From assembly GCF_003987215.1 (NCBI RefSeq), contig NZ_PIPW01000001.1:620001-684000 (forward strand): DNA of 64,000 bases, written 5' to 3'. The notes under the pieces were generated by a model. The model was not told the origin of the DNA, searched no databases, and saw only the letters and a program-made list of their open reading frames with translations. This document shows, piece after piece, positions 1-64,000 of this stretch (position 1 is the stretch's first letter; the number at the start of each line of letters is the position of its first letter). A program made the translations under genes and the position numbers. Source of the DNA: Pseudidiomarina halophila (lineage in GTDB: Bacteria; Pseudomonadota; Gammaproteobacteria; Enterobacterales; Alteromonadaceae).

Positions 1-50
1 AAAGGCAAGGTTAATGCAAGTTGTTAAATAAAGTCCGTTAAGGATAAAAG

Positions 51-87
51 AAAAGGCCGAAATCGATGATTTCGGCCTTTTTATTTT
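51..87. terminator. bidirectional intrinsic terminator downstream of rne
   Basis: A perfect 10-bp stem (ggccgaaatc, 55-64, pairing with 68-77) closes a 3-nt loop. A-rich sequence lies on the left and a T-rich run on the right, so the hairpin can end transcripts from either side. On the minus strand it sits about 30 bases past the rne stop codon and would end the rne mRNA. It may also serve an unseen gene to the left. Confidence 0.85.
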
Positions 88-117
88 GGCGTGGGTCAAA
101 GGTATAGTTTGACCAGT

Positions 118-3100
118 TTAGCCTTTAGAGCTTTCACATTTAGCCATTTCAGCATGGGCTTTGGCCCGCGCCTGGCCATAGCTTGCTACGGCTTCAGCTT
201 TACTGAAATTGGCACGTTGGCTTTCATCAGCTGCTGGTAAAGGCGAATAAGCTCCAGTGCGCGGTTGCGCGCTCGCTTTTGCCATAGGTGCGCTAACTTT
301 GCGACCGGTGGCAACTTTAGCCACAGACTGTGCTTTTGCTGCCGGCTTTTTCATTTCAGGCTTAGCTTCGGCTTTCGGCTCGGCTTTGGCTTCAGGCTCA
401 GCTTTGGCTTCAGGCTTAGCTTCGGCTTCAGGCTCGGCTTTGGCGTCAGGCTCAGCTTTGGCTTCAGGCTTAGCTTCGGCTTCAGGCTTAGCTTCGGCTT
501 CAGGCTCAGCTTTGGCTTCAGGCTTAGCTTCGGCTTCAGGCTCAGCTTTGGCTTCAGGCTTAGCTTTGGCTTCAGGCTTAGCTTCGGTTTCAGGCTTAGC
601 TTCGGCTTCAGGCTCAGCTTTGGCTTCAGGCTTAGCTTCGGCTTTCGGCTCAGCTTTGGCTTCAGGCTCAGCTTTGGCTTCAGGCTTAGCTTCGGTTTTC
701 GGCTCAGCTTTCGGCTTAGCTTCGGCTTCGGACTTAGCTTCGGCTTCAGGTTTAGCTTCAGCAGCTTTTTTCTCGGCAGCGACATCCCGTGCTGCTTGCT
801 CCATGCGTGCGGAACGTTTTCTCGGCTTGGCGTCGTCAGTAGTCTTAGCAGGCGTTGCCTCTGTCTCGGCGTCTTTATTCGCTTGCTCTTCGGTAGCTGC
901 ATCGTCCTGCTGCGATTCTGCTTTGCGACGTTGACCTGCAGCGCGCTGGTGACGAGGGCTGCGCCGTGAACGGTTACGACCTTCGCGCTTTTCACCATCT
1001 TGTTCAGTTGTAGTTGCATCCTGCTCTGGCGCACTTACATCTGTTGCTGTTTCTGCAGATTGCTTAGCATCGCTGGTAGCGGCAGCTTTTGTCGACGTTT
1101 TGGTAGCAGCATCTGACGATTCATCGAGTTTCAAATCAGGCACTGCAGTCTCTTTCTTCGCAGCTTGCTCGTCCTGGCCCATGCGCACAGATTTGTCGAG
1201 CTTACGACGTTGACGACGCGGCTTCACTTTGGCCTCAGTTTCCTGTTTCGGCTCTGTTGTGGTTTCCGTTGTCTCGTCTTTTGGCTTCTGCGTCGCATCA
1301 GCTTGTTGACGATTACGGTTTCTACCACCGCGGCGCTGCTGGCCTCGTTCGTTTTTCTTACCGTCTTTAGCTGTGTCTGCTACTTTATCTTTCGCTTCTT
1401 CAGGCTTCTCGGCGGCACCTTTTCGCTCATCATCACGAGGACGTGAACGATTGGTGTTGCGGCGGCGTTGTTGATTACCACCACGTTGATTACGGCCCTG
1501 ACCACCACGACGGTTGCCATTGCGACTGCGGTTATCATCGCGTTTCGGCTGCTGACCTTGTTGTTGTTCATCTTCGTCACTGGCGAACAATTTATTCAGC
1601 CATTTGCCAAGTCGTTTGAACAGGGATGGGGCAGTGTTGACCACGGCCTTCGCTGCAGCCTCCGGCACAGGTGTCGGAGCTGGTGCAGCCGGAGCCTGTA
1701 AACCTTTTAACGCTGGTTCCTCAAAGCTTGGCTTGTCTTTATTTAAGACGACTTCTGTAGTGGTATCTTCTGGTTTCTCAATCAGTTTGAAACTATTCGC
1801 TTCTTCTACTTCATCGTTACGCAAACGTCGCACGTCGAAGTGAGGGGTTTCCAAATGTAAGTTCGGAATTACCAGCACCGACACTGAATGACGTTTTTCA
1901 ACTTCAGCAATAGCTTTACGTTTTTCATTCAGCAAATAGGTAGCAACAGTTACGGGCACCTGAGCCTGAACCTGAATAGTATTGTCTTTCAGCGCTTCTT
2001 CTTCGATCAGGCGTAAAATCGACAGTGCCAGGGATTCGGCTGAACGAATCGTGCCATGGCCATCACATCGTGGGCACACATGATTAGACGATTCACCCAG
2101 CGATGGGCGTAACCGCTGACGTGACATTTCTAATAGGCCGAAGCGCGAGATCCGGGCAACCTGAATACGCGCCCGATCTTGCTTCAGGCTATCGCGTAAG
2201 CGGTTTTCAACTTCGCGTTGATGCTTCATAGGAGTCATATCGATAAAATCGATAACCACCAGACCGCCGACATCACGTAAGCGCAGCTGGCGGGCAATTT
2301 CTTCGGCAGCTTCTAAATTGGTTTGAAATGCTGTTTCTTCGATATCGCCGCCTTTCGTCGCGCGGGCAGAGTTGATATCGATTGAAGTAAGAGCTTCGGT
2401 CGGGTCAATAACAATTGAGCCACCTGATGGTAACCGCACCTGACGTTGAAATGCTGATTCAATCTGGCTTTCAATCTGATAGTGATTGAATAAGGGGATA
2501 TCACCGTCGTAAATTTTAACGCGGCTTACGAAATCAGGGCGGATCAGTGTGACGTGATCACGAACCTGTTCGAACACTTTAGGATTATCGATAAGCACTT
2601 CGCCGATGTCGCGACGCAAATAATCACGAATGGCGCGGAATACAACGTTGCTTTCCTGGTGAATCAGAAATGGAGCAGGGCGTTGTTCGGCGGCTTTCTC
2701 GATGGCCTGCCAGTGATGTACCAGAACATTGAGGTCCCAATCCAGCTCTTCGGCTGATTTTCCAACACCTGCGGTACGTACAATCAGACCCATACCGTCG
2801 GGCAAATGCAAGTCGCGCATGGCGTCTTTCAGTTCAGTCCGCTCGTCGCCTTCAATCCGGCGAGAAATACCACCCGCACGCGGATTATTTGGCATCAGTA
2901 CGAGGTAGCTTCCGGCTAACGAGATAAAGGTGGTGAGTGCTGCGCCTTTCTGGCCACGCTCTTCTTTATCAATCTGGACAATAACTTCCTGACCTTCTTT
3001 GATGACATCTTTGATGTTAGGGCGACCTGAGAAGGTGTAGCCTTTCGGAAAGTAGGTTTTGGCAATTTCTTTTAACGGAAGGAAACCATGGCGCTCAGCA

Positions 3101-3282
3101 CCATAATCAACGAATGCGGCTTCAAGACTTGGCTCGATGCGGGTAATTTTACCCTTGTAGATATTCGCTTTTTTTTGTTCGTGGCCCGGACTTTCGATAT
3201 CTAAATCGTATAATCGTTGTCCGTCCACCAAAGCAACGCGCAGCTCTTCTTGCTGAGTTGCATTGATCAACATTCTTTTCAT
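118..3282 (-). CDS. rne: ribonuclease E
   Basis: Essential endoribonuclease for mRNA decay and rRNA/tRNA processing, and scaffold of the RNA degradosome at the inner membrane. The N-terminal half carries the S1 domain (about 36-120) and the DNase I-like catalytic region with the metal-binding aspartates in SIDINSA and VVIDFIDM. The Zn-link CPRCDGHGT follows. The C-terminal half is a long charged scaffold with arginine-rich RNA-binding stretches and a low-complexity EAKPEA array. The ATG at 3282 is chosen because MKRMLIN is the conserved RNase E start and AAAGAG lies upstream; the in-frame extension to 3393 is leader sequence. Length is 1054 residues, close to the E. coli enzyme. It is divergent from rluC, as in E. 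coli. Confidence 0.97.
355..765. repeat. 18-bp tandem repeat array inside rne ([12 protein letters not shown] repeats)
   Basis: More than twenty degenerate copies of an 18-bp unit, built from ggcttcaggc and ttagcttc on the plus strand, encode an alternating Glu-Ala-Lys-Pro tract in the RNase E scaffold (about residues 838-976). Some stretches show a higher-order 36-bp period. The array keeps several antisense frames open, which produces false ORFs on the plus strand. Confidence 0.9.
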
Positions 3283-3721
3283 AGTTGTGACTCTTTCTTT
3301 TGTGCCACAACACAGTACGAAGGCGCACTCGCCATCGCTATTTCGAGGTTGAATTGTAGACTGCCATCGCGCTATCGCAGCGTTTGATGACACCTCCCGT
3401 CGTGCTACTTAACACCAACGTGAGGTATGCAATTGGTTACCAAGCCGAAATACGCTTGTGTTCGTACCGTGTCGTCGCAAAATGCGTTGACAATATAGTG
3501 ACTCGGTCTCGTGCATGTTCCGTGCCATCAAGATCTCAAAGACGTTGTGTGCGCGTTTGTATCCTGAGGTGGAGGTTTCGTTGCAATCGCTTTCGATGCG
3601 CCAAGTCACCACTAAATTTTTTTCGCTAATACCGCTCTCAAACTGTCCGGTGCGGGTTTTTCCGGAGGTTTATTATCCCATGAACAGGGTTGTCAGTACA
3701 AGATAAAATAAAGACACAAAA
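3283..3721. other. divergent rne-rluC intergenic region / long rne leader
   Basis: This 439-bp stretch between the divergent starts has no convincing gene. The frames that cross it lack recognisable protein features. By analogy with E. coli, where rne has a leader of roughly 360 nt that mediates autoregulation by RNase E, most of it is probably the rne 5' untranslated region. The rluC promoter should lie at its right end. I did not identify the individual regulatory hairpins. Confidence 0.6.
3672..3701 (-). promoter_or_regulatory. candidate sigma70 promoter for rne
   Basis: Read on the minus strand, TTGTAC (3701-3696) and GATAAT (3677-3672) are separated by 18 bases. Transcription from here would give a leader of about 385 nt before the rne ATG, comparable to the long E. 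coli rne leader. This is a visual motif match only. Confidence 0.35.
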
Positions 3722-4708
3722 ATGCAGTCAGAAAAAACGGAAAATGATAAACTTTGCGGCATGAGCGAAAATCAACAAATACAAGTACGTTGGGTCACCA
3801 TAGAAGCTGATTATGCTGGCCAGCGAATCGACAATTTCCTGCTTGCGCAGCTGAAGGGAGTACCAAAGTCCTTGGTCTACCGGATCGTGCGTAAGGGCGA
3901 AGTGCGGATCAACAAAAAGCGCTGTAAGCCGGACTATAAGCTGCGAGAGGGGGATCAGGTACGAATTCCTCCAGTGCGCGTGGCTGAAAGTAACCCGCTG
4001 CCGTCAGCGAACCTGGATCAGGTACAGGCACTTAATAATCAGGTGCTGTATGAAGATGACCTGTTACTGGTGCTAAATAAACCTGCGGGGTTAGCTGTGC
4101 ATGGCGGGTCAGGTTTGCAATTTGGCCTGATAGAGAGTCTGCGGTCATTGCGTCCTGATGCCAAACAGCTTGAACTGGTTCATCGGCTGGATCGTGAAAC
4201 CAGTGGTTGTATCCTGATATCTAAACGGCGTTCGGCACTGCGTTCATTGCATGAGCAATTGCGCGAGAAGACCATGGACAAGCAGTATCTGGCATTGGTG
4301 CGTGGTCACTGGCAGGAGCATGTTAAATTTATTGCCGCACCTTTATTAAAGAACACGCTGAAGTCGGGTGAGCGAGTGGTGCGGGTCGATGCTGCCGGGA
4401 AACCGTCGGAAACCCGCTTTCGGGTAAAACAAAAGTATGCGAACTGTACTCTGGTTGAAGCTTCGCCGATAACCGGTCGCACCCACCAGATTCGCGTGCA
4501 CGCACTTTATGCCGGCCATCCTATCGCCTGTGACCCCAAATACGGTGATCAAGTCTTTGATTCTGTGATGAATGAGGTTGGCCTTAAGCGTCTATTTTTG
4601 CACGCCCATAAGTTAACTTTCCGGCATCCGCAGAGTGGGAAAATGATTACTGTCGAAGCGCCACTGGATGAAAGCTTAACTGACACGTTAAAACGTTTAG
4701 ATGCATGA
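3722..4708 (+). CDS. rluC: 23S rRNA pseudouridine synthase RluC
   Basis: Converts uridines in 23S rRNA to pseudouridine (955, 2504 and 2580 in E. coli). An N-terminal S4 RNA-binding domain (about 30-90, with GEVRINKKRCKPDYKLREGD) precedes the RluA-type catalytic domain, whose motif HRLDRETSG at about 153-161 holds the catalytic aspartate. RTHQIRVH is the second conserved motif. Length of 328 residues is normal. The ATG at 3722 gives the full ORF; an internal ATG at 3761 is also possible because neither has a strong Shine-Dalgarno. Position opposite rne supports RluC rather than RluD. Its stop overlaps the next start (ATGA). Confidence 0.95.
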   Translation: MQSEKTENDKLCGMSENQQIQVRWVTIEADYAGQRIDNFLLAQLKGVPKSLVYRIVRKGEVRINKKRCKPDYKLREGDQVRIPPVRVAESNPLPSANLDQVQALNNQVLYEDDLLLVLNKPAGLAVHGGSGLQFGLIESLRSLRPDAKQLELVHRLDRETSGCILISKRRSALRSLHEQLREKTMDKQYLALVRGHWQEHVKFIAAPLLKNTLKSGERVVRVDAAGKPSETRFRVKQKYANCTLVEASPITGRTHQIRVHALYAGHPIACDPKYGDQVFDSVMNEVGLKRLFLHAHKLTFRHPQSGKMITVEAPLDESLTDTLKRLDA

Positions 4709-5385
4709 AGTATCAACTACTTATTTTTGACTGGGATGGCACTCTGATGGACTCTGTTGGCCGTATCGTTTCCTCGATGCAAGCCACCGCTGCCCATTTG
4801 GCGTTGCCGATCCCGTCGGACACCCAGGTCCGGGATATTATTGGTTTGAGTCTCGAACCCGCCATTGAACGCTTGTTCGGGGTACTTGAAACGGATCGCC
4901 ATAGCCAGTTTCTGGCGCGTTACCGCGATCAGTATGTCGATCTAGATCCAACACCAACCCCATTATTTAACGGCGTCCGCGAAATGCTTACCGATTTGAG
5001 GGGGCAGGGCTACCAGCTCGCAGTCGCAACGGGTAAAGCACGTCGAGGCCTGGTACGGGTCTGGCAGGAGACGGATACTGCGCAGTATTTTGATGTTTCG
5101 CGCTGTGCAGACGAATCCATTTCGAAACCAGACCCGCGCATGTTGTTCGAGCTGCTTGAAGAAACCGGGTGTGATTTGGATAAGGCCTTAATGATCGGCG
5201 ACTCAATTCATGATCTGCGCATGGCGCAGGCCGCCGGAATGGATCGTGTCGGCGTTGATTTTGGGGTTCACTCAGCGCAACAGTTGGCAGCTTATGCGCC
5301 GTTGGCGGTGCTGTCTTCATGGCAACAATTTCCAGCGGTATTGAGTGGCGAGCGCAATCAGGAGGACACTGCATGCCAGCTATAG
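4705..5385 (+). CDS. HAD-superfamily hydrolase, phosphoglycolate phosphatase-like
   Basis: Predicted cytosolic phosphatase of HAD subfamily IA. Motif I FDWDGTLMD (about 8-16) supplies the nucleophilic aspartate, a Thr/Lys pair sits in VATGKARRG, and GDSIHDLRMA (about 167-176) is the acidic motif IV. A helical cap domain lies between motifs I and II. The substrate is unknown; phosphoglycolate or pyrophosphate-type substrates are typical of the family. It starts inside the rluC stop codon and ends inside the maf start region. A HAD gene in this position is conserved in Pseudomonas-type rne-fab clusters, which suggests co-expression more than a shared pathway. Confidence 0.85.
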   Translation: MKYQLLIFDWDGTLMDSVGRIVSSMQATAAHLALPIPSDTQVRDIIGLSLEPAIERLFGVLETDRHSQFLARYRDQYVDLDPTPTPLFNGVREMLTDLRGQGYQLAVATGKARRGLVRVWQETDTAQYFDVSRCADESISKPDPRMLFELLEETGCDLDKALMIGDSIHDLRMAQAAGMDRVGVDFGVHSAQQLAAYAPLAVLSSWQQFPAVLSGERNQEDTACQL

Positions 5386-5975
5386 TTTTAGCATCGACAT
5401 CACCCTACAGACGAATGCTACTTGAGAAGGTACTGCCTGATTTTATCTGTGCAGCTCCTCATGTAGACGAGACGGCCGGGCAGGGGGAAGCCGCCGAAGT
5501 TCTGGTTGAACGGCTGGCAATAGCTAAGGCGCGGGCATTGGCTGACGACTTTCCGAATCATCTGCTGATTGGTTCTGATCAGGTGGCGGTGGTCGATGGT
5601 CGTATTCTTGGCAAGCCCGGCAATGCTGAAAATGCTATTGATCAACTCACCGCCGCAAAGGGGAAGACCGTCACCTTTTATACCGGTTTAGCGGTATATC
5701 ATAGCGGTCAGGATGAACTGTTATCCTGTGTTGAGCCTTTTCAGGTTACTTTTCGCAAACTTTCGGCCGCTGAAATCAAAGGTTACGTCGAATTAGAGCA
5801 ACCCTTCAACTGCGCCGGAAGCTTTAAAAGTGAAGGCCTCGGTATTAGTTTGTTCGAATCATTGCGCGGTGATGATCCTAATAGTTTAGTTGGTTTGCCG
5901 GTGATTCAACTGCTCAAAATGTTGCGCCATTGGCAGGTGAACCCGTTACTGCCAGAGAACAACACAAAAAGCTGA
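5373..5975 (+). CDS. yceF: Maf/YceF nucleotide pyrophosphatase
   Basis: Maf-family house-cleaning enzyme that hydrolyses non-canonical nucleotides; the YceF subfamily prefers 7-methyl-GTP. The N-terminal ASTSPYRR signature and the GSDQVAV motif with its catalytic aspartate are clear, and the length of 200 residues is typical. The ATG at 5373 is preferred over an upstream in-frame ATG at 5319 because a near-perfect AGGAGG sits at 5360-5365 and the Maf fold begins at MPAIVLAS. It overlaps the HAD gene by 13 bp, which implies translational coupling. Confidence 0.92.
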   Translation: MPAIVLASTSPYRRMLLEKVLPDFICAAPHVDETAGQGEAAEVLVERLAIAKARALADDFPNHLLIGSDQVAVVDGRILGKPGNAENAIDQLTAAKGKTVTFYTGLAVYHSGQDELLSCVEPFQVTFRKLSAAEIKGYVELEQPFNCAGSFKSEGLGISLFESLRGDDPNSLVGLPVIQLLKMLRHWQVNPLLPENNTKS

Positions 5976-6020
5976 AAATCACTTGTTTTCAGTACCTGAA
6001 TCCTTTAATATTCGCGCCCT

Positions 6021-6545
6021 ATGCAGAAGGTTCGTATACCCATTTCGGTCGATCCGGTAAAAAGTGCCGGTAAACAGTTGAGTTATCTTGGTGTTGTGCC
6101 AGGGACTTCGCTCAATCGTTTACAAGAGCTTTTGGTTGCTCCTTGTGCTGATGTTGATGCTGAGCTGGAATTTGCAGTCGACGCACAGAACGTCAAGCAC
6201 ATGCGCGGGCATGCCGAGGTCAAAGTCACAGTCGCTTGCGAGCGCTGCGGCGACCCCATGGCAGTTGAACTGGTGAGTGACTTTGTTTACGCACCAATCA
6301 CTAAACGCCAAACGGCCACCGATATGCCGAGTGAGTACGAAGCTATTGAAGTGGATGAGCTTGGCGAAATCCAACTGCATCGAATTATTGAAGATGAACT
6401 GATATTAGCGATGCCAGTTGTTGTAAAACACGATGAGCGCGAATGTCGTATAGATAGTAATGCAATGCAGTGGGGCGAAATTGATACAGCCTCGGAAACA
6501 AAGGAAAATCCTTTTGCTGTGTTGCAGGAATTGAAGCGCAAATAA
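6021..6545 (+). CDS. yceD: YceD/DUF177 23S rRNA accumulation protein
   Basis: Member of the YceD (DUF177) family, required for normal 23S rRNA accumulation in E. coli and plants. A CERCGD pair of cysteines and a later ECRID cysteine match the family pattern that suggests metal binding. Length is 174 residues. The gene lies immediately before rpmF, the strongly conserved yceD-rpmF pair, with an 18-bp gap, so the two are almost certainly co-transcribed. The molecular mechanism is not established. Confidence 0.9.
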   Translation: MQKVRIPISVDPVKSAGKQLSYLGVVPGTSLNRLQELLVAPCADVDAELEFAVDAQNVKHMRGHAEVKVTVACERCGDPMAVELVSDFVYAPITKRQTATDMPSEYEAIEVDELGEIQLHRIIEDELILAMPVVVKHDERECRIDSNAMQWGEIDTASETKENPFAVLQELKRK

Positions 6546-6563
6546 ACTTAGGAGATAGCGTAA

Positions 6564-6734
6564 ATGGCTGTACAAAAGAGTAAGAAAAGTCGTTCACGTC
6601 GCGATATGCGTCGTTCTCACGATTCACTGAATGGCCCTACACTGTCGGTTGACTCTACCTCTGGTGAAACGCATCGTCGTCACCATGTAACAGCTGACGG
6701 GTTTTATAAAGGCCGTAAAGTAATTAACAAGTAA
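6564..6734 (+). CDS. rpmF: 50S ribosomal protein L32
   Basis: A 56-residue basic protein beginning [20 protein letters not shown] and ending [11 protein letters not shown], the classic non-zinc-ribbon L32 pattern of gammaproteobacteria. A Shine-Dalgarno (aggaga) precedes the ATG. It lies between yceD and plsX, its standard location, linking ribosome production to phospholipid and fatty-acid synthesis. Confidence 0.97.
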
Positions 6735-6755
6735 CCAGTACAAGGAAGTGAGGCT

Positions 6756-7781
6756 ATGGCCGCACTGACTCTGGCACTTGATGCAATGGGGGGCGATAAT
6801 GGCCCCTCAATTGTTATTGACGCATTAGTCGATGCGTTATCAGCATTCCCCCAACATCACTTTATCGTCGTCGGCGATGAAGCTGAACTCGAACCTCTGT
6901 TAGCTGCGCGAAAGCTTGATCAGCACGATCGCGTTACCTTAAAACACGCTAGTCAAACCGTCGAAATGAGTGATAAGCCCGGTTACTCGCTGCGAGCAAA
7001 ACCAGATTCATCTATGCGCGTTGCGCTGGAACTGGTCGCCAGTGGTGAAGCTGCAGCTTGTGTCAGCTCCGGTAATACTGGCGCGTTGATGACCAAAGCC
7101 TATTTTTCACTGAAAACCTTGCCAGGAGTGCTGCGACCGGCACTGATGTCTGCTATTCCACAAGCTTCTGGTGGCAGTGCCTTTTTGTTGGACTTAGGCG
7201 CAAATCCGGTCTGTGACAGCGATACCTTGTTTCAATTTGGGCTTATGGGCTCGGTTGCCGCCAGCGAAGTACTGCACAAAGAAAATCCGCGCGTTGCACT
7301 GCTGAATATGGGTGAGGAAGATATCAAAGGAAATGATGTCGTGAAATCAACGGCGCAGCTATTTCAGCAGTCTAAGACACTCAATTATATTGGTTTTATC
7401 GAAGGCGACGATCTTTTCGCTGATAAAGCAGATGTTATTGTCTGTGATGGCTTTGTCGGTAATATTGCGCTGAAAAGTTGTGAAGGACTGGCTGAGTTAC
7501 TGCTGACCAATATTCGTGCCAACATCCATGCCCACTGGTTAACACGCTGGTTCGTTAAACTTTTTTATAGCCGTTTACAGCGTTCGTGGGATTGGTTGAA
7601 GCCCGACCACTACAACGGCGCAAGTCTGATAGGATTGCGGGGCGTCGTAATTAAAAGTCACGGTGATGCCAACGCGAAAGCTTTTCTTAGTGCGATTGAG
7701 CAGGCCGTGTCGGAGACGCAACAGGACCTCCCGACACGTATTCGTGATCAGGTGGAAAACGTACTCCTAGAGCAGGAATAA
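6756..7781 (+). CDS. plsX: phosphate acyltransferase PlsX
   Basis: Makes acyl-phosphate from acyl-ACP for phosphatidic acid synthesis and works peripherally at the membrane with PlsY. The N-terminal [12 protein letters not shown] motif and [11 protein letters not shown] are PlsX signatures, and the 341-residue length is normal. GGAAGTGAGG precedes the ATG. The rpmF-plsX-fabH-fabD order is conserved, and short gaps imply one operon. Confidence 0.96.
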
Positions 7782-7789
7782 AGGTTCTT

Positions 7790-8758
7790 ATGTTTTCTAG
7801 AATCGCAGGCACTGGGCATTATTTGCCAGAGCAGTGCTTGACCAATGCCATGCTTGAGCAACGCGTCGACACGACTCACGATTGGATTGTTGAACGTACA
7901 GGTATTCATCAGCGTCATATTGCCAGTAACGGCGAAAATGCTGCCACCATGGCCGTGGCCGCAGCCCGCCAGGCGTTGGCTGCAGCAGAAACAGACATCG
8001 CCGAAATCGATTTGATTGTGGTGGCCACGACTTCCGGAGACCGCGCTTTTCCAAGTGTGGCTTGCGAGGTTCAAGCCGCGTTAACAGACGAAAATATCCC
8101 CGCTTTTGACGTTGCCGCAGCGTGTTCAGGCTTTATTTTTGCCATGAGCGTGGCGGATCAGTACATTCGTAGCGGTACCTATCGTTCGGTGTTGGTGATT
8201 GGGACGGATGTACTTTCACGTCTCTGCCGCCCAGACGACCGCAACACCATTGTGTTATTCGGTGATGGCGCCGGAGCGGTCGTTTTGCAGGCCAGCAACG
8301 TACCCGGAATAGAATCCACCCATTTACACAGCGCGGGTGAATTCGCCGATCTGTTAGGCGTAAATCATCCCCAGCGCAGGGAATCGGATCACGCCGAAGC
8401 ACTTAGTGAAGCCTGGATGTACATGAAGGGCAACGAAGTATTCAAGGTTGCGGTCAGCAAGTTAAGCGAACTGGTAAATGAAACCCTAGTTGCCAACGGG
8501 TTAACGCCGGACGACCTGGACTGGTTGGTTCCCCATCAAGCGAATTTGCGTATAATCAAAGCAACCGCTAAAAAACTTAAAATGCCGATGTCGCAGGTCG
8601 TAACGACACTCGCTGATACCGGTAATACTTCGGCGGCATCGGTGCCAATCGCACTTGATGTCGCGGTTCGCGACGGACGCATTCAACGCGGTCACAAGTT
8701 ATTGTTAGAAGCCTTTGGCGGTGGATTCGCCTGGGGTTCGGCATTAATCACGTATTAA
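7790..8758 (+). CDS. fabH: beta-ketoacyl-ACP synthase III
   Basis: Condenses acetyl-CoA with malonyl-ACP to start fatty-acid chains. The Cys-His-Asn triad is visible: Cys in AAACSGF (about residue 111), His in VPHQANLRI and Asn in DTGNTSAAS. Length is 322 residues. It starts 8 bp after plsX and is followed by fabD, so it belongs to the same operon. Confidence 0.97.
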
Positions 8759-8780
8759 CTACAAAGAAAAGGAAGGCACC

Positions 8781-9698
8781 ATGCGCGCATATGTTTTTCC
8801 AGGGCAAGGGTCACAAGCCGTCGGTATGTTAGCTGATGTAGCTGCAGAATATTCTGCCGTCAGTGAGACCTTTGCTGAAGCCAGTGAAGTGCTTGGGTAC
8901 GACCTCTGGGAACTGGTTCAGGATGGTCCGGCCGAACGGCTGAACGAAACACAGCGGACGCAGCCAGCACTTTTAACTGCCAGTGTCGCGTTGTACCGCG
9001 CCCTCGAACAAGCCGGGGTGGTGGCGCCACGCTGGCTTGCAGGACACAGTCTGGGTGAATACTCGGCGTTGGTCTGCAGCGGTTGTTTAGACTTTAAAGA
9101 AGCGGTCGCGCTGGTGGCGAAACGCGGCGAGTTTATGCAACAGGCAGTACCTAGTGGTGTTGGCGCGATGGCTGCTGTCATTGGGCTTGATGATGCGTTG
9201 GTTGAAGAAGCCTGTGCCGCAGCAGCCGGCGATCAGATTGTCAGCGCGGTAAACTACAATTCACCAGGTCAGGTGGTTATTGCAGGGCACGAAGAAGCTG
9301 TCGAACGCGCCGGTGAAGCCTGTAAAGAGCGTGGCGCCAAGCGGGTATTACCACTACCGGTGAGTGTGCCTTCTCATTGCGCCCTGATGCAGCCTGCTGC
9401 GGAAAAGCTTGCCGTCGAACTCGGTAAAATCACGTTAACGACGCCGAATATTCCTGTGATAAACAATGTTGATGTCAAAGTTGAACGTGACGCGGATAAA
9501 ATCCGTGATGCGCTGATTCGTCAACTTTATTCGCCGGTACGTTGGACTGAAACTGTCCGTTGTCTGGTTGAACAGGGTGTTACTGAAATTTATGAAATTG
9601 GTCCGGGTAAAGTGTTGACCGGACTGAATAAACGTATCGATAAAACAGTGCAGGGCGATGCTGTAAATACTGTTGAAGCCATTAAAGCAAGGATTTAG
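8781..9698 (+). CDS. fabD: malonyl-CoA:ACP transacylase
   Basis: Transfers malonyl from CoA to ACP to supply the elongation substrate. The nucleophilic serine lies in GHSLGEYSAL (about residue 90), preceded by the FPGQGSQ signature, and the catalytic His follows in VPSHCALM. Length is 305 residues. A GGAAGG Shine-Dalgarno precedes the ATG. Confidence 0.97.
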   Translation: MRAYVFPGQGSQAVGMLADVAAEYSAVSETFAEASEVLGYDLWELVQDGPAERLNETQRTQPALLTASVALYRALEQAGVVAPRWLAGHSLGEYSALVCSGCLDFKEAVALVAKRGEFMQQAVPSGVGAMAAVIGLDDALVEEACAAAAGDQIVSAVNYNSPGQVVIAGHEEAVERAGEACKERGAKRVLPLPVSVPSHCALMQPAAEKLAVELGKITLTTPNIPVINNVDVKVERDADKIRDALIRQLYSPVRWTETVRCLVEQGVTEIYEIGPGKVLTGLNKRIDKTVQGDAVNTVEAIKARI

Positions 9699-9701
9699 AT
9701 C

Positions 9702-10442
9702 ATGACAACAACTATGCAAGGTCAAGTTGCACTCGTTACCGGGGCCAGTCGTGGGATTGGTAAAGCCATTGCTGAGCAACTCGCGGCGCAGGGCGTAAAA
9801 GTTATTGGTACTGCTACAAGCGAAAAAGGTGCCGAAGCCATTTCAGCGTATTTGGGCGAGCACGGCGAGGGTCGTCAACTTGATGTCACTGATGCTGACA
9901 GTGTTGCTGGCGTTTTGGCCGCTATTGATGAGACCTACGGGCAACTGGATATTCTGGTTAACAATGCCGGTATCACCAAAGATAATTTATTAATGCGCTT
10001 AAAAGATGATGACTGGGACGCCGTTATGGACACCAATCTGAAATCTGTCTATCGCCTTTCAAAGGCGGTCATGCGTGGCATGATGAAGCGCCGCAGTGGT
10101 CGAATTATTAATATTTCGTCAGTGGTTGGAACTACCGGCAATCCCGGACAGACTAACTACTGTGCGGCAAAAGCCGGATTGGTTGGTTTTAGCAAGGCGC
10201 TTGCGCAAGAGATTGCCGCGCGCGGCATTACGGTAAACTGCGTTGCCCCAGGTTTTATCGATACAGATATGACCAAGTCTTTGACGGAAGACCAGAAACA
10301 AGCCATTTTCGCGAATATTCCGGCCAGCCGTTTAGGTCAGCCTGAAGAAGTTGCCGCCGCAGTGGTATTCTTAGCTTCTCCGGGAGCTGCCTATATCACT
10401 GGCGAAACCATCCATGTGAATGGTGGTCTGGCAATGGTGTAA
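9702..10442 (+). CDS. fabG: 3-oxoacyl-ACP reductase
   Basis: NADPH-dependent SDR enzyme catalysing the first reduction of each fatty-acid elongation cycle. The cofactor motif TGASRGIG is near residues 14-21, NNAGIT follows, the catalytic Ser lies in NISSVVG and Tyr/Lys lie in YCAAK (about 152-156). The C-terminus VNGGLAMV matches FabG. It starts 3 bp after the fabD stop. Length is 246 residues. Confidence 0.97.
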   Translation: MTTTMQGQVALVTGASRGIGKAIAEQLAAQGVKVIGTATSEKGAEAISAYLGEHGEGRQLDVTDADSVAGVLAAIDETYGQLDILVNNAGITKDNLLMRLKDDDWDAVMDTNLKSVYRLSKAVMRGMMKRRSGRIINISSVVGTTGNPGQTNYCAAKAGLVGFSKALAQEIAARGITVNCVAPGFIDTDMTKSLTEDQKQAIFANIPASRLGQPEEVAAAVVFLASPGAAYITGETIHVNGGLAMV

Positions 10443-10568
10443 GGAAATCGGCAGGCAAGGGGTATGACCTCTCGGGAATTAGCTAATTTTTCCTTTATTA
10501 ATGCCGCCGCATTCACTACACTAAGCGCAAATTTGAACACGATACCTAAATGAAGGGACATTGAAACA

Positions 10569-10808
10569 ATGAGCACTATTGAAGAACGCGTTAAAAAAAT
10601 CATCATCGAACAGTTGGGCGTTAAAGAAGAAGAAGTGAAATCTGAAGCTTCTTTTGAGAACGACCTGGGTGCTGACTCACTTGATACAGTTGAGTTGGTC
10701 ATGGCTCTTGAAGAAGAGTTCGAAACTGAGATTCCAGACGAAGAAGCTGAGAAGATCAAAACTGTTCAAGCCGCTATCGATTACGTGACTAATCACGCAA
10801 ACGACTAA
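10569..10808 (+). CDS. acpP: acyl carrier protein
   Basis: Small acidic carrier of growing acyl chains. The phosphopantetheine serine is Ser37 in GADSLDTVE, and the four-helix acidic sequence is almost identical in pattern to E. coli AcpP. Length is 79 residues. A 126-bp gap separates it from fabG and probably holds its own promoter, as in other bacteria where acpP is much more abundant. A terminator-like hairpin follows directly. The usual downstream fabF is absent here. Confidence 0.98.
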
Positions 10809-10823
10809 GTGCAAGTTTGTTGA

Positions 10824-10853
10824 AAAGGGCGGAATGAAAATTCCGCCTTTTTT
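10824..10853 (+). terminator. intrinsic terminator between acpP and pabC
   Basis: A 7-bp GC-rich stem (ggcggaa, 10828-10834, with ttccgcc, 10841-10847) with a 6-nt loop is followed by six T residues. It sits 19 bp after the acpP stop and only 2 bp before the pabC ATG, so genes beyond it appear to depend on read-through. Confidence 0.8.
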
Positions 10854-10855
10854 CT

Positions 10856-11656
10856 ATGTGGCATAACGGTAACGAGTTACCCGACCAGGCTCTTGATCGC
10901 GGTCTCCAATTTGGCGACGGCCACTTTACTACGCTTACTATTGAAAACGGTCGTATCCGCTGGTGGGCATGCCATTGGCAGCGCTTGCAGGCAGCAAGCG
11001 AACGATTACACATCTGTTTACCTACTGAAGCCGAACTCTTCAGCTGCTTAACTCAGCTTACCCAAGCTCATCCAAAACGAGATTTAGTAGTTAAAATCAT
11101 CGTAACTCGTGGCCCTGGCGCCCGTGGTTATGGGTTTAACGAGCAAGCTAATCCGCACTGGTATATCACTACAACAGCGCTATCAGAACGCACACACAAA
11201 CCGTTAAAGGTTGATATTGCAGAATTGCGCTTAAGTCGTTCGGAGCATCTGGCCGGTTTAAAGACACTCAATCGGCTCGAACAGGTTTTGCTAAGCCATG
11301 AACGGCAACAGCGAGAGCTTGATGAGCTGATCGTTTTAGATAGCACTGAGCAAGTGGTCGAGGCTATTTCCAGTAATTTAATCTGGCGACAGGGTGACTC
11401 CTGGTATACCCCAAGCCTTGATTATGCAGGGGTAAACGGGGTTGTCCGGACACAATTGTTGAGCGATCAACCGGTAAACCTTGACGTCTGTGACACAGCA
11501 TCGTTGGCGCAAGTGCTGGCCGCTGATCAGGTGATTCTCACAAATAGTGTTTTAGGCTTGCGCCCGGTTGCGCAAATAGGCGAACATAGACCCACTGATC
11601 CGACATTACCGAAGGCATTAATAAATTGGTGGCAGGCATCCGACGTTTCTTCTTAA
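10856..11656 (+). CDS. pabC: aminodeoxychorismate lyase
   Basis: PLP-dependent lyase that releases pyruvate from aminodeoxychorismate to give p-aminobenzoate for folate. It is a class IV aminotransferase fold with the FGDGHFTT motif near residue 20 and the probable PLP lysine in LKTLNRLEQV. Length is 266 residues. The ATG at 10856 is the only possible start, because an in-frame stop lies at 10835-10837; it follows the terminator T-run with no visible ribosome-binding site. The following mltG overlaps its 3' end by about 30 bp, the usual pabC-mltG pairing. Confidence 0.93.
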   Translation: MWHNGNELPDQALDRGLQFGDGHFTTLTIENGRIRWWACHWQRLQAASERLHICLPTEAELFSCLTQLTQAHPKRDLVVKIIVTRGPGARGYGFNEQANPHWYITTTALSERTHKPLKVDIAELRLSRSEHLAGLKTLNRLEQVLLSHERQQRELDELIVLDSTEQVVEAISSNLIWRQGDSWYTPSLDYAGVNGVVRTQLLSDQPVNLDVCDTASLAQVLAADQVILTNSVLGLRPVAQIGEHRPTDPTLPKALINWWQASDVSS

Positions 11657-12642
11657 TTAGCTTAATCCTAATCGCTTCTGGCGGGGTAGTTGCTGGCTAT
11701 TGGAGTTACCAGTTGGCACAGCAGGAGTTACACTTAACGGGTGCGCCGGAGTTGTTAGAGATTAAACGCGGCGACCATGCTAAATCAATTCTAAACGATC
11801 TGGCGCAGCGCGGTTGGTTGACCCAGGCAGTGACGCCTAGTTATTTTGCCAGTCGCGTTTGGGCACGACCTGAAGGCTTACAGGCTGGGGTCTATCAGGT
11901 TCGGGACGGCCAATCCTTATTTGAGTTGTGGCAACAGCTGCGTCAGGGCGATCAATATCAGTTTAGTATTGCCCTGATAGAGGGGCAGACTCTGGCCCAA
12001 TGGCTGACGGCTATTGGCGCGCATCCTTATCTGGCAGGTACAGAGGAACTCCGCTCCGGAGGCGAACTGGTGACGAAAGTGACTGGCAGCGATCAGCTTA
12101 ACTCGCTGGAAGGCTATCTGGCGCCAGATACCTATCATTTTTACGCTGGTACAGCCGCTCTGAAATTGCTGCGCACAGCGTATACTGCCCAGCAACAGCG
12201 CTTGCTTGACGCGTGGCAGCAACGTGCAGATGACTTGCCATACGCAACGCCCTACGAATTATTAATTATGGCCTCGATCATCGAGAAAGAAACAGGCCTT
12301 GGTAGTGAGCGGGATTTGGTTAGTTCAGTGTTTGTAAACCGCCTGAATACCGGGATGCGCTTGCAGTCTGATCCCACCACTATTTATGGAATTGACAACT
12401 TTGATGGCAATCTTACTCGTGCCCATTTACGCGAGACGACCGCCTACAATACCTATCGGATCGACGGTTTGCCGCCGACACCGATTGCGATGCCGAGTCA
12501 AGCGAGTCTGATTGCCGCGGCGCAGCCTGCGACATCACCATACTTCTATTTTGTTGCCGATGGCTCGGGCGGTCATGTATTTTCCGAGACACTGACGGAG
12601 CACAACCGTGCGGTCAATCGTTATCAACGAGGAAAGCATTAA
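11626..12642 (+). CDS. mltG: endolytic murein transglycosylase MltG
   Basis: YceG-family membrane-anchored transglycosylase that cleaves nascent peptidoglycan and is proposed to terminate glycan strands. One N-terminal membrane helix (about 7-25) is followed by a LysM-like region and the YceG catalytic domain, with the catalytic Glu in IIEKETG and the SDPTTIYG motif. Length is about 338 residues. The start is a TTG at 11626 or a GTG at 11629; no ATG fits, and both lie inside pabC, so coupling to pabC translation is likely. Confidence 0.93.
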
Positions 12643-12646
12643 TATC

Positions 12647-13285
12647 ATGCAGGGAAAATTTATCGTTGTTGAAGGTCTGGAAGGTGCCGGTAAAAGCTCG
12701 GCAATTGCCAGTTTGGTCAGTCACCTGCAAGCCAAAAGCATAGCTACGCTAACGGTGCGTGAGCCCGGTGGTACGCCACTTGCAGAAGCGTTACGTGATT
12801 TAGTTAAGCAGGAATGGCAGGAGACCGTTACTGCGGAAACTGAATTGCTGTTGATGTATGCAAGCCGGGTGCAACTGGTCGAAAACGTGATCAAACCTGC
12901 GTTAAAGGCGGGCAAATGGGTCATTGCAGATCGTCACGACTTGTCGTCGCGCGCCTATCAGGGCGGTGGACGGGAATTGGGCGATAGTAAGTTACGGACG
13001 TTGAAACAGCTGGTATTAGGCGATTTTGCGCCGGATCTGACGCTGTTGCTCGACCTTGATCCGGAAATAGGCCTGCAACGCGCCCGTGAGCGTGGTGAGC
13101 TGGATCGTATCGAACAGGAAACGGTAGCTTTCTTTGAACGTACCCGGGCGCGCTATCTCGAGATTGCGGAAGCAGATCGCAGTATTCAGGTGATTGATGC
13201 TGAACAGCCAATGGGCGAAGTGCATCAGGCTTTAGTGAATGCGCTTGAAATTGCTCTATTTGGTGAGCGGGGATACCCTTCGTGA
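12647..13285 (+). CDS. tmk: thymidylate kinase
   Basis: Phosphorylates dTMP to dTDP for DNA synthesis. The P-loop GLEGAGKSS (about 10-18), the [15 protein letters not shown] substrate region and the [10 protein letters not shown] lid are clear. Length is 212 residues. The ATG at 12647 is favoured over an upstream in-frame ATG at 12608 because GAGGAAAG lies at a good distance and [10 protein letters not shown] is the conserved start. Its stop overlaps the holB GTG start. Confidence 0.95.
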
Positions 13286-14235
13286 GCCTGCCCTGGTTAC
13301 GTGAGAACTGGCGACAGCTGGTCAATGAGTACGCCAGCGGCAACCTTAATCATGCCCATTGTTTGCCATGGCAACCGGATCTTGGTGCTGAAGCCTTTAT
13401 TAAAGAGTGGCTTAAGTTATTGCTCTGTACCCAGGCCAGAAATCGGGCGTGTGGCGTGTGCAAGAGTTGCTTATTGCACAAGGCCGGTAATCATCCTGAT
13501 TATTATGAAGTTGCCAGTCAGGACGGTAAGGTCGTTAGTGTTGATCAAATTCGTGAGCTCACAGGCAAACTTCAACAAACGCCAAATCAGGCGGGTGCTA
13601 AAGTGGTTTGGTTACGTGACGCAGAGCGCATGTCAATCACTGCCGCAAATGCACTGCTGAAAACTCTGGAAGAACCGACGCAATCGACTTACTTTGTCGT
13701 GAGTCCGGAACGCACTGAACGTTTATTGCCAACCTTACGTAGTCGTATGCAGCTGCATCGCTTTAATGTGCCGGATGAAACTGCAGTTGCGCAATGGCTG
13801 GCACAACAGTTAGAAAGGGTCTTAACCGCAGCCGAACAACAGCTGTGCAAACGGTATCACCACCGGCCTCTGGCCCTGCTGGAGTGGCTCGAGAATGATT
13901 CTGTGCCAGCGGATTATCCGCAGCAGCTTGCGTCAGCGTTGCTTGGCGATAGTGGCTGGCCAGCGCCGGATAAATCAAGTTGGCGCGACTGGTTGCTGGC
14001 AACGGAACACTTACTTAATGAGTTGGTGCGGTTAAAGCAGGGGCTGGGAAATGAGCATCTGCAGTTGGTTTCGCAGCAGGAACAACTGACCCGCTGGCTG
14101 ACGGAAAAAAATTATCAGGTGACAGAATTAAATCATTGGTTAAAATCATGTTATGATGTGCGAAGAAAATTAGCAGAACAAAGCGGTCTTAATGGCCCAT
14201 TACTACTCCAAGAACTCTGGACGAGGTTGCGTTAA
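13282..14235 (+). CDS. holB: DNA polymerase III delta-prime subunit
   Basis: Clamp-loader subunit of the replicative polymerase. The N-terminal AAA+-like region has a zinc-binding cysteine cluster (CGVCKSC with an upstream Cys), then the sensor-type motif [15 protein letters not shown] typical of delta-prime. Length is 317 residues. It starts with GTG overlapping the tmk stop (GTGA), the conserved tmk-holB arrangement. The pilZ gene follows 2 bp later. Confidence 0.94.
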
Positions 14236-14237
14236 CA

Positions 14238-14564
14238 ATGGCAGCGAAGCGCATACATTTAAAATCAGAAGAACAGTTACGCCGGATGTATATGCCGTTT
14301 ATTAAAGGTGGCGCGCTATTTGTTGGGACCGATGATCCTTACAGCATTGGTGATGAATTAGCATTACTGGTTCGACTGCCTGGTGATAGCGATGATACTC
14401 TGGTGAAAGGCAAAGTCGTCTGGCTGGCACCTGCACGTCCCGGCCGAGCCGATCAACGTGGGGTTGGCGTACAGTTTCTGGAAGATAAGTCGCACCTACG
14501 TAATCGTATCGAGACCTTACTCGGTCATCTCGGCGAATCAAACGCACCTACCGCTACCATGTAA
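14238..14564 (+). CDS. pilZ: PilZ-type type IV pilus protein
   Basis: Short single-domain PilZ protein (108 residues) in the conserved holB-pilZ-tatD position, matching the original PilZ needed for type IV pilus assembly in Pseudomonas and Xanthomonas. MYMPFIKGGALFV and KGKVVWLAP are characteristic, and it ends in Thr-Met as other PilZ proteins do. The RxxxR and (D/N)xSxxG cyclic-di-GMP motifs are not present, as expected for this subgroup, so it probably acts through protein contacts rather than by binding the nucleotide. Confidence 0.9.
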   Translation: MAAKRIHLKSEEQLRRMYMPFIKGGALFVGTDDPYSIGDELALLVRLPGDSDDTLVKGKVVWLAPARPGRADQRGVGVQFLEDKSHLRNRIETLLGHLGESNAPTATM

Positions 14565-14610
14565 CGTCTCAGTTGCAGATAAATTTCTGACACAACGTTA
14601 AGGAGTCGCT

Positions 14611-15402
14611 GTGTATATCGATTCACATTGTCATCTCGACAAACTAAAACTTGATGAATTTGACGGTTCAATCGCTAAGGTTATAGCCGAAGCGAAGCAA
14701 GCTGGTGTCCAGCAGATGCTTTGTATCGGCGTTACGCTTGAAGACTTTCCCGGCATGCGTGATCTGGTGCGTGAGTACCCGGAAGTTGCTATTTCCTGTG
14801 GTGTCCATCCGTTGTACATCGCCAAGCACCCGTTCGCGCAGCAGCAGCTAAAAGAATTTGCAAGCAGTGACGAAGTCGTTGCGATCGGCGAAACCGGACT
14901 GGATTACTTTTACGATAGTGAGAGCAAAACCGTACAACAAAACAGTTTTGCTTATCACATTGAACTTGCCAATGAGTTGCGTAAACCTCTAATTATTCAT
15001 ACCCGGGACGCTCAGCAGGATACTTTAGGTTTATTGCGAGAAGGTCATGCCGAGCGTTGTGGCGGGGTATTGCATTGCTTTACCGAGTCGTACGAGATGG
15101 CGAAAGAAGCAATTGATGAGTTTGATTTTTATATTTCGATATCCGGAATAGCAAGTTTTCGCAATGCGACTGAATTACGTGATGTGGTGAAACGGTTACC
15201 CCTGGACAAACTTTTAATTGAAACGGACAGCCCCTGGTTGGCGCCGGTTCCGCATCGCGGCAAACAGAATCAGCCCGCTTACGTGGCGGACGTTGCCAAG
15301 TGTGTTGCCGATATCAAAGGTATCAGTCTGGCCGAAGTTGCCGCCACCACAACTGCGAATTTTTTCCGCTTATTTGACCGGGTAACTCCTGTTTCCCGAT
15401 AA
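14611..15402 (+). CDS. ycfH: TatD-family metal-dependent hydrolase
   Basis: TIM-barrel metallohydrolase of the TatD/YcfH family, with reported DNase activity in relatives. Metal ligands lie in DSHCHLD, GETGLDYF, HTRDA, HCFTES and ETDSPWLAP. Length is 263 residues. It starts with GTG, preceded by a strong AAGGAGT. Its place after holB and pilZ is the standard one for ycfH. The physiological substrate is uncertain. Confidence 0.92.
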   Translation: MYIDSHCHLDKLKLDEFDGSIAKVIAEAKQAGVQQMLCIGVTLEDFPGMRDLVREYPEVAISCGVHPLYIAKHPFAQQQLKEFASSDEVVAIGETGLDYFYDSESKTVQQNSFAYHIELANELRKPLIIHTRDAQQDTLGLLREGHAERCGGVLHCFTESYEMAKEAIDEFDFYISISGIASFRNATELRDVVKRLPLDKLLIETDSPWLAPVPHRGKQNQPAYVADVAKCVADIKGISLAEVAATTTANFFRLFDRVTPVSR

Positions 15403-15491
15403 AATTTCGCAAAGAAAGACAAAAAAATTAGCAAAATTCTAATTGTTGTCTACACTAAATTTTACCTTCTAAATTTATCGAGTTAGCGCAC

Positions 15492-15555
15492 GGCTCAATC
15501 CCTTGAGCCATTCCCCTAAGCTCGGGACTTATCAATTGGTCCCGAGCATTTTTTT
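15492..15555 (+). terminator. tandem hairpins ending in an intrinsic terminator, upstream of prpD
   Basis: The first hairpin pairs ggctcaa (15492-15498) with ttgagcc (15503-15509). The second pairs gctcgggac (15520-15528) with gtcccgagc (15539-15547) and is followed by seven T residues. The second is a textbook rho-independent terminator. It could end the pab-tatD transcript, or act as a leader attenuator for prpD, since only 34 bp separate the T-run from the prpD ATG. Confidence 0.8.
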
Positions 15556-15589
15556 ATCTGAAAACCAACAACATTGAAGAGGTAAAGCT

Positions 15590-17047
15590 ATGGGAACAGC
15601 TACCGGAACAGCAAAGGATCGTACGGATCGTCCAGACTTTGATGCTGAATTACAAGCTATTGCCGATTACGTGATGACCAGTTCCATCGACAGCGATCTG
15701 GCCTGGCAAACTGCGCGTTACTGTTTTATGGACACCCTCGGTTGCGGGTTGCTGGCGTTACGCTATCCCGAGTGCCTGAAGCACCTGGGCCCGTTGGTCG
15801 AAGGCACGACGGTACCGCACGGTTCACGTGTGCCGGGTACCTCTTTTCGACTCGATCCGGTTAAGGCCGCGTGGGACATCGGTTGTTGTGTGCGCTGGCT
15901 GGACTTTAATGATACCTGGCTGGCGGCTGAATGGGGCCATCCTTCAGATAATCTGGGTGCAATTCTGGCAATCTGTGATCATGAATCGCAGCAACGAGTG
16001 GCGCGGGGTGATAAACCTCTGACCATGCAAACCGTATTGGAAGCAATGATTAAAGCTCATGAAATTCAAGGCGTGCTGGCGTTGCAGAATAGCTTTAACC
16101 GGGTAGGCCTGGATCATGTGCTACTGGTTAAAGTGGCATCAACTGCCGTGGCGACCTGGTTGCTGGGTGGCAGTCGTGAGCAGGTTTTGTCGGCGTTGTC
16201 TCATGCCTGGGTAGATGGGCAGGCACTGCGTACCTATCGCCATGCGCCCAATGCGGGATCACGTAAATCCTGGGCAGCGGGTGACGCTACGAGTCGTGCC
16301 GTCCGGCTGGCCGGCATCGCGATGAGCGGTGAAATGGGAATACCGGGCGCACTGACAGCAAAAGGTTGGGGTTTTTACGACGTAACCTTTAACAAGCCGT
16401 TGCAACGTGAGCAGGACTACGACAGCTACGTGATGGAGAATATTCTCTTTAAACTGTCTTTTCCGGCGGAGTTTCATGCGCAAACGGCCTGTGAAGCAGC
16501 AATGACCTTACATCCATCTGTTAAGAACCGCATTGACGAAATTGAGAAGATTGTCATCACTACTCATGAATCCGCAGTTCGGATTATCGCCAAAGAGGGC
16601 AAATTAGCCAATCCAGCTGATCGTGATCATTGCTTACAGTATATGGTCGCAGTGCCATTACTCTTCGGTGAGTTGAACGCTGACCACTATGAAGATGGTT
16701 TTCACGCCGCACATCCCGAAATCGATGAATTACGGGCCAAAATGGAGGTTGTTGAAAACCAGGCGTACAGCCGCGACTATCTGGATCCTGAGAAACGTTC
16801 GATTGCTAATGCGTTGCAGGTGTTCTTTAAAGATGGATCAAGTTCAGAACAGATTGAAGTACAGTATCCGATTGGACATCGCCAGCGCCGCGACGAGGGA
16901 CTACCGGTGCTGGAGGCGAAGTTTGCCGACAATCTAGCCACCCGCTTTCCGCAACAACGGGTGGCTGAATTGCTAAATGTCTGCTCTGACCATGCGCGTT
17001 TTGTACAAACGCCGGTGCATGAAATGATGGCGTGGTTAACAATTTAA
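15590..17047 (+). CDS. prpD: 2-methylcitrate dehydratase PrpD
   Basis: MmgE/PrpD-family dehydratase converting 2-methylcitrate to 2-methyl-cis-aconitate in propionate breakdown. The full-length protein of 485 residues includes [18 protein letters not shown] and [16 protein letters not shown], both strongly conserved in bacterial PrpD. A GAGGT Shine-Dalgarno precedes the ATG. Partners prpB and prpC are not in the window, so the gene stands alone here. It overlaps the convergent transporter gene by 4 bp. Confidence 0.9.
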
Positions 17048-18387
17048 CCGCGCCAAATCACCAATAGAATAAGTATCGGGCAAACAAACTTCACATACCA
17101 GGGCCAGATTTTCCAGAACCATGAGGTCTGGATTTCTGGCGACCCGTCTTGCAGCGCTTTCAACAAAAAGTGCTGGCGTAAGATCCAGGTTAATAGCACA
17201 CCAAAGGTTAATCCCAATAGTGGCTGCATATAGACCGTGGTAATGGTAATGACCAGGCCAAATAAACTTTCAAAGTTAAAAATGATGACGGCGGAGATAA
17301 GACCAATGGTGAGTCCTACCACCCACGCCATTTGTGAGCGCGGCTGACCGGTTTCTTCACGGAGAGCATTGACCGGTGCTTCAAGCATTGAAATCGATGA
17401 AGTGATGGCGGCGATAACCATTAAGGTAAAGAACGCGAAGGCTACCCATAAGCCAGCGCTGCCCATTGAGTCAAACATTGCTGGCAACACGGCGAATACC
17501 AGAGTATCAGAGGAAAGCAGGGCGCCGGCATCATCATAAATCACCACGCCCAGCTCTTGCGCCGCGAACATAGCTGGCAAAATAAGTAAGCCAGCCAGAA
17601 AAGCTACCGAGGTATCCAGGCCAGCGACCCATCCCGCTGTTTTAGGCAAATTCTCTTGTTTAGAAAGGTAGGCGCCGTAAGTCATCATGCAAGCAGCACC
17701 TATAGATAACGAGAAAAAGGCTTGTCCCATTGCGCGAATAATGAGGTTCGGATCAAAAACACGGCTGAAATCGGGCGTCAGGTACATTTTTAAACCGTCG
17801 GTTGCGCCAGGCAATGTCAGGATGTAAACCACCATAGCGATCAATAAGACGAACAGTAGCGGCATTAAACGCGTTGACCAGCGTTCAATACCATCAGTTA
17901 CGCCGGAGCGCACGACATGAATGGTGAGCAGCAAAAATAAAACCATCATGCTCAGGTTACGTGCAACACTAAATTCAGTAAGCCAGTCCGCGGCTGCAGG
18001 GAAACCAAGCAATTCAGCTACCGGGGCGAACATAAAGGCGAGTAACCAGCCGGAAACAATCGCATAAAAACTCAGAATAAGTGATAAAACCACTAAGGCC
18101 ACCACCCCGGTTAAGGCACCGAAGCCTCGCCATAGCGGTTTCTCGCTCAGCGCGCGAAGTGCTTCAACGGGATTTTGTTGACGCATGCGGCCAATGGTAA
18201 GTTCGGCCACCAGCATTGGATAGGCAAGCGCCAGGATCATAAAGAGGTAAACCAATAAAAAAGCACCACCGCCATTACTTGCGGCTTGTGTCGGGAAGCC
18301 CCAGATGTTGCCAACCCCGACTGCGGAGCCAGCTGCTGCCAGAATAAAGCCGATGCGCGAAGAAAATGCAGGTGATGAGGATGCCAT
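17044..18387 (-). CDS. NSS-family sodium-dependent transporter
   Basis: Neurotransmitter:sodium symporter (LeuT-type) importing an amino acid or related solute with sodium. The first helix carries [15 protein letters not shown], the sodium- and substrate-binding segment, and hydrophobicity indicates about 11-12 membrane helices. Length is 447 residues. The substrate cannot be read from sequence. It is the last gene of a likely sppA-ansA-NSS transcription unit with a 35-bp gap after ansA, so an amino-acid substrate related to asparagine is possible but unproven. Confidence 0.88.
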
Positions 18388-18422
18388 AATTTGATTCTTT
18401 TTATTGTTATTAGGAATTAGGT

Positions 18423-19439
18423 TTACGGCGAAAGCTCGCCACGAAGATCAGTTTGCAGACAGCGTTCAAGTTCAGCCTGGCTCAGGTCTTGCGAAAGCAG
18501 GTAATGAAGCTTGGTCAACGCAGCCTCTACGGTCATGTCGAAACCGCTTATGACGCCAATTTCTGCCAATGCATTGCCGGTTGCGTAACCGCCCATGTTC
18601 ACTTTTCCTTTGAAACACTGGGTACAGTTCAAAATGGTGACCCCTGAATTTACCCCGCGGGCAAGGCTCGCCAGCAGTTGTTCATTTTGCGGGGCATTGC
18701 CAACCCCATAACTTTGCATAATCAGGGCTCGCACCGGCTGCTGTAGCAAGTGATCGAACAACACCGGAGAAATACCAGGATACAGAGTTATCACGCCAAT
18801 ATGCTGCGGTGTCACGCCACGCACGCGCAATGGGCTTTCGTCTAAGGGCTTTACTGTACCAGCTTTCACTGTGATCTGAATGCCGGCTTCGAGTAACGGG
18901 CGGAAGTTCGGCGAGTCGAATGCATTAAAACCATTGGCATCAGCTTTGGTCGCGCGGTTGCCGCGATATAACTGATTATTAAAGAATAATCCGACCTCAT
19001 GTATGGGGTAATTTGCGGCAATATAAAGCGCGTTAAGAAGATTCGTCTGTCCATCAGAACGTAACGCCGCCAAGGGAATTTGCGAACCTGTAATAATGAC
19101 TGGCTTGCCGAGATTCTCAAACATAAACGACAGCGCCGAAGCGGTGTAGGCCATGGTATCGGTGCCATGCAGAATGACGAAACCGTCGTAGTCGGCATAG
19201 TGCGCCTGAATATCATCGGCAATACGCTGCCAGTCATTTGGCGACATGTCCGATGAATCCATTAAGGGGGTGTACTCATGAATATCAAACAGGGGCATTT
19301 CGGCGCGAAAAAACTCCGGCATTTTATTGACGCATTCGGTCAAAAAGCCGGGCGCAGGGACATAGCCCTGCGCCGATTTTTGCATACCTATGGTGCCGCC
19401 TGTATAGGCGACGTAAATACGCTTACGTTTTGCTGTCAT
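18423..19439 (-). CDS. ansA: type I (cytoplasmic) L-asparaginase
   Basis: Hydrolyses asparagine to aspartate and ammonia in the cytoplasm. Catalytic threonines lie in YTGGTIGM (about 12-19) and HGTDTMAYT (about 93-101). There is no signal peptide and the length of 338 residues fits type I. It follows sppA on the same strand with a 35-bp gap, the same neighbours as in E. coli, and precedes an NSS transporter. Confidence 0.94.
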   Translation of the reverse strand: MTAKRKRIYVAYTGGTIGMQKSAQGYVPAPGFLTECVNKMPEFFRAEMPLFDIHEYTPLMDSSDMSPNDWQRIADDIQAHYADYDGFVILHGTDTMAYTASALSFMFENLGKPVIITGSQIPLAALRSDGQTNLLNALYIAANYPIHEVGLFFNNQLYRGNRATKADANGFNAFDSPNFRPLLEAGIQITVKAGTVKPLDESPLRVRGVTPQHIGVITLYPGISPVLFDHLLQQPVRALIMQSYGVGNAPQNEQLLASLARGVNSGVTILNCTQCFKGKVNMGGYATGNALAEIGVISGFDMTVEAALTKLHYLLSQDLSQAELERCLQTDLRGELSP

Positions 19440-19474
19440 GCACTCTATAACCCTACTGCCAATTGTTACGGCGA

Positions 19475-21325
19475 TTAGTTAATGGGGCAGACTTCGCACA
19501 GCAGATAGATACCATTTGGGTCGTTAAACTTAGAGGTCAACTGCAACTCGCGCCAGACACCCATTAACTTTTGTTTCATGGGGTCGATGGTACGTGGAGA
19601 CTCGCTGACAGGCAAGAAAACTTGCGCCTGACCAAACAGGTCGCGCAAGAAACGTTCACGGGCGTTGAGCTCCGGTTCAACATTGACGACATTATAGTCG
19701 TTGATCTGAGCCAGGTTTGCAGCAGCGATAATTGCCTGATCTAAATCACCAAGGCGGTCGACTAAACCCAGTTCCTGGGCTTTGGCTCCTGTCCAGACAC
19801 GGCCTTGCGCAACTTCATGCACCTGGTCATAAGTCATGTCACGACTTTCCGCGACCATGCTGACAAAGTCGTGATAAAACTTTTCAATTGAAGTCTGCAC
19901 AATTTCAGCAGCGGCTTCCGGCAACGGCCGGGTAATATCCATTACCGGCATCTCGGTGGTGTGATAACCATCGTTATAAACGCCAACGTGCGCCAGTGAG
20001 TCTTCGATGGTAAAAAACATACCGAATACGCCGATTGAGCCGGTAATAGTGGTCGGGGCTGCCCATATTTCATCAGCACTTGCGGCAATCCAATAGCCAC
20101 CTGATGCTGCTACCGATGACATCGAGGCAATGACGGGTATACCCGCAGCTTGCAATTCAAGGACTTCCTGGCGAATTACCTCAGATGCAAAACCACTGCC
20201 GCCGGGGCTATCGATACGCAAGACCACTGCTTTAGTTGCATCATTGAGACGCGCTTTACGCAGCAGTGCCGCCGTACTGTCACCACCAATAGAACCTGGT
20301 TTCTGATAACCATCGACAATGACACCGCGCGCCACAACAACGGCAATCTCATCCTTTTCTTCATCCTCATCAATAAACTCTGGAAGCTGGGCGTCCAGGT
20401 AGTTTTTGTGACTGATCTTGCGCCAGCTTTTCTCATCCTTGTCCAGACCGGTTAACTCGATCATTTGGCTGCGGAAGGCTTCGCGGGTTAACAGTTCATC
20501 AACCAAGCCACCATTTAGTGTCATTTGTGCCAGGTCTTCATTGCTTTCAGCTAACACAGCTTTGAAATCTTCAATAGTGCCTGACAGTAAACGCGGATCG
20601 ATTTCCCGTAATTGCTGCAATGAAGTGACATAGTCAGCCCAAAGTGCGTCATAAAGTTCAGCACTTGCTTCACGCGCCTGCTCCGACATATCGTTACGGG
20701 TGTAGGGTTCGACGGCTGATTTGTAAGCTCCGACTTTAAATACGTGGGTGCTGACTTTGAGCTTGTTCAATAGTTCATTAAAATAGAGTCGGTATCCCCC
20801 CATGCCCTCGAACATCATAGAACCAAGCGGATTCAGGTAAATTTTTTCGCCATGGGCCGCAATAAAATATTGTGCTTGCGAGTAGTAGTCGCCATAGCTA
20901 TAAACGGGTTTGCCGGAATCACGGAAACTTGCCAGTGCTTCGCCAACTTGTTTCATTTTGTTCAGACCACCACCGGCGAATTCTGATAAATGCAGATAAA
21001 TACCGCTGATACGCGGATCATCTTTGGCTTTCTCGATACTTTCCAAAACATCGCTGAGTAAGGTTTCAGGCGGCGTCCCCTGACCACCGAAGGCTTCATC
21101 AAAGAAGGAATCCATAGGATCCACCCAGGTCTTTTCTTCCACCAGAGTTCCGCGCAATTCCACCACAAGAACGCCGTTGTCAGGCACTATGACAGGTTCA
21201 TCACCGGCCAGCATGATGACAACAACCACCGCCAGCAAGAAAAAGAAGATGACATTCAAGAGGATCTTGCGGATCCCATTGATTAAGCCGAATAGTTTTT
21301 TGAATACGTTGGCAATTCCGCTCAT
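19475..21325 (-). CDS. sppA: signal peptide peptidase SppA, 67 kDa type
   Basis: Inner-membrane serine protease that degrades cleaved signal peptides. One N-terminal membrane helix (about 19-42) precedes two tandem S49 domains. The catalytic lysine is in VGAYKSAVEP (about 202) and the catalytic serine in ASGGYW (about 407), the Ser-Lys dyad of the long form. Length is 616 residues. The divergent ydjA-type gene and downstream ansA match E. coli gene order. Confidence 0.95.
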   Translation of the reverse strand: MSGIANVFKKLFGLINGIRKILLNVIFFFLLAVVVVIMLAGDEPVIVPDNGVLVVELRGTLVEEKTWVDPMDSFFDEAFGGQGTPPETLLSDVLESIEKAKDDPRISGIYLHLSEFAGGGLNKMKQVGEALASFRDSGKPVYSYGDYYSQAQYFIAAHGEKIYLNPLGSMMFEGMGGYRLYFNELLNKLKVSTHVFKVGAYKSAVEPYTRNDMSEQAREASAELYDALWADYVTSLQQLREIDPRLLSGTIEDFKAVLAESNEDLAQMTLNGGLVDELLTREAFRSQMIELTGLDKDEKSWRKISHKNYLDAQLPEFIDEDEEKDEIAVVVARGVIVDGYQKPGSIGGDSTAALLRKARLNDATKAVVLRIDSPGGSGFASEVIRQEVLELQAAGIPVIASMSSVAASGGYWIAASADEIWAAPTTITGSIGVFGMFFTIEDSLAHVGVYNDGYHTTEMPVMDITRPLPEAAAEIVQTSIEKFYHDFVSMVAESRDMTYDQVHEVAQGRVWTGAKAQELGLVDRLGDLDQAIIAAANLAQINDYNVVNVEPELNARERFLRDLFGQAQVFLPVSESPRTIDPMKQKLMGVWRELQLTSKFNDPNGIYLLCEVCPIN

Positions 21326-21481
21326 TACTGTGCGTCCCTTGTGGTTATCAGATCGAGGTTATTAGTGTGCAGAATACTGAAGATTTAATGATTAAACCAG
21401 TAGCACAATGTAACAGAGCGTGATCCTTTGATAAGCTAACGGCAGTTAAATTTTATCCGTATTGCAATCCAAGGAACTACT

Positions 21482-22030
21482 ATGCAGGCGATCGAGTTAC
21501 TTACCACACGTTCCTCAATGCCCCGACTGATTGAGCCAGGACCTAACGCTGCGCAATTTCAACTGTTACAACGTGCAGCAGCAAGGGCTCCGGATCATAT
21601 GGCACTGATGCCTTATCGTTTCGTAGTTTACAAGGCTGACGCAAGGCAGCGACTCGGAGCAATTTTTCGCCGCGCCGCAGAAGCCAAAGGATTATCCGAT
21701 GAGGCTTGTCTGCAAGCCAGTCAGTTGCCATTACGGGCACCGATGGTGATCGTGTGTCTACTGGACTATCAACCACATGATAAGGTGCCACGCGACGAGC
21801 AATTCGCCAGTGCAGCCTGTGCAACACTATTAATGCAGCAAGCTTCCTTTGCACAGAACCTGGGCGCAATCTGGCGGACGGGTTGGTTTGCCGAAGATCC
21901 CCAGGTATTGCGGGAGATCGGCGGAAAGAGTGATGATGCCATCGTTGGCTTTCTCTATGTTGGCACCCCTGCGGTGCCAACACCCATTAAGCCGGATAAA
22001 GACGTCGCTGAAAAATTCAGCGACGGCTAA
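21482..22030 (+). CDS. ydjA: YdjA-type nitroreductase
   Basis: Small FMN-dependent nitroreductase-family protein of 182 residues. TRSSMPRLIEPGP at the N-terminus and LGAIWRTGWF are typical of YdjA, the minimal nitroreductase next to sppA in E. coli. AAGGAACT lies before the ATG. The natural substrate is unknown. The gene converges on asnS with only 5 bp between stops, and its last codons contain two stable hairpins. Confidence 0.9.
   Translation: MQAIELLTTRSSMPRLIEPGPNAAQFQLLQRAAARAPDHMALMPYRFVVYKADARQRLGAIFRRAAEAKGLSDEACLQASQLPLRAPMVIVCLLDYQPHDKVPRDEQFASAACATLLMQQASFAQNLGAIWRTGWFAEDPQVLREIGGKSDDAIVGFLYVGTPAVPTPIKPDKDVAEKFSDG
21959..22025. terminator. two hairpins at the ydjA 3' end between convergent genes
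   Basis: Hairpin one pairs gttggcacc (21959-21967) with ggtgccaac (21973-21981). Hairpin two pairs cgtcgctgaa (22003-22012) with ttcagcgacg (22016-22025) around an AAA loop. Both lie within ydjA coding sequence. Neither has a strong T-run, so a terminator role for the two convergent transcripts is only suggested by position. Confidence 0.35.
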
Positions 22031-22035
22031 AGGGA

Positions 22036-23436
22036 TCAGAATTCGAGGTTTTTCGGTGCCCGGGGGAAGGGGATCACGTCGCGAATGTTGGTCATGCCAG
22101 TAACATAGGTGACCAGACGTTCAAACCCCAGACCAAAGCCAGCGTGTGGCACGGTACCGTAACGGCGCAGATCGCGATACCAGCTGTAGTGTTCCATGGG
22201 TAAGCCCATTTCCTGCATACGCTCATCAAGCTTACTCAGGCGCTCTTCACGGGCACTGCCACCGATGATCTCGCCGATGCCCGGGGCCAGAATATCCATG
22301 GCGGCAACGGTTTTACCGTCATCATTCTGGCGCATGTAAAAGGCTTTGATATCTTTCGGGTAATTTTTCAGCACTATGGGGGCGCCAACATGCTCTTCCG
22401 CAAGGTAGCGCTCATGCTCAGACTGCAAGTCTGTGCCCCATTCAACGCCGTACTCAAACTTCTTCCCGCAGTTCTGTAAAATCTCGACGGCTTCGCTGTA
22501 ATCCATATGGACAAACTTGTTGCTAACCAGATGTTGCAGCCGGTCCAGCACATTTTTGTCAATGCGTTGCTGGAAAAATGCCATATCGTCCGCACGCTCT
22601 TCAAGAACCGCGTTAATGCAGTACTTCAGCATAGCTTCGGCGAGGTCGGCAATGTCATTCAGATCAGCAAACGCAAGTTCCGGTTCAACCATCCAGAATT
22701 CGGCCAGATGACGACTGGTATTGGAATTTTCCGCCCGGAACGTCGGGCCAAAGGTGTACACTTTTGACAGCGCACAGGCATAGGTTTCGACGTTGAGTTG
22801 TCCTGATACGGTCAGGAAGGATTCTTTACCGAAGAAATCTTTGCTGTAATCGACAGTACCTTGTTCATTCAACGGCAGGTTCATTGCATCCAGGGTGGAT
22901 ACGCGGAACATTTCGCCAGCGCCTTCGGCATCTGAAGCCGTTAAGATAGGGGTCGCAACCCACAGGTAGCCGTGCTCATGGAAAAAGCGGTGAATGGCCT
23001 GGGCCAGACAGTTGCGCACCCGCATGACAGCACCGGTAACATTGGTGCGCGGGCGTAAATGGGCGTACTCGCGCAAGTATTCCATAGAGTGAGGCTTGGG
23101 CGACATAGGGTAGGTGTCAGGGTCTTCGACCAGACCGTAGACCTCTACTTTGGTGGCCTGCAGTTCGAAGGCTTGGCCTTTACCTGCAGATTCCGCAACG
23201 GTACCAGTAATAGCAACGCTTGCGCCTGTGGTGAGTTTTAATACTTCATCTTCATAATTATCGAGTTCATTGGGCACCACCGCCTGGATAGGATCAAAGC
23301 ACGAACCATCATGGATATTGATAAACGAGATACCCGCTTTTGAGTCGCGGCGGGTTCTTACCCAACCACGCACGGTAACCTGTTCACCAACAGCGACTTT
23401 ACCGGCTAAAACATCGACAACTGTTGCGAAGGACAT
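22036..23436 (-). CDS. asnS: asparaginyl-tRNA synthetase
   Basis: Class IIb synthetase charging tRNA-Asn. The N-terminal OB-fold anticodon domain (about 15-110, with [12 protein letters not shown]) precedes the class II core with motif 2 [17 protein letters not shown] and motif 3 [10 protein letters not shown]. Length is 466 residues, the usual bacterial size. It lies downstream of bioA on the same strand across a 113-bp gap that probably holds its own promoter. Confidence 0.97.
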
Positions 23437-23549
23437 ACGTCTTAAAACTCCGTGTACAAGGTGAAATACAGCAAATTTAGATTGATTCAGAGGTTAATCC
23501 GAAAAAGAACGTCTATGTTACCTTGCTTTGTCCAAGACTCAAGTGAAAA

Positions 23550-24830
23550 TCAACCTTGTCGGGCAAGTTCAGCAATGGCCTTGGTCAACTTTGAGAGTTG
23601 CTCCGGGGTGATGATGTACGGTGGCATCAGGTAAACTAATCGGCCAAACGGGCGGATCCAAACCCCGGCTTCGACAAATTGCTGTTGGGCGTTCGCAACA
23701 TCGACTGGCGCCACCATCTCCACCACGCCAATAGCACCGAAACAGCGCACATCAGCGACACTAGCGAGTTGGCGCAAGGGTTCCAGTTCGGTTTTCAGTT
23801 GTGCTGCAATAGCAGCTACCTGTTCCTGCCATTCATTACGTTCCAGCAACTCGAGGCTGGCATTGGCGACGGCACAGGCGAGCGGGTTTCCCATAAAGGT
23901 CGGGCCGTGCATGAAGGTACCGTTCGCCGGACCATGACTGATGGTGGTTGCAATATCGTCACTGCAGAGTACTGCCGCCTGCGTCATATAGCCTCCGGTT
24001 AATGCTTTACCGACACACATGATATCCGGACTCACGTCGGCATGGTCACAGGCGAACCAGCGTCCGGTGCGACCAAAGCCTGTGGCTATTTCATCGGCGA
24101 TCAACAGCACCTGATAACGTTTACACAGTGCGGCCGCTTCTTGCAGATACCTAGGGTGGTAAAACCGCATTCCGCCAGCACCTTGCACTATAGGTTCAAG
24201 GATCAATGCCGCAAGCTCGTGTTGATGTTCTGCAAGTAAGTGTTCCAGCGGCGCTATGGCGCTTGGATCCCATTCATCGTCAGGGGTTAAGCTAGGCACT
24301 GGCGCGAACAGTTGCTCGCGAAGGCTGCCGCGAAACAAGCTGTGCATGCCGTTAACCGGGTCACATACGGACATCGCGGCAAAGGTATCGCCATGGTAGC
24401 CACCGCGCAGGGTAGCAAGACGGTTTTTCGCCGGCAGTTCGCGGGCAACCCAGTATTGCACGGCCATTTTTATGGCGACTTCGACTGCGACCGAACCAGA
24501 ATCAGCGAGGAATACACGCTGCAGGCCCGCGGGCGAATGTTTGACCAGACGTCGACAAAGGTCAACAGCGGGCTGATGCGTAATACCGCCAAACATAACA
24601 TGACTCATCTCCTGTAATTGCTGCTGTGCCGCGGCATTAAGTTCGGGGTGATTATAGCCATGGATTGCCGCCCACCAGGAGGACATGCCGTCGATCAGAC
24701 GTCTGCCGTCCGTTAGCTCAAGCTCACAGCCCTGTGCCCGTTGAACAGGGTAGACGGGCAGCGGATTGTTAAAAGAAGTGTAGGGATGCCAGATGTGGTC
24801 GCGGTCGAAATTTAAGTCGCTTGATTGCAT
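23550..24830 (-). CDS. bioA: adenosylmethionine-8-amino-7-oxononanoate aminotransferase
   Basis: PLP enzyme converting KAPA to DAPA with S-adenosylmethionine as amino donor, third step of the biotin ring pathway. The PLP lysine lies in VGKALTGGY (about 275), the PLP-contact region in [14 protein letters not shown], and HPYTSFNN marks the N-terminus. The ATG at 24830 (426 residues) matches the usual BioA start; the longer frame to 24983 runs through the bioA-bioB control region. It is divergent from bioBFCD. Confidence 0.95.
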
Positions 24831-24860
24831 AAAAAATAACCAGACGTAATAATTATGAAT

Positions 24861-24897
24861 AGGATAATGTTGACAGTGTACCGATAAAAGGTATCCT
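24861..24897 (+). promoter_or_regulatory. divergent bioA/bioB control region with candidate bioB promoter
   Basis: TTGACA (24870-24875) and TATCCT (24892-24897) are 16 bp apart and would start transcription about 42 nt before bioB. An inverted repeat AGGATA (24861-24866) / TATCCT (24892-24897) and an inner TACC-N7-GGTA lie within it. I do not see the enterobacterial BirA operator pattern (TTGTAAACC and its inverse), so the regulator remains open. Confidence 0.5.
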
Positions 24898-24945
24898 CTT
24901 CGAGCATAAATTCGAATCAAAAAACATGACAACGGATGCATCCTC

Positions 24946-25989
24946 ATGACCGCACAAACAGTTCGCCACGATTGGCAACGCACCGAAATTGAAGCGCTAT
25001 TTGACCTGCCATTTAATGACTTGCTGTTTCAGGCGCAACAAGTACATCGCGCAAATTTTGACGCTAATAAGGTACAGGTAAGCACCTTACTTTCGATTAA
25101 AACAGGAGCCTGTCCTGAGGACTGCAAATATTGCCCGCAAAGTGCGCATTATCATACCGGAGTGGACCGGGAACGCCTTATGGCTGTTGAGAAAGTCCTT
25201 ACGGAAGCGCGTGCTGCGAAAGAACAAGGTGCCAGCCGTTTTTGCATGGGCGCTGCCTGGCGTAACCCGAAAGCCCGCGACATGCCTTATGTCGTTGAAA
25301 TGGTCAAAGGGGTTAAAGAACTGGGACTCGAAACTTGTATGACCCTCGGCATGCTGTCTGCTGAACAAGCGAAAATTCTGCAACAGGCGGGCCTTGACTA
25401 CTATAACCACAATCTCGATACGTCGCCGGAGTTTTACGGTGAAATCATCAGTACCCGTACCTACCACGATCGCTTAGAGACATTGAGCAACGTTCGCGAC
25501 GCTGGCATGAAAGTCTGTGCCGGAGGAATTGTCGGCATGGGCGAAAGCCGCTCAGACCGGGCTGGATTACTGCAGCAGTTAGCAAACCTGCCCAAGCATC
25601 CGGAAAGTGTACCGGTAAACATGCTGGTAAAAGTGCAGGGTACGCCATTTGCAGAACTTGATGATCTCGATCCGTTCGAGTTTGTTCGCACCGTAGCCAT
25701 TGCTCGCATTTTAATGCCGGCATCCTACGTACGCCTATCGGCCGGGCGCGAAACCATGAGTGATGAACTGCAGGCGCTGTGCTTTATGGCTGGTGCCAAT
25801 TCTATCTTTTACGGCGAGCGGCTGTTAACCACCGCGAATCCTGAAGCCGATAAAGACCAACTGCTGTTTCGCCGGCTTGGACTCGAACCACTCGAAATCG
25901 ATGACTACAGCGACGATGTTTACGAAGCTGTGATTGCTGATGCCGTTGCCGAAGAAGAGCAACCGCCACTTTATTATGAAGTAAGCTAA
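24946..25989 (+). CDS. bioB: biotin synthase
   Basis: Radical SAM enzyme inserting sulfur into dethiobiotin. The CPEDCKYC cluster (cysteines at about 55, 59 and 62) binds the SAM-linked 4Fe-4S cluster, and further conserved cysteines (ETCMTLG, KVCAGG) and [10 protein letters not shown] match BioB. Length is 347 residues. No clear Shine-Dalgarno is visible before the ATG; a seven-codon ORF ends across the start as ATGA. It heads bioBFCD. Confidence 0.96.
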
Positions 25990-26001
25990 CAGGACTCTCA
26001 G

Positions 26002-27162
26002 GTGCAACCGGCGATCCAGGCAAAACTTCAGGCGGCTCTGGCCAAACGGCAACAACAACAGCGCTTGCGCGCACTGACAACGATTACCACGCTCAACGCG
26101 ACCGAAGTTATTATCGGTGAACGGCGGTACCTATCGTTTTCAACTAACGATTATCTTGGCTTGAGTCATCATTCGCAGGTTGTGAACGCATTGCGCAATG
26201 CCGACCATGCTGGTAGCCGCGCGTCTCCGTTAGTCACCGGTTACAGCCCGGCACATGCTGATCTTGCCGCGCAGTTAGCCGAGTTCCTGCAACGTGACAA
26301 AGTGCTACTTTTCAGCTCGGCGTTTGCCGCTAATGTCGGCGCTTTGGCAAGTCTGGGTCGGCATTATGATCAGCTTTGGCTTGATCGCCTGGCTCATGCT
26401 TCGCTACTGAGTGGCGCCCGCCAATGCGGCTCACCCTGGCGTCGGTTCGCGCATCAGGGTTACCAGCAGCTTGCAGAAAAAACTGCTGCCGGCGGGCAAA
26501 CCCATTTGCTGGTAGCTGAGTCCGTTTACAGCATGGATGGTGACGTCCTGGACCAACAGGGGTTTCGGAAGGTGCTCGGCGCATCCTGTTGTGATGGCTA
26601 TATCGATGATGCCCATGGGTTTGGGGTGATGGGTGAACAAGGCCGTGGTATCAGCGCCAACTTTAACCAAACTGAGCTTGCGGTAGTAAGTCTGGCATTT
26701 GGTAAAGCATGTGGCGTCGCCGGCGGCGCGATTGCTGTCACTGCGGATGTTGCAGACTACCTGATTAATTTCTGTCCCGAGTTTATTTACTCAACGGCAA
26801 TGCCTGCGGCACAAGCGCGTGCTGTTCAGGCTGCGGTAGACGTGTTGCAGAGCGCTGACGGCGAACAGCTACGGCAGCGGCTGCAGGGGAATATTGAACA
26901 ATTTAAACAGCGGTGTACAGCCTTGCAATTACCTATAGAGCCATCTTCGCATGCAATTCAGACGCTGATTGTTGGCAGTGACGATGCAGCAGTGCAACAG
27001 AGCGAGGCGTTAAAGCAACGGGGTATCTGGTGCACTGCCATCCGGCCACCGACGGTTCCTGAGGGCAGTGCGCGCCTCCGCATTACCCTGACCGCCGCGC
27101 ACTCCAGCGCACAGATTCAGCAATTAACAGAGGCGTTGGCAGCAACGCAGCAGCAGCGATGA
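26002..27162 (+). CDS. bioF: 8-amino-7-oxononanoate synthase
   Basis: PLP-dependent condensation of pimeloyl-ACP with alanine to give KAPA. The SFSTNDYLGLSHH region, GSRASPLVTGY and DDAHGFGVMG are alpha-oxoamine synthase signatures. The PLP lysine sits in AFGKACGVAGG, where many homologues have a different local sequence, but the lysine itself is present. The start is GTG at 26002, 12 bp after bioB. Length is 386 residues, overlapping bioC by 4 bp. Confidence 0.94.
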   Translation: MQPAIQAKLQAALAKRQQQQRLRALTTITTLNATEVIIGERRYLSFSTNDYLGLSHHSQVVNALRNADHAGSRASPLVTGYSPAHADLAAQLAEFLQRDKVLLFSSAFAANVGALASLGRHYDQLWLDRLAHASLLSGARQCGSPWRRFAHQGYQQLAEKTAAGGQTHLLVAESVYSMDGDVLDQQGFRKVLGASCCDGYIDDAHGFGVMGEQGRGISANFNQTELAVVSLAFGKACGVAGGAIAVTADVADYLINFCPEFIYSTAMPAAQARAVQAAVDVLQSADGEQLRQRLQGNIEQFKQRCTALQLPIEPSSHAIQTLIVGSDDAAVQQSEALKQRGIWCTAIRPPTVPEGSARLRITLTAAHSSAQIQQLTEALAATQQQR

Positions 27163-27959
27163 TCACTGATCCCCCGGTGACTGAGTGTGTTACGCGCTAT
27201 GACAAAACGCGTGTAGCCAGACAATTTGGCCGCGCGGCCGAAAGTTACATCAGTTATGATCGTCTGCAACGGCAAGTCGCGGCGGTGCTGATCGATAAAC
27301 TACTGCGCCAGTCCGGCGCTTTGCTTGATATTGGTTGTGGGCCTGCGCATCACGCCGGCGTTTTACAAAGGTTTACTGAACACTATATTGGCGTTGATCT
27401 GGCAACAGCAATGCTGGAGCAGGCACAACGGCAGCAAACGGCAGGTCACTGGGTGCTGGCAGATATGGAACAGTTGCCGTTCGTAACAGCTTCAGTTCAG
27501 ACGTTGTTCTCTAATCTGGCCATGCAATGGGCCAATGATTTACCTGCTTTGTTGCGCGAATGGTTACGGGTATTAAAGCCGGGCGGTCAACTGTTAGCGT
27601 CTACCGTTCTGCCTGGCTCAATGTGGCCTTTAGGCCAGTGTTTTGAAGAACTTGACGGTGAGCGCCATCATAATCAGTGGCCGAGCTATGCAGTACTTAA
27701 ACAGGCGCTGACTGAACTGGATAGCGGTTTAACTCTGACCGAACAAAAGTTTGTGCTGAGCTACGATACGGTGTTGCAGATGCTCCGCGAACTGAAAGGG
27801 ATCGGCGCCAATTACACCGTCCGTGATAGCCGCGGTTTGTACCGGCGCGAGCGCTTCGAGCAGCTGGCGGAGACTATGGAAAGTTACCGTACAGCAGACG
27901 GCAAGCTTGCGCTGCACTGGAATATCGGCTTAATAAGCGGCTTTAAATCAATTGAGTAA
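27159..27959 (+). CDS. bioC: malonyl-ACP O-methyltransferase BioC
   Basis: SAM-dependent methyltransferase that methylates malonyl-ACP so that the fatty-acid enzymes can build pimeloyl-ACP. The SAM-binding motif LLDIGCGPAHHAG (about 53-65), DLATAMLEQA and the SNLAMQWAND segment are typical of BioC. Length is 266 residues. It starts within the bioF stop (ATGA). The esterase partner bioH, or an equivalent, is not in the window. Confidence 0.92.
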   Translation: MITDPPVTECVTRYDKTRVARQFGRAAESYISYDRLQRQVAAVLIDKLLRQSGALLDIGCGPAHHAGVLQRFTEHYIGVDLATAMLEQAQRQQTAGHWVLADMEQLPFVTASVQTLFSNLAMQWANDLPALLREWLRVLKPGGQLLASTVLPGSMWPLGQCFEELDGERHHNQWPSYAVLKQALTELDSGLTLTEQKFVLSYDTVLQMLRELKGIGANYTVRDSRGLYRRERFEQLAETMESYRTADGKLALHWNIGLISGFKSIE

Positions 27960-27967
27960 AATTAAAC

Positions 27968-28675
27968 ATGAATTGTGTTTTTGTGACTGGAACAGATACC
28001 GACGCAGGCAAGACGCTGGTGACTACAGCTTTGCTGCAGCGCCTGGCAGATGGCGGATTTAAAACCCTGGCGATGAAGCCGATTGCTGCTGGCGCGGAAG
28101 CTACGCCACAGGGATTGCGCAATAGCGACGCGCTGCAACTCGCCAACGTAATGACAGTTGCTGAGGTGCCCTACAGCCAGCTTAACCCTGTTTGTCTTGC
28201 GCCACCAGTAGCGCCGCATTTAGCCGCAGCACAAGTCCAGCAGCGACTCTGCGTGAGTGATTTAGTGAAGGCAGTTACGATGTTGCGGCAGGGTTATGAG
28301 CATGACTTATTTGTGATTGAGGGGGCCGGCGGATGGCAGGTTCCACTCAACGACGAGGAAACCCTTGCCGATCTGGTCAGTGAAATTGGCGCAAAAGTTG
28401 TGTTGGTGGTCGGCCTTAAGCTTGGCTGCCTGAATCACGCATTATTGACCATGGCTGATTTAGACCGGCGCGGCATTGAAGTTGTGGGCTGGGTTGCGAA
28501 TCAGGTTAATCCTGAACCAATGGCTTTGCAGGCGGAGAATGTGGCCTGGTTACAACGCCGCTTAACCGTGCCGTTGCTGGCCACAATTCCGTACTTACCT
28601 GTTGCGCAACGGGCGACTGTTACGGGCTATTTGCCCGCCAGCCATGAACTGATGTCACTGTTGCAAGGTAAATGA
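27968..28675 (+). CDS. bioD: dethiobiotin synthetase
   Basis: ATP-dependent carboxylation and ring closure of DAPA to dethiobiotin. The P-loop TGTDTDAGKTL (about 6-16) is diagnostic, with KPIAAGAE and EGAGGWQVPL following. Length is 235 residues. It follows bioC by 8 bp and is the last gene of the biotin operon. Its final 49 bp overlap the end of the convergent pepE coding sequence. Confidence 0.94.
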   Translation: MNCVFVTGTDTDAGKTLVTTALLQRLADGGFKTLAMKPIAAGAEATPQGLRNSDALQLANVMTVAEVPYSQLNPVCLAPPVAPHLAAAQVQQRLCVSDLVKAVTMLRQGYEHDLFVIEGAGGWQVPLNDEETLADLVSEIGAKVVLVVGLKLGCLNHALLTMADLDRRGIEVVGWVANQVNPEPMALQAENVAWLQRRLTVPLLATIPYLPVAQRATVTGYLPASHELMSLLQGK

Positions 28676-29343
28676 AGTTTATGCCCGCCCTGAAAAACAA
28701 AGCCATCCTGATCACCAAGTAATACCATCTGCTCATTTTTAATCTGTAGCGCGGTGCCTTCACGAATGGCGAGCACAGGAGTTTCTGGTGCGATGGTCAT
28801 GAATTCAGCTAGCCGTTGATCCCGGGTTTCGCCATGAAATCCGGGTGGCTGATAATCACTGTAATGGGGGTTCAGCTGAAACGGCACCAGTGCCAGAGCA
28901 GAAAATGACTCGGGCTCAATGATAGGCATATCGTTGGTGGTGCGAATTGAGATCCCCGCGATATTCGAACCGGCACTCCAGCCCACATAGGGAATGCCCG
29001 CAGCAACAGCATCTTGTAACGGCGTAATTAACTTTTGTTGTTGTAACTGTGCCAATAAATGAAAGGTATTGCCGCCGCCGACCAGAATCGCATTCGCCTC
29101 AGCGATTGCTTTAGCTGGGTGGCTTGCCAGATGTAGACCAGTAACAGTGAAACCATGGGGTTCAAGCTGTGCTGCTACTTTAGCGGTGTAATCATCATAG
29201 CTCATGCCAACGCCAGCAAAAGGGACGAACAGCAGCTCTCCCGGCTCGCCAAGATGTTGCAGCAGGTGCGGTACAACAGGCTCAAGATAATAGCTGTCAG
29301 CAACTTTAGAACTCGAGCACAACAAGATTCTACGCAGGTCCAT
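28627..29343 (-). CDS. pepE: dipeptidase E (alpha-aspartyl dipeptidase)
   Basis: S51-family cytoplasmic serine peptidase that cleaves Asp-X dipeptides. The nucleophile lies in GWSAGSNIAG (about 122-131) and LVGGGNTFHLL is the family motif. The ATG at 29343 (238 residues) is chosen over the TTG at 29355 because a GGGGA Shine-Dalgarno lies just upstream and MDLRRILL is the conserved start. The protein is slightly longer than E. coli PepE at the C-terminus, where it overlaps bioD. Confidence 0.9.
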   Translation of the reverse strand: MDLRRILLCSSSKVADSYYLEPVVPHLLQHLGEPGELLFVPFAGVGMSYDDYTAKVAAQLEPHGFTVTGLHLASHPAKAIAEANAILVGGGNTFHLLAQLQQQKLITPLQDAVAAGIPYVGWSAGSNIAGISIRTTNDMPIIEPESFSALALVPFQLNPHYSDYQPPGFHGETRDQRLAEFMTIAPETPVLAIREGTALQIKNEQMVLLGDQDGFVFQGGHKLHLPCNSDISSWLAGK

Positions 29344-29474
29344 TTGTTTCCCCAAAAACCACTAAAAAAGTGCACCTATGCTAACAAAAAGTTAGTCACC
29401 AAGCGATTGAAATAGGGTAAAATTAGCAGCCTACCTAGGGCATTACGAGTGTTGAACTACGAGGTCGAAGCAGT

Positions 29475-30353
29475 ATGAAACGCATAGCTCTGTTTTTAGC
29501 CACTAACCTGGCTATTTTGGTGGTTCTTGGTGTTGTCATGAATCTGGTTATGCCAGCCATGGGCATGGATCCATCGAGTTATACTGGTTTATTTATTTTC
29601 GCGGCGTTATTTGGTTTTGGTGGTGCTTTTATTTCACTGGCACTGTCAAAATGGATGGCAAAGCGCAGTGTCGGCGCGCAAGCCATTACCACACCAAGAA
29701 ATAGTACCGAGCGCTGGCTGCTGCAGACCGTGGCAAAACACGCAAAGCAGGCGGGGATCCCGATGCCCGAAGTGGCACTTTACGATTCACCGGAGCCTAA
29801 TGCGTTTGCCACAGGTGCGACTAAGAACAGCTCGTTAGTCGCGGTCAGCACTGGCCTGTTGCGGGCAATGAATGAAGATGAAGTAGAGGCGGTAATAGCC
29901 CACGAAATCAGCCATATTGCCAATGGCGATATGGTCACCCTGACCTTGATCCAGGGCGTGGTAAATACCTTCGTTATTTTCTTCGCGCGGGTGATCGCAT
30001 CGATCATCGATAATGCAACGCGAAGCAACTCGCAAAACGGACAAGGTCTGGGGGGGATCGCTTATTTCGCGATTGTCATGGTGTTAGAGGTTGTATTCGG
30101 GATTCTTGCCAGTATTATCGTAATGTGGTTCTCGCGTCACCGCGAATACCGTGCAGATGCTGGTGCAGCGCAGCTTTGTGGTCGACACAAAATGATTGCG
30201 GCGTTACGACGTTTGCAAAATGCTCAGGAATCACAACTTGATGGCACCATGGTGGCCTTCGGAATTCAGACGAAACGTAGCTTCAGTGAACTATTTATGA
30301 GCCATCCGCCGCTGGCAAAACGGATTGCTGCACTGGAACAGATGAAACGCTAA
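29475..30353 (+). CDS. htpX: membrane-bound zinc protease HtpX
   Basis: Inner-membrane M48 metalloprotease in quality control of membrane proteins. The zinc motif HEISH (about 141-145) and a distal EYRAD glutamate are present. Four hydrophobic segments occur, two at the N-terminus and two flanking residues 155-215. Length is 292 residues, equal to E. coli HtpX. No CpxR box was identified in the 119-bp upstream gap. Confidence 0.95.
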
Positions 30354-30372
30354 GTAGTAAGTAAGGATTATC

Positions 30373-31731
30373 ATGACGAATTGGAGTGCGCGGAGTTGGC
30401 GTGACAAGCCGATCCAACAACAGCCAAATTACACCGATCCAGATCAGTTGAAAACCGTTGAACATCAGCTAAAAACCTATCCACCGTTAGTTTTTGCTGA
30501 GGAAATCCGCGCCCTACGGACGCAACTTGGACGGGTGAGCCAGGGTAAAGGTTTCTTGCTGCAAGGCGGCGACTGCGCAGAATCATTTGCTGATTTTAAC
30601 GCACCTAAAATCCGCGATACCTTTAAAGTTATCCTGCAGATGGCTGTGGTGTTGACCTTTGCTGGCTCATGTCCGGTGACTAAAGTCGCACGGATGGCGG
30701 GGCAGTATGCGAAACCGCGCTCGAGCGATTTAGAAAGCATTGACGGCGTCGAACTACCAAGTTACCGCGGCGATATCATTAATGGCTCGGAGTTTACTTC
30801 AGCTGCGCGTCAGCCTGATCCTCAGCGGATGATGCAGGCGTACCATCACTCAGCGGCAACCTTAAACCTGCTGCGCGCCTTTGCCCAGGGTGGTCTGGCC
30901 GACCTGCATAAAGTGCATAAATGGAATATGAGCTTTGTTGCTGCTAATCCGTTGAAAGATCAGTACCTGAAAGTGGCTGAACAAATTCAGTCGGCGCTAA
31001 AATTTATGGAAGTCATGGGGATTACAGCTGAAACCAATGCCACCATTCATGAGACCCAACTGTTCACTTCTCATGAAGCTTTGTTGCTGCCCTATGAAGA
31101 AGCATTAACGCGCACCGATACGCTCACCGGTTTACCTTACGACTGCTCGGCGCACATGGTATGGATTGGCGAGCGCACCCGCCAGTTGGATCATGCCCAT
31201 GTCGAGTTCATGCGTGGCATTCATAACCCAATTGGTGTTAAAATAGGTCCGACCACTAAGCCTGATGATGTGATTCATTTGCTTGATGCCCTGAACCCTG
31301 AGAATGAAATGGGCCGCATGACACTGATCACCCGGATGGGGGCTGGCAATTTAGCTGACGCACTACCGGCACTTGTACGCCGTGTTAAAGCGGAAGGTCG
31401 TCATGTGGTTTGGTCAAGTGACCCCATGCATGGCAATACGGTGAAAGCCGAAAATGGCTTGAAAACCCGTAATTTCGACGCCATCCATCAGGAATTACGA
31501 CAATTTTTCGCGGTCCATCAAGCCGAGGGGACATACCCTGGTGGCGTCCATCTGGAGATGACCGGCGAAGACGTAACTGAATGCACCGGTGGTGCTTATC
31601 AGATTAGTGAACAAGATTTGACGCAACGCTATCGTACCCAGTGCGATCCGCGTTTGAATGCAGACCAGGTGCTTGAATTAGCGTTTCTGGTTGCAGACTC
31701 TCTCCGTGAGGCACGTCAAGGCCGCGGGTAA
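30373..31731 (+). CDS. aroG: class II 3-deoxy-D-arabino-heptulosonate 7-phosphate synthase
   Basis: Condenses PEP with erythrose 4-phosphate, the first step to aromatic amino acids. The class II (plant/Mycobacterium-type) signature is plain: the metal-binding cysteine in [24 protein letters not shown], and [18 protein letters not shown]. Length is 452 residues, unlike the roughly 350 residues of E. coli class I enzymes. It lies beside ppsR/ppsA, which supply its PEP substrate. Gene symbol usage varies (aroF/aroG/aroH). Confidence 0.93.
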
Positions 31732-31758
31732 ACGACATTTTCGAGGTTTAAGCAGTAT

Positions 31759-32577
31759 ATGTCACAACAGGTTGAGCAGTTTTTCGAGAACCTTTGGAAC
31801 GATTACATCAAACTCACGCCATCGGCCGCAAAAGTACATCAGGTACTGGGTCAGGGCCGCGAAATCATCAATGACCATGTGGCGTTTCGTACCTTTAACA
31901 TGGCGCCGGTACGCTTAGAGACACTCGCGCAACATTTTATCGCGATGGGTTATAAGCCATGCGGTGATTATGAGTTCGCAGCGAAACGGCTGGTCGCAAA
32001 GCACTTTGAGCACGCTGATCCACGGCTGCCGAAGATCTTTATCAGCGAGTTGCTGGTGGAAGAATTTTCACCTGCAGTGCAGAACATTGTCAGCCAGCTG
32101 GTCGCACAGATTGATCCTGAAGCGGTACAGCAACCTGAATTTCTGTACTCTGGTAAGCACTGGCAGATCAGCAGCAGCGACTATGAACTCCTGCTGGAAG
32201 AAAGCGAGTATGCAGCATGGATGGCAGCATTTGGTTTCCGCGCCAACCACTTTACCGTAAACGTCAATGAGCTACCGGATTATGAGTCCCTTGAACAGGT
32301 GAACCAAACCCTGAAAACCGCCGGGTTTCGTTTAAATAGTTCAGGCGGCGAAATTAAAGGCTCACCGGATGTGTACCTGGAGCAGTCGTCTACCATGGCG
32401 GACCATACTCCAGTGCGGTTCAGTGATATGGAAAAGGTTATTCCAAGCTGTTTTTATGAGTTTGCTAAGCGCTACGAAGTAGCTCCGAACAAACTCTATA
32501 CCGGCTTTGTGGCCGCCTCAGCAGATAAGATTTTTGAAAGCACTGATGCCCGTGCTGCCACAGAACAAGACAGCTAG
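31759..32577 (+). CDS. DUF1338-family protein
   Basis: DUF1338 protein of 272 residues with a probable metalloenzyme (VOC-like) fold. Possible metal ligands are His in NDHVAFRTF, His in ANHFTVNVNEL and Glu in CFYEFAKRY, comparable to the His-His-Glu set of the longer hydroxyglutarate synthase HglS/YdcJ. It is shorter than HglS, so the same activity (2-oxoadipate to D-2-hydroxyglutarate) cannot be assumed. It follows aroG by 27 bp and converges on ppsR. Cytoplasmic, with no signal peptide. Confidence 0.8.
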   Translation: MSQQVEQFFENLWNDYIKLTPSAAKVHQVLGQGREIINDHVAFRTFNMAPVRLETLAQHFIAMGYKPCGDYEFAAKRLVAKHFEHADPRLPKIFISELLVEEFSPAVQNIVSQLVAQIDPEAVQQPEFLYSGKHWQISSSDYELLLEESEYAAWMAAFGFRANHFTVNVNELPDYESLEQVNQTLKTAGFRLNSSGGEIKGSPDVYLEQSSTMADHTPVRFSDMEKVIPSCFYEFAKRYEVAPNKLYTGFVAASADKIFESTDARAATEQDS

Positions 32578-32592
32578 GAACGACCTGGCTGC

Positions 32593-33417
32593 CTAGTAAT
32601 GATGCCGTTCAAGATTCGTCTCCGCGAGAATCTTGGCGGCAATCTCTTCTACTGAAAAGCGCGTTGAATCGAGAAATGGAATGGCTTCACGGCGGTACAT
32701 TTTCTCCACTTCCTGTAATTCAAACCGACATTGCTGCATCGACGCATAACGTGAACCTTCACGGCGTTTGCTTCTGATTTCATGTAAACGCTGGGCTTCT
32801 AACGTTAAGCCAAAAATCTTGTGCCGATGAGGCTTTAAAGGCTTCGGCAGTTGCAAGTTCTCCATGTTATCGTCTTCAGTCAAAGGATAGTTCGCCGCTT
32901 TAATGCCGTAATGCAAAGCCAGATAAAGACTGGTAGGAGTTTTACCGGTACGCGATACGCCAAGTAAGATGATATCTGCGTCTTCGTAATCGGAAATATT
33001 GCTGCCGTCATCGTTTGCCAGTGAGTAGTTAACTGCCTCAATACGGCTGTCATAACTGTCCCGCACACCGTTTTCCTGGATACCATGGGTTCTGTGGGTT
33101 TTGGGACGGGCTTCCATTTCTAATTCGGCGCTGAGTGGTGCGACAAAATAGTCTAAAAAGTCGTAGCTACTGCCTTTCGATGAAGTAATAACCCGTTTTA
33201 AATCCAGGCTCACAAAAGTATGGAAGATGATAGGGCGCGTGCCCGTAGACTCGTAAGCTGCGTTTATTTTGTTGACCGCCTGCTGGGCTTTCTCGATCGA
33301 ATCGACAAAAGCCAGGGTTTTATGCTCAACTTTAAGTGGGAACATCGACAGCATTGCACGTCCGAAAGCCTCGGCGGTGAGTGCTGTACCGTCGGAGATA
33401 TAGAATATAGTCCGCAT
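32593..33417 (-). CDS. ppsR: PEP synthase regulatory protein (bifunctional kinase/phosphorylase)
   Basis: DUF299-family protein that inactivates PEP synthase by ADP-dependent threonine phosphorylation and reactivates it by phosphate-dependent removal. The nucleotide-binding [15 protein letters not shown] motif is present (about 153-167), and the N-terminus [12 protein letters not shown] is characteristic. Length is 274 residues. It is divergent from its target ppsA, the same pairing as in E. coli. Confidence 0.94.
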
Positions 33418-33536
33418 GAATGGTTTCTCTGGCTAGAAATGCTTGATGAATCTTAACCTTTTCCTCGCTTACGTGTAAAATGTTCTACCATCTCACGCGC
33501 CAAACGGCAAAGCTCTCCAATGACGAGGAATGACAC

Positions 33537-35918
33537 GTGCAACAAAACGTAACCGACTACGTACTTTGGTATGATCAATTAGGGATGAATGATGTAGGAC
33601 GCGTAGGAGGTAAAAACGCGTCGCTTGGAGAAATGATCAGCAATTTGACCGGCGCTGGCGTTGTAGTTCCAAATGGTTTTGCCACCACCGCCGAAGCATT
33701 CAATGAGTTTCTCGAGCAGTCGGGCGTGAATGACCGGATCCATGCTGTGTTAGACGATCTTGATACCGATGATGTTAAAGCTCTTGCTGAAGCCGGTAAA
33801 AAAATTCGGCAGTGGATTATTGATACCCCTTTTCAGGCGCCGCTGGATGAAGCTATTCGGGCGGCCTATCAAAATTTGAGTGGCGGTAATGCCGAAGTCA
33901 GCTTTGCCGTGCGCAGCTCGGCTACCGCTGAAGATATGCCCGACGCCTCGTTTGCCGGACAGCAGGAAACCTTTCTGAACGTGCGTGGCATTGAGCAGAT
34001 CATGGAGGCTATCAAACATGTATTTGCCTCCTTGTTTAATGATCGAGCCATCTCCTATCGTGTACACCAGGGCTATGATCATCGCGGCGTAGCATTGTCT
34101 GCCGGCATTCAGCGCATGGTGCGCAGTGACATCGCTTCATCAGGGGTAATGTTTACCATTGATACGGAGTCAGGTTTTGACGACGTGGTGTTCATTACTT
34201 CATCGTTTGGCCTTGGTGAAATGGTGGTGCAGGGGGCAGTTAACCCCGACGAATTTTATGTCCACAAACCGACCTTAAAAGCTGAACGTCCTGCGGTTTT
34301 ACGCCGTAACCTGGGTAGTAAAAAGATCCAGATGGTGTACTCGCAGAGCGACGAGCATGGTAAGCAAACGGACATCGTTGAGATCCCGGTTGAGCAATCG
34401 CGTAGCTTCTCAGTTACGGATGCTGAAGTGGAAGATTTAGCCCGCCAGGCCGTGATTATTGAAAAGCATTACGGGCGGCCGATGGACATTGAGTGGGCCA
34501 AAGACGGTATTGACGGCAAGTTGTACATTGTTCAGGCGCGTCCTGAAACGGTGCAGTCAAATAAAAACAGCCAGGCGGTTGAGCGTTTTAGTTTGTCCCA
34601 GAAGAGTGAGGTTATTGCCACCGGGCGGGCGATTGGCCAACGTATTGGCAGCGGCGTAGCGCGGGTGTTAGCAGATATCTCGGAAATGGATCAGGTGCAG
34701 CCCGGCGATGTGCTTGTCACTGACATGACGGATCCGGACTGGGAGCCGATTATGAAACGCGCTGCTGCCATCGTCACCAATCGTGGTGGACGTACCTGCC
34801 ACGCGGCAATTATTGCCCGTGAGCTCGGCATTCCGGCCGTGGTGGGGTGTAACGACGCTACCGATTTGATTAAAGATGGCCAGGCTGTGACAGTATCTTG
34901 TGCTGAGGGCGACACTGGCTTTATTTATGACGGCAAGCTGGATTTTGCGGTGAACCGTTCTGATATCGGCGACATGCCTGACCTGCCACTTAAAATTATG
35001 ATGAACGTTGGTAATCCGGATCGGGCCTTTGATTTTGCCGGTTTGCCGCATGCCGGAGTTGGCCTTGCCCGGCTTGAATTTATTATTAATCGGATGATTG
35101 GTGTGCATCCAAAAGCATTGTTGAACTTTGATAAGCAGTCGGCAGAGTTGCAAGCTCAGATCAACGAGTTTATTGCCGGGTACCCATCCCCCCGCGAATA
35201 TTATGTGACCAAGCTGGTTGAAGGTATAGCAACGCTTGGTGCCGCATTTTCACCAGAGCGGGTCATCGTGCGGATGTCCGACTTTAAATCAAACGAGTAT
35301 GCCAACTTACTCGGTGGCCGCCAATACGAGCCGCACGAAGAAAACCCGATGCTAGGCTTCCGTGGTGCATCGCGTTATATCTCAGAAGATTTCCGTGACT
35401 GTTTCGCGATGGAGTGCGAAGCCATCAAGCGTGTGCGTAACGACATGGGCTTGCGTAATGTCGAGATCATGATCCCGTTCGTCCGAACCCTCGAAGAGGG
35501 CCGCAAAGTGATTGAATTGCTGGCTGAACAAGGTCTGGTTCAGGGCGATAACGGTCTACGGGTGATTATGATGTGTGAACTACCATCAAATGCACTGCTT
35601 GCTGACCAATTCCTCGACATTTTTGATGGTTTCTCCATCGGTTCCAACGACTTAACTCAGCTAACCCTGGGACTCGATCGTGATTCCGGGGTTATTGCCC
35701 ACTTGTTCGACGAACGCAATGAAGCAGTAAAGGCTCTACTGGCAATGGCAATCCAGGCCGCGAAAAAGAAAGGCAAGTACGTTGGAATTTGTGGTCAGGG
35801 TCCATCTGATCACGCTGATTTTGCCCAGTGGCTGGTGGAACAGGGGATCGACTCGGTGTCACTGAATCCTGATACTGTGGTTGATACCTGGCTTTATCTC
35901 GCAAAACAGCCGCACTAA
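33537..35918 (+). CDS. ppsA: phosphoenolpyruvate synthase
   Basis: Makes PEP from pyruvate and ATP, giving AMP and phosphate, for gluconeogenesis and shikimate supply. The order is the ATP-grasp domain ([10 protein letters not shown] near the start, [19 protein letters not shown]), the swivelling phosphohistidine domain ([14 protein letters not shown], His about 424) and the C-terminal PEP-binding barrel with [16 protein letters not shown]. Length is 793 residues. The GTG start at 33537 is preceded by GAGGAA. Probably controlled post-translationally by the adjacent ppsR product. Confidence 0.97.
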
Positions 35919-35947
35919 CCCTTTAACGCTGCGGCGAGGAGTTCAAC

Positions 35948-38900
35948 TTGGCAAACTCAGCAGTACAGGTGCTTTCGGTTTTAACGGACCACGAAGCACC
36001 TGAACCTGTCTACCGACGGTATGTTCATGCACTTGAGCAGGCTGGATTTGCCGGGGACATCGACGCAAGTTACGGTGGTCGGCTTATCGCCGCCACCGAT
36101 AACAGCGTTTATCAACAGCTACCGCAGGCAGTGCTCTATCCGCGAACGACCGAAGCCTTGCAGCTGGCACTTACCCTTGCTCAGGATGGCGACTTTCAGC
36201 AATTGCAATTCAGTCCACGCGGGGGCGGGACCGGTACCAATGGCCAGAGTCTTACCCACGGCATCATTATCGATTTAAGCCGCTATTTTAAGCAGGTGCT
36301 TGAGGCTGAGTTGGAGCAGGGCTGGGTACGTTGCCAGAGCGGCGTGATCAAAGATGAGTTGAATGACGCCGTACGCAATGGCGGCTGGTTTTTCTCTCCT
36401 GACCTGTCAACCAGTAACCGCGCCACGATAGGCGGTATGATTAACACCGACGCCTCGGGTCAGGGCTCGTTAGTGTACGGCAAAACCAGCGATCATATTC
36501 TTGCTCTGGAGGCCGTTCTTATCAACGGTGAGGTGATCAAGACAGGCCCAATGCCACTTGCTGAGGCCGAAGCTATTGCCGCAGGTGAGAACATGGAAGC
36601 GGCGTTGTACCGCCAGGCCATCGCCACCTGCGTAGATAAACGCGAGCAGATCGATGCTAAATTTCCTGCCTTGAATCGTTTTCTGACCGGCTATGATCTC
36701 AAGCACTGTTACGATCCAGATCAGCAAACCCTCGACTTGTCACGGTTACTGGCCGGATCTGAAGGTACGTTGGCGTTTATCACCGAGGCTCGACTAAATT
36801 TAACCCGGCTTCCGCGGCACAAAGTGCTGGTCAATATCAGCTACCGCGACTTCGATGCCGCCCTACGGCACGCTCCGGTATTGGTCAAAGCCAAAGCCAC
36901 TTCGGTAGAAACCGTCGACAGTACCGTGTTAAACCTCGCGCGCAACGACATTATCTGGCATAACGTGCGCGATCATTTATCTGAAGGTCAGGCCGATCAG
37001 CCCATGGATGGCATCAATATGGTCGAGTTTACCGCCGTTGATGAAGCTGAAATAGACTCTAAACTTAACGATTTGCTCACCACCTTAGATCAGGAATTGG
37101 CCGCAGGAACCCACCTGCATGGCGTGGTCGGCTATAAAGTCTGCCGCGACGCCCAGAGTATTCAAATGATTTATGCCATGCGCAAGAAATCTGTTGGTTT
37201 GCTCGGTGCTGTTAAAGGTGAACGCAAACCCATAGCTTTTGCTGAAGATACCGCCGTACCGCCGGAATCATTGGCCGATTTTATTGCTGATTTTCGCCAG
37301 TTGCTGGATGCCCATGGCCTCAACTACGGGATGTTTGGTCATGTCGATGCAGGGGTGCTGCATGTACGCCCGGCACTGGATATGAAGGAGCCTGAAGATG
37401 AGCAGTTGTTACGAACTATAAGCGATCAGGTTGCCGAACTGACGGCCAGATACGGTGGCTTGATGTGGGGGGAGCATGGCAAAGGCTACAGATCTGAGTA
37501 CGCGCCGAAGTTCTTTGGTCCGGAGCTCTATGCTGAGCTACAAAAGATAAAAGCAGCTTTTGATCCGGATAATCGACTCAATCCGGGCAAACTGGCGACG
37601 CCCTATGGGCATGCGACCGCAAAACTGGTCTCAGTGGATGCCCGCAAGCGCGGTTACTATGATCGACAAATACCGGTAAGTATACGGGATGAGTATGCTG
37701 CGGCAATGAACTGTAATGGCAACGGCCTGTGCTTTAACTACGCCAAAGATTCCCCCATGTGTCCGTCATATAAAATCAGCGGTGATCGGCGACATTCACC
37801 GAAAGGGCGGGCGACCTTAATCCGGGAGTGGCTGCGTCTTAATGCGAATAATGGGCTTGATGTCAGTCAAAAGCCGCAAAGTAAGCTGTCTTTTTTGCTT
37901 AAACCTAAACGGCTTAAACCTAAAGGTAAGGACACAAGTCAGGATTTCAATCAGCAGGTAAAGCAGTCCATGGACGCTTGTCTGGCCTGCAAAGCCTGCG
38001 CTAGCCAGTGCCCGGTGAAAGTTGATGTGCCATCGTTTAGGGCTAAATTTTTGCAGTGGTACTATCAACTTTACCGGCGGCCGCTGCGTGATTACCTGGT
38101 GGCCAGTATCGAGCGTTCAGCGCCGATCATGGCAAAGTTACCACGCGTTAGTAATGCCTTGACTCACAATGGCGTCAGTCAGTGGCTATTCGCGAAGGCT
38201 CTTGGCTACGTGGATACGCCTCAGCTATCGGTGCCTAACCTGGCTACACGCTGGCAGCAGCATGGCTGGCGGCGCGCTTCGGTTGCACAACTGTGCGCAC
38301 AACCGCCGCAGGATGCCGCGAAACAGCTGATCATTGTGCAGGATCCCTTCACCAGCTTTTATCAGGCTGAGGTTATCGAGGCGATGGGCGAAGTGGCCGC
38401 AAAACTGGGCTATCAACCGGTGTTGCTGGACTTTATTGGTAATGGTAAAGCGCAACATGTGAAAGGATTTTTACGACAGTTTCGTGCTACAGCAACGCGG
38501 GTCACGAAGCAGTTGAACCAGCTTGCTGAGTTCGGTTACCCAATGGTGGGCATGGACGCTTCAACAGTGCTTTGTATGCGTGATGAATACCAGGCTTATG
38601 CTGCGGAACCCGTGCGCTTTAAAGTTGCTTTAGCACAGGAGTGGTTGGTGGAACAGCAGTCGCAACTCGCGACGTTGGCTAAGGATGACCGGTCCACGCA
38701 AGCCGAATTGTTCGTTCACTGTACGGAGCAGACAGCACTGCCGGATACAGGGAAGCTTTGGCAGCAATTGTTCGCGGTATTAGCAAGCGATATTACCGTG
38801 GTCGCAACCGGCTGCTGTGGTATGGCGGGTACCTACGGACATGAACAAGAGCAGCAGAAGAACAGTGAAGGGCTTTTTGCAATGAGCTGGCAACAGCCAC

Positions 38901-39034
38901 TTGCTGCGAGTACTCAACCGCTGGTTACAGGTTTTTCCTGCCGCTGTCAGGCCGGTCGTTTTGGTTCCGCGGATACAAAAAAGCTGCAACAGGTACAACA
39001 CCCGGTGCAGCTTTTCGCACAACTATTAAAGTAA
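35948..39034 (+). CDS. ydiJ: YdiJ-type FAD-linked oxidase / Fe-S oxidoreductase
   Basis: Large fused flavoprotein of 1028 residues. The N-terminal FAD-binding PCMH domain contains SPRGGGTGTNGQS (about 92-104), and the FAD-oxidase C-terminal domain follows with GHVDAGVLHVRP and LNPGKLATPYG. An iron-sulfur region has CNGNGLCFNY, MCPSYK and the four-cysteine motif CLACKACASQCPVKVDVP. A CCG-type C-terminal domain carries TGCCGMAGTYGH. Relatives oxidise D-2-hydroxy acids, and E. coli YdiJ has been linked to D-2-hydroxyglutarate; the substrate here is inferred. The start is TTG at 35948, supported by GAGGAG, 29 bp after ppsA. Confidence 0.88.
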   Translation: MANSAVQVLSVLTDHEAPEPVYRRYVHALEQAGFAGDIDASYGGRLIAATDNSVYQQLPQAVLYPRTTEALQLALTLAQDGDFQQLQFSPRGGGTGTNGQSLTHGIIIDLSRYFKQVLEAELEQGWVRCQSGVIKDELNDAVRNGGWFFSPDLSTSNRATIGGMINTDASGQGSLVYGKTSDHILALEAVLINGEVIKTGPMPLAEAEAIAAGENMEAALYRQAIATCVDKREQIDAKFPALNRFLTGYDLKHCYDPDQQTLDLSRLLAGSEGTLAFITEARLNLTRLPRHKVLVNISYRDFDAALRHAPVLVKAKATSVETVDSTVLNLARNDIIWHNVRDHLSEGQADQPMDGINMVEFTAVDEAEIDSKLNDLLTTLDQELAAGTHLHGVVGYKVCRDAQSIQMIYAMRKKSVGLLGAVKGERKPIAFAEDTAVPPESLADFIADFRQLLDAHGLNYGMFGHVDAGVLHVRPALDMKEPEDEQLLRTISDQVAELTARYGGLMWGEHGKGYRSEYAPKFFGPELYAELQKIKAAFDPDNRLNPGKLATPYGHATAKLVSVDARKRGYYDRQIPVSIRDEYAAAMNCNGNGLCFNYAKDSPMCPSYKISGDRRHSPKGRATLIREWLRLNANNGLDVSQKPQSKLSFLLKPKRLKPKGKDTSQDFNQQVKQSMDACLACKACASQCPVKVDVPSFRAKFLQWYYQLYRRPLRDYLVASIERSAPIMAKLPRVSNALTHNGVSQWLFAKALGYVDTPQLSVPNLATRWQQHGWRRASVAQLCAQPPQDAAKQLIIVQDPFTSFYQAEVIEAMGEVAAKLGYQPVLLDFIGNGKAQHVKGFLRQFRATATRVTKQLNQLAEFGYPMVGMDASTVLCMRDEYQAYAAEPVRFKVALAQEWLVEQQSQLATLAKDDRSTQAELFVHCTEQTALPDTGKLWQQLFAVLASDITVVATGCCGMAGTYGHEQEQQKNSEGLFAMSWQQPLAASTQPLVTGFSCRCQAGRFGSADTKKLQQVQHPVQLFAQLLK

Positions 39035-39036
39035 AT

Positions 39037-40083
39037 TTACTGTTTTGCCGCTTTTGCTTTGGCGATCACTTCACGGGCAAGTTCATCGGCGATTTCGCCG
39101 GTTGGCCGTTGCTCGGCAGTGGAGCGGGTGAAGATAACATCAAGGGTGTCGTAGATATCGCGCACACGCTTATCGGTTTCTTCACGGCTCATATTCGCAG
39201 CTTCGCTACAAACATGAATAACGCCGCCCGCGTTAATGACGTAATCAGGCGCATATAAAATGCCCAGATCCATAAGCTTTTTATCGTGCGCTGGAGTGGC
39301 GAGCTGGTTGTTCGCGCTACCGGCGATAATTTTCGCTTTGAATTGTGGCAAGGTGTCGTTATTGATGGTTGCACCTAATGCACAAGGCGCGTAAACATCA
39401 ACATCTAAGCCATAGATGTCATCTAAACCAACCACGGTCGCACCCAGTTCTTTCGCTGCGCGCTCGCAGGCTTCTTCATTGATATCAGTAACAAAGAGTT
39501 TAGCGCCTTCTTTGGCACAGTAGACAGCAAAGTCGTAACCGACTGCACCAAGACCTTGTACGGCGATAGAGAGGCCTGACAGATCATCAGTGCCAAACTT
39601 GTGCTTGGCTGCTGCTTTTAAACCAAGATAGGTACCTAAGGCAGTATGTGGTGAAGGGTCACCGGCTTTTTCTGCGGTTCCAGCAACAAAGCTTGTTTCT
39701 TCAGCAACTATAGCAATATCGCTGGTGCGGATATTGACGTCTTCTGCGGTGATATAACGCCCGCTTAGTGATTCGATAAAGCGACCGTAAGCGCGAAACA
39801 GTTCAGCTGATTTAATCTTCTTGGCATCACCGATAATCACGGCTTTACCGCCACCGAGAGGTAAGCCGGCGAGGGCGCTCTTGTAAGTCATACCGCGAGA
39901 CAGCCGCAGTACATCGGTTAGCGCTTCCGCTGAAGACGGGTAGTTCCATAGGCGCGTACCACCTAAAGAGGGACCTAAAGTCGTGTCATGAATCGCGATA
40001 ATCGCTTTTAAACCGGTTTCTTTATCATGACAAAAGACGACTTGCTCGTGTTGGTCGAACTCTTGATGCTCAAATAGCGACAT
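39037..40083 (-). CDS. ldh: leucine dehydrogenase (Glu/Leu/Phe/Val dehydrogenase family)
   Basis: NAD-dependent oxidative deamination of leucine and other branched-chain amino acids. The N-terminal substrate domain has the glycine-rich LGPSLGGTR and the catalytic lysine in LAGLPLGGGKAVI; the Rossmann domain has VQGLGAVG. Length is 348 residues from the ATG at 40083, preferred because GAGGAA lies 9 bp upstream and MSLFEHQEFD is the family start; an upstream ATG at 40104 is possible. The promoter region holds an 18-bp palindrome resembling LiuR sites, fitting a role in branched-chain amino-acid breakdown. It converges on the ydiJ gene. Confidence 0.9.
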   Translation of the reverse strand: MSLFEHQEFDQHEQVVFCHDKETGLKAIIAIHDTTLGPSLGGTRLWNYPSSAEALTDVLRLSRGMTYKSALAGLPLGGGKAVIIGDAKKIKSAELFRAYGRFIESLSGRYITAEDVNIRTSDIAIVAEETSFVAGTAEKAGDPSPHTALGTYLGLKAAAKHKFGTDDLSGLSIAVQGLGAVGYDFAVYCAKEGAKLFVTDINEEACERAAKELGATVVGLDDIYGLDVDVYAPCALGATINNDTLPQFKAKIIAGSANNQLATPAHDKKLMDLGILYAPDYVINAGGVIHVCSEAANMSREETDKRVRDIYDTLDVIFTRSTAEQRPTGEIADELAREVIAKAKAAKQ

Positions 40084-40169
40084 GAGTGATGTTTCCTCGT
40101 TCATCCCAAAAATTTCGCGCACATTATCATTTTACTTTTACCTGCGCTAGTAAATGCAAAAAATAAAAC

Positions 40170-40187
40170 GTTTACGTTAACGTAAAC
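40170..40187. promoter_or_regulatory. LiuR-like operator palindrome upstream of leucine dehydrogenase
   Basis: GTTTACGTTAACGTAAAC is a perfect 18-bp palindrome, 87 bp before the leucine dehydrogenase ATG and 133 bp before the divergent small gene. It resembles the palindrome described for LiuR, the MerR-family regulator of branched-chain amino-acid catabolism in gammaproteobacteria. A further GTTTAC half-site lies at 40201-40206. The regulator gene is not in the window. Confidence 0.65.
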
Positions 40188-40258
40188 TTTTGCAAGCTAA
40201 GTTTACAGCATTTCGGGCTTTGCCCTTAAGGCCTTTCACGGTACTATGTCCGGGTGAT

Positions 40259-40283
40259 GGTACGCGTGATAGGTACGCGTGAT
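40259..40283 (+). repeat. 12-bp direct repeat upstream of the DUF4826-type gene
   Basis: GGTACGCGTGAT occurs twice at a 13-bp period, followed by a partial third copy GTACG. It lies 37-61 bp before the start of the gene at 40320, in the probable promoter. No function is known. Confidence 0.6.
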
Positions 40284-40319
40284 GTACGACTACTACTTAG
40301 CAAAGGATGAACCCTGATT

Positions 40320-40760
40320 ATGGCAAATGAACAGCCGCAAATGAGTCCAGAAGAAATGTCTGCGTGGGTGCGTGAGCAATTCCAGGCAGCTAATAAATAC
40401 CTGGCGGAAAACGGCATTATCAGCGATCGTGTGCTTACCAAAGATTCGCGCTACCTGGCGCCTTACGTCGCGATCTGGAAATTTACTACCCAGGACAAAA
40501 AAGAACTGTGGTTAGTTAACGGCGATGTGCCAACAGATGTGGCAGGCAAGAATGCCGCGGATAATGCACGTGATGTTCTACGTTACTTTTCGTTCCAGTG
40601 GCAAATGAAAGCACAAAGCATTTTGGACGACCCTAAAGCAAGTGCCAACCCAGAGCAGCAACGCTACGCACAGTATCTGGTTGACCGTGCTGAAGCGCTG
40701 TACGACGTGGTCGGTATGGAAGAGCTTTGGGCAGCGCCGGAAGAGCAGGGCAACAGTTAG
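40320..40760 (+). CDS. DUF4826-like conserved hypothetical protein
   Basis: Small soluble protein of 146 residues with no signal peptide or membrane segment. It is rich in aromatic residues and glutamine (YVAIWKFTTQDKKELWLVNGD, split here as adjoining motifs IWKFTT and LWLVNGD) and has an acidic, helical C-terminal half. I associate it with the DUF4826 family common in Alteromonadales from overall pattern; that is a tentative match. GGATGAA precedes the ATG. Its stop overlaps the end of convergent roxA by 4 bp. Function unknown. Confidence 0.7.
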   Translation: MANEQPQMSPEEMSAWVREQFQAANKYLAENGIISDRVLTKDSRYLAPYVAIWKFTTQDKKELWLVNGDVPTDVAGKNAADNARDVLRYFSFQWQMKAQSILDDPKASANPEQQRYAQYLVDRAEALYDVVGMEELWAAPEEQGNS

Positions 40761-41916
40761 TCTGTTGCCTCATCTTCTGCTAATTCCTGCACCAAATGAA
40801 GTACGCCCAAATTCAGCAATTCAGCTAAACAGCTGAGCGCCGCGGTGTCAGCGAACACTGCTTTACAGTCAGCAAGGGGCACCTCCTGATCGAGCTGAAG
40901 CAATTCCTGAAAGCCATCGCTCATCTGCGCTGGTGCCGCGACGCATTCACCGTTGGCGTAAAGTTTACCGTCGCACCCTAATAGTAAACGCGCCCCAGGT
41001 GTGCGGCAGAGCAACATCTCAGTGGTCGCATAACTTGCTAACTCAACCAGAGTGATCTCGCGTTCAGGTTGCGGCAACGGGCGTTTGGCTTGTGACATCA
41101 CCTGTTGGATCGCTTGCAGACCACTCTCCGACTCCAGTTGTTGCAACAGCAATTGTTTCACTTGCGCAACCTCGTTGGTACTGATGAGGTAGGGGGCAGT
41201 TTCTGCGCTTAACTGCGGATCCCTGTAGCGGGGGAAATTTTGCTCGCTGGCAAGCAACTGATCTGCAAGTTGGGCCAGCCATTCCGCGCTATTGGGTGCG
41301 CGGAAGCCGATCGAGTAATTGAGGCTTGGTTCTAACGCCACCCCATGATGAGGGCACCCGGCAGGAATATAAAGTACATCCCCAGGTTGCAGGACAGTAT
41401 CAATACAAGTCGCAAAGTCACTGTTACGCAGTTGCTTCAGATCCGGATGGGGACAAAATTCTTCGGCGCCCTCAAGGCGCTCACCCACGCGCCAATGCCG
41501 TTGACCGGTACCTTGAATAATGAAGACATCATATTGATCAAGGTGCGCTCCAACACTGCCATTTTCCGTCGCGAAACTCACCATCACGTCGTCAACCCGC
41601 CAGTCGGGTAAAAAGCGGAACGGTAGTAGCAGGTTTTGTACGTCGGGAAACCACTCGTTAACGGCCTGGACTAACAGCGTCCAATCCGCTTCACCGAATT
41701 CTTCGTAATCCTCAAACGGACCATGCTCAACATGCCAGTCTGTGTCCTGACGCTGAATAATGCGCGCATCAACACCTTCTTCCATAGCGAGACCCGCCAA
41801 CAGCTCGGGCGCGATGGGATCCTCGAACTGAGCAAGACCGCCACGTATCAGCAGTGGCCGTTGCTGCCAGTAATCGCGAAGAAATTCAGCATGATCAACC
41901 TTGAGCAGCACTGCCA

Positions 41917-41917
<1 letters not shown>
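40757..41917 (-). CDS. roxA: ribosomal protein L16 arginine hydroxylase (YcfD/RoxA)
   Basis: JmjC-type 2-oxoglutarate/Fe(II) oxygenase that hydroxylates an arginine of ribosomal protein L16 in E. coli. The iron ligands appear as the H-x-D of GAHLDQYDVF (about 125-134) and a distal His in CPHHGVALEPS. A C-terminal winged-helix region follows. Length is 386 residues. It begins at the last base of the purB stop (TAATG), so translation is coupled to purB, as expected for the purB-ycfD neighbourhood. Confidence 0.92.
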
Positions 41918-43927
<2,010 letters not shown>

Positions 43928-43931
<4 letters not shown>

Positions 43932-45058
43932 AGCAACACCTCGTGATCCGCTAAGCGCTGTTCAATGATCCCACCACCTAAGCAAACCTCACCTGAGTAG
44001 AAAACCGCTGACTGTCCTGGCGTAACGGCCGCAACAGGCGCGTCGAATTCTACCACTACTGAGCCATCGGCTCTGGGAGTAAGCTGACAGGGGATATCCT
44101 GTTGCCGGTAGCGCGTTTTTACCGTGCAACTGAGTGTTTGTTGCGGGCCAACCCGGTCGACCCAATGCAGCTGGCCGGCAATTAAACCTTTGGAGTAAAG
44201 CCGCGGGTGGTGTTTGCCCTGAGCCACGATCAAAACGTTGCGCTCAACATCTTTGTCTACCACATACCATGGCTCATCACCGGCATTCGCTAAACCACCT
44301 ATATGCAGCCCTTTACGTTGCCCCAGGGTGTGATACATCAGCCCTTCATGCTCACCGAGATGGGTACCATCGACACTTTCAATGGCACCTGGACGCGCGG
44401 GCAGGTAGGTTTGCAAAAAATCTTTAAACTTGCGCTCACCAATAAAGCAAATGCCCGTTGAGTCTTTCTTATCGGCAGTCACCAGGTCTTGTTCTTCGGC
44501 AATACGGCGCACTTCCGGTTTTTCGAGCTCGCCGACGGGGAATAGTGTTTGTGCCACATGTTCGTGAGACAAAGTATAGAGAAAGTAACTCTGGTCTTTA
44601 TTGGCATCGCGACCACGCAGCAGCTGAAATTTTCCGTCATGCTCGGTGCGCCGGACATAATGACCGGTCGCAATATAGTCGGCATTCAGGGCTTCTGCAG
44701 CGAATTCCAGAAAGGCTTTAAATTTAATTTCTTTATTGCACATGATGTCGGGATTTGGTGTGCGTCCAGCCCGATATTCATCAAGGAAATACTCGAACAC
44801 ATTATCCCAGTATTCGGCAGCAAAATTTACCGTGTGCAACTCAATACCAAGTTTGGCGCAGACAGCTTCCGCATCAGCCAGATCAGTAGCTGCGGCACAG
44901 TATTCATCGGTGTCGTCTTCTTCCCAGTTTTTCATGAACAAGCCTTCAACCTGATACCCCTTTTGCAGAAGTAAATAGGCGGAAACGGACGAGTCTACGC
45001 CGCCGGACATGCCGACGATGACTTTTTTACTGGCATTCAAGTTTTCTGTATTCGACAT
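43928..45058 (-). CDS. mnmA: tRNA-specific 2-thiouridylase MnmA
   Basis: Adds sulfur to U34 of Lys, Glu and Gln tRNAs. The PP-loop GMSGGVDSS (about 16-24) binds ATP. The catalytic cysteines lie in [11 protein letters not shown] and [11 protein letters not shown], and the C-terminal beta-barrel includes YRQQDIPC. Start at 45058 (376 residues), because MSNTENLN leads directly to the PP-loop and AAGG lies upstream; the extension to 45100 has no typical start features. It heads mnmA-hflD-purB-roxA. Confidence 0.96.
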
Positions 45059-45093
45059 GACGACCTTATTGATGGCTGCTAGGCGCGCGAATT

Positions 45094-45696
45094 CTACCAC
45101 ACTGGCGGCACTTCACGCCACTGACCCGGCTGCATTCCTGCCAGCCGCCAGGGACCGATTGCCGCACGAATTAAACGCAAGGTTGGGTGTCCCACGGCAG
45201 CGGTCATACGCCGTACCTGGCGGTTGCGGCCTTCACGGATGACCAGACAAAGCCAGGTGTCCGGAATTGTTTGCCGCTCACGAATCGGTGGGTTACGTGG
45301 CCACAGGTTATCCGGCTCTGCCATGACAAAAGCTTCGGCGGGTAAGGTCATGCCATCATTTAATTCAACGCCGTCGCGCAACTGTTGCAGCACTGCCTCG
45401 TCTGGCTCGCCTTCGACCTGAACCCAATAGGTCTTTGGTAATTTATGTTTGGGATGGCTAATCTTGTCCTGCAGACTGCCGTCGTTGGTCAGCAGCAACA
45501 AACCCTCACTGTCTTTATCGAGACGACCGGCAGGATAGACATCGTTGTAGGGGATGTAAGGTTTTAATGTGAGCTCATCCTCACTCCCGGAAAACTGGGT
45601 CAAAACGCCATAGGGCTTATTGAACAGTACCAGTTTGGGATTCGCCGGGCCGGGCTGTGACTTGGTTTTCCGACGTTTTTGATAGGGCTTTTTCAT
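45094..45696 (-). CDS. rluE: 23S rRNA pseudouridine synthase RluE
   Basis: RsuA-type synthase that makes pseudouridine 2457 of 23S rRNA in E. coli. The catalytic motif [17 protein letters not shown] (Asp about 60) is clear, with [10 protein letters not shown] as the second motif. There is no S4 domain and a short basic N-terminal extension, as in RluE. Length is 200 residues. It lies just upstream of mnmA in the same orientation. Confidence 0.93.
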
Positions 45697-45810
45697 ATGC
45701 GGCTCCTGCTTTTCTCGACGAGTACCGTCCAGCGTGTGATTAATGTTAGAATATGTTCTGCTCTAAACGTCAGCCATTAAAAAAACAACAGTATAAAGGA
45801 AAAGCTAGCG

Positions 45811-46599
45811 ATGCAGGACTCCAATCCCAAAGATTCACAAAGTCAGGCGACCACGCAGGATAATTTTGCCGCCGCCTTGCGCGGTGAAGTGCCATTAAGA
45901 GTGGGCGACGTCATTCAACGAAGCTGGGATATCACCTTACGGGCATTACCGATAATGCTGCTCGGTATGGTCATTTTATTTTTGGCAAACTGGGTTATTT
46001 CAAGTATCTCGGCACAATTTTTCCCGGTTGAGGAAGAAACTTTCAACTTGGTCAATATCTCTGGCCAGTCCATCCTTAGTGGCTTATTGATTGCACCTTT
46101 TACCGCCATTATGACGTTGATGGGGCTGCAAAATGCACGTGACAAGAAACCAACGGTAGCGACCATCACAACAGCTCTGAGCTACGCACCTAAAATGATT
46201 GCGGTAGCGGCAATATTAATGACGTTAATGGCCATTCCGGGTGTCTTGTTGTTCTTGCTTTTCGGTTCCAGTGGTACATTTTTCGCACTGTTCGTGCTCA
46301 TTGCCATTTATCTGCAGCTGAGCTTTACCTTAGCGACACCTCTTATTCTCGAGCGACAGCTATCAGTATCACGGGCAATTTTTGCATCTGTTCTGATTTT
46401 AAATAAACAAATGCTGCCGTTAATTGCAATTTATGCGATTTTTACGATTATCGTTATTATCAGTGCATTACCCCTGTTACTGGGGTTAATTTTCACCATT
46501 CCGATGAGCTTTAATGTAATTGGTGTCATCTATAATCGTCTAATTGGCGTACCAGAAGAGACGACAACTATAGAAACAACAGTTACAGAGGAGAGTTAA
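45811..46599 (+). CDS. polytopic inner-membrane protein of unknown function
   Basis: Hypothetical protein of 262 residues. A soluble N-terminal segment (1-45) is followed by about six hydrophobic helices (roughly 46-64, 84-102, 128-150, 153-172, 192-212 and 215-235), and a short Thr/Glu-rich tail ends the protein. The layout resembles YciC-like or glycerophosphodiester-membrane-domain proteins, but I cannot assign a family. AAAGGAAAAG lies before the ATG. Its stop shares a base with the start of the next gene (TAATG), so it is coupled to the Bax-like gene. Confidence 0.75.
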   Translation: MQDSNPKDSQSQATTQDNFAAALRGEVPLRVGDVIQRSWDITLRALPIMLLGMVILFLANWVISSISAQFFPVEEETFNLVNISGQSILSGLLIAPFTAIMTLMGLQNARDKKPTVATITTALSYAPKMIAVAAILMTLMAIPGVLLFLLFGSSGTFFALFVLIAIYLQLSFTLATPLILERQLSVSRAIFASVLILNKQMLPLIAIYAIFTIIVIISALPLLLGLIFTIPMSFNVIGVIYNRLIGVPEETTTIETTVTEES

Positions 46600-47486
46600 T
46601 GTTACGCGGTCTCGTTATTGTGTTAAGTATTCTTGCCGTTGCGGCAGCTATAGTCGCGCCCAATGCGCTTCACCTCGCGAATCCGTATCGCCTGTATAAC
46701 AATGTTGTCCCGGCGCAGGATATTGCTGTGGCCGCGCCCACCGTGACTGAACTGCCTGATTTTGCCGGTTACCAGCAAAGTGCCGATAAGAAGCAGGCGT
46801 TTTTCGGTTTTTTAGCACCCTTAGTGGAAGCGGAAAATGCGCTGATTCGTGAGCAACGCAGTGGACTCGAAGCACTTTATACCAAATGGCGGTTAAAGCC
46901 TGATTCGTTATCTCAGGAGCAACTAAGCTGGTTGGAGTATCTGGCTAAGCGCTATCGGGTTGAGTTTAGTATTGCTTCCGAAGCTGAGGCTGAAGAAACC
47001 TTCGCATTGCTTATGCGCCGTGTGGACGTGGTTCCGGAAACCCTGGTTCTGGTGCAGGCCGCAAATGAGTCGGCATGGGGCACGTCACGCTTTGCAACAG
47101 AAGCACTTAACCTGTTCGGTCAATGGTGCTTCACCGAGGGCTGCGGGTTAATTCCAGCAGCACGTGGGGAAGAAGCCACCCACGAGGTGCAAAAGTTTGA
47201 TTCGATTAACGCATCCATTCGCAGCTATCTACGCAACCTGAATACGCATCCCGCTTATTTTGAAATGCGTCAGCTACGTGCAGAACAACGCGAACGTCGA
47301 GCAGACATTCGGGCTTTGGACCTGACGCCGGGCTTATTGAGTTATTCTGAACGTGGCGAAGACTATGTTGAAGAACTGAACGCCATGATCCGCGTCAACC
47401 GGCCAATCATTCTGGAAACGATGGGTGCTGAAGAGCCAGTTGCTGAGCCGGGCTTTACGCCTAGCTCAGATTCCGCACCTGAATAA
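46599..47486 (+). CDS. bax: Bax-like glucosaminidase-domain protein
   Basis: Secreted or membrane-anchored protein of 295 residues with one N-terminal hydrophobic segment (about 4-24) and a C-terminal glucosaminidase domain (about 130-270). [16 protein letters not shown] contains the likely catalytic Glu, and [12 protein letters not shown] and [15 protein letters not shown] match E. coli Bax. It probably acts on peptidoglycan in the periplasm; direct evidence in the family is limited. It starts at the final base of the preceding stop and its last 26 bp overlap convergent ttcA. Confidence 0.88.
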
Positions 47487-48471
47487 CCCCGTTGCGGTCG
47501 GCATTAGTGATGTCGATCGCTTCTTCTTCTTCTGTTTCGTCCCGGTAATTCATAAAGGCGTCAGGCACACTATGATCAAATGCTGTGTCGCCGTCGGCGT
47601 TGGCCTGACCATCAGCCGCAATGGTTTTAAAACTAAACAGGGCAGGGTCAGCCAGATGAGAAGGTACGACATTTTGCATCGCGGTGAACATGCTTTCTAA
47701 CCGCCCCGGATAGTTCCGATCCCAGCTGCGTAACAGCTCTTTGATAACCTTGCGTTGCAAATTCTCCTGTGAGCCGCAAAGGTTGCACGGGATAATCGGG
47801 AAGCCTTTATGTATAGCATAACGTTCAATATCTTTTTCACGTGCATAAGCTAAAGGTCGAATCACCACGTGTTCGCCATTATCACTTACCAGCTTTGGCG
47901 GCATTGATTTGAGCTTGCCACCATAAAACATATTCAGCATCATGGTTTCCAGCATGTCGTCACGATGATGGCCGAGCGCGATCTTGGTTGCGCCGATTTC
48001 CTTTGCTACCCGGTAAAGAATACCTCTGCGCAGACGTGAACATAACGAACAGGTGGTTTTCCCGGCTGGAATTTTTTCTTTGACGATACTGTAGGTATCT
48101 TCCTCGATAATACGGAAATCTACACCCTCAGCCTCAAGGTACGCGGGCAGAATGTGTTCAGGGAAGCCTGGTTGTTTCTGATCGAGGTTCACGGCAACAA
48201 TAGAAAACTGGATCGGTGCGATCTTTTGCAGAAAGCGCAGAATCGCCAAAAGAGTGTAGCTGTCTTTACCGCCAGACAAACAGACCATGACCTTATCGCC
48301 GTCTTCGATCATATTAAAATCTTCGATGGCACGACCAACATGACGACGTAAGCGCTTCTCTAACTTATTAAAATTATAACGTTGTTTCTTCGTCTGCTCG
48401 TCAGGTGTAAGCCCACTCTGACCTGCATCGGTGGCCTGACTATTGACTGAACTACTTTTTGCTAAACTCAT
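47461..48471 (-). CDS. ttcA: tRNA 2-thiocytidine synthetase TtcA
   Basis: Iron-sulfur enzyme that thiolates C32 of certain tRNAs. The PP-loop [13 protein letters not shown] and two CxxC motifs ([10 protein letters not shown] and IPCNLCGSQ) that hold the cluster are present. Start at 48471 (336 residues); the upstream TTG frame is unlikely. The protein carries an extra acidic C-terminal tail of about 30 residues ([11 protein letters not shown]) that overlaps the Bax-like gene. Next to uspE, as in many gammaproteobacteria. Confidence 0.95.
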
Positions 48472-48515
48472 TGAACTCACTTGCTCGTTACTGTTGCTGC
48501 CCAAAAACGGCCGGA

Positions 48516-49445
48516 TTATACCTTAACTGGCGATTCAAATCCCGCAGGTTTTACCGCAAGTAAATCACAATTGATTTGTTCAATGACATGTTCGGCAGTG
48601 TTGCCTAGCAAAGCCGCGCTAATACCAGTTCGGCCAATGGTGCCTAAGACCACAAGTTCAGCGTCGAGCTCTTCTGCCAGTTCAGGAATAACCTGCTCAG
48701 GCAGACCTTCGCGGACGTGCTGGCAGTTTTCAGTGATATCGAACCGCTCCGCGTGTTGCGCCAGCGCCTGTTTGTGATTTTCTGCAATTACCTCACGATA
48801 ATTCCCCGTGTCGAATTCAGGGATTTCAGCGGCAATAGTCACCGGGGCGCCGGGATAAGCATTAACTAAATGAACTTCGCTATGCAGGCAATTGGCGAAG
48901 CGCTGAGCAGCTTCGGTAATGCGGTGATTAAGACTATCGTGATGGTCATTTTCGCCGGTGGTATGGATGGCTGCTAAAACTTTGCCATTTTCTGGCCATT
49001 CATGTTCTTTTACCAGTAATACCAGACAGGGGGCCTTGCGCAATAGGTGCCAGTCTGTCGGCGTAAAAATCAAGTGGGCGAGACCTTCATGGGGGTGCGT
49101 AGCTTTAACGATGATGTCATGCTCACCTGTGATCGCGGTTTCGATAATCGCCTCATAGGGGCGATTGTGCCATAACACAGTAATCGTTATGTCGAGTTCG
49201 CGGGTATTGTAATCCTCAAGTAAATCTTCCACCCAAACTTTACGATCTTTGATTAAACTATCGCGCATAGTGTCGCGCTCTTCAGCCGCAAGCATAGTGG
49301 TCATTTCATAGGAAAAATCATAAATTGAAAGCATCAGTGTGATCGATGCCTGACTGATCCGGGCCAGATGCAACGCGCGATTTAACGCTTTCTGTTGCTG
49401 TTTATCAGGATCGAGAACTACCAATATATTATTGACGCAAGACAT
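48516..49445 (-). CDS. uspE: tandem universal stress protein UspE
   Basis: Cytoplasmic stress protein with two Usp domains (about 1-145 and 155-309). The second domain has the ATP-binding-type motif [19 protein letters not shown]. Length is 309 residues, near E. coli UspE at 316. In many relatives fnr lies immediately upstream of uspE, but here only a 65-bp gap separates it from the cbb3 accessory gene at 49511. Confidence 0.93.
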
Positions 49446-49510
49446 AGCCTACCTCGTTGAATCGCCTACTTTATTGATTAAGTTTAGTAGGGAATTCAGC
49501 GCCTGGCTAA

Positions 49511-50170
49511 TTATCCCATCAACAAAGTTTGACGAAGCGCGATAGTTGCCACCCAAAGGCCGTAGACGATCATGATGACACCCATTGCCTGACGAAATCC
49601 CCGCGCTTTTAATATGCTTTGCAGCGCGCCACTAAACCAGCCAAAAGCCAACATGGCGGGCAGGGTGCCCAGACCAAATGCGAGCATGTACAAGGCGCCG
49701 GAACTTACCGAGCCGCTAAGCGCAGCCCAGCTTAAGGCGCTGTAGACTAGGCCACATGGTAGCCAGCCCCAGAGCATGCCCGCAGCAAAACGGCTGACAA
49801 GGGAGTTGTTGTTGCGTAAGCGGGTCGCATAGGGGGCGAGCGTACGCCACAGCGGGCGGCCGATTCTTTCCAGCTTTTGCAAGCCAAGCCACCAGCCGCC
49901 AAAATAGCAACCCAGGGCAATAAGAAAGAAGGCTGCTACAAAGCGTAGTCCGATCAACGCGGGAGCAAAACTGCTCAATAACAACTGACTGAACAGACCG
50001 ACGACGACGCCCGCAAACATATAGGAAGTAATGCGGCCGAGGTTGTAAATGATGAGTTCAGACAATGCTGGTTTGGCTCCCAGAGCACCTGCCAAACCGC
50101 CGCACATCATCAGACAATGACCCGCACCAGCCAACCCCATTAAAAAAGCGGCCGCTACATCAAGATTCAT
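49511..50170 (-). CDS. DsbD_2/TauE-like membrane protein of the cbb3 cluster
   Basis: Polytopic membrane protein of 219 residues, often annotated as a sulfite exporter TauE/SafE family or DsbD_2 protein and routinely found after ccoS. About six helices; the first contains GAGHCLMMCGG, a His-Cys-Met-Cys motif suited to copper or thiol chemistry, and WGWLPCGLVYS has another conserved Cys-Pro pair. A role in copper or redox supply for oxidase assembly is inferred. The start at 50170 overlaps ccoS by 11 bp; the extension to 50260 is ccoS sequence in another frame. Confidence 0.85.
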   Translation of the reverse strand: MNLDVAAAFLMGLAGAGHCLMMCGGLAGALGAKPALSELIIYNLGRITSYMFAGVVVGLFSQLLLSSFAPALIGLRFVAAFFLIALGCYFGGWWLGLQKLERIGRPLWRTLAPYATRLRNNNSLVSRFAAGMLWGWLPCGLVYSALSWAALSGSVSSGALYMLAFGLGTLPAMLAFGWFSGALQSILKARGFRQAMGVIMIVYGLWVATIALRQTLLMG

Positions 50171-50378
50171 CTTTCTTTTGCTTATCTGTGGGGTGAGTTT
50201 CGGCTTTATCTTTCGCCTGATGTTCCGACGTGTCCGGCGCATCATCATCGAGCAATACATTCATTCCCTGGCGCTCGAGATCTTCAAACTGATCGCTGCG
50301 GACCGCCCAAAAGAACACTGCCACGGCGATAATGACAAACAGAATGGCGATTGGAATTAATATATAAAGACTTTCCAA
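50160..50378 (-). CDS. ccoS: cbb3 oxidase assembly protein CcoS
   Basis: Small protein of 72 residues with one N-terminal membrane helix (about 5-25) and the conserved FFWAVRSDQFEDLERQG segment diagnostic of CcoS/FixS. It is required for heme and copper incorporation into the oxidase in Rhodobacter. A hydrophilic charged tail follows. It begins 2 bp after the ccoI stop. Confidence 0.93.
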   Translation of the reverse strand: MESLYILIPIAILFVIIAVAVFFWAVRSDQFEDLERQGMNVLLDDDAPDTSEHQAKDKAETHPTDKQKKDES

Positions 50379-50380
50379 GG

Positions 50381-52837
50381 CTACCTCGATGGTTTTTTAA
50401 CAGTGTCGCTACGATAGAGTCTAAGGGAGTTTGCCAGAACTAACAATGAACTGAGCGACATGCCAATAGCAGCGATATAGGGGGTTACAAATCCCAACAC
50501 CGCAACTGGAATGATGCCAACGTTATAGAGCAACGCCCAGGTGATATTCTGCTTAAGAATGCGCCGACTTTTCCCGGTACTTGCCAGTAGCGCGGTGACC
50601 GCGGCAAAATCATTGCGCATTGCGACGATATCCGCTGCCTGACGCGCCAGATCAGCCGCATGGCCAAAGGTCATAGAGACATCAGCCTGCGCTAATACCG
50701 GGCCGTCATTAATGCCGTCGCCAATCATGAATACCGGGCCCTGTTGCTGTAGTTCGCGTACAAAAGCAAGCTTATCTTCAGGTAGGCATTCTGCTTTTAC
50801 CTGAGCAATATCGAGCTGTTGCGCCACGCGTTCAGCGTTGCGCTGACTGTCACCCGTTAACATGATAATTTCAAAGCCAGCTTGACGCAGGTCGGCGAGG
50901 GTGGCTGGAACATCATCACGTAATGTGTCTGTGACCTGATACCAGGCTAATAACTCACTGCGCGTAGCGAGGACCACGTTGGCATCACTCAGCCGGAGCA
51001 CCTCGGGGTGCCATTGGGCAATAAAACGTGGGTTGCCGATCCGTACCTGTTGTTGCACAGTTTCCGTGTGCCAAATTGCTTCAATCCCAGCTCCGGGTTC
51101 CACCTTAACTTCATCTAACTGAATCTGCTCAGGATTAGCCAAACTTGCAAATGGTGCAGCCAGCGGGTGTTCTGAGTGTTGTTCGAGGGCGGAGGCTAAG
51201 CTGTCGATGCTGGCTGGCGCGTGCTGTGCGGTCAGATACTCTTTGCCGGCAATACTAAACTTGCCGCTGGTCAGGGTGCCGGTTTTATCGACGACCAGGG
51301 TACGGCAGTCGCGTAGCGCTTCGATTACATCGGTATTTCTTAATATAATGCCTTGCTTGTTAAGACGATGAATAACTCCTGTTACCGCCGTCGGGGCCGC
51401 CAGAGCCAAAGCGCAAGGGCAGGTAGCAACAAGCACTGCCAAGGTGACCCAAAAGGCTTCAGCAGGCTCAACAAAGCTCCATACCAGAAAAGTAAGAGCG
51501 GCCAGAATCAAAAGTTGTTTCACAAATTGATTAGCTAAGCGTTCCGCCTGAATCGCCAACTTTGGTTTGTCTGCCAGAGCCTGGTCCTGCAACGCAGCAA
51601 TTTTCGCCATAACGGTGCCTTGTTGTGTGGCTTGCACCAGCACCCGGATGGGCTGCGTCTGATTCAAGGTACCCGCGAAGACCGTCTCACCTTGCAGACG
51701 ATTCACCGGTACGCTTTCGCCCGTAAGCATGCTTTCATTAATGGCTGCATGCGCGGTTAATAACTCGCCATCGGCCGGCAAGGTCTGACCCGGCAAAACA
51801 CGGACAATATCACCTTGCTTTAGTTTGTGTACGGCAATGGCTTCGAGTTGTCCGTCACTGTTCTCGCGTTGCGCAGTTGCCGGCAGTAACTTAACCAGAT
51901 TTGCTGCGGTCGCGATGGCGCGCTGCTTGGCCAGCAATTCCAGATAACGGCCCACCAGGAGCAGAAACGTGAACATACTGACGGACTCAAAATAGACTTC
52001 GCCATGATTAATGAAGGTCGCGTAGGCACTTGCGCCGTATGCACTCAACAAGGCTAAGCTGACCGGTACATCCATATTCAGCTGCTTTGCCTGTATGCTG
52101 CGCAGCGCCGACATATAAAATGGTTGGGCACTGTAGAGTAAAACCGGAGTTGCAAACAACAGACTAATCCACCAGAAGAATTGCCGCATGGTTGGATCAA
52201 GCTCAGACACCATGCCAAAATAAAGCGCGATTGCAATCATCATGACTTGCATAGTTGCAAGTCCGGCAATGCCTATGCGACGCACAAAGTAGCGCCGCCG
52301 CCGTTTAAAATCCTGCTCCTGCATGGCGGCCTGAAAGGGCAGTGCGCGATAGCCCAGACCAGCAATTTGTTGCAGCATGGCACTTAATTTCACTTGTTCC
52401 GGTTGCCAGCTGATTAATACGCGTTCAGTGGTGGCATTGACCTGAGCTTTATGCACTCCTTTGAGACGCTGCAATTGTTGTTCGATCAGCCACGCGCACG
52501 CTGCGCAGGTCATGCCTTCGACCGATAAGGTTGTCGATTTCAGCCCAGCGGCAGAGGTTTGCGTAAATTGATCCTGCAGCTCAGCTTGATCATAGGCTTC
52601 AAGCTGCTGAAGTTCTTCCGGCAACAAGGGGATTTGCAATGGATTGCTGGTATCGCGAAACTGATAAAAATGTAATAGCTTTTGATCGTTAATGGTTTGT
52701 GCGACCGCCTGACAGCCGTAACAACAGACAGCACGACTTTCATCCGCGACGGTTACCTGATAACCACCATCTTCAGGCAAGGGCTGCAGGCAATGGAAAC
52801 AATGACCGGCTGGGGGATGCGGCAGCGCACTAACCAT
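50381..52837 (-). CDS. ccoI: copper-translocating P1B-type ATPase CcoI
   Basis: Exports copper across the inner membrane for cbb3 oxidase assembly. An N-terminal cysteine region (CFHCLQPLP and CCYGCQAVAQT) is followed by an HMA domain with GMTCAACAW, then the membrane helices with the CPCALALAAP transport motif, the phosphorylation site DKTGTLTSGKF and the GDGINDGPVLAQAD hinge. Length is 818 residues. It is flanked by ccoH and ccoS with 2-4 bp gaps. Confidence 0.95.
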   Translation of the reverse strand: MVSALPHPPAGHCFHCLQPLPEDGGYQVTVADESRAVCCYGCQAVAQTINDQKLLHFYQFRDTSNPLQIPLLPEELQQLEAYDQAELQDQFTQTSAAGLKSTTLSVEGMTCAACAWLIEQQLQRLKGVHKAQVNATTERVLISWQPEQVKLSAMLQQIAGLGYRALPFQAAMQEQDFKRRRRYFVRRIGIAGLATMQVMMIAIALYFGMVSELDPTMRQFFWWISLLFATPVLLYSAQPFYMSALRSIQAKQLNMDVPVSLALLSAYGASAYATFINHGEVYFESVSMFTFLLLVGRYLELLAKQRAIATAANLVKLLPATAQRENSDGQLEAIAVHKLKQGDIVRVLPGQTLPADGELLTAHAAINESMLTGESVPVNRLQGETVFAGTLNQTQPIRVLVQATQQGTVMAKIAALQDQALADKPKLAIQAERLANQFVKQLLILAALTFLVWSFVEPAEAFWVTLAVLVATCPCALALAAPTAVTGVIHRLNKQGIILRNTDVIEALRDCRTLVVDKTGTLTSGKFSIAGKEYLTAQHAPASIDSLASALEQHSEHPLAAPFASLANPEQIQLDEVKVEPGAGIEAIWHTETVQQQVRIGNPRFIAQWHPEVLRLSDANVVLATRSELLAWYQVTDTLRDDVPATLADLRQAGFEIIMLTGDSQRNAERVAQQLDIAQVKAECLPEDKLAFVRELQQQGPVFMIGDGINDGPVLAQADVSMTFGHAADLARQAADIVAMRNDFAAVTALLASTGKSRRILKQNITWALLYNVGIIPVAVLGFVTPYIAAIGMSLSSLLVLANSLRLYRSDTVKKPSR

Positions 52838-52841
52838 AAGA

Positions 52842-53345
52842 TCAAACGCCGTAAGTTAGCGGTTCGAGTGTTAATTCCCGACTTGTGGGTAACTGGATCT
52901 GCTGGCTTAAGCGCCAACTACCGTCAAATGGTGTGATAGTTAGTGTCCATTTTCCTGCCGCAGTTGCGACTTCTGCTGGCAGCTTGCCACGAAAGCGGCC
53001 GTCACCATCCGCGGTGAGTCTCAGGGTAAAGTCTTTATCAGCTAACGTGGTGTGATAAAAACTGACTGTCAGGGCCGTAAGTTCATCTGGCTCCCCGGTT
53101 TTATATGCCAAAACCAGATCGCGCCCGTCGTGGCTGAAAGAAAAGGAAATGCCTCGCGCCTGCGCTTCCTGCACCTTCTCCACTTGCGTGTTAATGCCGC
53201 GGCCCTGTTTGTAATAGTCATCAACCACCATCGGATTGTCGTAATCTGATGCTACAGTCAAGGTAATGAACATTGCGATCACCACAGAAAAGGGAATTGA
53301 CATCAATACCCAAGGCCATACCTGCTTGTACCAAGGCTTGCTCAT
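52842..53345 (-). CDS. ccoH: cbb3 oxidase assembly protein CcoH (FixH)
   Basis: FixH-family protein of 167 residues: one N-terminal membrane helix (about 9-31, preceded by KPWYKQVWPW) and a periplasmic beta-sandwich domain. The VVDDYYKQGRGIN segment after the helix is characteristic. It contacts the oxidase during assembly. The gene follows the intrinsic terminator downstream of ccoP and precedes ccoI by 4 bp. Confidence 0.92.
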   Translation of the reverse strand: MSKPWYKQVWPWVLMSIPFSVVIAMFITLTVASDYDNPMVVDDYYKQGRGINTQVEKVQEAQARGISFSFSHDGRDLVLAYKTGEPDELTALTVSFYHTTLADKDFTLRLTADGDGRFRGKLPAEVATAAGKWTLTITPFDGSWRLSQQIQLPTSRELTLEPLTYGV

Positions 53346-53376
53346 TACCGCTATCCTCGAATCGTCATGTTGCTAT

Positions 53377-53402
53377 AAAAAACCCCGCAGTAGCGGGGTT
53401 TT
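53377..53402 (-). terminator. intrinsic terminator between ccoP and ccoH
   Basis: Read on the minus strand, a 10-bp stem (aaaaccccgc, 53379-53388, with gcggggtttt, 53393-53402) around a 4-nt loop ends in a run of T. It lies directly after the ccoP stop and would reduce transcription from ccoNOQP into the assembly genes ccoHIS. Confidence 0.85.
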
Positions 53403-53406
53403 CAGC

Positions 53407-54357
53407 TTAGTCGTTTGAAAGCCCGTACACATAGGCACTGATTACGTGTATTTTATCCTCACCGAGGATATCCTCCCACGCTGGCATCACGCCTCTGCGA
53501 CCGTTCTTCAATGTTTCTTCAATGGCGTCTTGCGAGCCACCATAGAGCCAAACGTTGTCAGTTAAGTTTGGCGCACCCAATTGCTGATTACCTTTGCCAT
53601 CCTGACCGTGACAGGCAGCGCAAACGGCGTAGTTTTGTTTGCCGGCTTGTGCAAGCTCCGGGTCAACTTTACGTCCGCTTAAGCTCAACACATAGGTCGC
53701 TAACTCAGTAATTTGCTGTTCATTGAACTGCCCACTGAAACTTGGCATCTGGCCCTGCCGACCCTCGAGCAAGCTGGTTTTGATCGCCTCTGGTGAGCCG
53801 CCATAAAGCCATGCGTCATCAGTCAGGTTAGGGAAACCTTTACCACCCATAGCGTTTGAGCCATGACATTGCGCACAGTTCTGCAGAAACAAGCGTTTGC
53901 CAATTTCTGTCGCGTCAGGATTTTGTGCGAGTTCCTTAATCGGCTGTTTCGCATAAGCTTCGAAAATTGGGCCAAAACGTTCTTCTGCAGCCCGCATTTC
54001 ACGATCATATTGCACGATAAGGCCAGCTTCGCGAGCTTCTTCCGTCGCCGCGCGTGACTCTTCGATTGATTGCACGTCTTGGTTCGAGCTTTTCCAACCT
54101 AATAAACCTTGAAAGTTACCCAGACCAGGATACAGGGCAAGGTAGATCAGCCCCCACACGATGGTGACCCAGAATAAGATCATCCACCAGCGGGGTAGCG
54201 GGTTGTTGATTTCAACAATACCGTCGAACTCATGATCCATGAGTTCACCTTCTTTGATTCCGGTAAAGTTGGTCATAGTCCAACGCAATAGCCAGATAAT
54301 ACCGACTAAGAACGCCAGGGTAAGGACAATAATCCATGCACTCCAGAAGCTACTCAT
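53407..54357 (-). CDS. ccoP: cbb3 cytochrome oxidase subunit III, diheme CcoP
   Basis: Membrane-anchored diheme cytochrome c that passes electrons to CcoO. Two N-terminal hydrophobic segments (about 5-30 and 55-75) precede two cytochrome c domains with CAQCH (about 162-166) and CAACH (about 245-249). Length is 316 residues. It overlaps ccoQ by 8 bp. Confidence 0.96.
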   Translation of the reverse strand: MSSFWSAWIIVLTLAFLVGIIWLLRWTMTNFTGIKEGELMDHEFDGIVEINNPLPRWWMILFWVTIVWGLIYLALYPGLGNFQGLLGWKSSNQDVQSIEESRAATEEAREAGLIVQYDREMRAAEERFGPIFEAYAKQPIKELAQNPDATEIGKRLFLQNCAQCHGSNAMGGKGFPNLTDDAWLYGGSPEAIKTSLLEGRQGQMPSFSGQFNEQQITELATYVLSLSGRKVDPELAQAGKQNYAVCAACHGQDGKGNQQLGAPNLTDNVWLYGGSQDAIEETLKNGRRGVMPAWEDILGEDKIHVISAYVYGLSND

Positions 54358-54544
54358 TATTCTTCGACTCCTGTTTAGTATTGTCGTCTTGCTTTGTGCG
54401 TTTTAATTCATCTTCTTCGAAGATTGACTTGGCGGCTTCATCAAAGTGCTTCTTGCGACCTTTGCTGTATGCCCAGAACACAATGCCAATGAACAATACG
54501 AAAACTAAAACTGTGTAAAAACTACGCCAGGTGATGTAATCCAT
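54350..54544 (-). CDS. ccoQ: cbb3 oxidase small subunit CcoQ
   Basis: Small protein of 64 residues with one membrane helix (about 9-29) followed by YSKGRKKHFDEAAKSIFEED, typical of CcoQ/FixQ. It stabilises the oxidase complex. It begins 1 bp after ccoO and overlaps ccoP. Confidence 0.93.
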   Translation of the reverse strand: MDYITWRSFYTVLVFVLFIGIVFWAYSKGRKKHFDEAAKSIFEEDELKRTKQDDNTKQESKNNE

Positions 54545-54545
54545 C

Positions 54546-55169
54546 TTAATTGGCCTGTTGTTGCAAACTCGTACCTAACGATTGTAGGTAGGCGATCAAC
54601 GCTTCCATTTCGGTTTTTCCGGCTACGGCTTCTTTTGCACCAGCAATATCTTCTTCAGTGTAAGGTACGCCGTAAAACTGGAAAACTTCCATTTTCTTCG
54701 CTGTGTACTCACCATCGAGTTTGTTTTCCGCTAACCATGGATAACCTGGCATGTTTGATTCTGGTACCACGTCGCGAGGATCCATGAGGTGAACATAGTG
54801 CCATTCGTCACTGTAACGACCACCAACGCGAGCCAGGTCAGGTCCTGTACGTTTTGAACCCCAGAGGAAAGGATGCTCCCATACATGTTCACCAGCCAGT
54901 GAATAATGTCCATAACGCTCGGTTTCCGCGCGGAAAGGACGAATCATCTGGCTATGACAGTTGTTACAACCTTCGCGTATATAAATATCGCGCCCTTCGA
55001 GCTCAAGTGCCGTGTAGGGCGTTAAGCCAACCACAGGCTCGTTGGTTTGGTCCTGGAAAATTAATGGCGTAATTTCCACTAAACCACCGATTGAAATGGC
55101 GATGGTAGCAAAAATTGCTAACCAGCCTACGCGTTTTTCAACGAAATCATGCTTAATGTTTTTACTCAT
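54546..55169 (-). CDS. ccoO: cbb3 cytochrome oxidase subunit II, monoheme CcoO
   Basis: Membrane-anchored monoheme cytochrome c. A single N-terminal helix (about 13-35) precedes the heme site [15 protein letters not shown], with WAHYV-type downstream residues and the axial Met probably in [10 protein letters not shown]. Length is 207 residues. It sits 12 bp after ccoN in the canonical ccoNOQP order. Confidence 0.96.
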
Positions 55170-55181
55170 TATTATGACTCC

Positions 55182-56636
55182 TTAAGCTGATGGCGTTGCT
55201 GCTTCGCGCGGCGCAACATCGATGGTTTCAGAAGTTGGTTTACCTGCCTTAATCGTACGGTAACCGTTCCATGCCATCAGTAACATACCGGCAACGATGA
55301 ACAGACCACCGACAAAGCGGATGAACCAGAATGGATAGGAAGCTTCGACACTCTCAACAAAACTATAGGTGAGTGTTCCGTCTTCGGCATTAACCGCACG
55401 CCACATCAGACCTTGCATGACGCCGGAAATCCAGAGCGCTACGATATAAAGCACGGTACCAATGGTATGTAACCAGAAGTGTGCATTTATCGCGCGCACA
55501 CTGTGCATCTGGGTTTGTCCCCATAGGCGTGGGATCAGATAATACATCGAGCCGATGGTGATCATTGCGACCCAGCCCAACGCACCTGAATGCACGTGAC
55601 CAATGGTCCAGTCAGTGTAATGTGAGAGGGCGTTGACTGATTTAATCGACATCATCGGGCCTTCAAACGTCGACATACCGTAAAACGATAGGGAGACAAT
55701 TAAGAAGCGCAGAATTGGATCGGTCTTCAGCTTATGCCAGGCACCTGATAACGTCATGATACCGTTAATCATACCGCCCCATGATGGCACGAATAATATG
55801 ACTGACATCACCATACCTAATGACTGAGTCCAGTCAGGTAAAGCGGTGTAGTGCAAGTGGTGAGGGCCTGCCCAGATATACAGTGAAATCAACGCCCAGA
55901 AGTGCACCACTGATAGGCGGTAGGAATATACTGGCCGCTCAGCTTGCTTAGGTACGAAATAGTACATCATCCCCAGAAAGCCTGCAGTCAACAGGAAGCC
56001 AACGGCGTTGTGGCCATACCACCATTGAATCATGGCATCCACCGCACCTGCATAGATACTGTAAGACTTTACGAAAGAGACCGGCATTGCCATGCTATTG
56101 ACGATGTGCAGGACCGCAACGGTAATTATAAAGCCCCCGTAGAACCAGTTTGCAACATAGATATGCGAGGTGTTGCGCTTAACCAGGGTGCCAAAGAAAA
56201 CAATGATGTAGGCGATCCAGGACAATGCGATCAAAATGTCAATTGGCCACTCGAGTTCCCCGTACTCCTTTGATGACGTGAGACCAAGCGGTAACGTGAT
56301 CACAGCAAGAACGATAACAGTCTGCCAGGACCAAAACACAAAGGCAGCAAGCTTGTCTGAGAACAAGCTGGTACGACAGGTTTTTTGTACAATGTAGAAC
56401 GAGGTTCCCATCAGCGCGGAGGTACCAAAGGCGAAAATAACCGCATTGGTATGTAAAGGACGCAGACGAGAGTAGGTAAGCCATGGTGTGTCGAAATTTA
56501 GCTCAGGCCAGATCAGCTGAGCGGCAATCCAAACACCTAATGCCATACCGATGATACCCCAAATAACCGTCATGATAGTAAACTGTCTGACGACTTTCAG
56601 GTTGTATTCGATTTGCTGTGGATTTGTTTGACTCAT
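55182..56636 (-). CDS. ccoN: cbb3 cytochrome oxidase subunit I CcoN
   Basis: Catalytic heme-copper subunit that reduces oxygen with high affinity. About 12 membrane helices. Heme and copper histidines are visible in [33 protein letters not shown] and [10 protein letters not shown]. Start at 56636 (484 residues), where [12 protein letters not shown] is the conserved N-terminus and GCGGAAAAC lies upstream; the extension to 56750 is leader. It is the first gene of the operon. I found only TTGAT half-sites and no symmetrical FNR box upstream. Confidence 0.97.
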
Positions 56637-56837
56637 TTTTGTTTTCCGCGTTGATGCTCGTGCATGGGAAGCGATAATTTCATAACTGTCGCCTCGCTTA
56701 ACCGAGTAACGTGACATTGATGATCGCTTGTCGGATACTTCAACAAACATGCATATTTTATGATGTTTAGTCGCAAAAATACAGCGATAAACCGTTAAAA
56801 TATCAAGCGGGACGGCAGCTTGAAGAAAAATTAATCA

Positions 56838-57290
56838 ATGCCACACTATGGCCTAAAAAAACTTATGACTCAAGAAATTAACCGCACAGTATGTAAGGGC
56901 TTTATTCTATTGGCCTGCGCGTTCATTCTATTAAGCTGTCGGCCCAGCGAAGAACGAGCATTAGCCATGACCGAATATTCCTTCTTCGATGGCGTGGTCC
57001 GACTGATCATGCCCGCTCCAGATGTCCCCGTTGAGCATCCTCTGACACTCGAATTAGTGTTGCCAGACCGCGTCGTTCCTGGGTTAAGCCTGGTTGAAGG
57101 GGAGTCTATGTACATGGGAAGTATCCCCTTGCAGTGGAAAGTAAATGATACAGGGCGGTGGCAAACAACTTTGTACCTCGGTGCCTGCTCCGAGCCGCGA
57201 ATGACCTGGCGCTTAACCGTGCCTTTACAGGATCCTCAGAATCAGCTTCCACCGCAGCTCAGCCTCACCTTTACCAGCGTAGCAAATTGA
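56838..57290 (+). CDS. putative lipoprotein of unknown function divergent from ccoN
   Basis: Hypothetical protein of 150 residues (141 if the ATG at 56865 is used). A hydrophobic stretch ends in ILLSC, a lipobox, so the mature protein is probably lipid-anchored in the envelope. The remaining 115 residues look like a beta-sandwich, with Met/Cys positions in MYMGSIP and YLGACSEPRMTW that could bind copper. I do not recognise the family. Its place divergent from ccoN suggests, but does not show, a role linked to the oxidase or copper. Confidence 0.7.
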   Translation: MPHYGLKKLMTQEINRTVCKGFILLACAFILLSCRPSEERALAMTEYSFFDGVVRLIMPAPDVPVEHPLTLELVLPDRVVPGLSLVEGESMYMGSIPLQWKVNDTGRWQTTLYLGACSEPRMTWRLTVPLQDPQNQLPPQLSLTFTSVAN

Positions 57291-57368
57291 AACAATTGTC
57301 TTGCCGCGTTGCGTAAACGGCGTGTTATAGTCAGTTTTAATGACATGTTAACCAGCTGAGGAAACGCG

Positions 57369-57818
57369 ATGTCTGTGGCGTTAATTTGGATCGTAATAGG
57401 TATCTTTCTGATACTGTCTGAGCTGCTCCTGACCAGCGTAATTGCTGTTTTTCTGGGGATTGGAGCAATCGTGACGGGGCTTTTACTGCACTGGGACTTG
57501 ATTGCGGAAAGCTCAACTCAGTTTGCGGTTTTTGGAGTTGTTAGCCTGGCGTTTTTAATCCTCGCCCGGGGTCAGTTTAAACGTTGGTTTATGGGCTACT
57601 CGACCGACGAAGACGATGCCAAACCAAACTTTCAGCGTGACATTGGTGCTCGGGTAAAAGTCATCCGTGACTTTAACCACGGCGCTGGACGGGTGATGCT
57701 GAACGGCGTGCAATGGGATGCGTTTTCGGAAGACGAGTTAAAAGCTGGCGAAACAGCCTGGGTCTTAGCAAATGAAGGCATCCAACTTACCGTAGGCCGG
57801 GAAAAACCGGAAAAATAA
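57369..57818 (+). CDS. NfeD-family membrane protein
   Basis: Short NfeD protein of 149 residues with two or three N-terminal helices (about 4-42 and 50-67) and a C-terminal OB-fold domain (about 85-145). Short NfeD proteins pair with SPFH proteins, and here the partner follows 21 bp downstream. Role in membrane organisation or quality control is inferred from the pairing. GAGGAAACGCG precedes the ATG. Confidence 0.9.
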   Translation: MSVALIWIVIGIFLILSELLLTSVIAVFLGIGAIVTGLLLHWDLIAESSTQFAVFGVVSLAFLILARGQFKRWFMGYSTDEDDAKPNFQRDIGARVKVIRDFNHGAGRVMLNGVQWDAFSEDELKAGETAWVLANEGIQLTVGREKPEK

Positions 57819-57839
57819 TAAGATCAAAAGGAAGCTGCT

Positions 57840-58775
57840 ATGTTGGAGTTAAATGTTGGAACGGTACTGGCGTTAGGTTTTGCGCTTGCCGTTATCATTA
57901 TAATCTTAAAAACCGCGCGAATTGTGCCCCAGCGGACCAATTTTGTTATCGAACGGCTAGGGCGGTATAGCCGCACGCTGGAATCAGGTTTTCATCTGCT
58001 GATTCCTTTTGTCGATAAAGTTGCCTACCAGCACGTACTCAAAGAAGAAGTTATCGATGTTGAACGTCAGGCCTGTGTAACACGAGATAATATCCAGGTT
58101 GGCATCAACGGCGTACTTTATATTCAGGTAGTGGACGCCCATAAAGCAAGCTATGGCATCAACGATTATCGTTACGCAGCCTCGCAACTGGCACAAACTA
58201 CCATGCGTTCGGTGATTGGTCAGACCGATCTTGATAAAACCTTCGAGGAGCGCGCACGCATCAACGAAATCGTCGTCCAGGCATTAGATGAAGCGGCCGC
58301 CCCCTGGGGAATTAAAGTCCTGCGTTACGAGATCTCCGATATTGAACTGCCAGCCAGTATTAAAGACGCACTCGAGCAGCAAATGCGGGCTGAACGCGAG
58401 CGGCGTGCAGCCATTGCTAAATCAGAAGGTGAACGCCAGGCCATGATCAATGTATCTGAAGGCCAGAAGCAGGAAGTTATTAATTTGTCAGAAGCTGAAA
58501 AGCAAAAACAAATTAACGAAGCTGAAGGTCGTGCCCGGGAAATCGAACTGATTGCAGTAGCGACTGCAGAAGGGTTGCGTAAAATCGCCAGTGCTATTCA
58601 GGAGCCGGGTGGTCAGGATGCAGTAAGTCTGCGGGTTGCCGAACAGTATGTGAAAGAGTTTGGCAAACTGGCGAAAGAAACCAACACCTTAATATTGCCA
58701 GCGCAACTGGCAGATATCGGCGGTGCCGTGGCTGGACTCACTGAAGTCCTCAAAGCTAAGCCCAGCCAACAGTAA
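57840..58775 (+). CDS. qmcA: SPFH/stomatin-like protein (QmcA type)
   Basis: Membrane-anchored SPFH protein of 311 residues: one N-terminal helix (about 7-24), the band-7 domain (about 25-190, with FVIERLGRYSRTLESGFHLLIPF split as FVIERLGRYS and GFHLLIPF), then a Glu/Lys/Arg-rich coiled coil (about 180-245). It is expected to form large ring assemblies at the membrane, perhaps controlling proteolysis. Paired with NfeD upstream; a terminator follows. Confidence 0.9.
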   Translation: MLELNVGTVLALGFALAVIIIILKTARIVPQRTNFVIERLGRYSRTLESGFHLLIPFVDKVAYQHVLKEEVIDVERQACVTRDNIQVGINGVLYIQVVDAHKASYGINDYRYAASQLAQTTMRSVIGQTDLDKTFEERARINEIVVQALDEAAAPWGIKVLRYEISDIELPASIKDALEQQMRAERERRAAIAKSEGERQAMINVSEGQKQEVINLSEAEKQKQINEAEGRAREIELIAVATAEGLRKIASAIQEPGGQDAVSLRVAEQYVKEFGKLAKETNTLILPAQLADIGGAVAGLTEVLKAKPSQQ

Positions 58776-58795
58776 TTTGTTAAACTGGCGTATCT

Positions 58796-58830
58796 AAAAG
58801 ACTGTTCATCGTAGATGAGCAGTCTTTTTT
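58796..58830 (+). terminator. intrinsic terminator after the NfeD-SPFH pair
   Basis: A 15-bp stem with one wobble pair (aaaagactgttcatc, 58796-58810, with 58814-58828) and a 3-nt loop GTA ends in a T-run. It separates the NfeD-SPFH unit from the efflux operon. Confidence 0.85.
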
Positions 58831-58900
58831 GATCGTATTTGCTGAAATGCGCATAGTCTTTAGCAAGTACATCACCTCGTGCATAAGGAAATCGAATTCA

Positions 58901-59959
58901 ATGAAGTTGTCCACCGCTCTAACTGTTTCCATTCTCACCATTGGCTTAACTGTGCCTTCAGTTGTTACAACCGTTGCAGCGCAACAATGGGGAAATTCTG
59001 AGCAAGCGGCGTTAGTCGTGCAGCAACCTTTAGGGTTCGAGCGCGAGCGTAAGCAAGTCGAAGCCGTGGCCTATGCTGAGGCACTGCAATCTGTCGAGCT
59101 TTATCCAGCCGTGGGGGATGTGGTGACTGCAGTCAATTTTGAGCCCGGCGACCAGGTGGAACAGGGTCAGGTGTTGGTGCAGCTCGATGATCGACGTCAG
59201 CGTATTGCATTGCAGCGGGCAAAATTGCAGTTAGCTGATGCTGAACGCACCGTTGAACGATTAAAAGCAAGCCAACTGGAGGGCGCGATTCCGCAAAGCC
59301 AGTTGGATGAAGCAGTTATCGCCCGTGATCTACTAGAGGTTGCGGTTGATGAAGCACAAACCAATTTAGATGATCGTCAGGTTGTCGCTCCGTTCAGCGG
59401 CGTGATTGGAATTACAGATGTGGAAGCGGGCGATCGCATTACTCCGCAAACCTTAATTGCAACCCTGGATAAGCGCGAGCGTCTGTATATTGATTTTCAG
59501 GCCCCTGAAGCCTCTGTTGCGATGCTTGAACAAGGTGCTGACTTGAAAGTCTATTCCTGGCAGCGAATGCAAGACCCACTGTCGGCAGAGGTCGCGGAAA
59601 TTGGCTCCCGGATAGATCCCACTAGCCGCACATTAAGGATCCGAGCGATCATAGATAATAATAATGATACTTACCGTCCTGGCATGAGCTTTCGTGTGGC
59701 CTTAACATTAACCGGTGACAGTTACCCTTCGGTGCCCGAAGCCGCCTTGATGTGGGGGCCGGAAGGTGCCTATGTCTGGATTGTTGAAGACGATAAAGCA
59801 AAGCGCGTCGATGTATCCATTAAGCAACGTCTGCCAGGACGTGTGCTGGTCGACGGTAATCTGCAACTTGGCGATGAACTGATTGTTGAGGGTGTGCAGA
59901 GCTTGCGCGAAGGCCAGACTGTTAAAGAGTTAGAATTAGCCAGTGGGAGTTCTGACTAA
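58901..59959 (+). CDS. RND efflux periplasmic adaptor (membrane fusion protein)
   Basis: HlyD/AcrA-type adaptor joining an RND pump to an outer-membrane channel. A signal peptide (1 to about 26, ending VAAQQ) is followed by a lipoyl half (YPAVGDVVTAVNFEPGDQVEQG), a short coiled coil (about 105-150), the second lipoyl half (VAPFSGVIGI) and a beta-barrel. Length is 352 residues. The ATG at 58901 is chosen because AAGGAA lies 10 bp upstream and a signal peptide starts there; the earlier in-frame ATG at 58829 lies in the terminator. Its stop shares a base with the RND start. Confidence 0.9.
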   Translation: MKLSTALTVSILTIGLTVPSVVTTVAAQQWGNSEQAALVVQQPLGFERERKQVEAVAYAEALQSVELYPAVGDVVTAVNFEPGDQVEQGQVLVQLDDRRQRIALQRAKLQLADAERTVERLKASQLEGAIPQSQLDEAVIARDLLEVAVDEAQTNLDDRQVVAPFSGVIGITDVEAGDRITPQTLIATLDKRERLYIDFQAPEASVAMLEQGADLKVYSWQRMQDPLSAEVAEIGSRIDPTSRTLRIRAIIDNNNDTYRPGMSFRVALTLTGDSYPSVPEAALMWGPEGAYVWIVEDDKAKRVDVSIKQRLPGRVLVDGNLQLGDELIVEGVQSLREGQTVKELELASGSSD

Positions 59960-62900
59960 TGAAATGGGCACCGCAATTAAATGATTTACCGTCGCTGTCG
60001 ATTCGTCGTCCGGTACTGATCGTTGTCTTAAATTTACTTATTATTATTGCCGGCCTTGCCGCAATTCAGGGCGTTGAAGTTCGTGAATTACCCGATGTTG
60101 ATCGGCCAGTCATTTCCGTTACTGCCAGTTATCCGGGCGCAGCGCCAGAGACTGTTGATACAGAAGTCACCAGCCGTCTGGAAGGCGCCGTGGCGCGCGT
60201 TAGCGGCGTTAAATCCATACGGGCCTCAAGTGAAGAGGGCAGCTCGCGGGTAGTGGTTGAATTCCGGCCGGGCATTGATCTCGATAATGCTGCAAACGAA
60301 ACCCGCGAGTCGGTAAGTCGGGTGCAACGCGGACTGCCGGAACAGGTGGAAAACGTTGCGATTATTAAAGCGGATAACGATGCGGAATCTGTGATTTCCC
60401 TGGCAATCTCCAGCGAGACACTTGATCTTCCAGCATTGACCGAGCGGGTAGAAACGGATCTTGCTCCCAACTTCCTGAATATCCCGGGCGTAGCTGATGT
60501 GCGTTTAACCGGTGATCGCCGCCGGGTGATGCGGGTGGTTATCGAACCTTTGCTATTGGCAAGCTATCAGCTAACGGTAAGTGACGTGGCGGCAGTACTT
60601 CGACAGGCGCCGTTCGATGTTCCTGCAGGCAGCCTGAAATCGACGGACCAACAACTGATCGTACGTGCCGATGCGAGTTCGGTGACGACCAAAGATGTCG
60701 AAGACATTATTATTAACGAAACCACCAGAATCGGTGACGTCGCTACCGTTTATTTTGGCCCTGCAGATGCGAGCAGTATTACCAGACTCGATGGCAAGCA
60801 GGTTCTCGGTTTAGGCATTATTCGTCAGGCTCGCTCGAATACCATCGAAATCTCGAATGAAGTGTTGCGTCTGGTTGAAGATCTGAAAAAACAGTATCCT
60901 GAACTCACTCTGCGAGTGACCAGTGACGATGCTGAATTCATTCGTGGCTCGGTGGAAGAGGTCATCACCTCGTTAGCTCTGACTATTTTACTTGTGGTTG
61001 CCACCTTATGGCTATTTATTGGTTCCGGACGCGCAACCATTATCCCGGCAGTCTCAATACCTGTAGCCCTGATCGGATCCATTGCGGTGATCTGGGCGTT
61101 GGGTTTCTCGATCAACATACTTACCTTACTTGCCCTGGTGCTGGCCACCGGTTTAATTGTCGATGATGCCATCGTCGTTTCAGAGAATATCCAGCGCCGG
61201 CGCAGTATGGGGCTTGGCGCGCGAGCCGCTGCTGTAATCGGTACCCGTGAAGTGTTTTTCGCAGTCGTCGCAACAACAGCAGTGCTGGTTGCGGTGTTTG
61301 TTCCGATCGCCTTCTTACCATCAACCGCGGGCCGCCTGTTCCGGGAGTTTGGCGGGGTATTAGCAGCAGCGGTAATTATTTCATCCTTTGTTGCACTCTC
61401 GCTGGTACCGGCACTGACCGCGCGCTTACCTTTGAAAGATCATAAAGAAACATTTTTAACCCGGCTTGGTAGCCGCTTCCGTAATCGCTATGTGAAAACC
61501 CTTCACTGGGTGCTGGATCATGCCAAACTGGTGTTTGCCATTTGTGTGCTGATTGCCGGCAGTGCCGTCGGTTTCTATATGAATGTTGATAGTGAGCTGA
61601 TGCCTTCTGAGGATCGTGGTCAGATTCGTATTTTTGCCCGGGGCCCCGATGGGGTTGGGCTTAACTTTATGAACCGCCAGGCGCAGCAAATGGAAGAAAT
61701 CTTACTTCCCTATGTTAATGGCGGAGCCGTTGACAGCATTAATACCCGTGTGGGTCAGTGGGATCCAAACCTGGTGTTTATCACCGTGCGGTTAACTGAC
61801 TGGGAGGAACGCGATCGTTCGCAACAGGAGATTATTGATGAGATCAGCGAGCCGCTTAGCCGTATTCCCGGAGCACCCGCGCGCGCATTTGGATCGAACA
61901 GTTTAAATCTGCGCGGCCAGGGCGGTGGTTTGGAAGTTGCTTTAACCGGCGACAATTACCGTGAAATTTACGACGCCGCATTAGCCTTTGGTAAAGCTGC
62001 GCAGGAGGCGATGCCAGAAATTGGCTTTCCGCGCGTAGGCTATCAACCAACACAGCCACAGCTGCGGGTGAATATTGACCGGCGCCGGGCGTCAGATCTC
62101 GGTGTTTCCCTCAGTGATGTCGCGGCCACCTTACGGGTTGCTATCAATGGCGATGACATTGTCGATTTGAACATTGGCGATCAGGCTGTGCCAATCATGT
62201 TGCAAGCTGAGCGCAGTCAGATTAAATCACCTACGGATCTCTCTAACCTGTACGTGGGCAGCGCGGATGGCTCATTAGTGCCACTTTCAAGTGTTGCTAC
62301 GATTAGCGAGGAGGGGGTTGCTGCAGAGCTTGAGCGTCGTGCCCAACGTCGTGCAATCGAAGTCGACATGCAGATGCCGACCAGTATCCCAATTGAACAG
62401 GTGGTTGAGAAATTACGTGAAATCGCAGCTGAAACATTACCTGATAACATAGGTATGGTATTGCTGGGCGAGGCGGAAGCTTATGAAGAAACTGAACGCG
62501 AAATCATGATGACTTATGTGCTGGCTTTCTTAATTGTATTGCTGGTACTCGCAGCTCAGTTTGAAAGCGTAAACAGTGCTATTGTGGTTATGGCGACGGT
62601 ACCTTTTGGTATTGCTGCTGCATTCTTCGCATTGTTCCTTACCGGTACGTCGATAAATATTTTCTCGCAAATTGGCTTGGTTATGCTGATTGGCTTAATA
62701 GCGAAAAACTCCATCTTGTTGGTTGAGTTTGCTGACCAGCTGCGTGATAAGGGCCAATCTGTGCGCGAAGCTGTTGAAAATGCCGCTGATATCCGTTTAC
62801 GCCCAATTATGATGACACTGGTATCAACATTGCTTGGCGCCTTGCCATTGATACTCTCGGTCGGCGCCGGAGCTGAAGCCCGTAATTCGATTGGTTGGGT

Positions 62901-63048
62901 GGTGTTCGGTGGACTTGCCTTTGCAGTCGTGTTTACGCTTTACTTAACTCCGGTTATCTACCTGGGATTGGCGCGTTTTACCAAGCCGCGTGCTGATGAA
63001 ACCCAGCGTTTAGAGAATGAAATGGAAAAAGCGGAAGAACAGCAATGA
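59959..63048 (+). CDS. RND efflux transporter, HAE-1 type
   Basis: Proton-driven inner-membrane exporter of 1029 residues with 12 helices and two large periplasmic domains. The proton-relay aspartates are in GLIVDDAIVVSENIQRR (about 403-404), and duplicated motifs occur in the C-terminal half (IGLIAKNSILLVEF). Substrate is unknown. No outer-membrane channel gene lies in the operon, so a separately encoded TolC-type protein would be required. It overlaps the SRPBCC gene by 4 bp (ATGA). Confidence 0.93.
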   Translation: MKWAPQLNDLPSLSIRRPVLIVVLNLLIIIAGLAAIQGVEVRELPDVDRPVISVTASYPGAAPETVDTEVTSRLEGAVARVSGVKSIRASSEEGSSRVVVEFRPGIDLDNAANETRESVSRVQRGLPEQVENVAIIKADNDAESVISLAISSETLDLPALTERVETDLAPNFLNIPGVADVRLTGDRRRVMRVVIEPLLLASYQLTVSDVAAVLRQAPFDVPAGSLKSTDQQLIVRADASSVTTKDVEDIIINETTRIGDVATVYFGPADASSITRLDGKQVLGLGIIRQARSNTIEISNEVLRLVEDLKKQYPELTLRVTSDDAEFIRGSVEEVITSLALTILLVVATLWLFIGSGRATIIPAVSIPVALIGSIAVIWALGFSINILTLLALVLATGLIVDDAIVVSENIQRRRSMGLGARAAAVIGTREVFFAVVATTAVLVAVFVPIAFLPSTAGRLFREFGGVLAAAVIISSFVALSLVPALTARLPLKDHKETFLTRLGSRFRNRYVKTLHWVLDHAKLVFAICVLIAGSAVGFYMNVDSELMPSEDRGQIRIFARGPDGVGLNFMNRQAQQMEEILLPYVNGGAVDSINTRVGQWDPNLVFITVRLTDWEERDRSQQEIIDEISEPLSRIPGAPARAFGSNSLNLRGQGGGLEVALTGDNYREIYDAALAFGKAAQEAMPEIGFPRVGYQPTQPQLRVNIDRRRASDLGVSLSDVAATLRVAINGDDIVDLNIGDQAVPIMLQAERSQIKSPTDLSNLYVGSADGSLVPLSSVATISEEGVAAELERRAQRRAIEVDMQMPTSIPIEQVVEKLREIAAETLPDNIGMVLLGEAEAYEETEREIMMTYVLAFLIVLLVLAAQFESVNSAIVVMATVPFGIAAAFFALFLTGTSINIFSQIGLVMLIGLIAKNSILLVEFADQLRDKGQSVREAVENAADIRLRPIMMTLVSTLLGALPLILSVGAGAEARNSIGWVVFGGLAFAVVFTLYLTPVIYLGLARFTKPRADETQRLENEMEKAEEQQ

Positions 63049-63581
63049 TAAAGTCAGCCGGATTTAAATTAATAGTCGCACTTGCAACGGTAACATTCAC
63101 AGTGAGTGCGGCCGCAGAGGTCACGGATAGTCGGCATGACGGATTTACTTTAAACTTCGAACGTCGGCTTCCGGTAAACCCTGTTGGAGCTTTCGCGGCC
63201 ATGACCAGTGAAATAGATAACTGGTGGATTGCTGCACACACCTGGTATGGCGACAGCCAAAACATGTACCTTGATGCTAAACTCGGTGGTTGTCTGTGCG
63301 AAGTCGCAAAGCAGGGACAAACCGAACACCTGCGGGTGATTAAAGTTGAGCCAGGCAAACTCATTCGTTTTAGTGGTGGTCTTGGGCCATTGCAGGGCGA
63401 AGGTTTACACGGCGTAATGGACTGGCGCCTGCAAGCAACCGATGACCCCAATCAAAGTATCCTCAAAGTTTATTACCGTGTCGGTGGCTACTCGCCGAAC
63501 GATCTTTCCGAGTGGGCACCAGCAGTCGATGGCGTGCTGCAACAACAGATGGATTCGCTAAAAGCCTATCTGGAACAGTAA
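63045..63581 (+). CDS. secreted SRPBCC-family protein
   Basis: Protein of 178 residues with a signal peptide (1 to about 24, cleavage near SAAAEV) and an SRPBCC/AHSA1-like ligand-binding fold: LPVNPVGAFAAMTSEIDNWW at the start, GGCLCEV, LIRFSGGLGPL and a long C-terminal helix DGVLQQQMDSLKAYLEQ. Related proteins are usually cytosolic, so a secreted form translationally coupled to an RND pump is unusual. A periplasmic lipid- or drug-binding role is a guess. No terminator follows directly. Confidence 0.8.
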   Translation: MIKSAGFKLIVALATVTFTVSAAAEVTDSRHDGFTLNFERRLPVNPVGAFAAMTSEIDNWWIAAHTWYGDSQNMYLDAKLGGCLCEVAKQGQTEHLRVIKVEPGKLIRFSGGLGPLQGEGLHGVMDWRLQATDDPNQSILKVYYRVGGYSPNDLSEWAPAVDGVLQQQMDSLKAYLEQ

Positions 63582-63748
63582 GCAGAATCGTGCGCTACGT
63601 GAAATCTGTACTATTCATAGGGCAGTTACTGCCAAATAATTACGTAAGAACACCAAATTATGTGAACACCCACTTAGGTTTATATTACTTATCCATAGAC
63701 CATTTAACATAATATACATTATGCGCAATTGGTAAAATGGTAAATAGA

Positions 63749-63765
63749 GGGGGTTTCACGCCCCC
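63749..63765. other. GC hairpin in the gap before the TraB-family gene
   Basis: GGGGG (63749-63753) pairs with CCCCC (63761-63765) around TTTCACG in an otherwise AT-rich 268-bp gap. No T-run follows, so it is not a standard terminator. The gap also holds AT-rich sequence (63700-63725) that may be a promoter. I see no gene in it. Confidence 0.4.
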
Positions 63766-63849
63766 GGTGAATTGTGTCTGGCGGTGCTTCAGCTTAAACT
63801 GCACCTAGGTTTAACAATGATTCAAAAAAACTCATAAGGACATCAGGAC

Positions 63850-64000
63850 ATGTTGAAAAGATTTTCCACGCTTATGGCCGCTGGCATTTTGTCAGTTGGC
63901 AGTGCTCAGGCGTCGCTGCTTTATAAAATCAGCGGTAACGAAATGGCAGAACCCTCTTACCTGTTTGGTACCATTCACATGATTTGCGCGAACGATTTTA
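63850..64000 (+). CDS. TraB/GumN-family protein (5' part, cut by window end)
   Basis: Only the first 50 codons are present. A signal peptide (MLKRFSTLMAAGILSVGSAQA) is followed by SLLYKISGNEM and SYLFGTIHMIC, the N-terminal signature of TraB/GumN (PF01963) proteins with the conserved GTIH. AAGGACATCAGG precedes the ATG at 63850. Members are predicted secreted metal-dependent proteins of unclear function. Confidence 0.85.
   Translation, partial: MLKRFSTLMAAGILSVGSAQASLLYKISGNEMAEPSYLFGTIHMICANDF

Follow-up and report, generated by a model that had tools for sequence, protein, structure and literature searches.

An exported SRPBCC-fold protein encoded between an RND pump gene and the dif site of Pseudidiomarina halophila, probably a passenger and not a part of the pump

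The window analysed here, a stretch of 64,000 nucleotides of the Pseudidiomarina halophila genome, contains near its end a set of plus-strand genes that runs from an RND pump operon up to the dif site of the chromosome. The operon opens with the RND periplasmic adaptor (58901..59959; TIGR01730, E 7.8e-66), listed as an ORF from a TTG at 58829 but with the ATG at 58901 (MKLSTALTV...) as the preferred start, which would give a better fit to a signal peptide. The RND permease follows (59959..63048), and then the gene of interest (63045..63581), whose product of 178 amino acids is a predicted exported protein of the SRPBCC type. Both junctions are as the initial annotation had described them: the adaptor stop (59957-59959) overlaps the ATG of the permease at 59959 as TAATG, and the permease stop TGA (63046-63048) overlaps the ATG of the SRPBCC gene at 63045 as ATGA. 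Such an overlap alone is weak evidence of a partnership, since of the 39 pairs of adjacent ORFs in the window that run in the same direction, 10, both pump-operon junctions counted, have a start at -4 or -1. The SRPBCC ORF begins with MIKSAGFKLIVALATVTFTVSAAA, followed by EV after the proposed cleavage site, and shows the basic n-region, hydrophobic core and A-x-A site of a signal peptide of 24 codons (63045..63116, + strand), with the A-A-A/E site placed by eye. A lipoprotein reading was rejected, since the signal region of this protein lacks cysteine.

The permease matches PF00873 (ACR_tran) with 834.4 bits, and its 604.7 bits against TIGR00915, compared with 336.8 bits against the CusA/CzcA model TIGR00914, indicate an HAE-1-like pump and not one of the heavy-metal type, both of these scores being under the models' own cut-offs. 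Adaptor and HAE-1 permease genes are thus found together, as in tripartite RND systems. It had been proposed that the SRPBCC gene stands in this operon in place of a channel gene. Two ORFs of the genome have OEP matches, however, and one of them is a TolC equivalog encoded elsewhere (NF007002, 529.8 bits for a cut-off of 495, at G000:C1:1216689-1218044), which makes a channel available and most likely serves the pump from its separate location. In this line, the vex RND operons of Vibrio cholerae, like the one in the window, have RND genes without a channel gene and share one common TolC (PMC10225521), and the idea of a channel replacement was rejected on both grounds. The available part of the vex account mentions no SRPBCC gene, a difference from the window (PMC10225521).

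Taken alone, the window protein matches PF10604 (Polyketide_cyc2) at E 3.7e-4 and 21.2 bits, under the gathering cut-off of 27.4, and has no match at E<=0.1 to AHSA1 (PF08327) or in NCBIfam; a family assignment from this single sequence was rejected, being below the Pfam cut-off. Among 25 aligned members of its family, 13 match PF10604 (best 4.4e-11) and 11 match AHSA1 (best 2.5e-6) at E<=0.1, and three NCBIfam families match a few of the 25 weakly (best E 0.0045). An AlphaFold2 model built from 74 sequences, the window protein and 73 homologues, reached a pLDDT of 90.2 and a pTM of 0.82, and places strands within residues 33-147 and a helix at 158-177, that is, the helix-grip fold of the SRPBCC superfamily, in which a long C-terminal helix is packed in an antiparallel sheet. 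With this model, Foldseek retrieved 328 PDB chains at E<=0.001, and the VIA matches comprise 3q64 (Z 15.3, rmsd 3.4 over 139 residues), Aha1 8z3h (Z 15.2, rmsd 2.3 over 127 residues), 7dme (Z 14.5), DynU16 (Z 14.4), 2m89 (Z 14.0) and CalC 1zxf (Z 13.0, rmsd 2.7 over 137 residues). The weak single-sequence assignment is therefore supported by the Pfam matches of the family and by the predicted fold, so that the product of ORF 63045-63581 is predicted, in agreement with the initial annotation, to be an exported SRPBCC-fold protein of the Aha1/CalC-like helix-grip type, with export read from the sequence and the fold from family matches and model. Its family is absent by name from the libraries searched.

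Proteins of the AHSA1/Aha1-like and PF10604 groups share this fold over about residues 30-178, but the window family differs from them in being exported with a signal peptide and in its conserved motifs WW..DHTW, GGCxCE and GGLGPLQ. The same fold is found in CalC, TxnO9 and DynU16 of antibiotic producers, of which CalC is a self-sacrificing resistance protein. Their sequences are nonetheless not close: a search of PDB sequences gave a best E of 0.55 for the window protein and, for the family profile, a non-significant 0.096 with TxnO9.

The signal peptide is kept in homologues, a check that the initial annotation had itself put forward. A simple rule detects it in 78 of the 80 named homologues (the best 80 of 215 relatives), in 11/11 rows of the genus and in 11/12 other rows, with start codons set by the distance to WW in the named sequences and manually, with some regard to how the signal looked, in the others. 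As controls, the rule picked out 0/24 LonB-like proteins, 0/19 LeuS and 0/17 in each of three further neighbour clusters, as well as 1/20 and 10/28 in two other clusters and 241 of all 1093 neighbouring ORFs. A second feature of the family is its cysteines. From residue 26 on, 100 of the 103 distinct homologues contain one CxC pair and no further cysteine, and the remaining three (G034, G350 and G445) contain no cysteine there; both being present or absent together suggests that they belong to one site. In the window protein they are C83 and C85 of the GGCLCE motif (63285..63302, + strand), which also holds E86 and lies on a predicted strand at 83-88. The alignment of 74 sequences, 73 of them from the best 80 of the 215 relatives, has 23 invariant columns, including W60, W61, H65, W67, C83, C85, E86, H95, G114 and P115; as homologues were picked by the motifs WW[PL][KAD]DH[TS]W or [ML][TL]GGLGPLQ, the conservation of these two is partly by construction, whereas the CxC pair and the signal peptide lay outside the selection patterns.

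This pattern would make sense if the protein used the SRPBCC scaffold for metal binding (copper or zinc) or thiol-redox chemistry in the periplasm, the CxC pair and the conserved histidines being its site, given the near-strict pairing of the only two cysteines, the invariance of C83, C85, E86, H65 and H95 and the independence of the pair from the search. On the other hand, C83/C85 and H65/H95, placed here by predicted secondary structure, may not lie together; besides, the adjoining pump is HAE-1-like and not of the heavy-metal type, and three homologues do without the pair. Specialization as a metal or redox protein is a real possibility, albeit a doubtful one.

Matches at E<=0.001 were found in 31 of the 97 genomes of a set of relatives (own genome and fragments counted) and in 10 of 369 genomes of the class (own genome counted). 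A first contig scan with the single window protein gave no relatives among 40 stretches; a search of contigs by motif patterns found relatives encoded in 215 of 269 stretches, the best 80 of which come mostly from Alteromonadaceae and Lysobacteraceae. The plasmid search returned one record, from Sphingopyxis (36%). Outside the genus, a search with the RND and adaptor proteins of the window detected an RND gene near 2 of 102 SRPBCC loci, namely 1 of the 80 named loci (the best 80 of 215; L152, 25% identity, about 1 kb away) and 1 of 22 others (L067, 23%, about 4 kb away), some loci being identical places in both sets. Quite different neighbours are found instead around the best 80 of the 215, as judged from longest-frame ORF calls and approximate gaps. 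A divergent LonB-like gene stands directly upstream in 24 of the 80, with leuS next downstream in 16 of those. In nine, from Pseudoxanthomonas and relatives, the SRPBCC start overlaps by 4 or 1 nt the stop of a gene of M48 type (two of the nine neighbours tested in Pfam), the best NCBIfam match of the M48-type neighbour being BepA with 84.6 bits for a cut-off of 570. In three, from Alteromonas, the gene comes after a cyclophilin gene, at -1 (L165), +4 (L189) and 173 nt (L127). The SRPBCC family exists independently of RND pumps.

The overlap with an M48 peptidase gene and the position behind a cyclophilin-type isomerase gene in other lineages, added to the Aha1 domains among the best structural matches (8z3h, 7dme, 2m89), have to be weighed as signs of an Aha1-like chaperone or co-chaperone that would serve envelope proteins from the periplasm. 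However, Aha1 acts on Hsp90, of which we know no periplasmic form, the strict CxC pair and the histidines are not a chaperone hallmark, and similarity of fold is common to the whole superfamily. A known case is CpaB of the Acinetobacter type II secretion system, a membrane-associated chaperone that resembles the window protein in that its predicted SRPBCC domain faces the periplasm (PMC4713064). As described in the available part of the same source, CpaB is encoded with an exported peptidase, a likeness by description, and differs from the window protein in being membrane-associated and serving CpaA (PMC4713064). Altogether, we find a chaperone role quite unlikely.

Within the genus, the RND orthologue is present in all 26 genomes (76-94% identity to that of the window) and an intact SRPBCC gene adjoins it in ten (G000, G002, G007, G008, G010, G012, G016, G017, G019 and G022). 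The copy of G011 is interrupted by an in-frame TGA, which could be a sequencing error, three genomes (G005, G018, G023) keep remnants or fragments after the RND gene, and in 12 the SRPBCC gene is absent beside it; G020 encodes a distant homologue (38%) elsewhere in its genome. Relative to the RND stop, the ten intact genes start at -4 in four cases, at -1 in four, at 0 in one and at +3/+24 in one. The start thus overlaps the stop in 8 of 10 and lies within 24 nt in the other two, which indicates that co-translation is kept where the gene exists. The earlier claim that the three genes are made together stands for this junction, preserved in all ten intact copies, but does not extend to the 16 of 26 genomes without an intact adjacent SRPBCC gene. 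Conservation of the three-gene order, suggested at the time as a check, likewise fails in those 16 and outside the genus. The co-occurrence with the orthologous pump expected of an obligate subunit is not observed, the pump being found in 26/26 genomes and the intact adjacent gene in 10/26.

The genus copies form one clade of the SRPBCC tree (support 99/99). This tree includes 26 of the best 80 of 215 relatives and leaves out eight rows (L055, L056, L057, L059, L060, L062, L065 and L070) taken as the same places as, or close to, named loci, which was partly checked. Both deep branches of the RND tree, rooted at its midpoint, contain copies or remnants and, together with the single clade, this fits one old gain followed by many losses. 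The simplest history would take a single old gain and roughly a dozen losses, counted by hand on an RND tree with unresolved forks; we infer loss rather than repeated gain, several gains in the genus being possible. Where the gene is kept, it is under purifying selection in the low-divergence pair G019-G017 (dN 0.038, dS 0.27), in a comparison with rows for SRPBCC, RND and SPFH in which many dS values are saturated or undefined, and it evolves faster than its neighbour, with an amino-acid identity between G000 and G002 of 0.58 for SRPBCC vs 0.90 for RND.

Downstream of the SRPBCC gene lies a 28-bp dif site (63702..63729, + strand), the site at which chromosome dimers are resolved, at the replication terminus. 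Its 26-bp core has a single occurrence in the genome with 3 mismatches allowed, the GC skew over 200 kb on each side changes from +0.048 before to -0.038 after, with the cumulative maximum 3.5 kb away, and the counts of GGGNAGGG (KOPS) change from 12/0 before to 0/8 after, so the conserved site coincides with a polarity switch of both skew and KOPS. By eye, all but one of the 28 positions agree with the dif of Idiomarina loihiensis (PMC2731167). A dif core (4 mismatches allowed) is found 66-1800 bp after the RND gene, in the same orientation, in 26/26 genomes of the genus, and a second dif-like site at the same threshold was not found in their 12-15 kb regions; with one such site in each of the 26 regions, the arrangement is not a Xer (dif/pdif) module, which carries its cargo between two Xer sites. 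None of 27 dif loci from other genera of the family has an RND gene within about 1.5 kb on each side. The regular occurrence of dif after the RND gene in all 26 genomes, with variable gene content between, is new here. The RND-SRPBCC-dif arrangement was not found described in the literature available on periplasmic SRPBCC proteins, RND accessory proteins and dif transfer, a partial coverage, and may still be in print.

The contents of this interval differ widely from genome to genome. Seven contain the intact SRPBCC gene alone (G000, G002, G007, G008, G012, G016, G022), and in G010, G017, G019 and, with the stop, G011 it is accompanied by an exported-looking protein of 340 amino acids with a CFI-box-CTERM domain (NF041770, E 1.6e-12; L046 7822-8841). 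Three have the remnants, eight show no clear gene, G024 has a lone 339-aa protein that resembles by eye the CFI-box one, G004 a Cass2/GyrI-like protein and G025 a MarR regulator. In G020 (L115) a DUF3047 protein with a signal-like start replaces SRPBCC directly after RND, with an overlap of 11 nt, judged by eye, between its ATG and the RND stop, and from this the position itself may favour exported products. Two further elements lie in the interval. The sequence CGCTACGTGAAATCTG (63593..63608, + strand) has one copy in the genome with 1 mismatch allowed and is found exactly before dif in 8/26 genomes, with variants in others and its part GCTACG in 19/26. Closer to dif, the element TGTRAN5YAC (63661..63673, + strand) is conserved 41-43 bp before the dif core in 24/26 genomes, compared with 0/27 sites of the family's other genera within 30-60 bp of dif and a window background of 0.047 per kb, and it may bind a protein in concert with dif.

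A comparison of G017 with G011 indicates that this interval may have moved as a unit (L046 about 7130-9011 vs L049). In 300-bp steps, nucleotide identity stays at 0.64-0.79 over most of RND and rises to 0.95-0.96 in five successive steps of the interval. In 50-bp steps at its two ends it is 0.84-1.00, beginning about 50 bp before the RND stop, and it falls to 0.36-0.58 directly past dif. A high identity is not by itself peculiar to the interval, since elsewhere in the 15 kb there are two isolated steps at 0.94 and 0.97, and conserved genes, SPFH among them, come to 0.87-0.89. The distinctive points are that the run is sustained, that it ends sharply near the RND stop and at dif, and that it covers a fast-evolving gene. 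Moreover, the dS between G019 and G017 is 0.27 for SRPBCC, 4.0 (saturated) for the adjacent RND gene and 1.35 for SPFH. In the RND tree G017 stands apart from G011/G019 with support of 99/98 and 100/99, whereas the SRPBCC tree groups the three with support of 97/72 and 96/59, the latter for the G017-G011 join. The contrast between 95-96% identity in the interval and 64-79% in RND or 36-58% past dif suggests a lateral exchange of the RND-dif interval in this one species pair, a single event, and the crossover at dif may have been made by Xer. Mobility between genomes is also described for genes next to dif-type sites, in the dif/pdif Xer modules of Acinetobacter (PMC12907356). The likeness is in this mobility; the present case differs in having one terminus dif at one border.

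It can be conjectured that the RND-dif interval of the genus is a gene-exchange slot, in which often exported cargo is swapped between species by recombination. One, Xer-assisted, crossover would be at dif itself, the other within the conserved 3' part of RND. Such cargo would gain the promoter and the translational coupling of the pump, the CxC SRPBCC gene would be the commonest cargo and TGTRAN5YAC would take part. We regard this reading as tentative and, as it stands, rather unlikely.

The initial annotation had suggested that the SRPBCC protein passes periplasmic ligands to the pump as a working part of it. A periplasmic partner that captures hydrophobic substrates and hands them to adaptor or permease would agree with the signal peptide, the overlapping or nearby starts, the purifying selection and the unrelated DUF3047 protein with a signal-like start that also overlaps the RND stop, but it is very unlikely in view of the 16/26 pumps retained without an intact adjacent SRPBCC gene, of the RND genes near 2/102 outside loci (80 of them the best of 215), both distant in sequence, of how common -4/-1 overlaps are in the window, and of the SRPBCC of G017, close to that of G011/G019 while its RND diverges. 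On the same distribution and on these discordant histories, a pump-specific subunit was rejected.

Instead, the protein is probably an accessory and dispensable passenger, a periplasmic ligand binder encoded in the RND-dif interval by a family independent of RND pumps. That it would be a passenger and not a pump part is suggested by a gene missing or broken in most pump-bearing species and sited in a variable stretch beside dif. In this genus the gene lies in the short stretch between dif at the terminus and an RND gene that every genome keeps, where it is made with the pump through the overlapping stop and start codons, and together with its interval it was probably exchanged between species in one case. 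What the mature protein holds in its helix-grip pocket, once in the periplasm, is most likely a small hydrophobic or reactive molecule, while the CxC pair with H65 and H95 may form a metal-binding or a redox/trapping site. Such a site would handle a metal, a thiol or a reactive ligand, with co-expression with the pump given by position, and any benefit of this co-expression is conjectural. Two points may count against a passenger: the coupling kept in all ten intact copies despite strong divergence could reflect selection for joint expression, and the absences could reflect niche differences rather than the lack of a function with the pump. In any case, as such exported proteins overlap or follow quite different genes elsewhere and are often missing where the pump stays, caution is advisable before an operon-like overlap is read as the sign of a fourth pump component. 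The exported SRPBCC family offers, with its strict cysteine pair, a clear testable site, and the RND-dif interval provides an instance of variable gene content at the terminus and includes a conserved element whose distance from dif is fixed.

Some observations concern the surroundings of dif. In the genome of the window an SPFH gene precedes the adaptor; in a dif locus of another genus of the family (L223, G035) SPFH comes about 0.8 kb before dif with neither adaptor nor RND in between, which may mean that the pump itself was inserted or lost at this place. In three loci of other genera (L237, L247 and L248) the sequence TGTGGATAA, which we take to resemble a DnaA box, ends 7-8 bp before the dif core. 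Beyond dif, the last letters of the window (63850-64000; L040 7851-8714) belong to the next gene, which encodes a TraB/PrgY/GumN protein with a signal-like start (PF01963, E 1.8e-62), a homologue of which is found on the far side of dif in 24 of the 26 genus regions.
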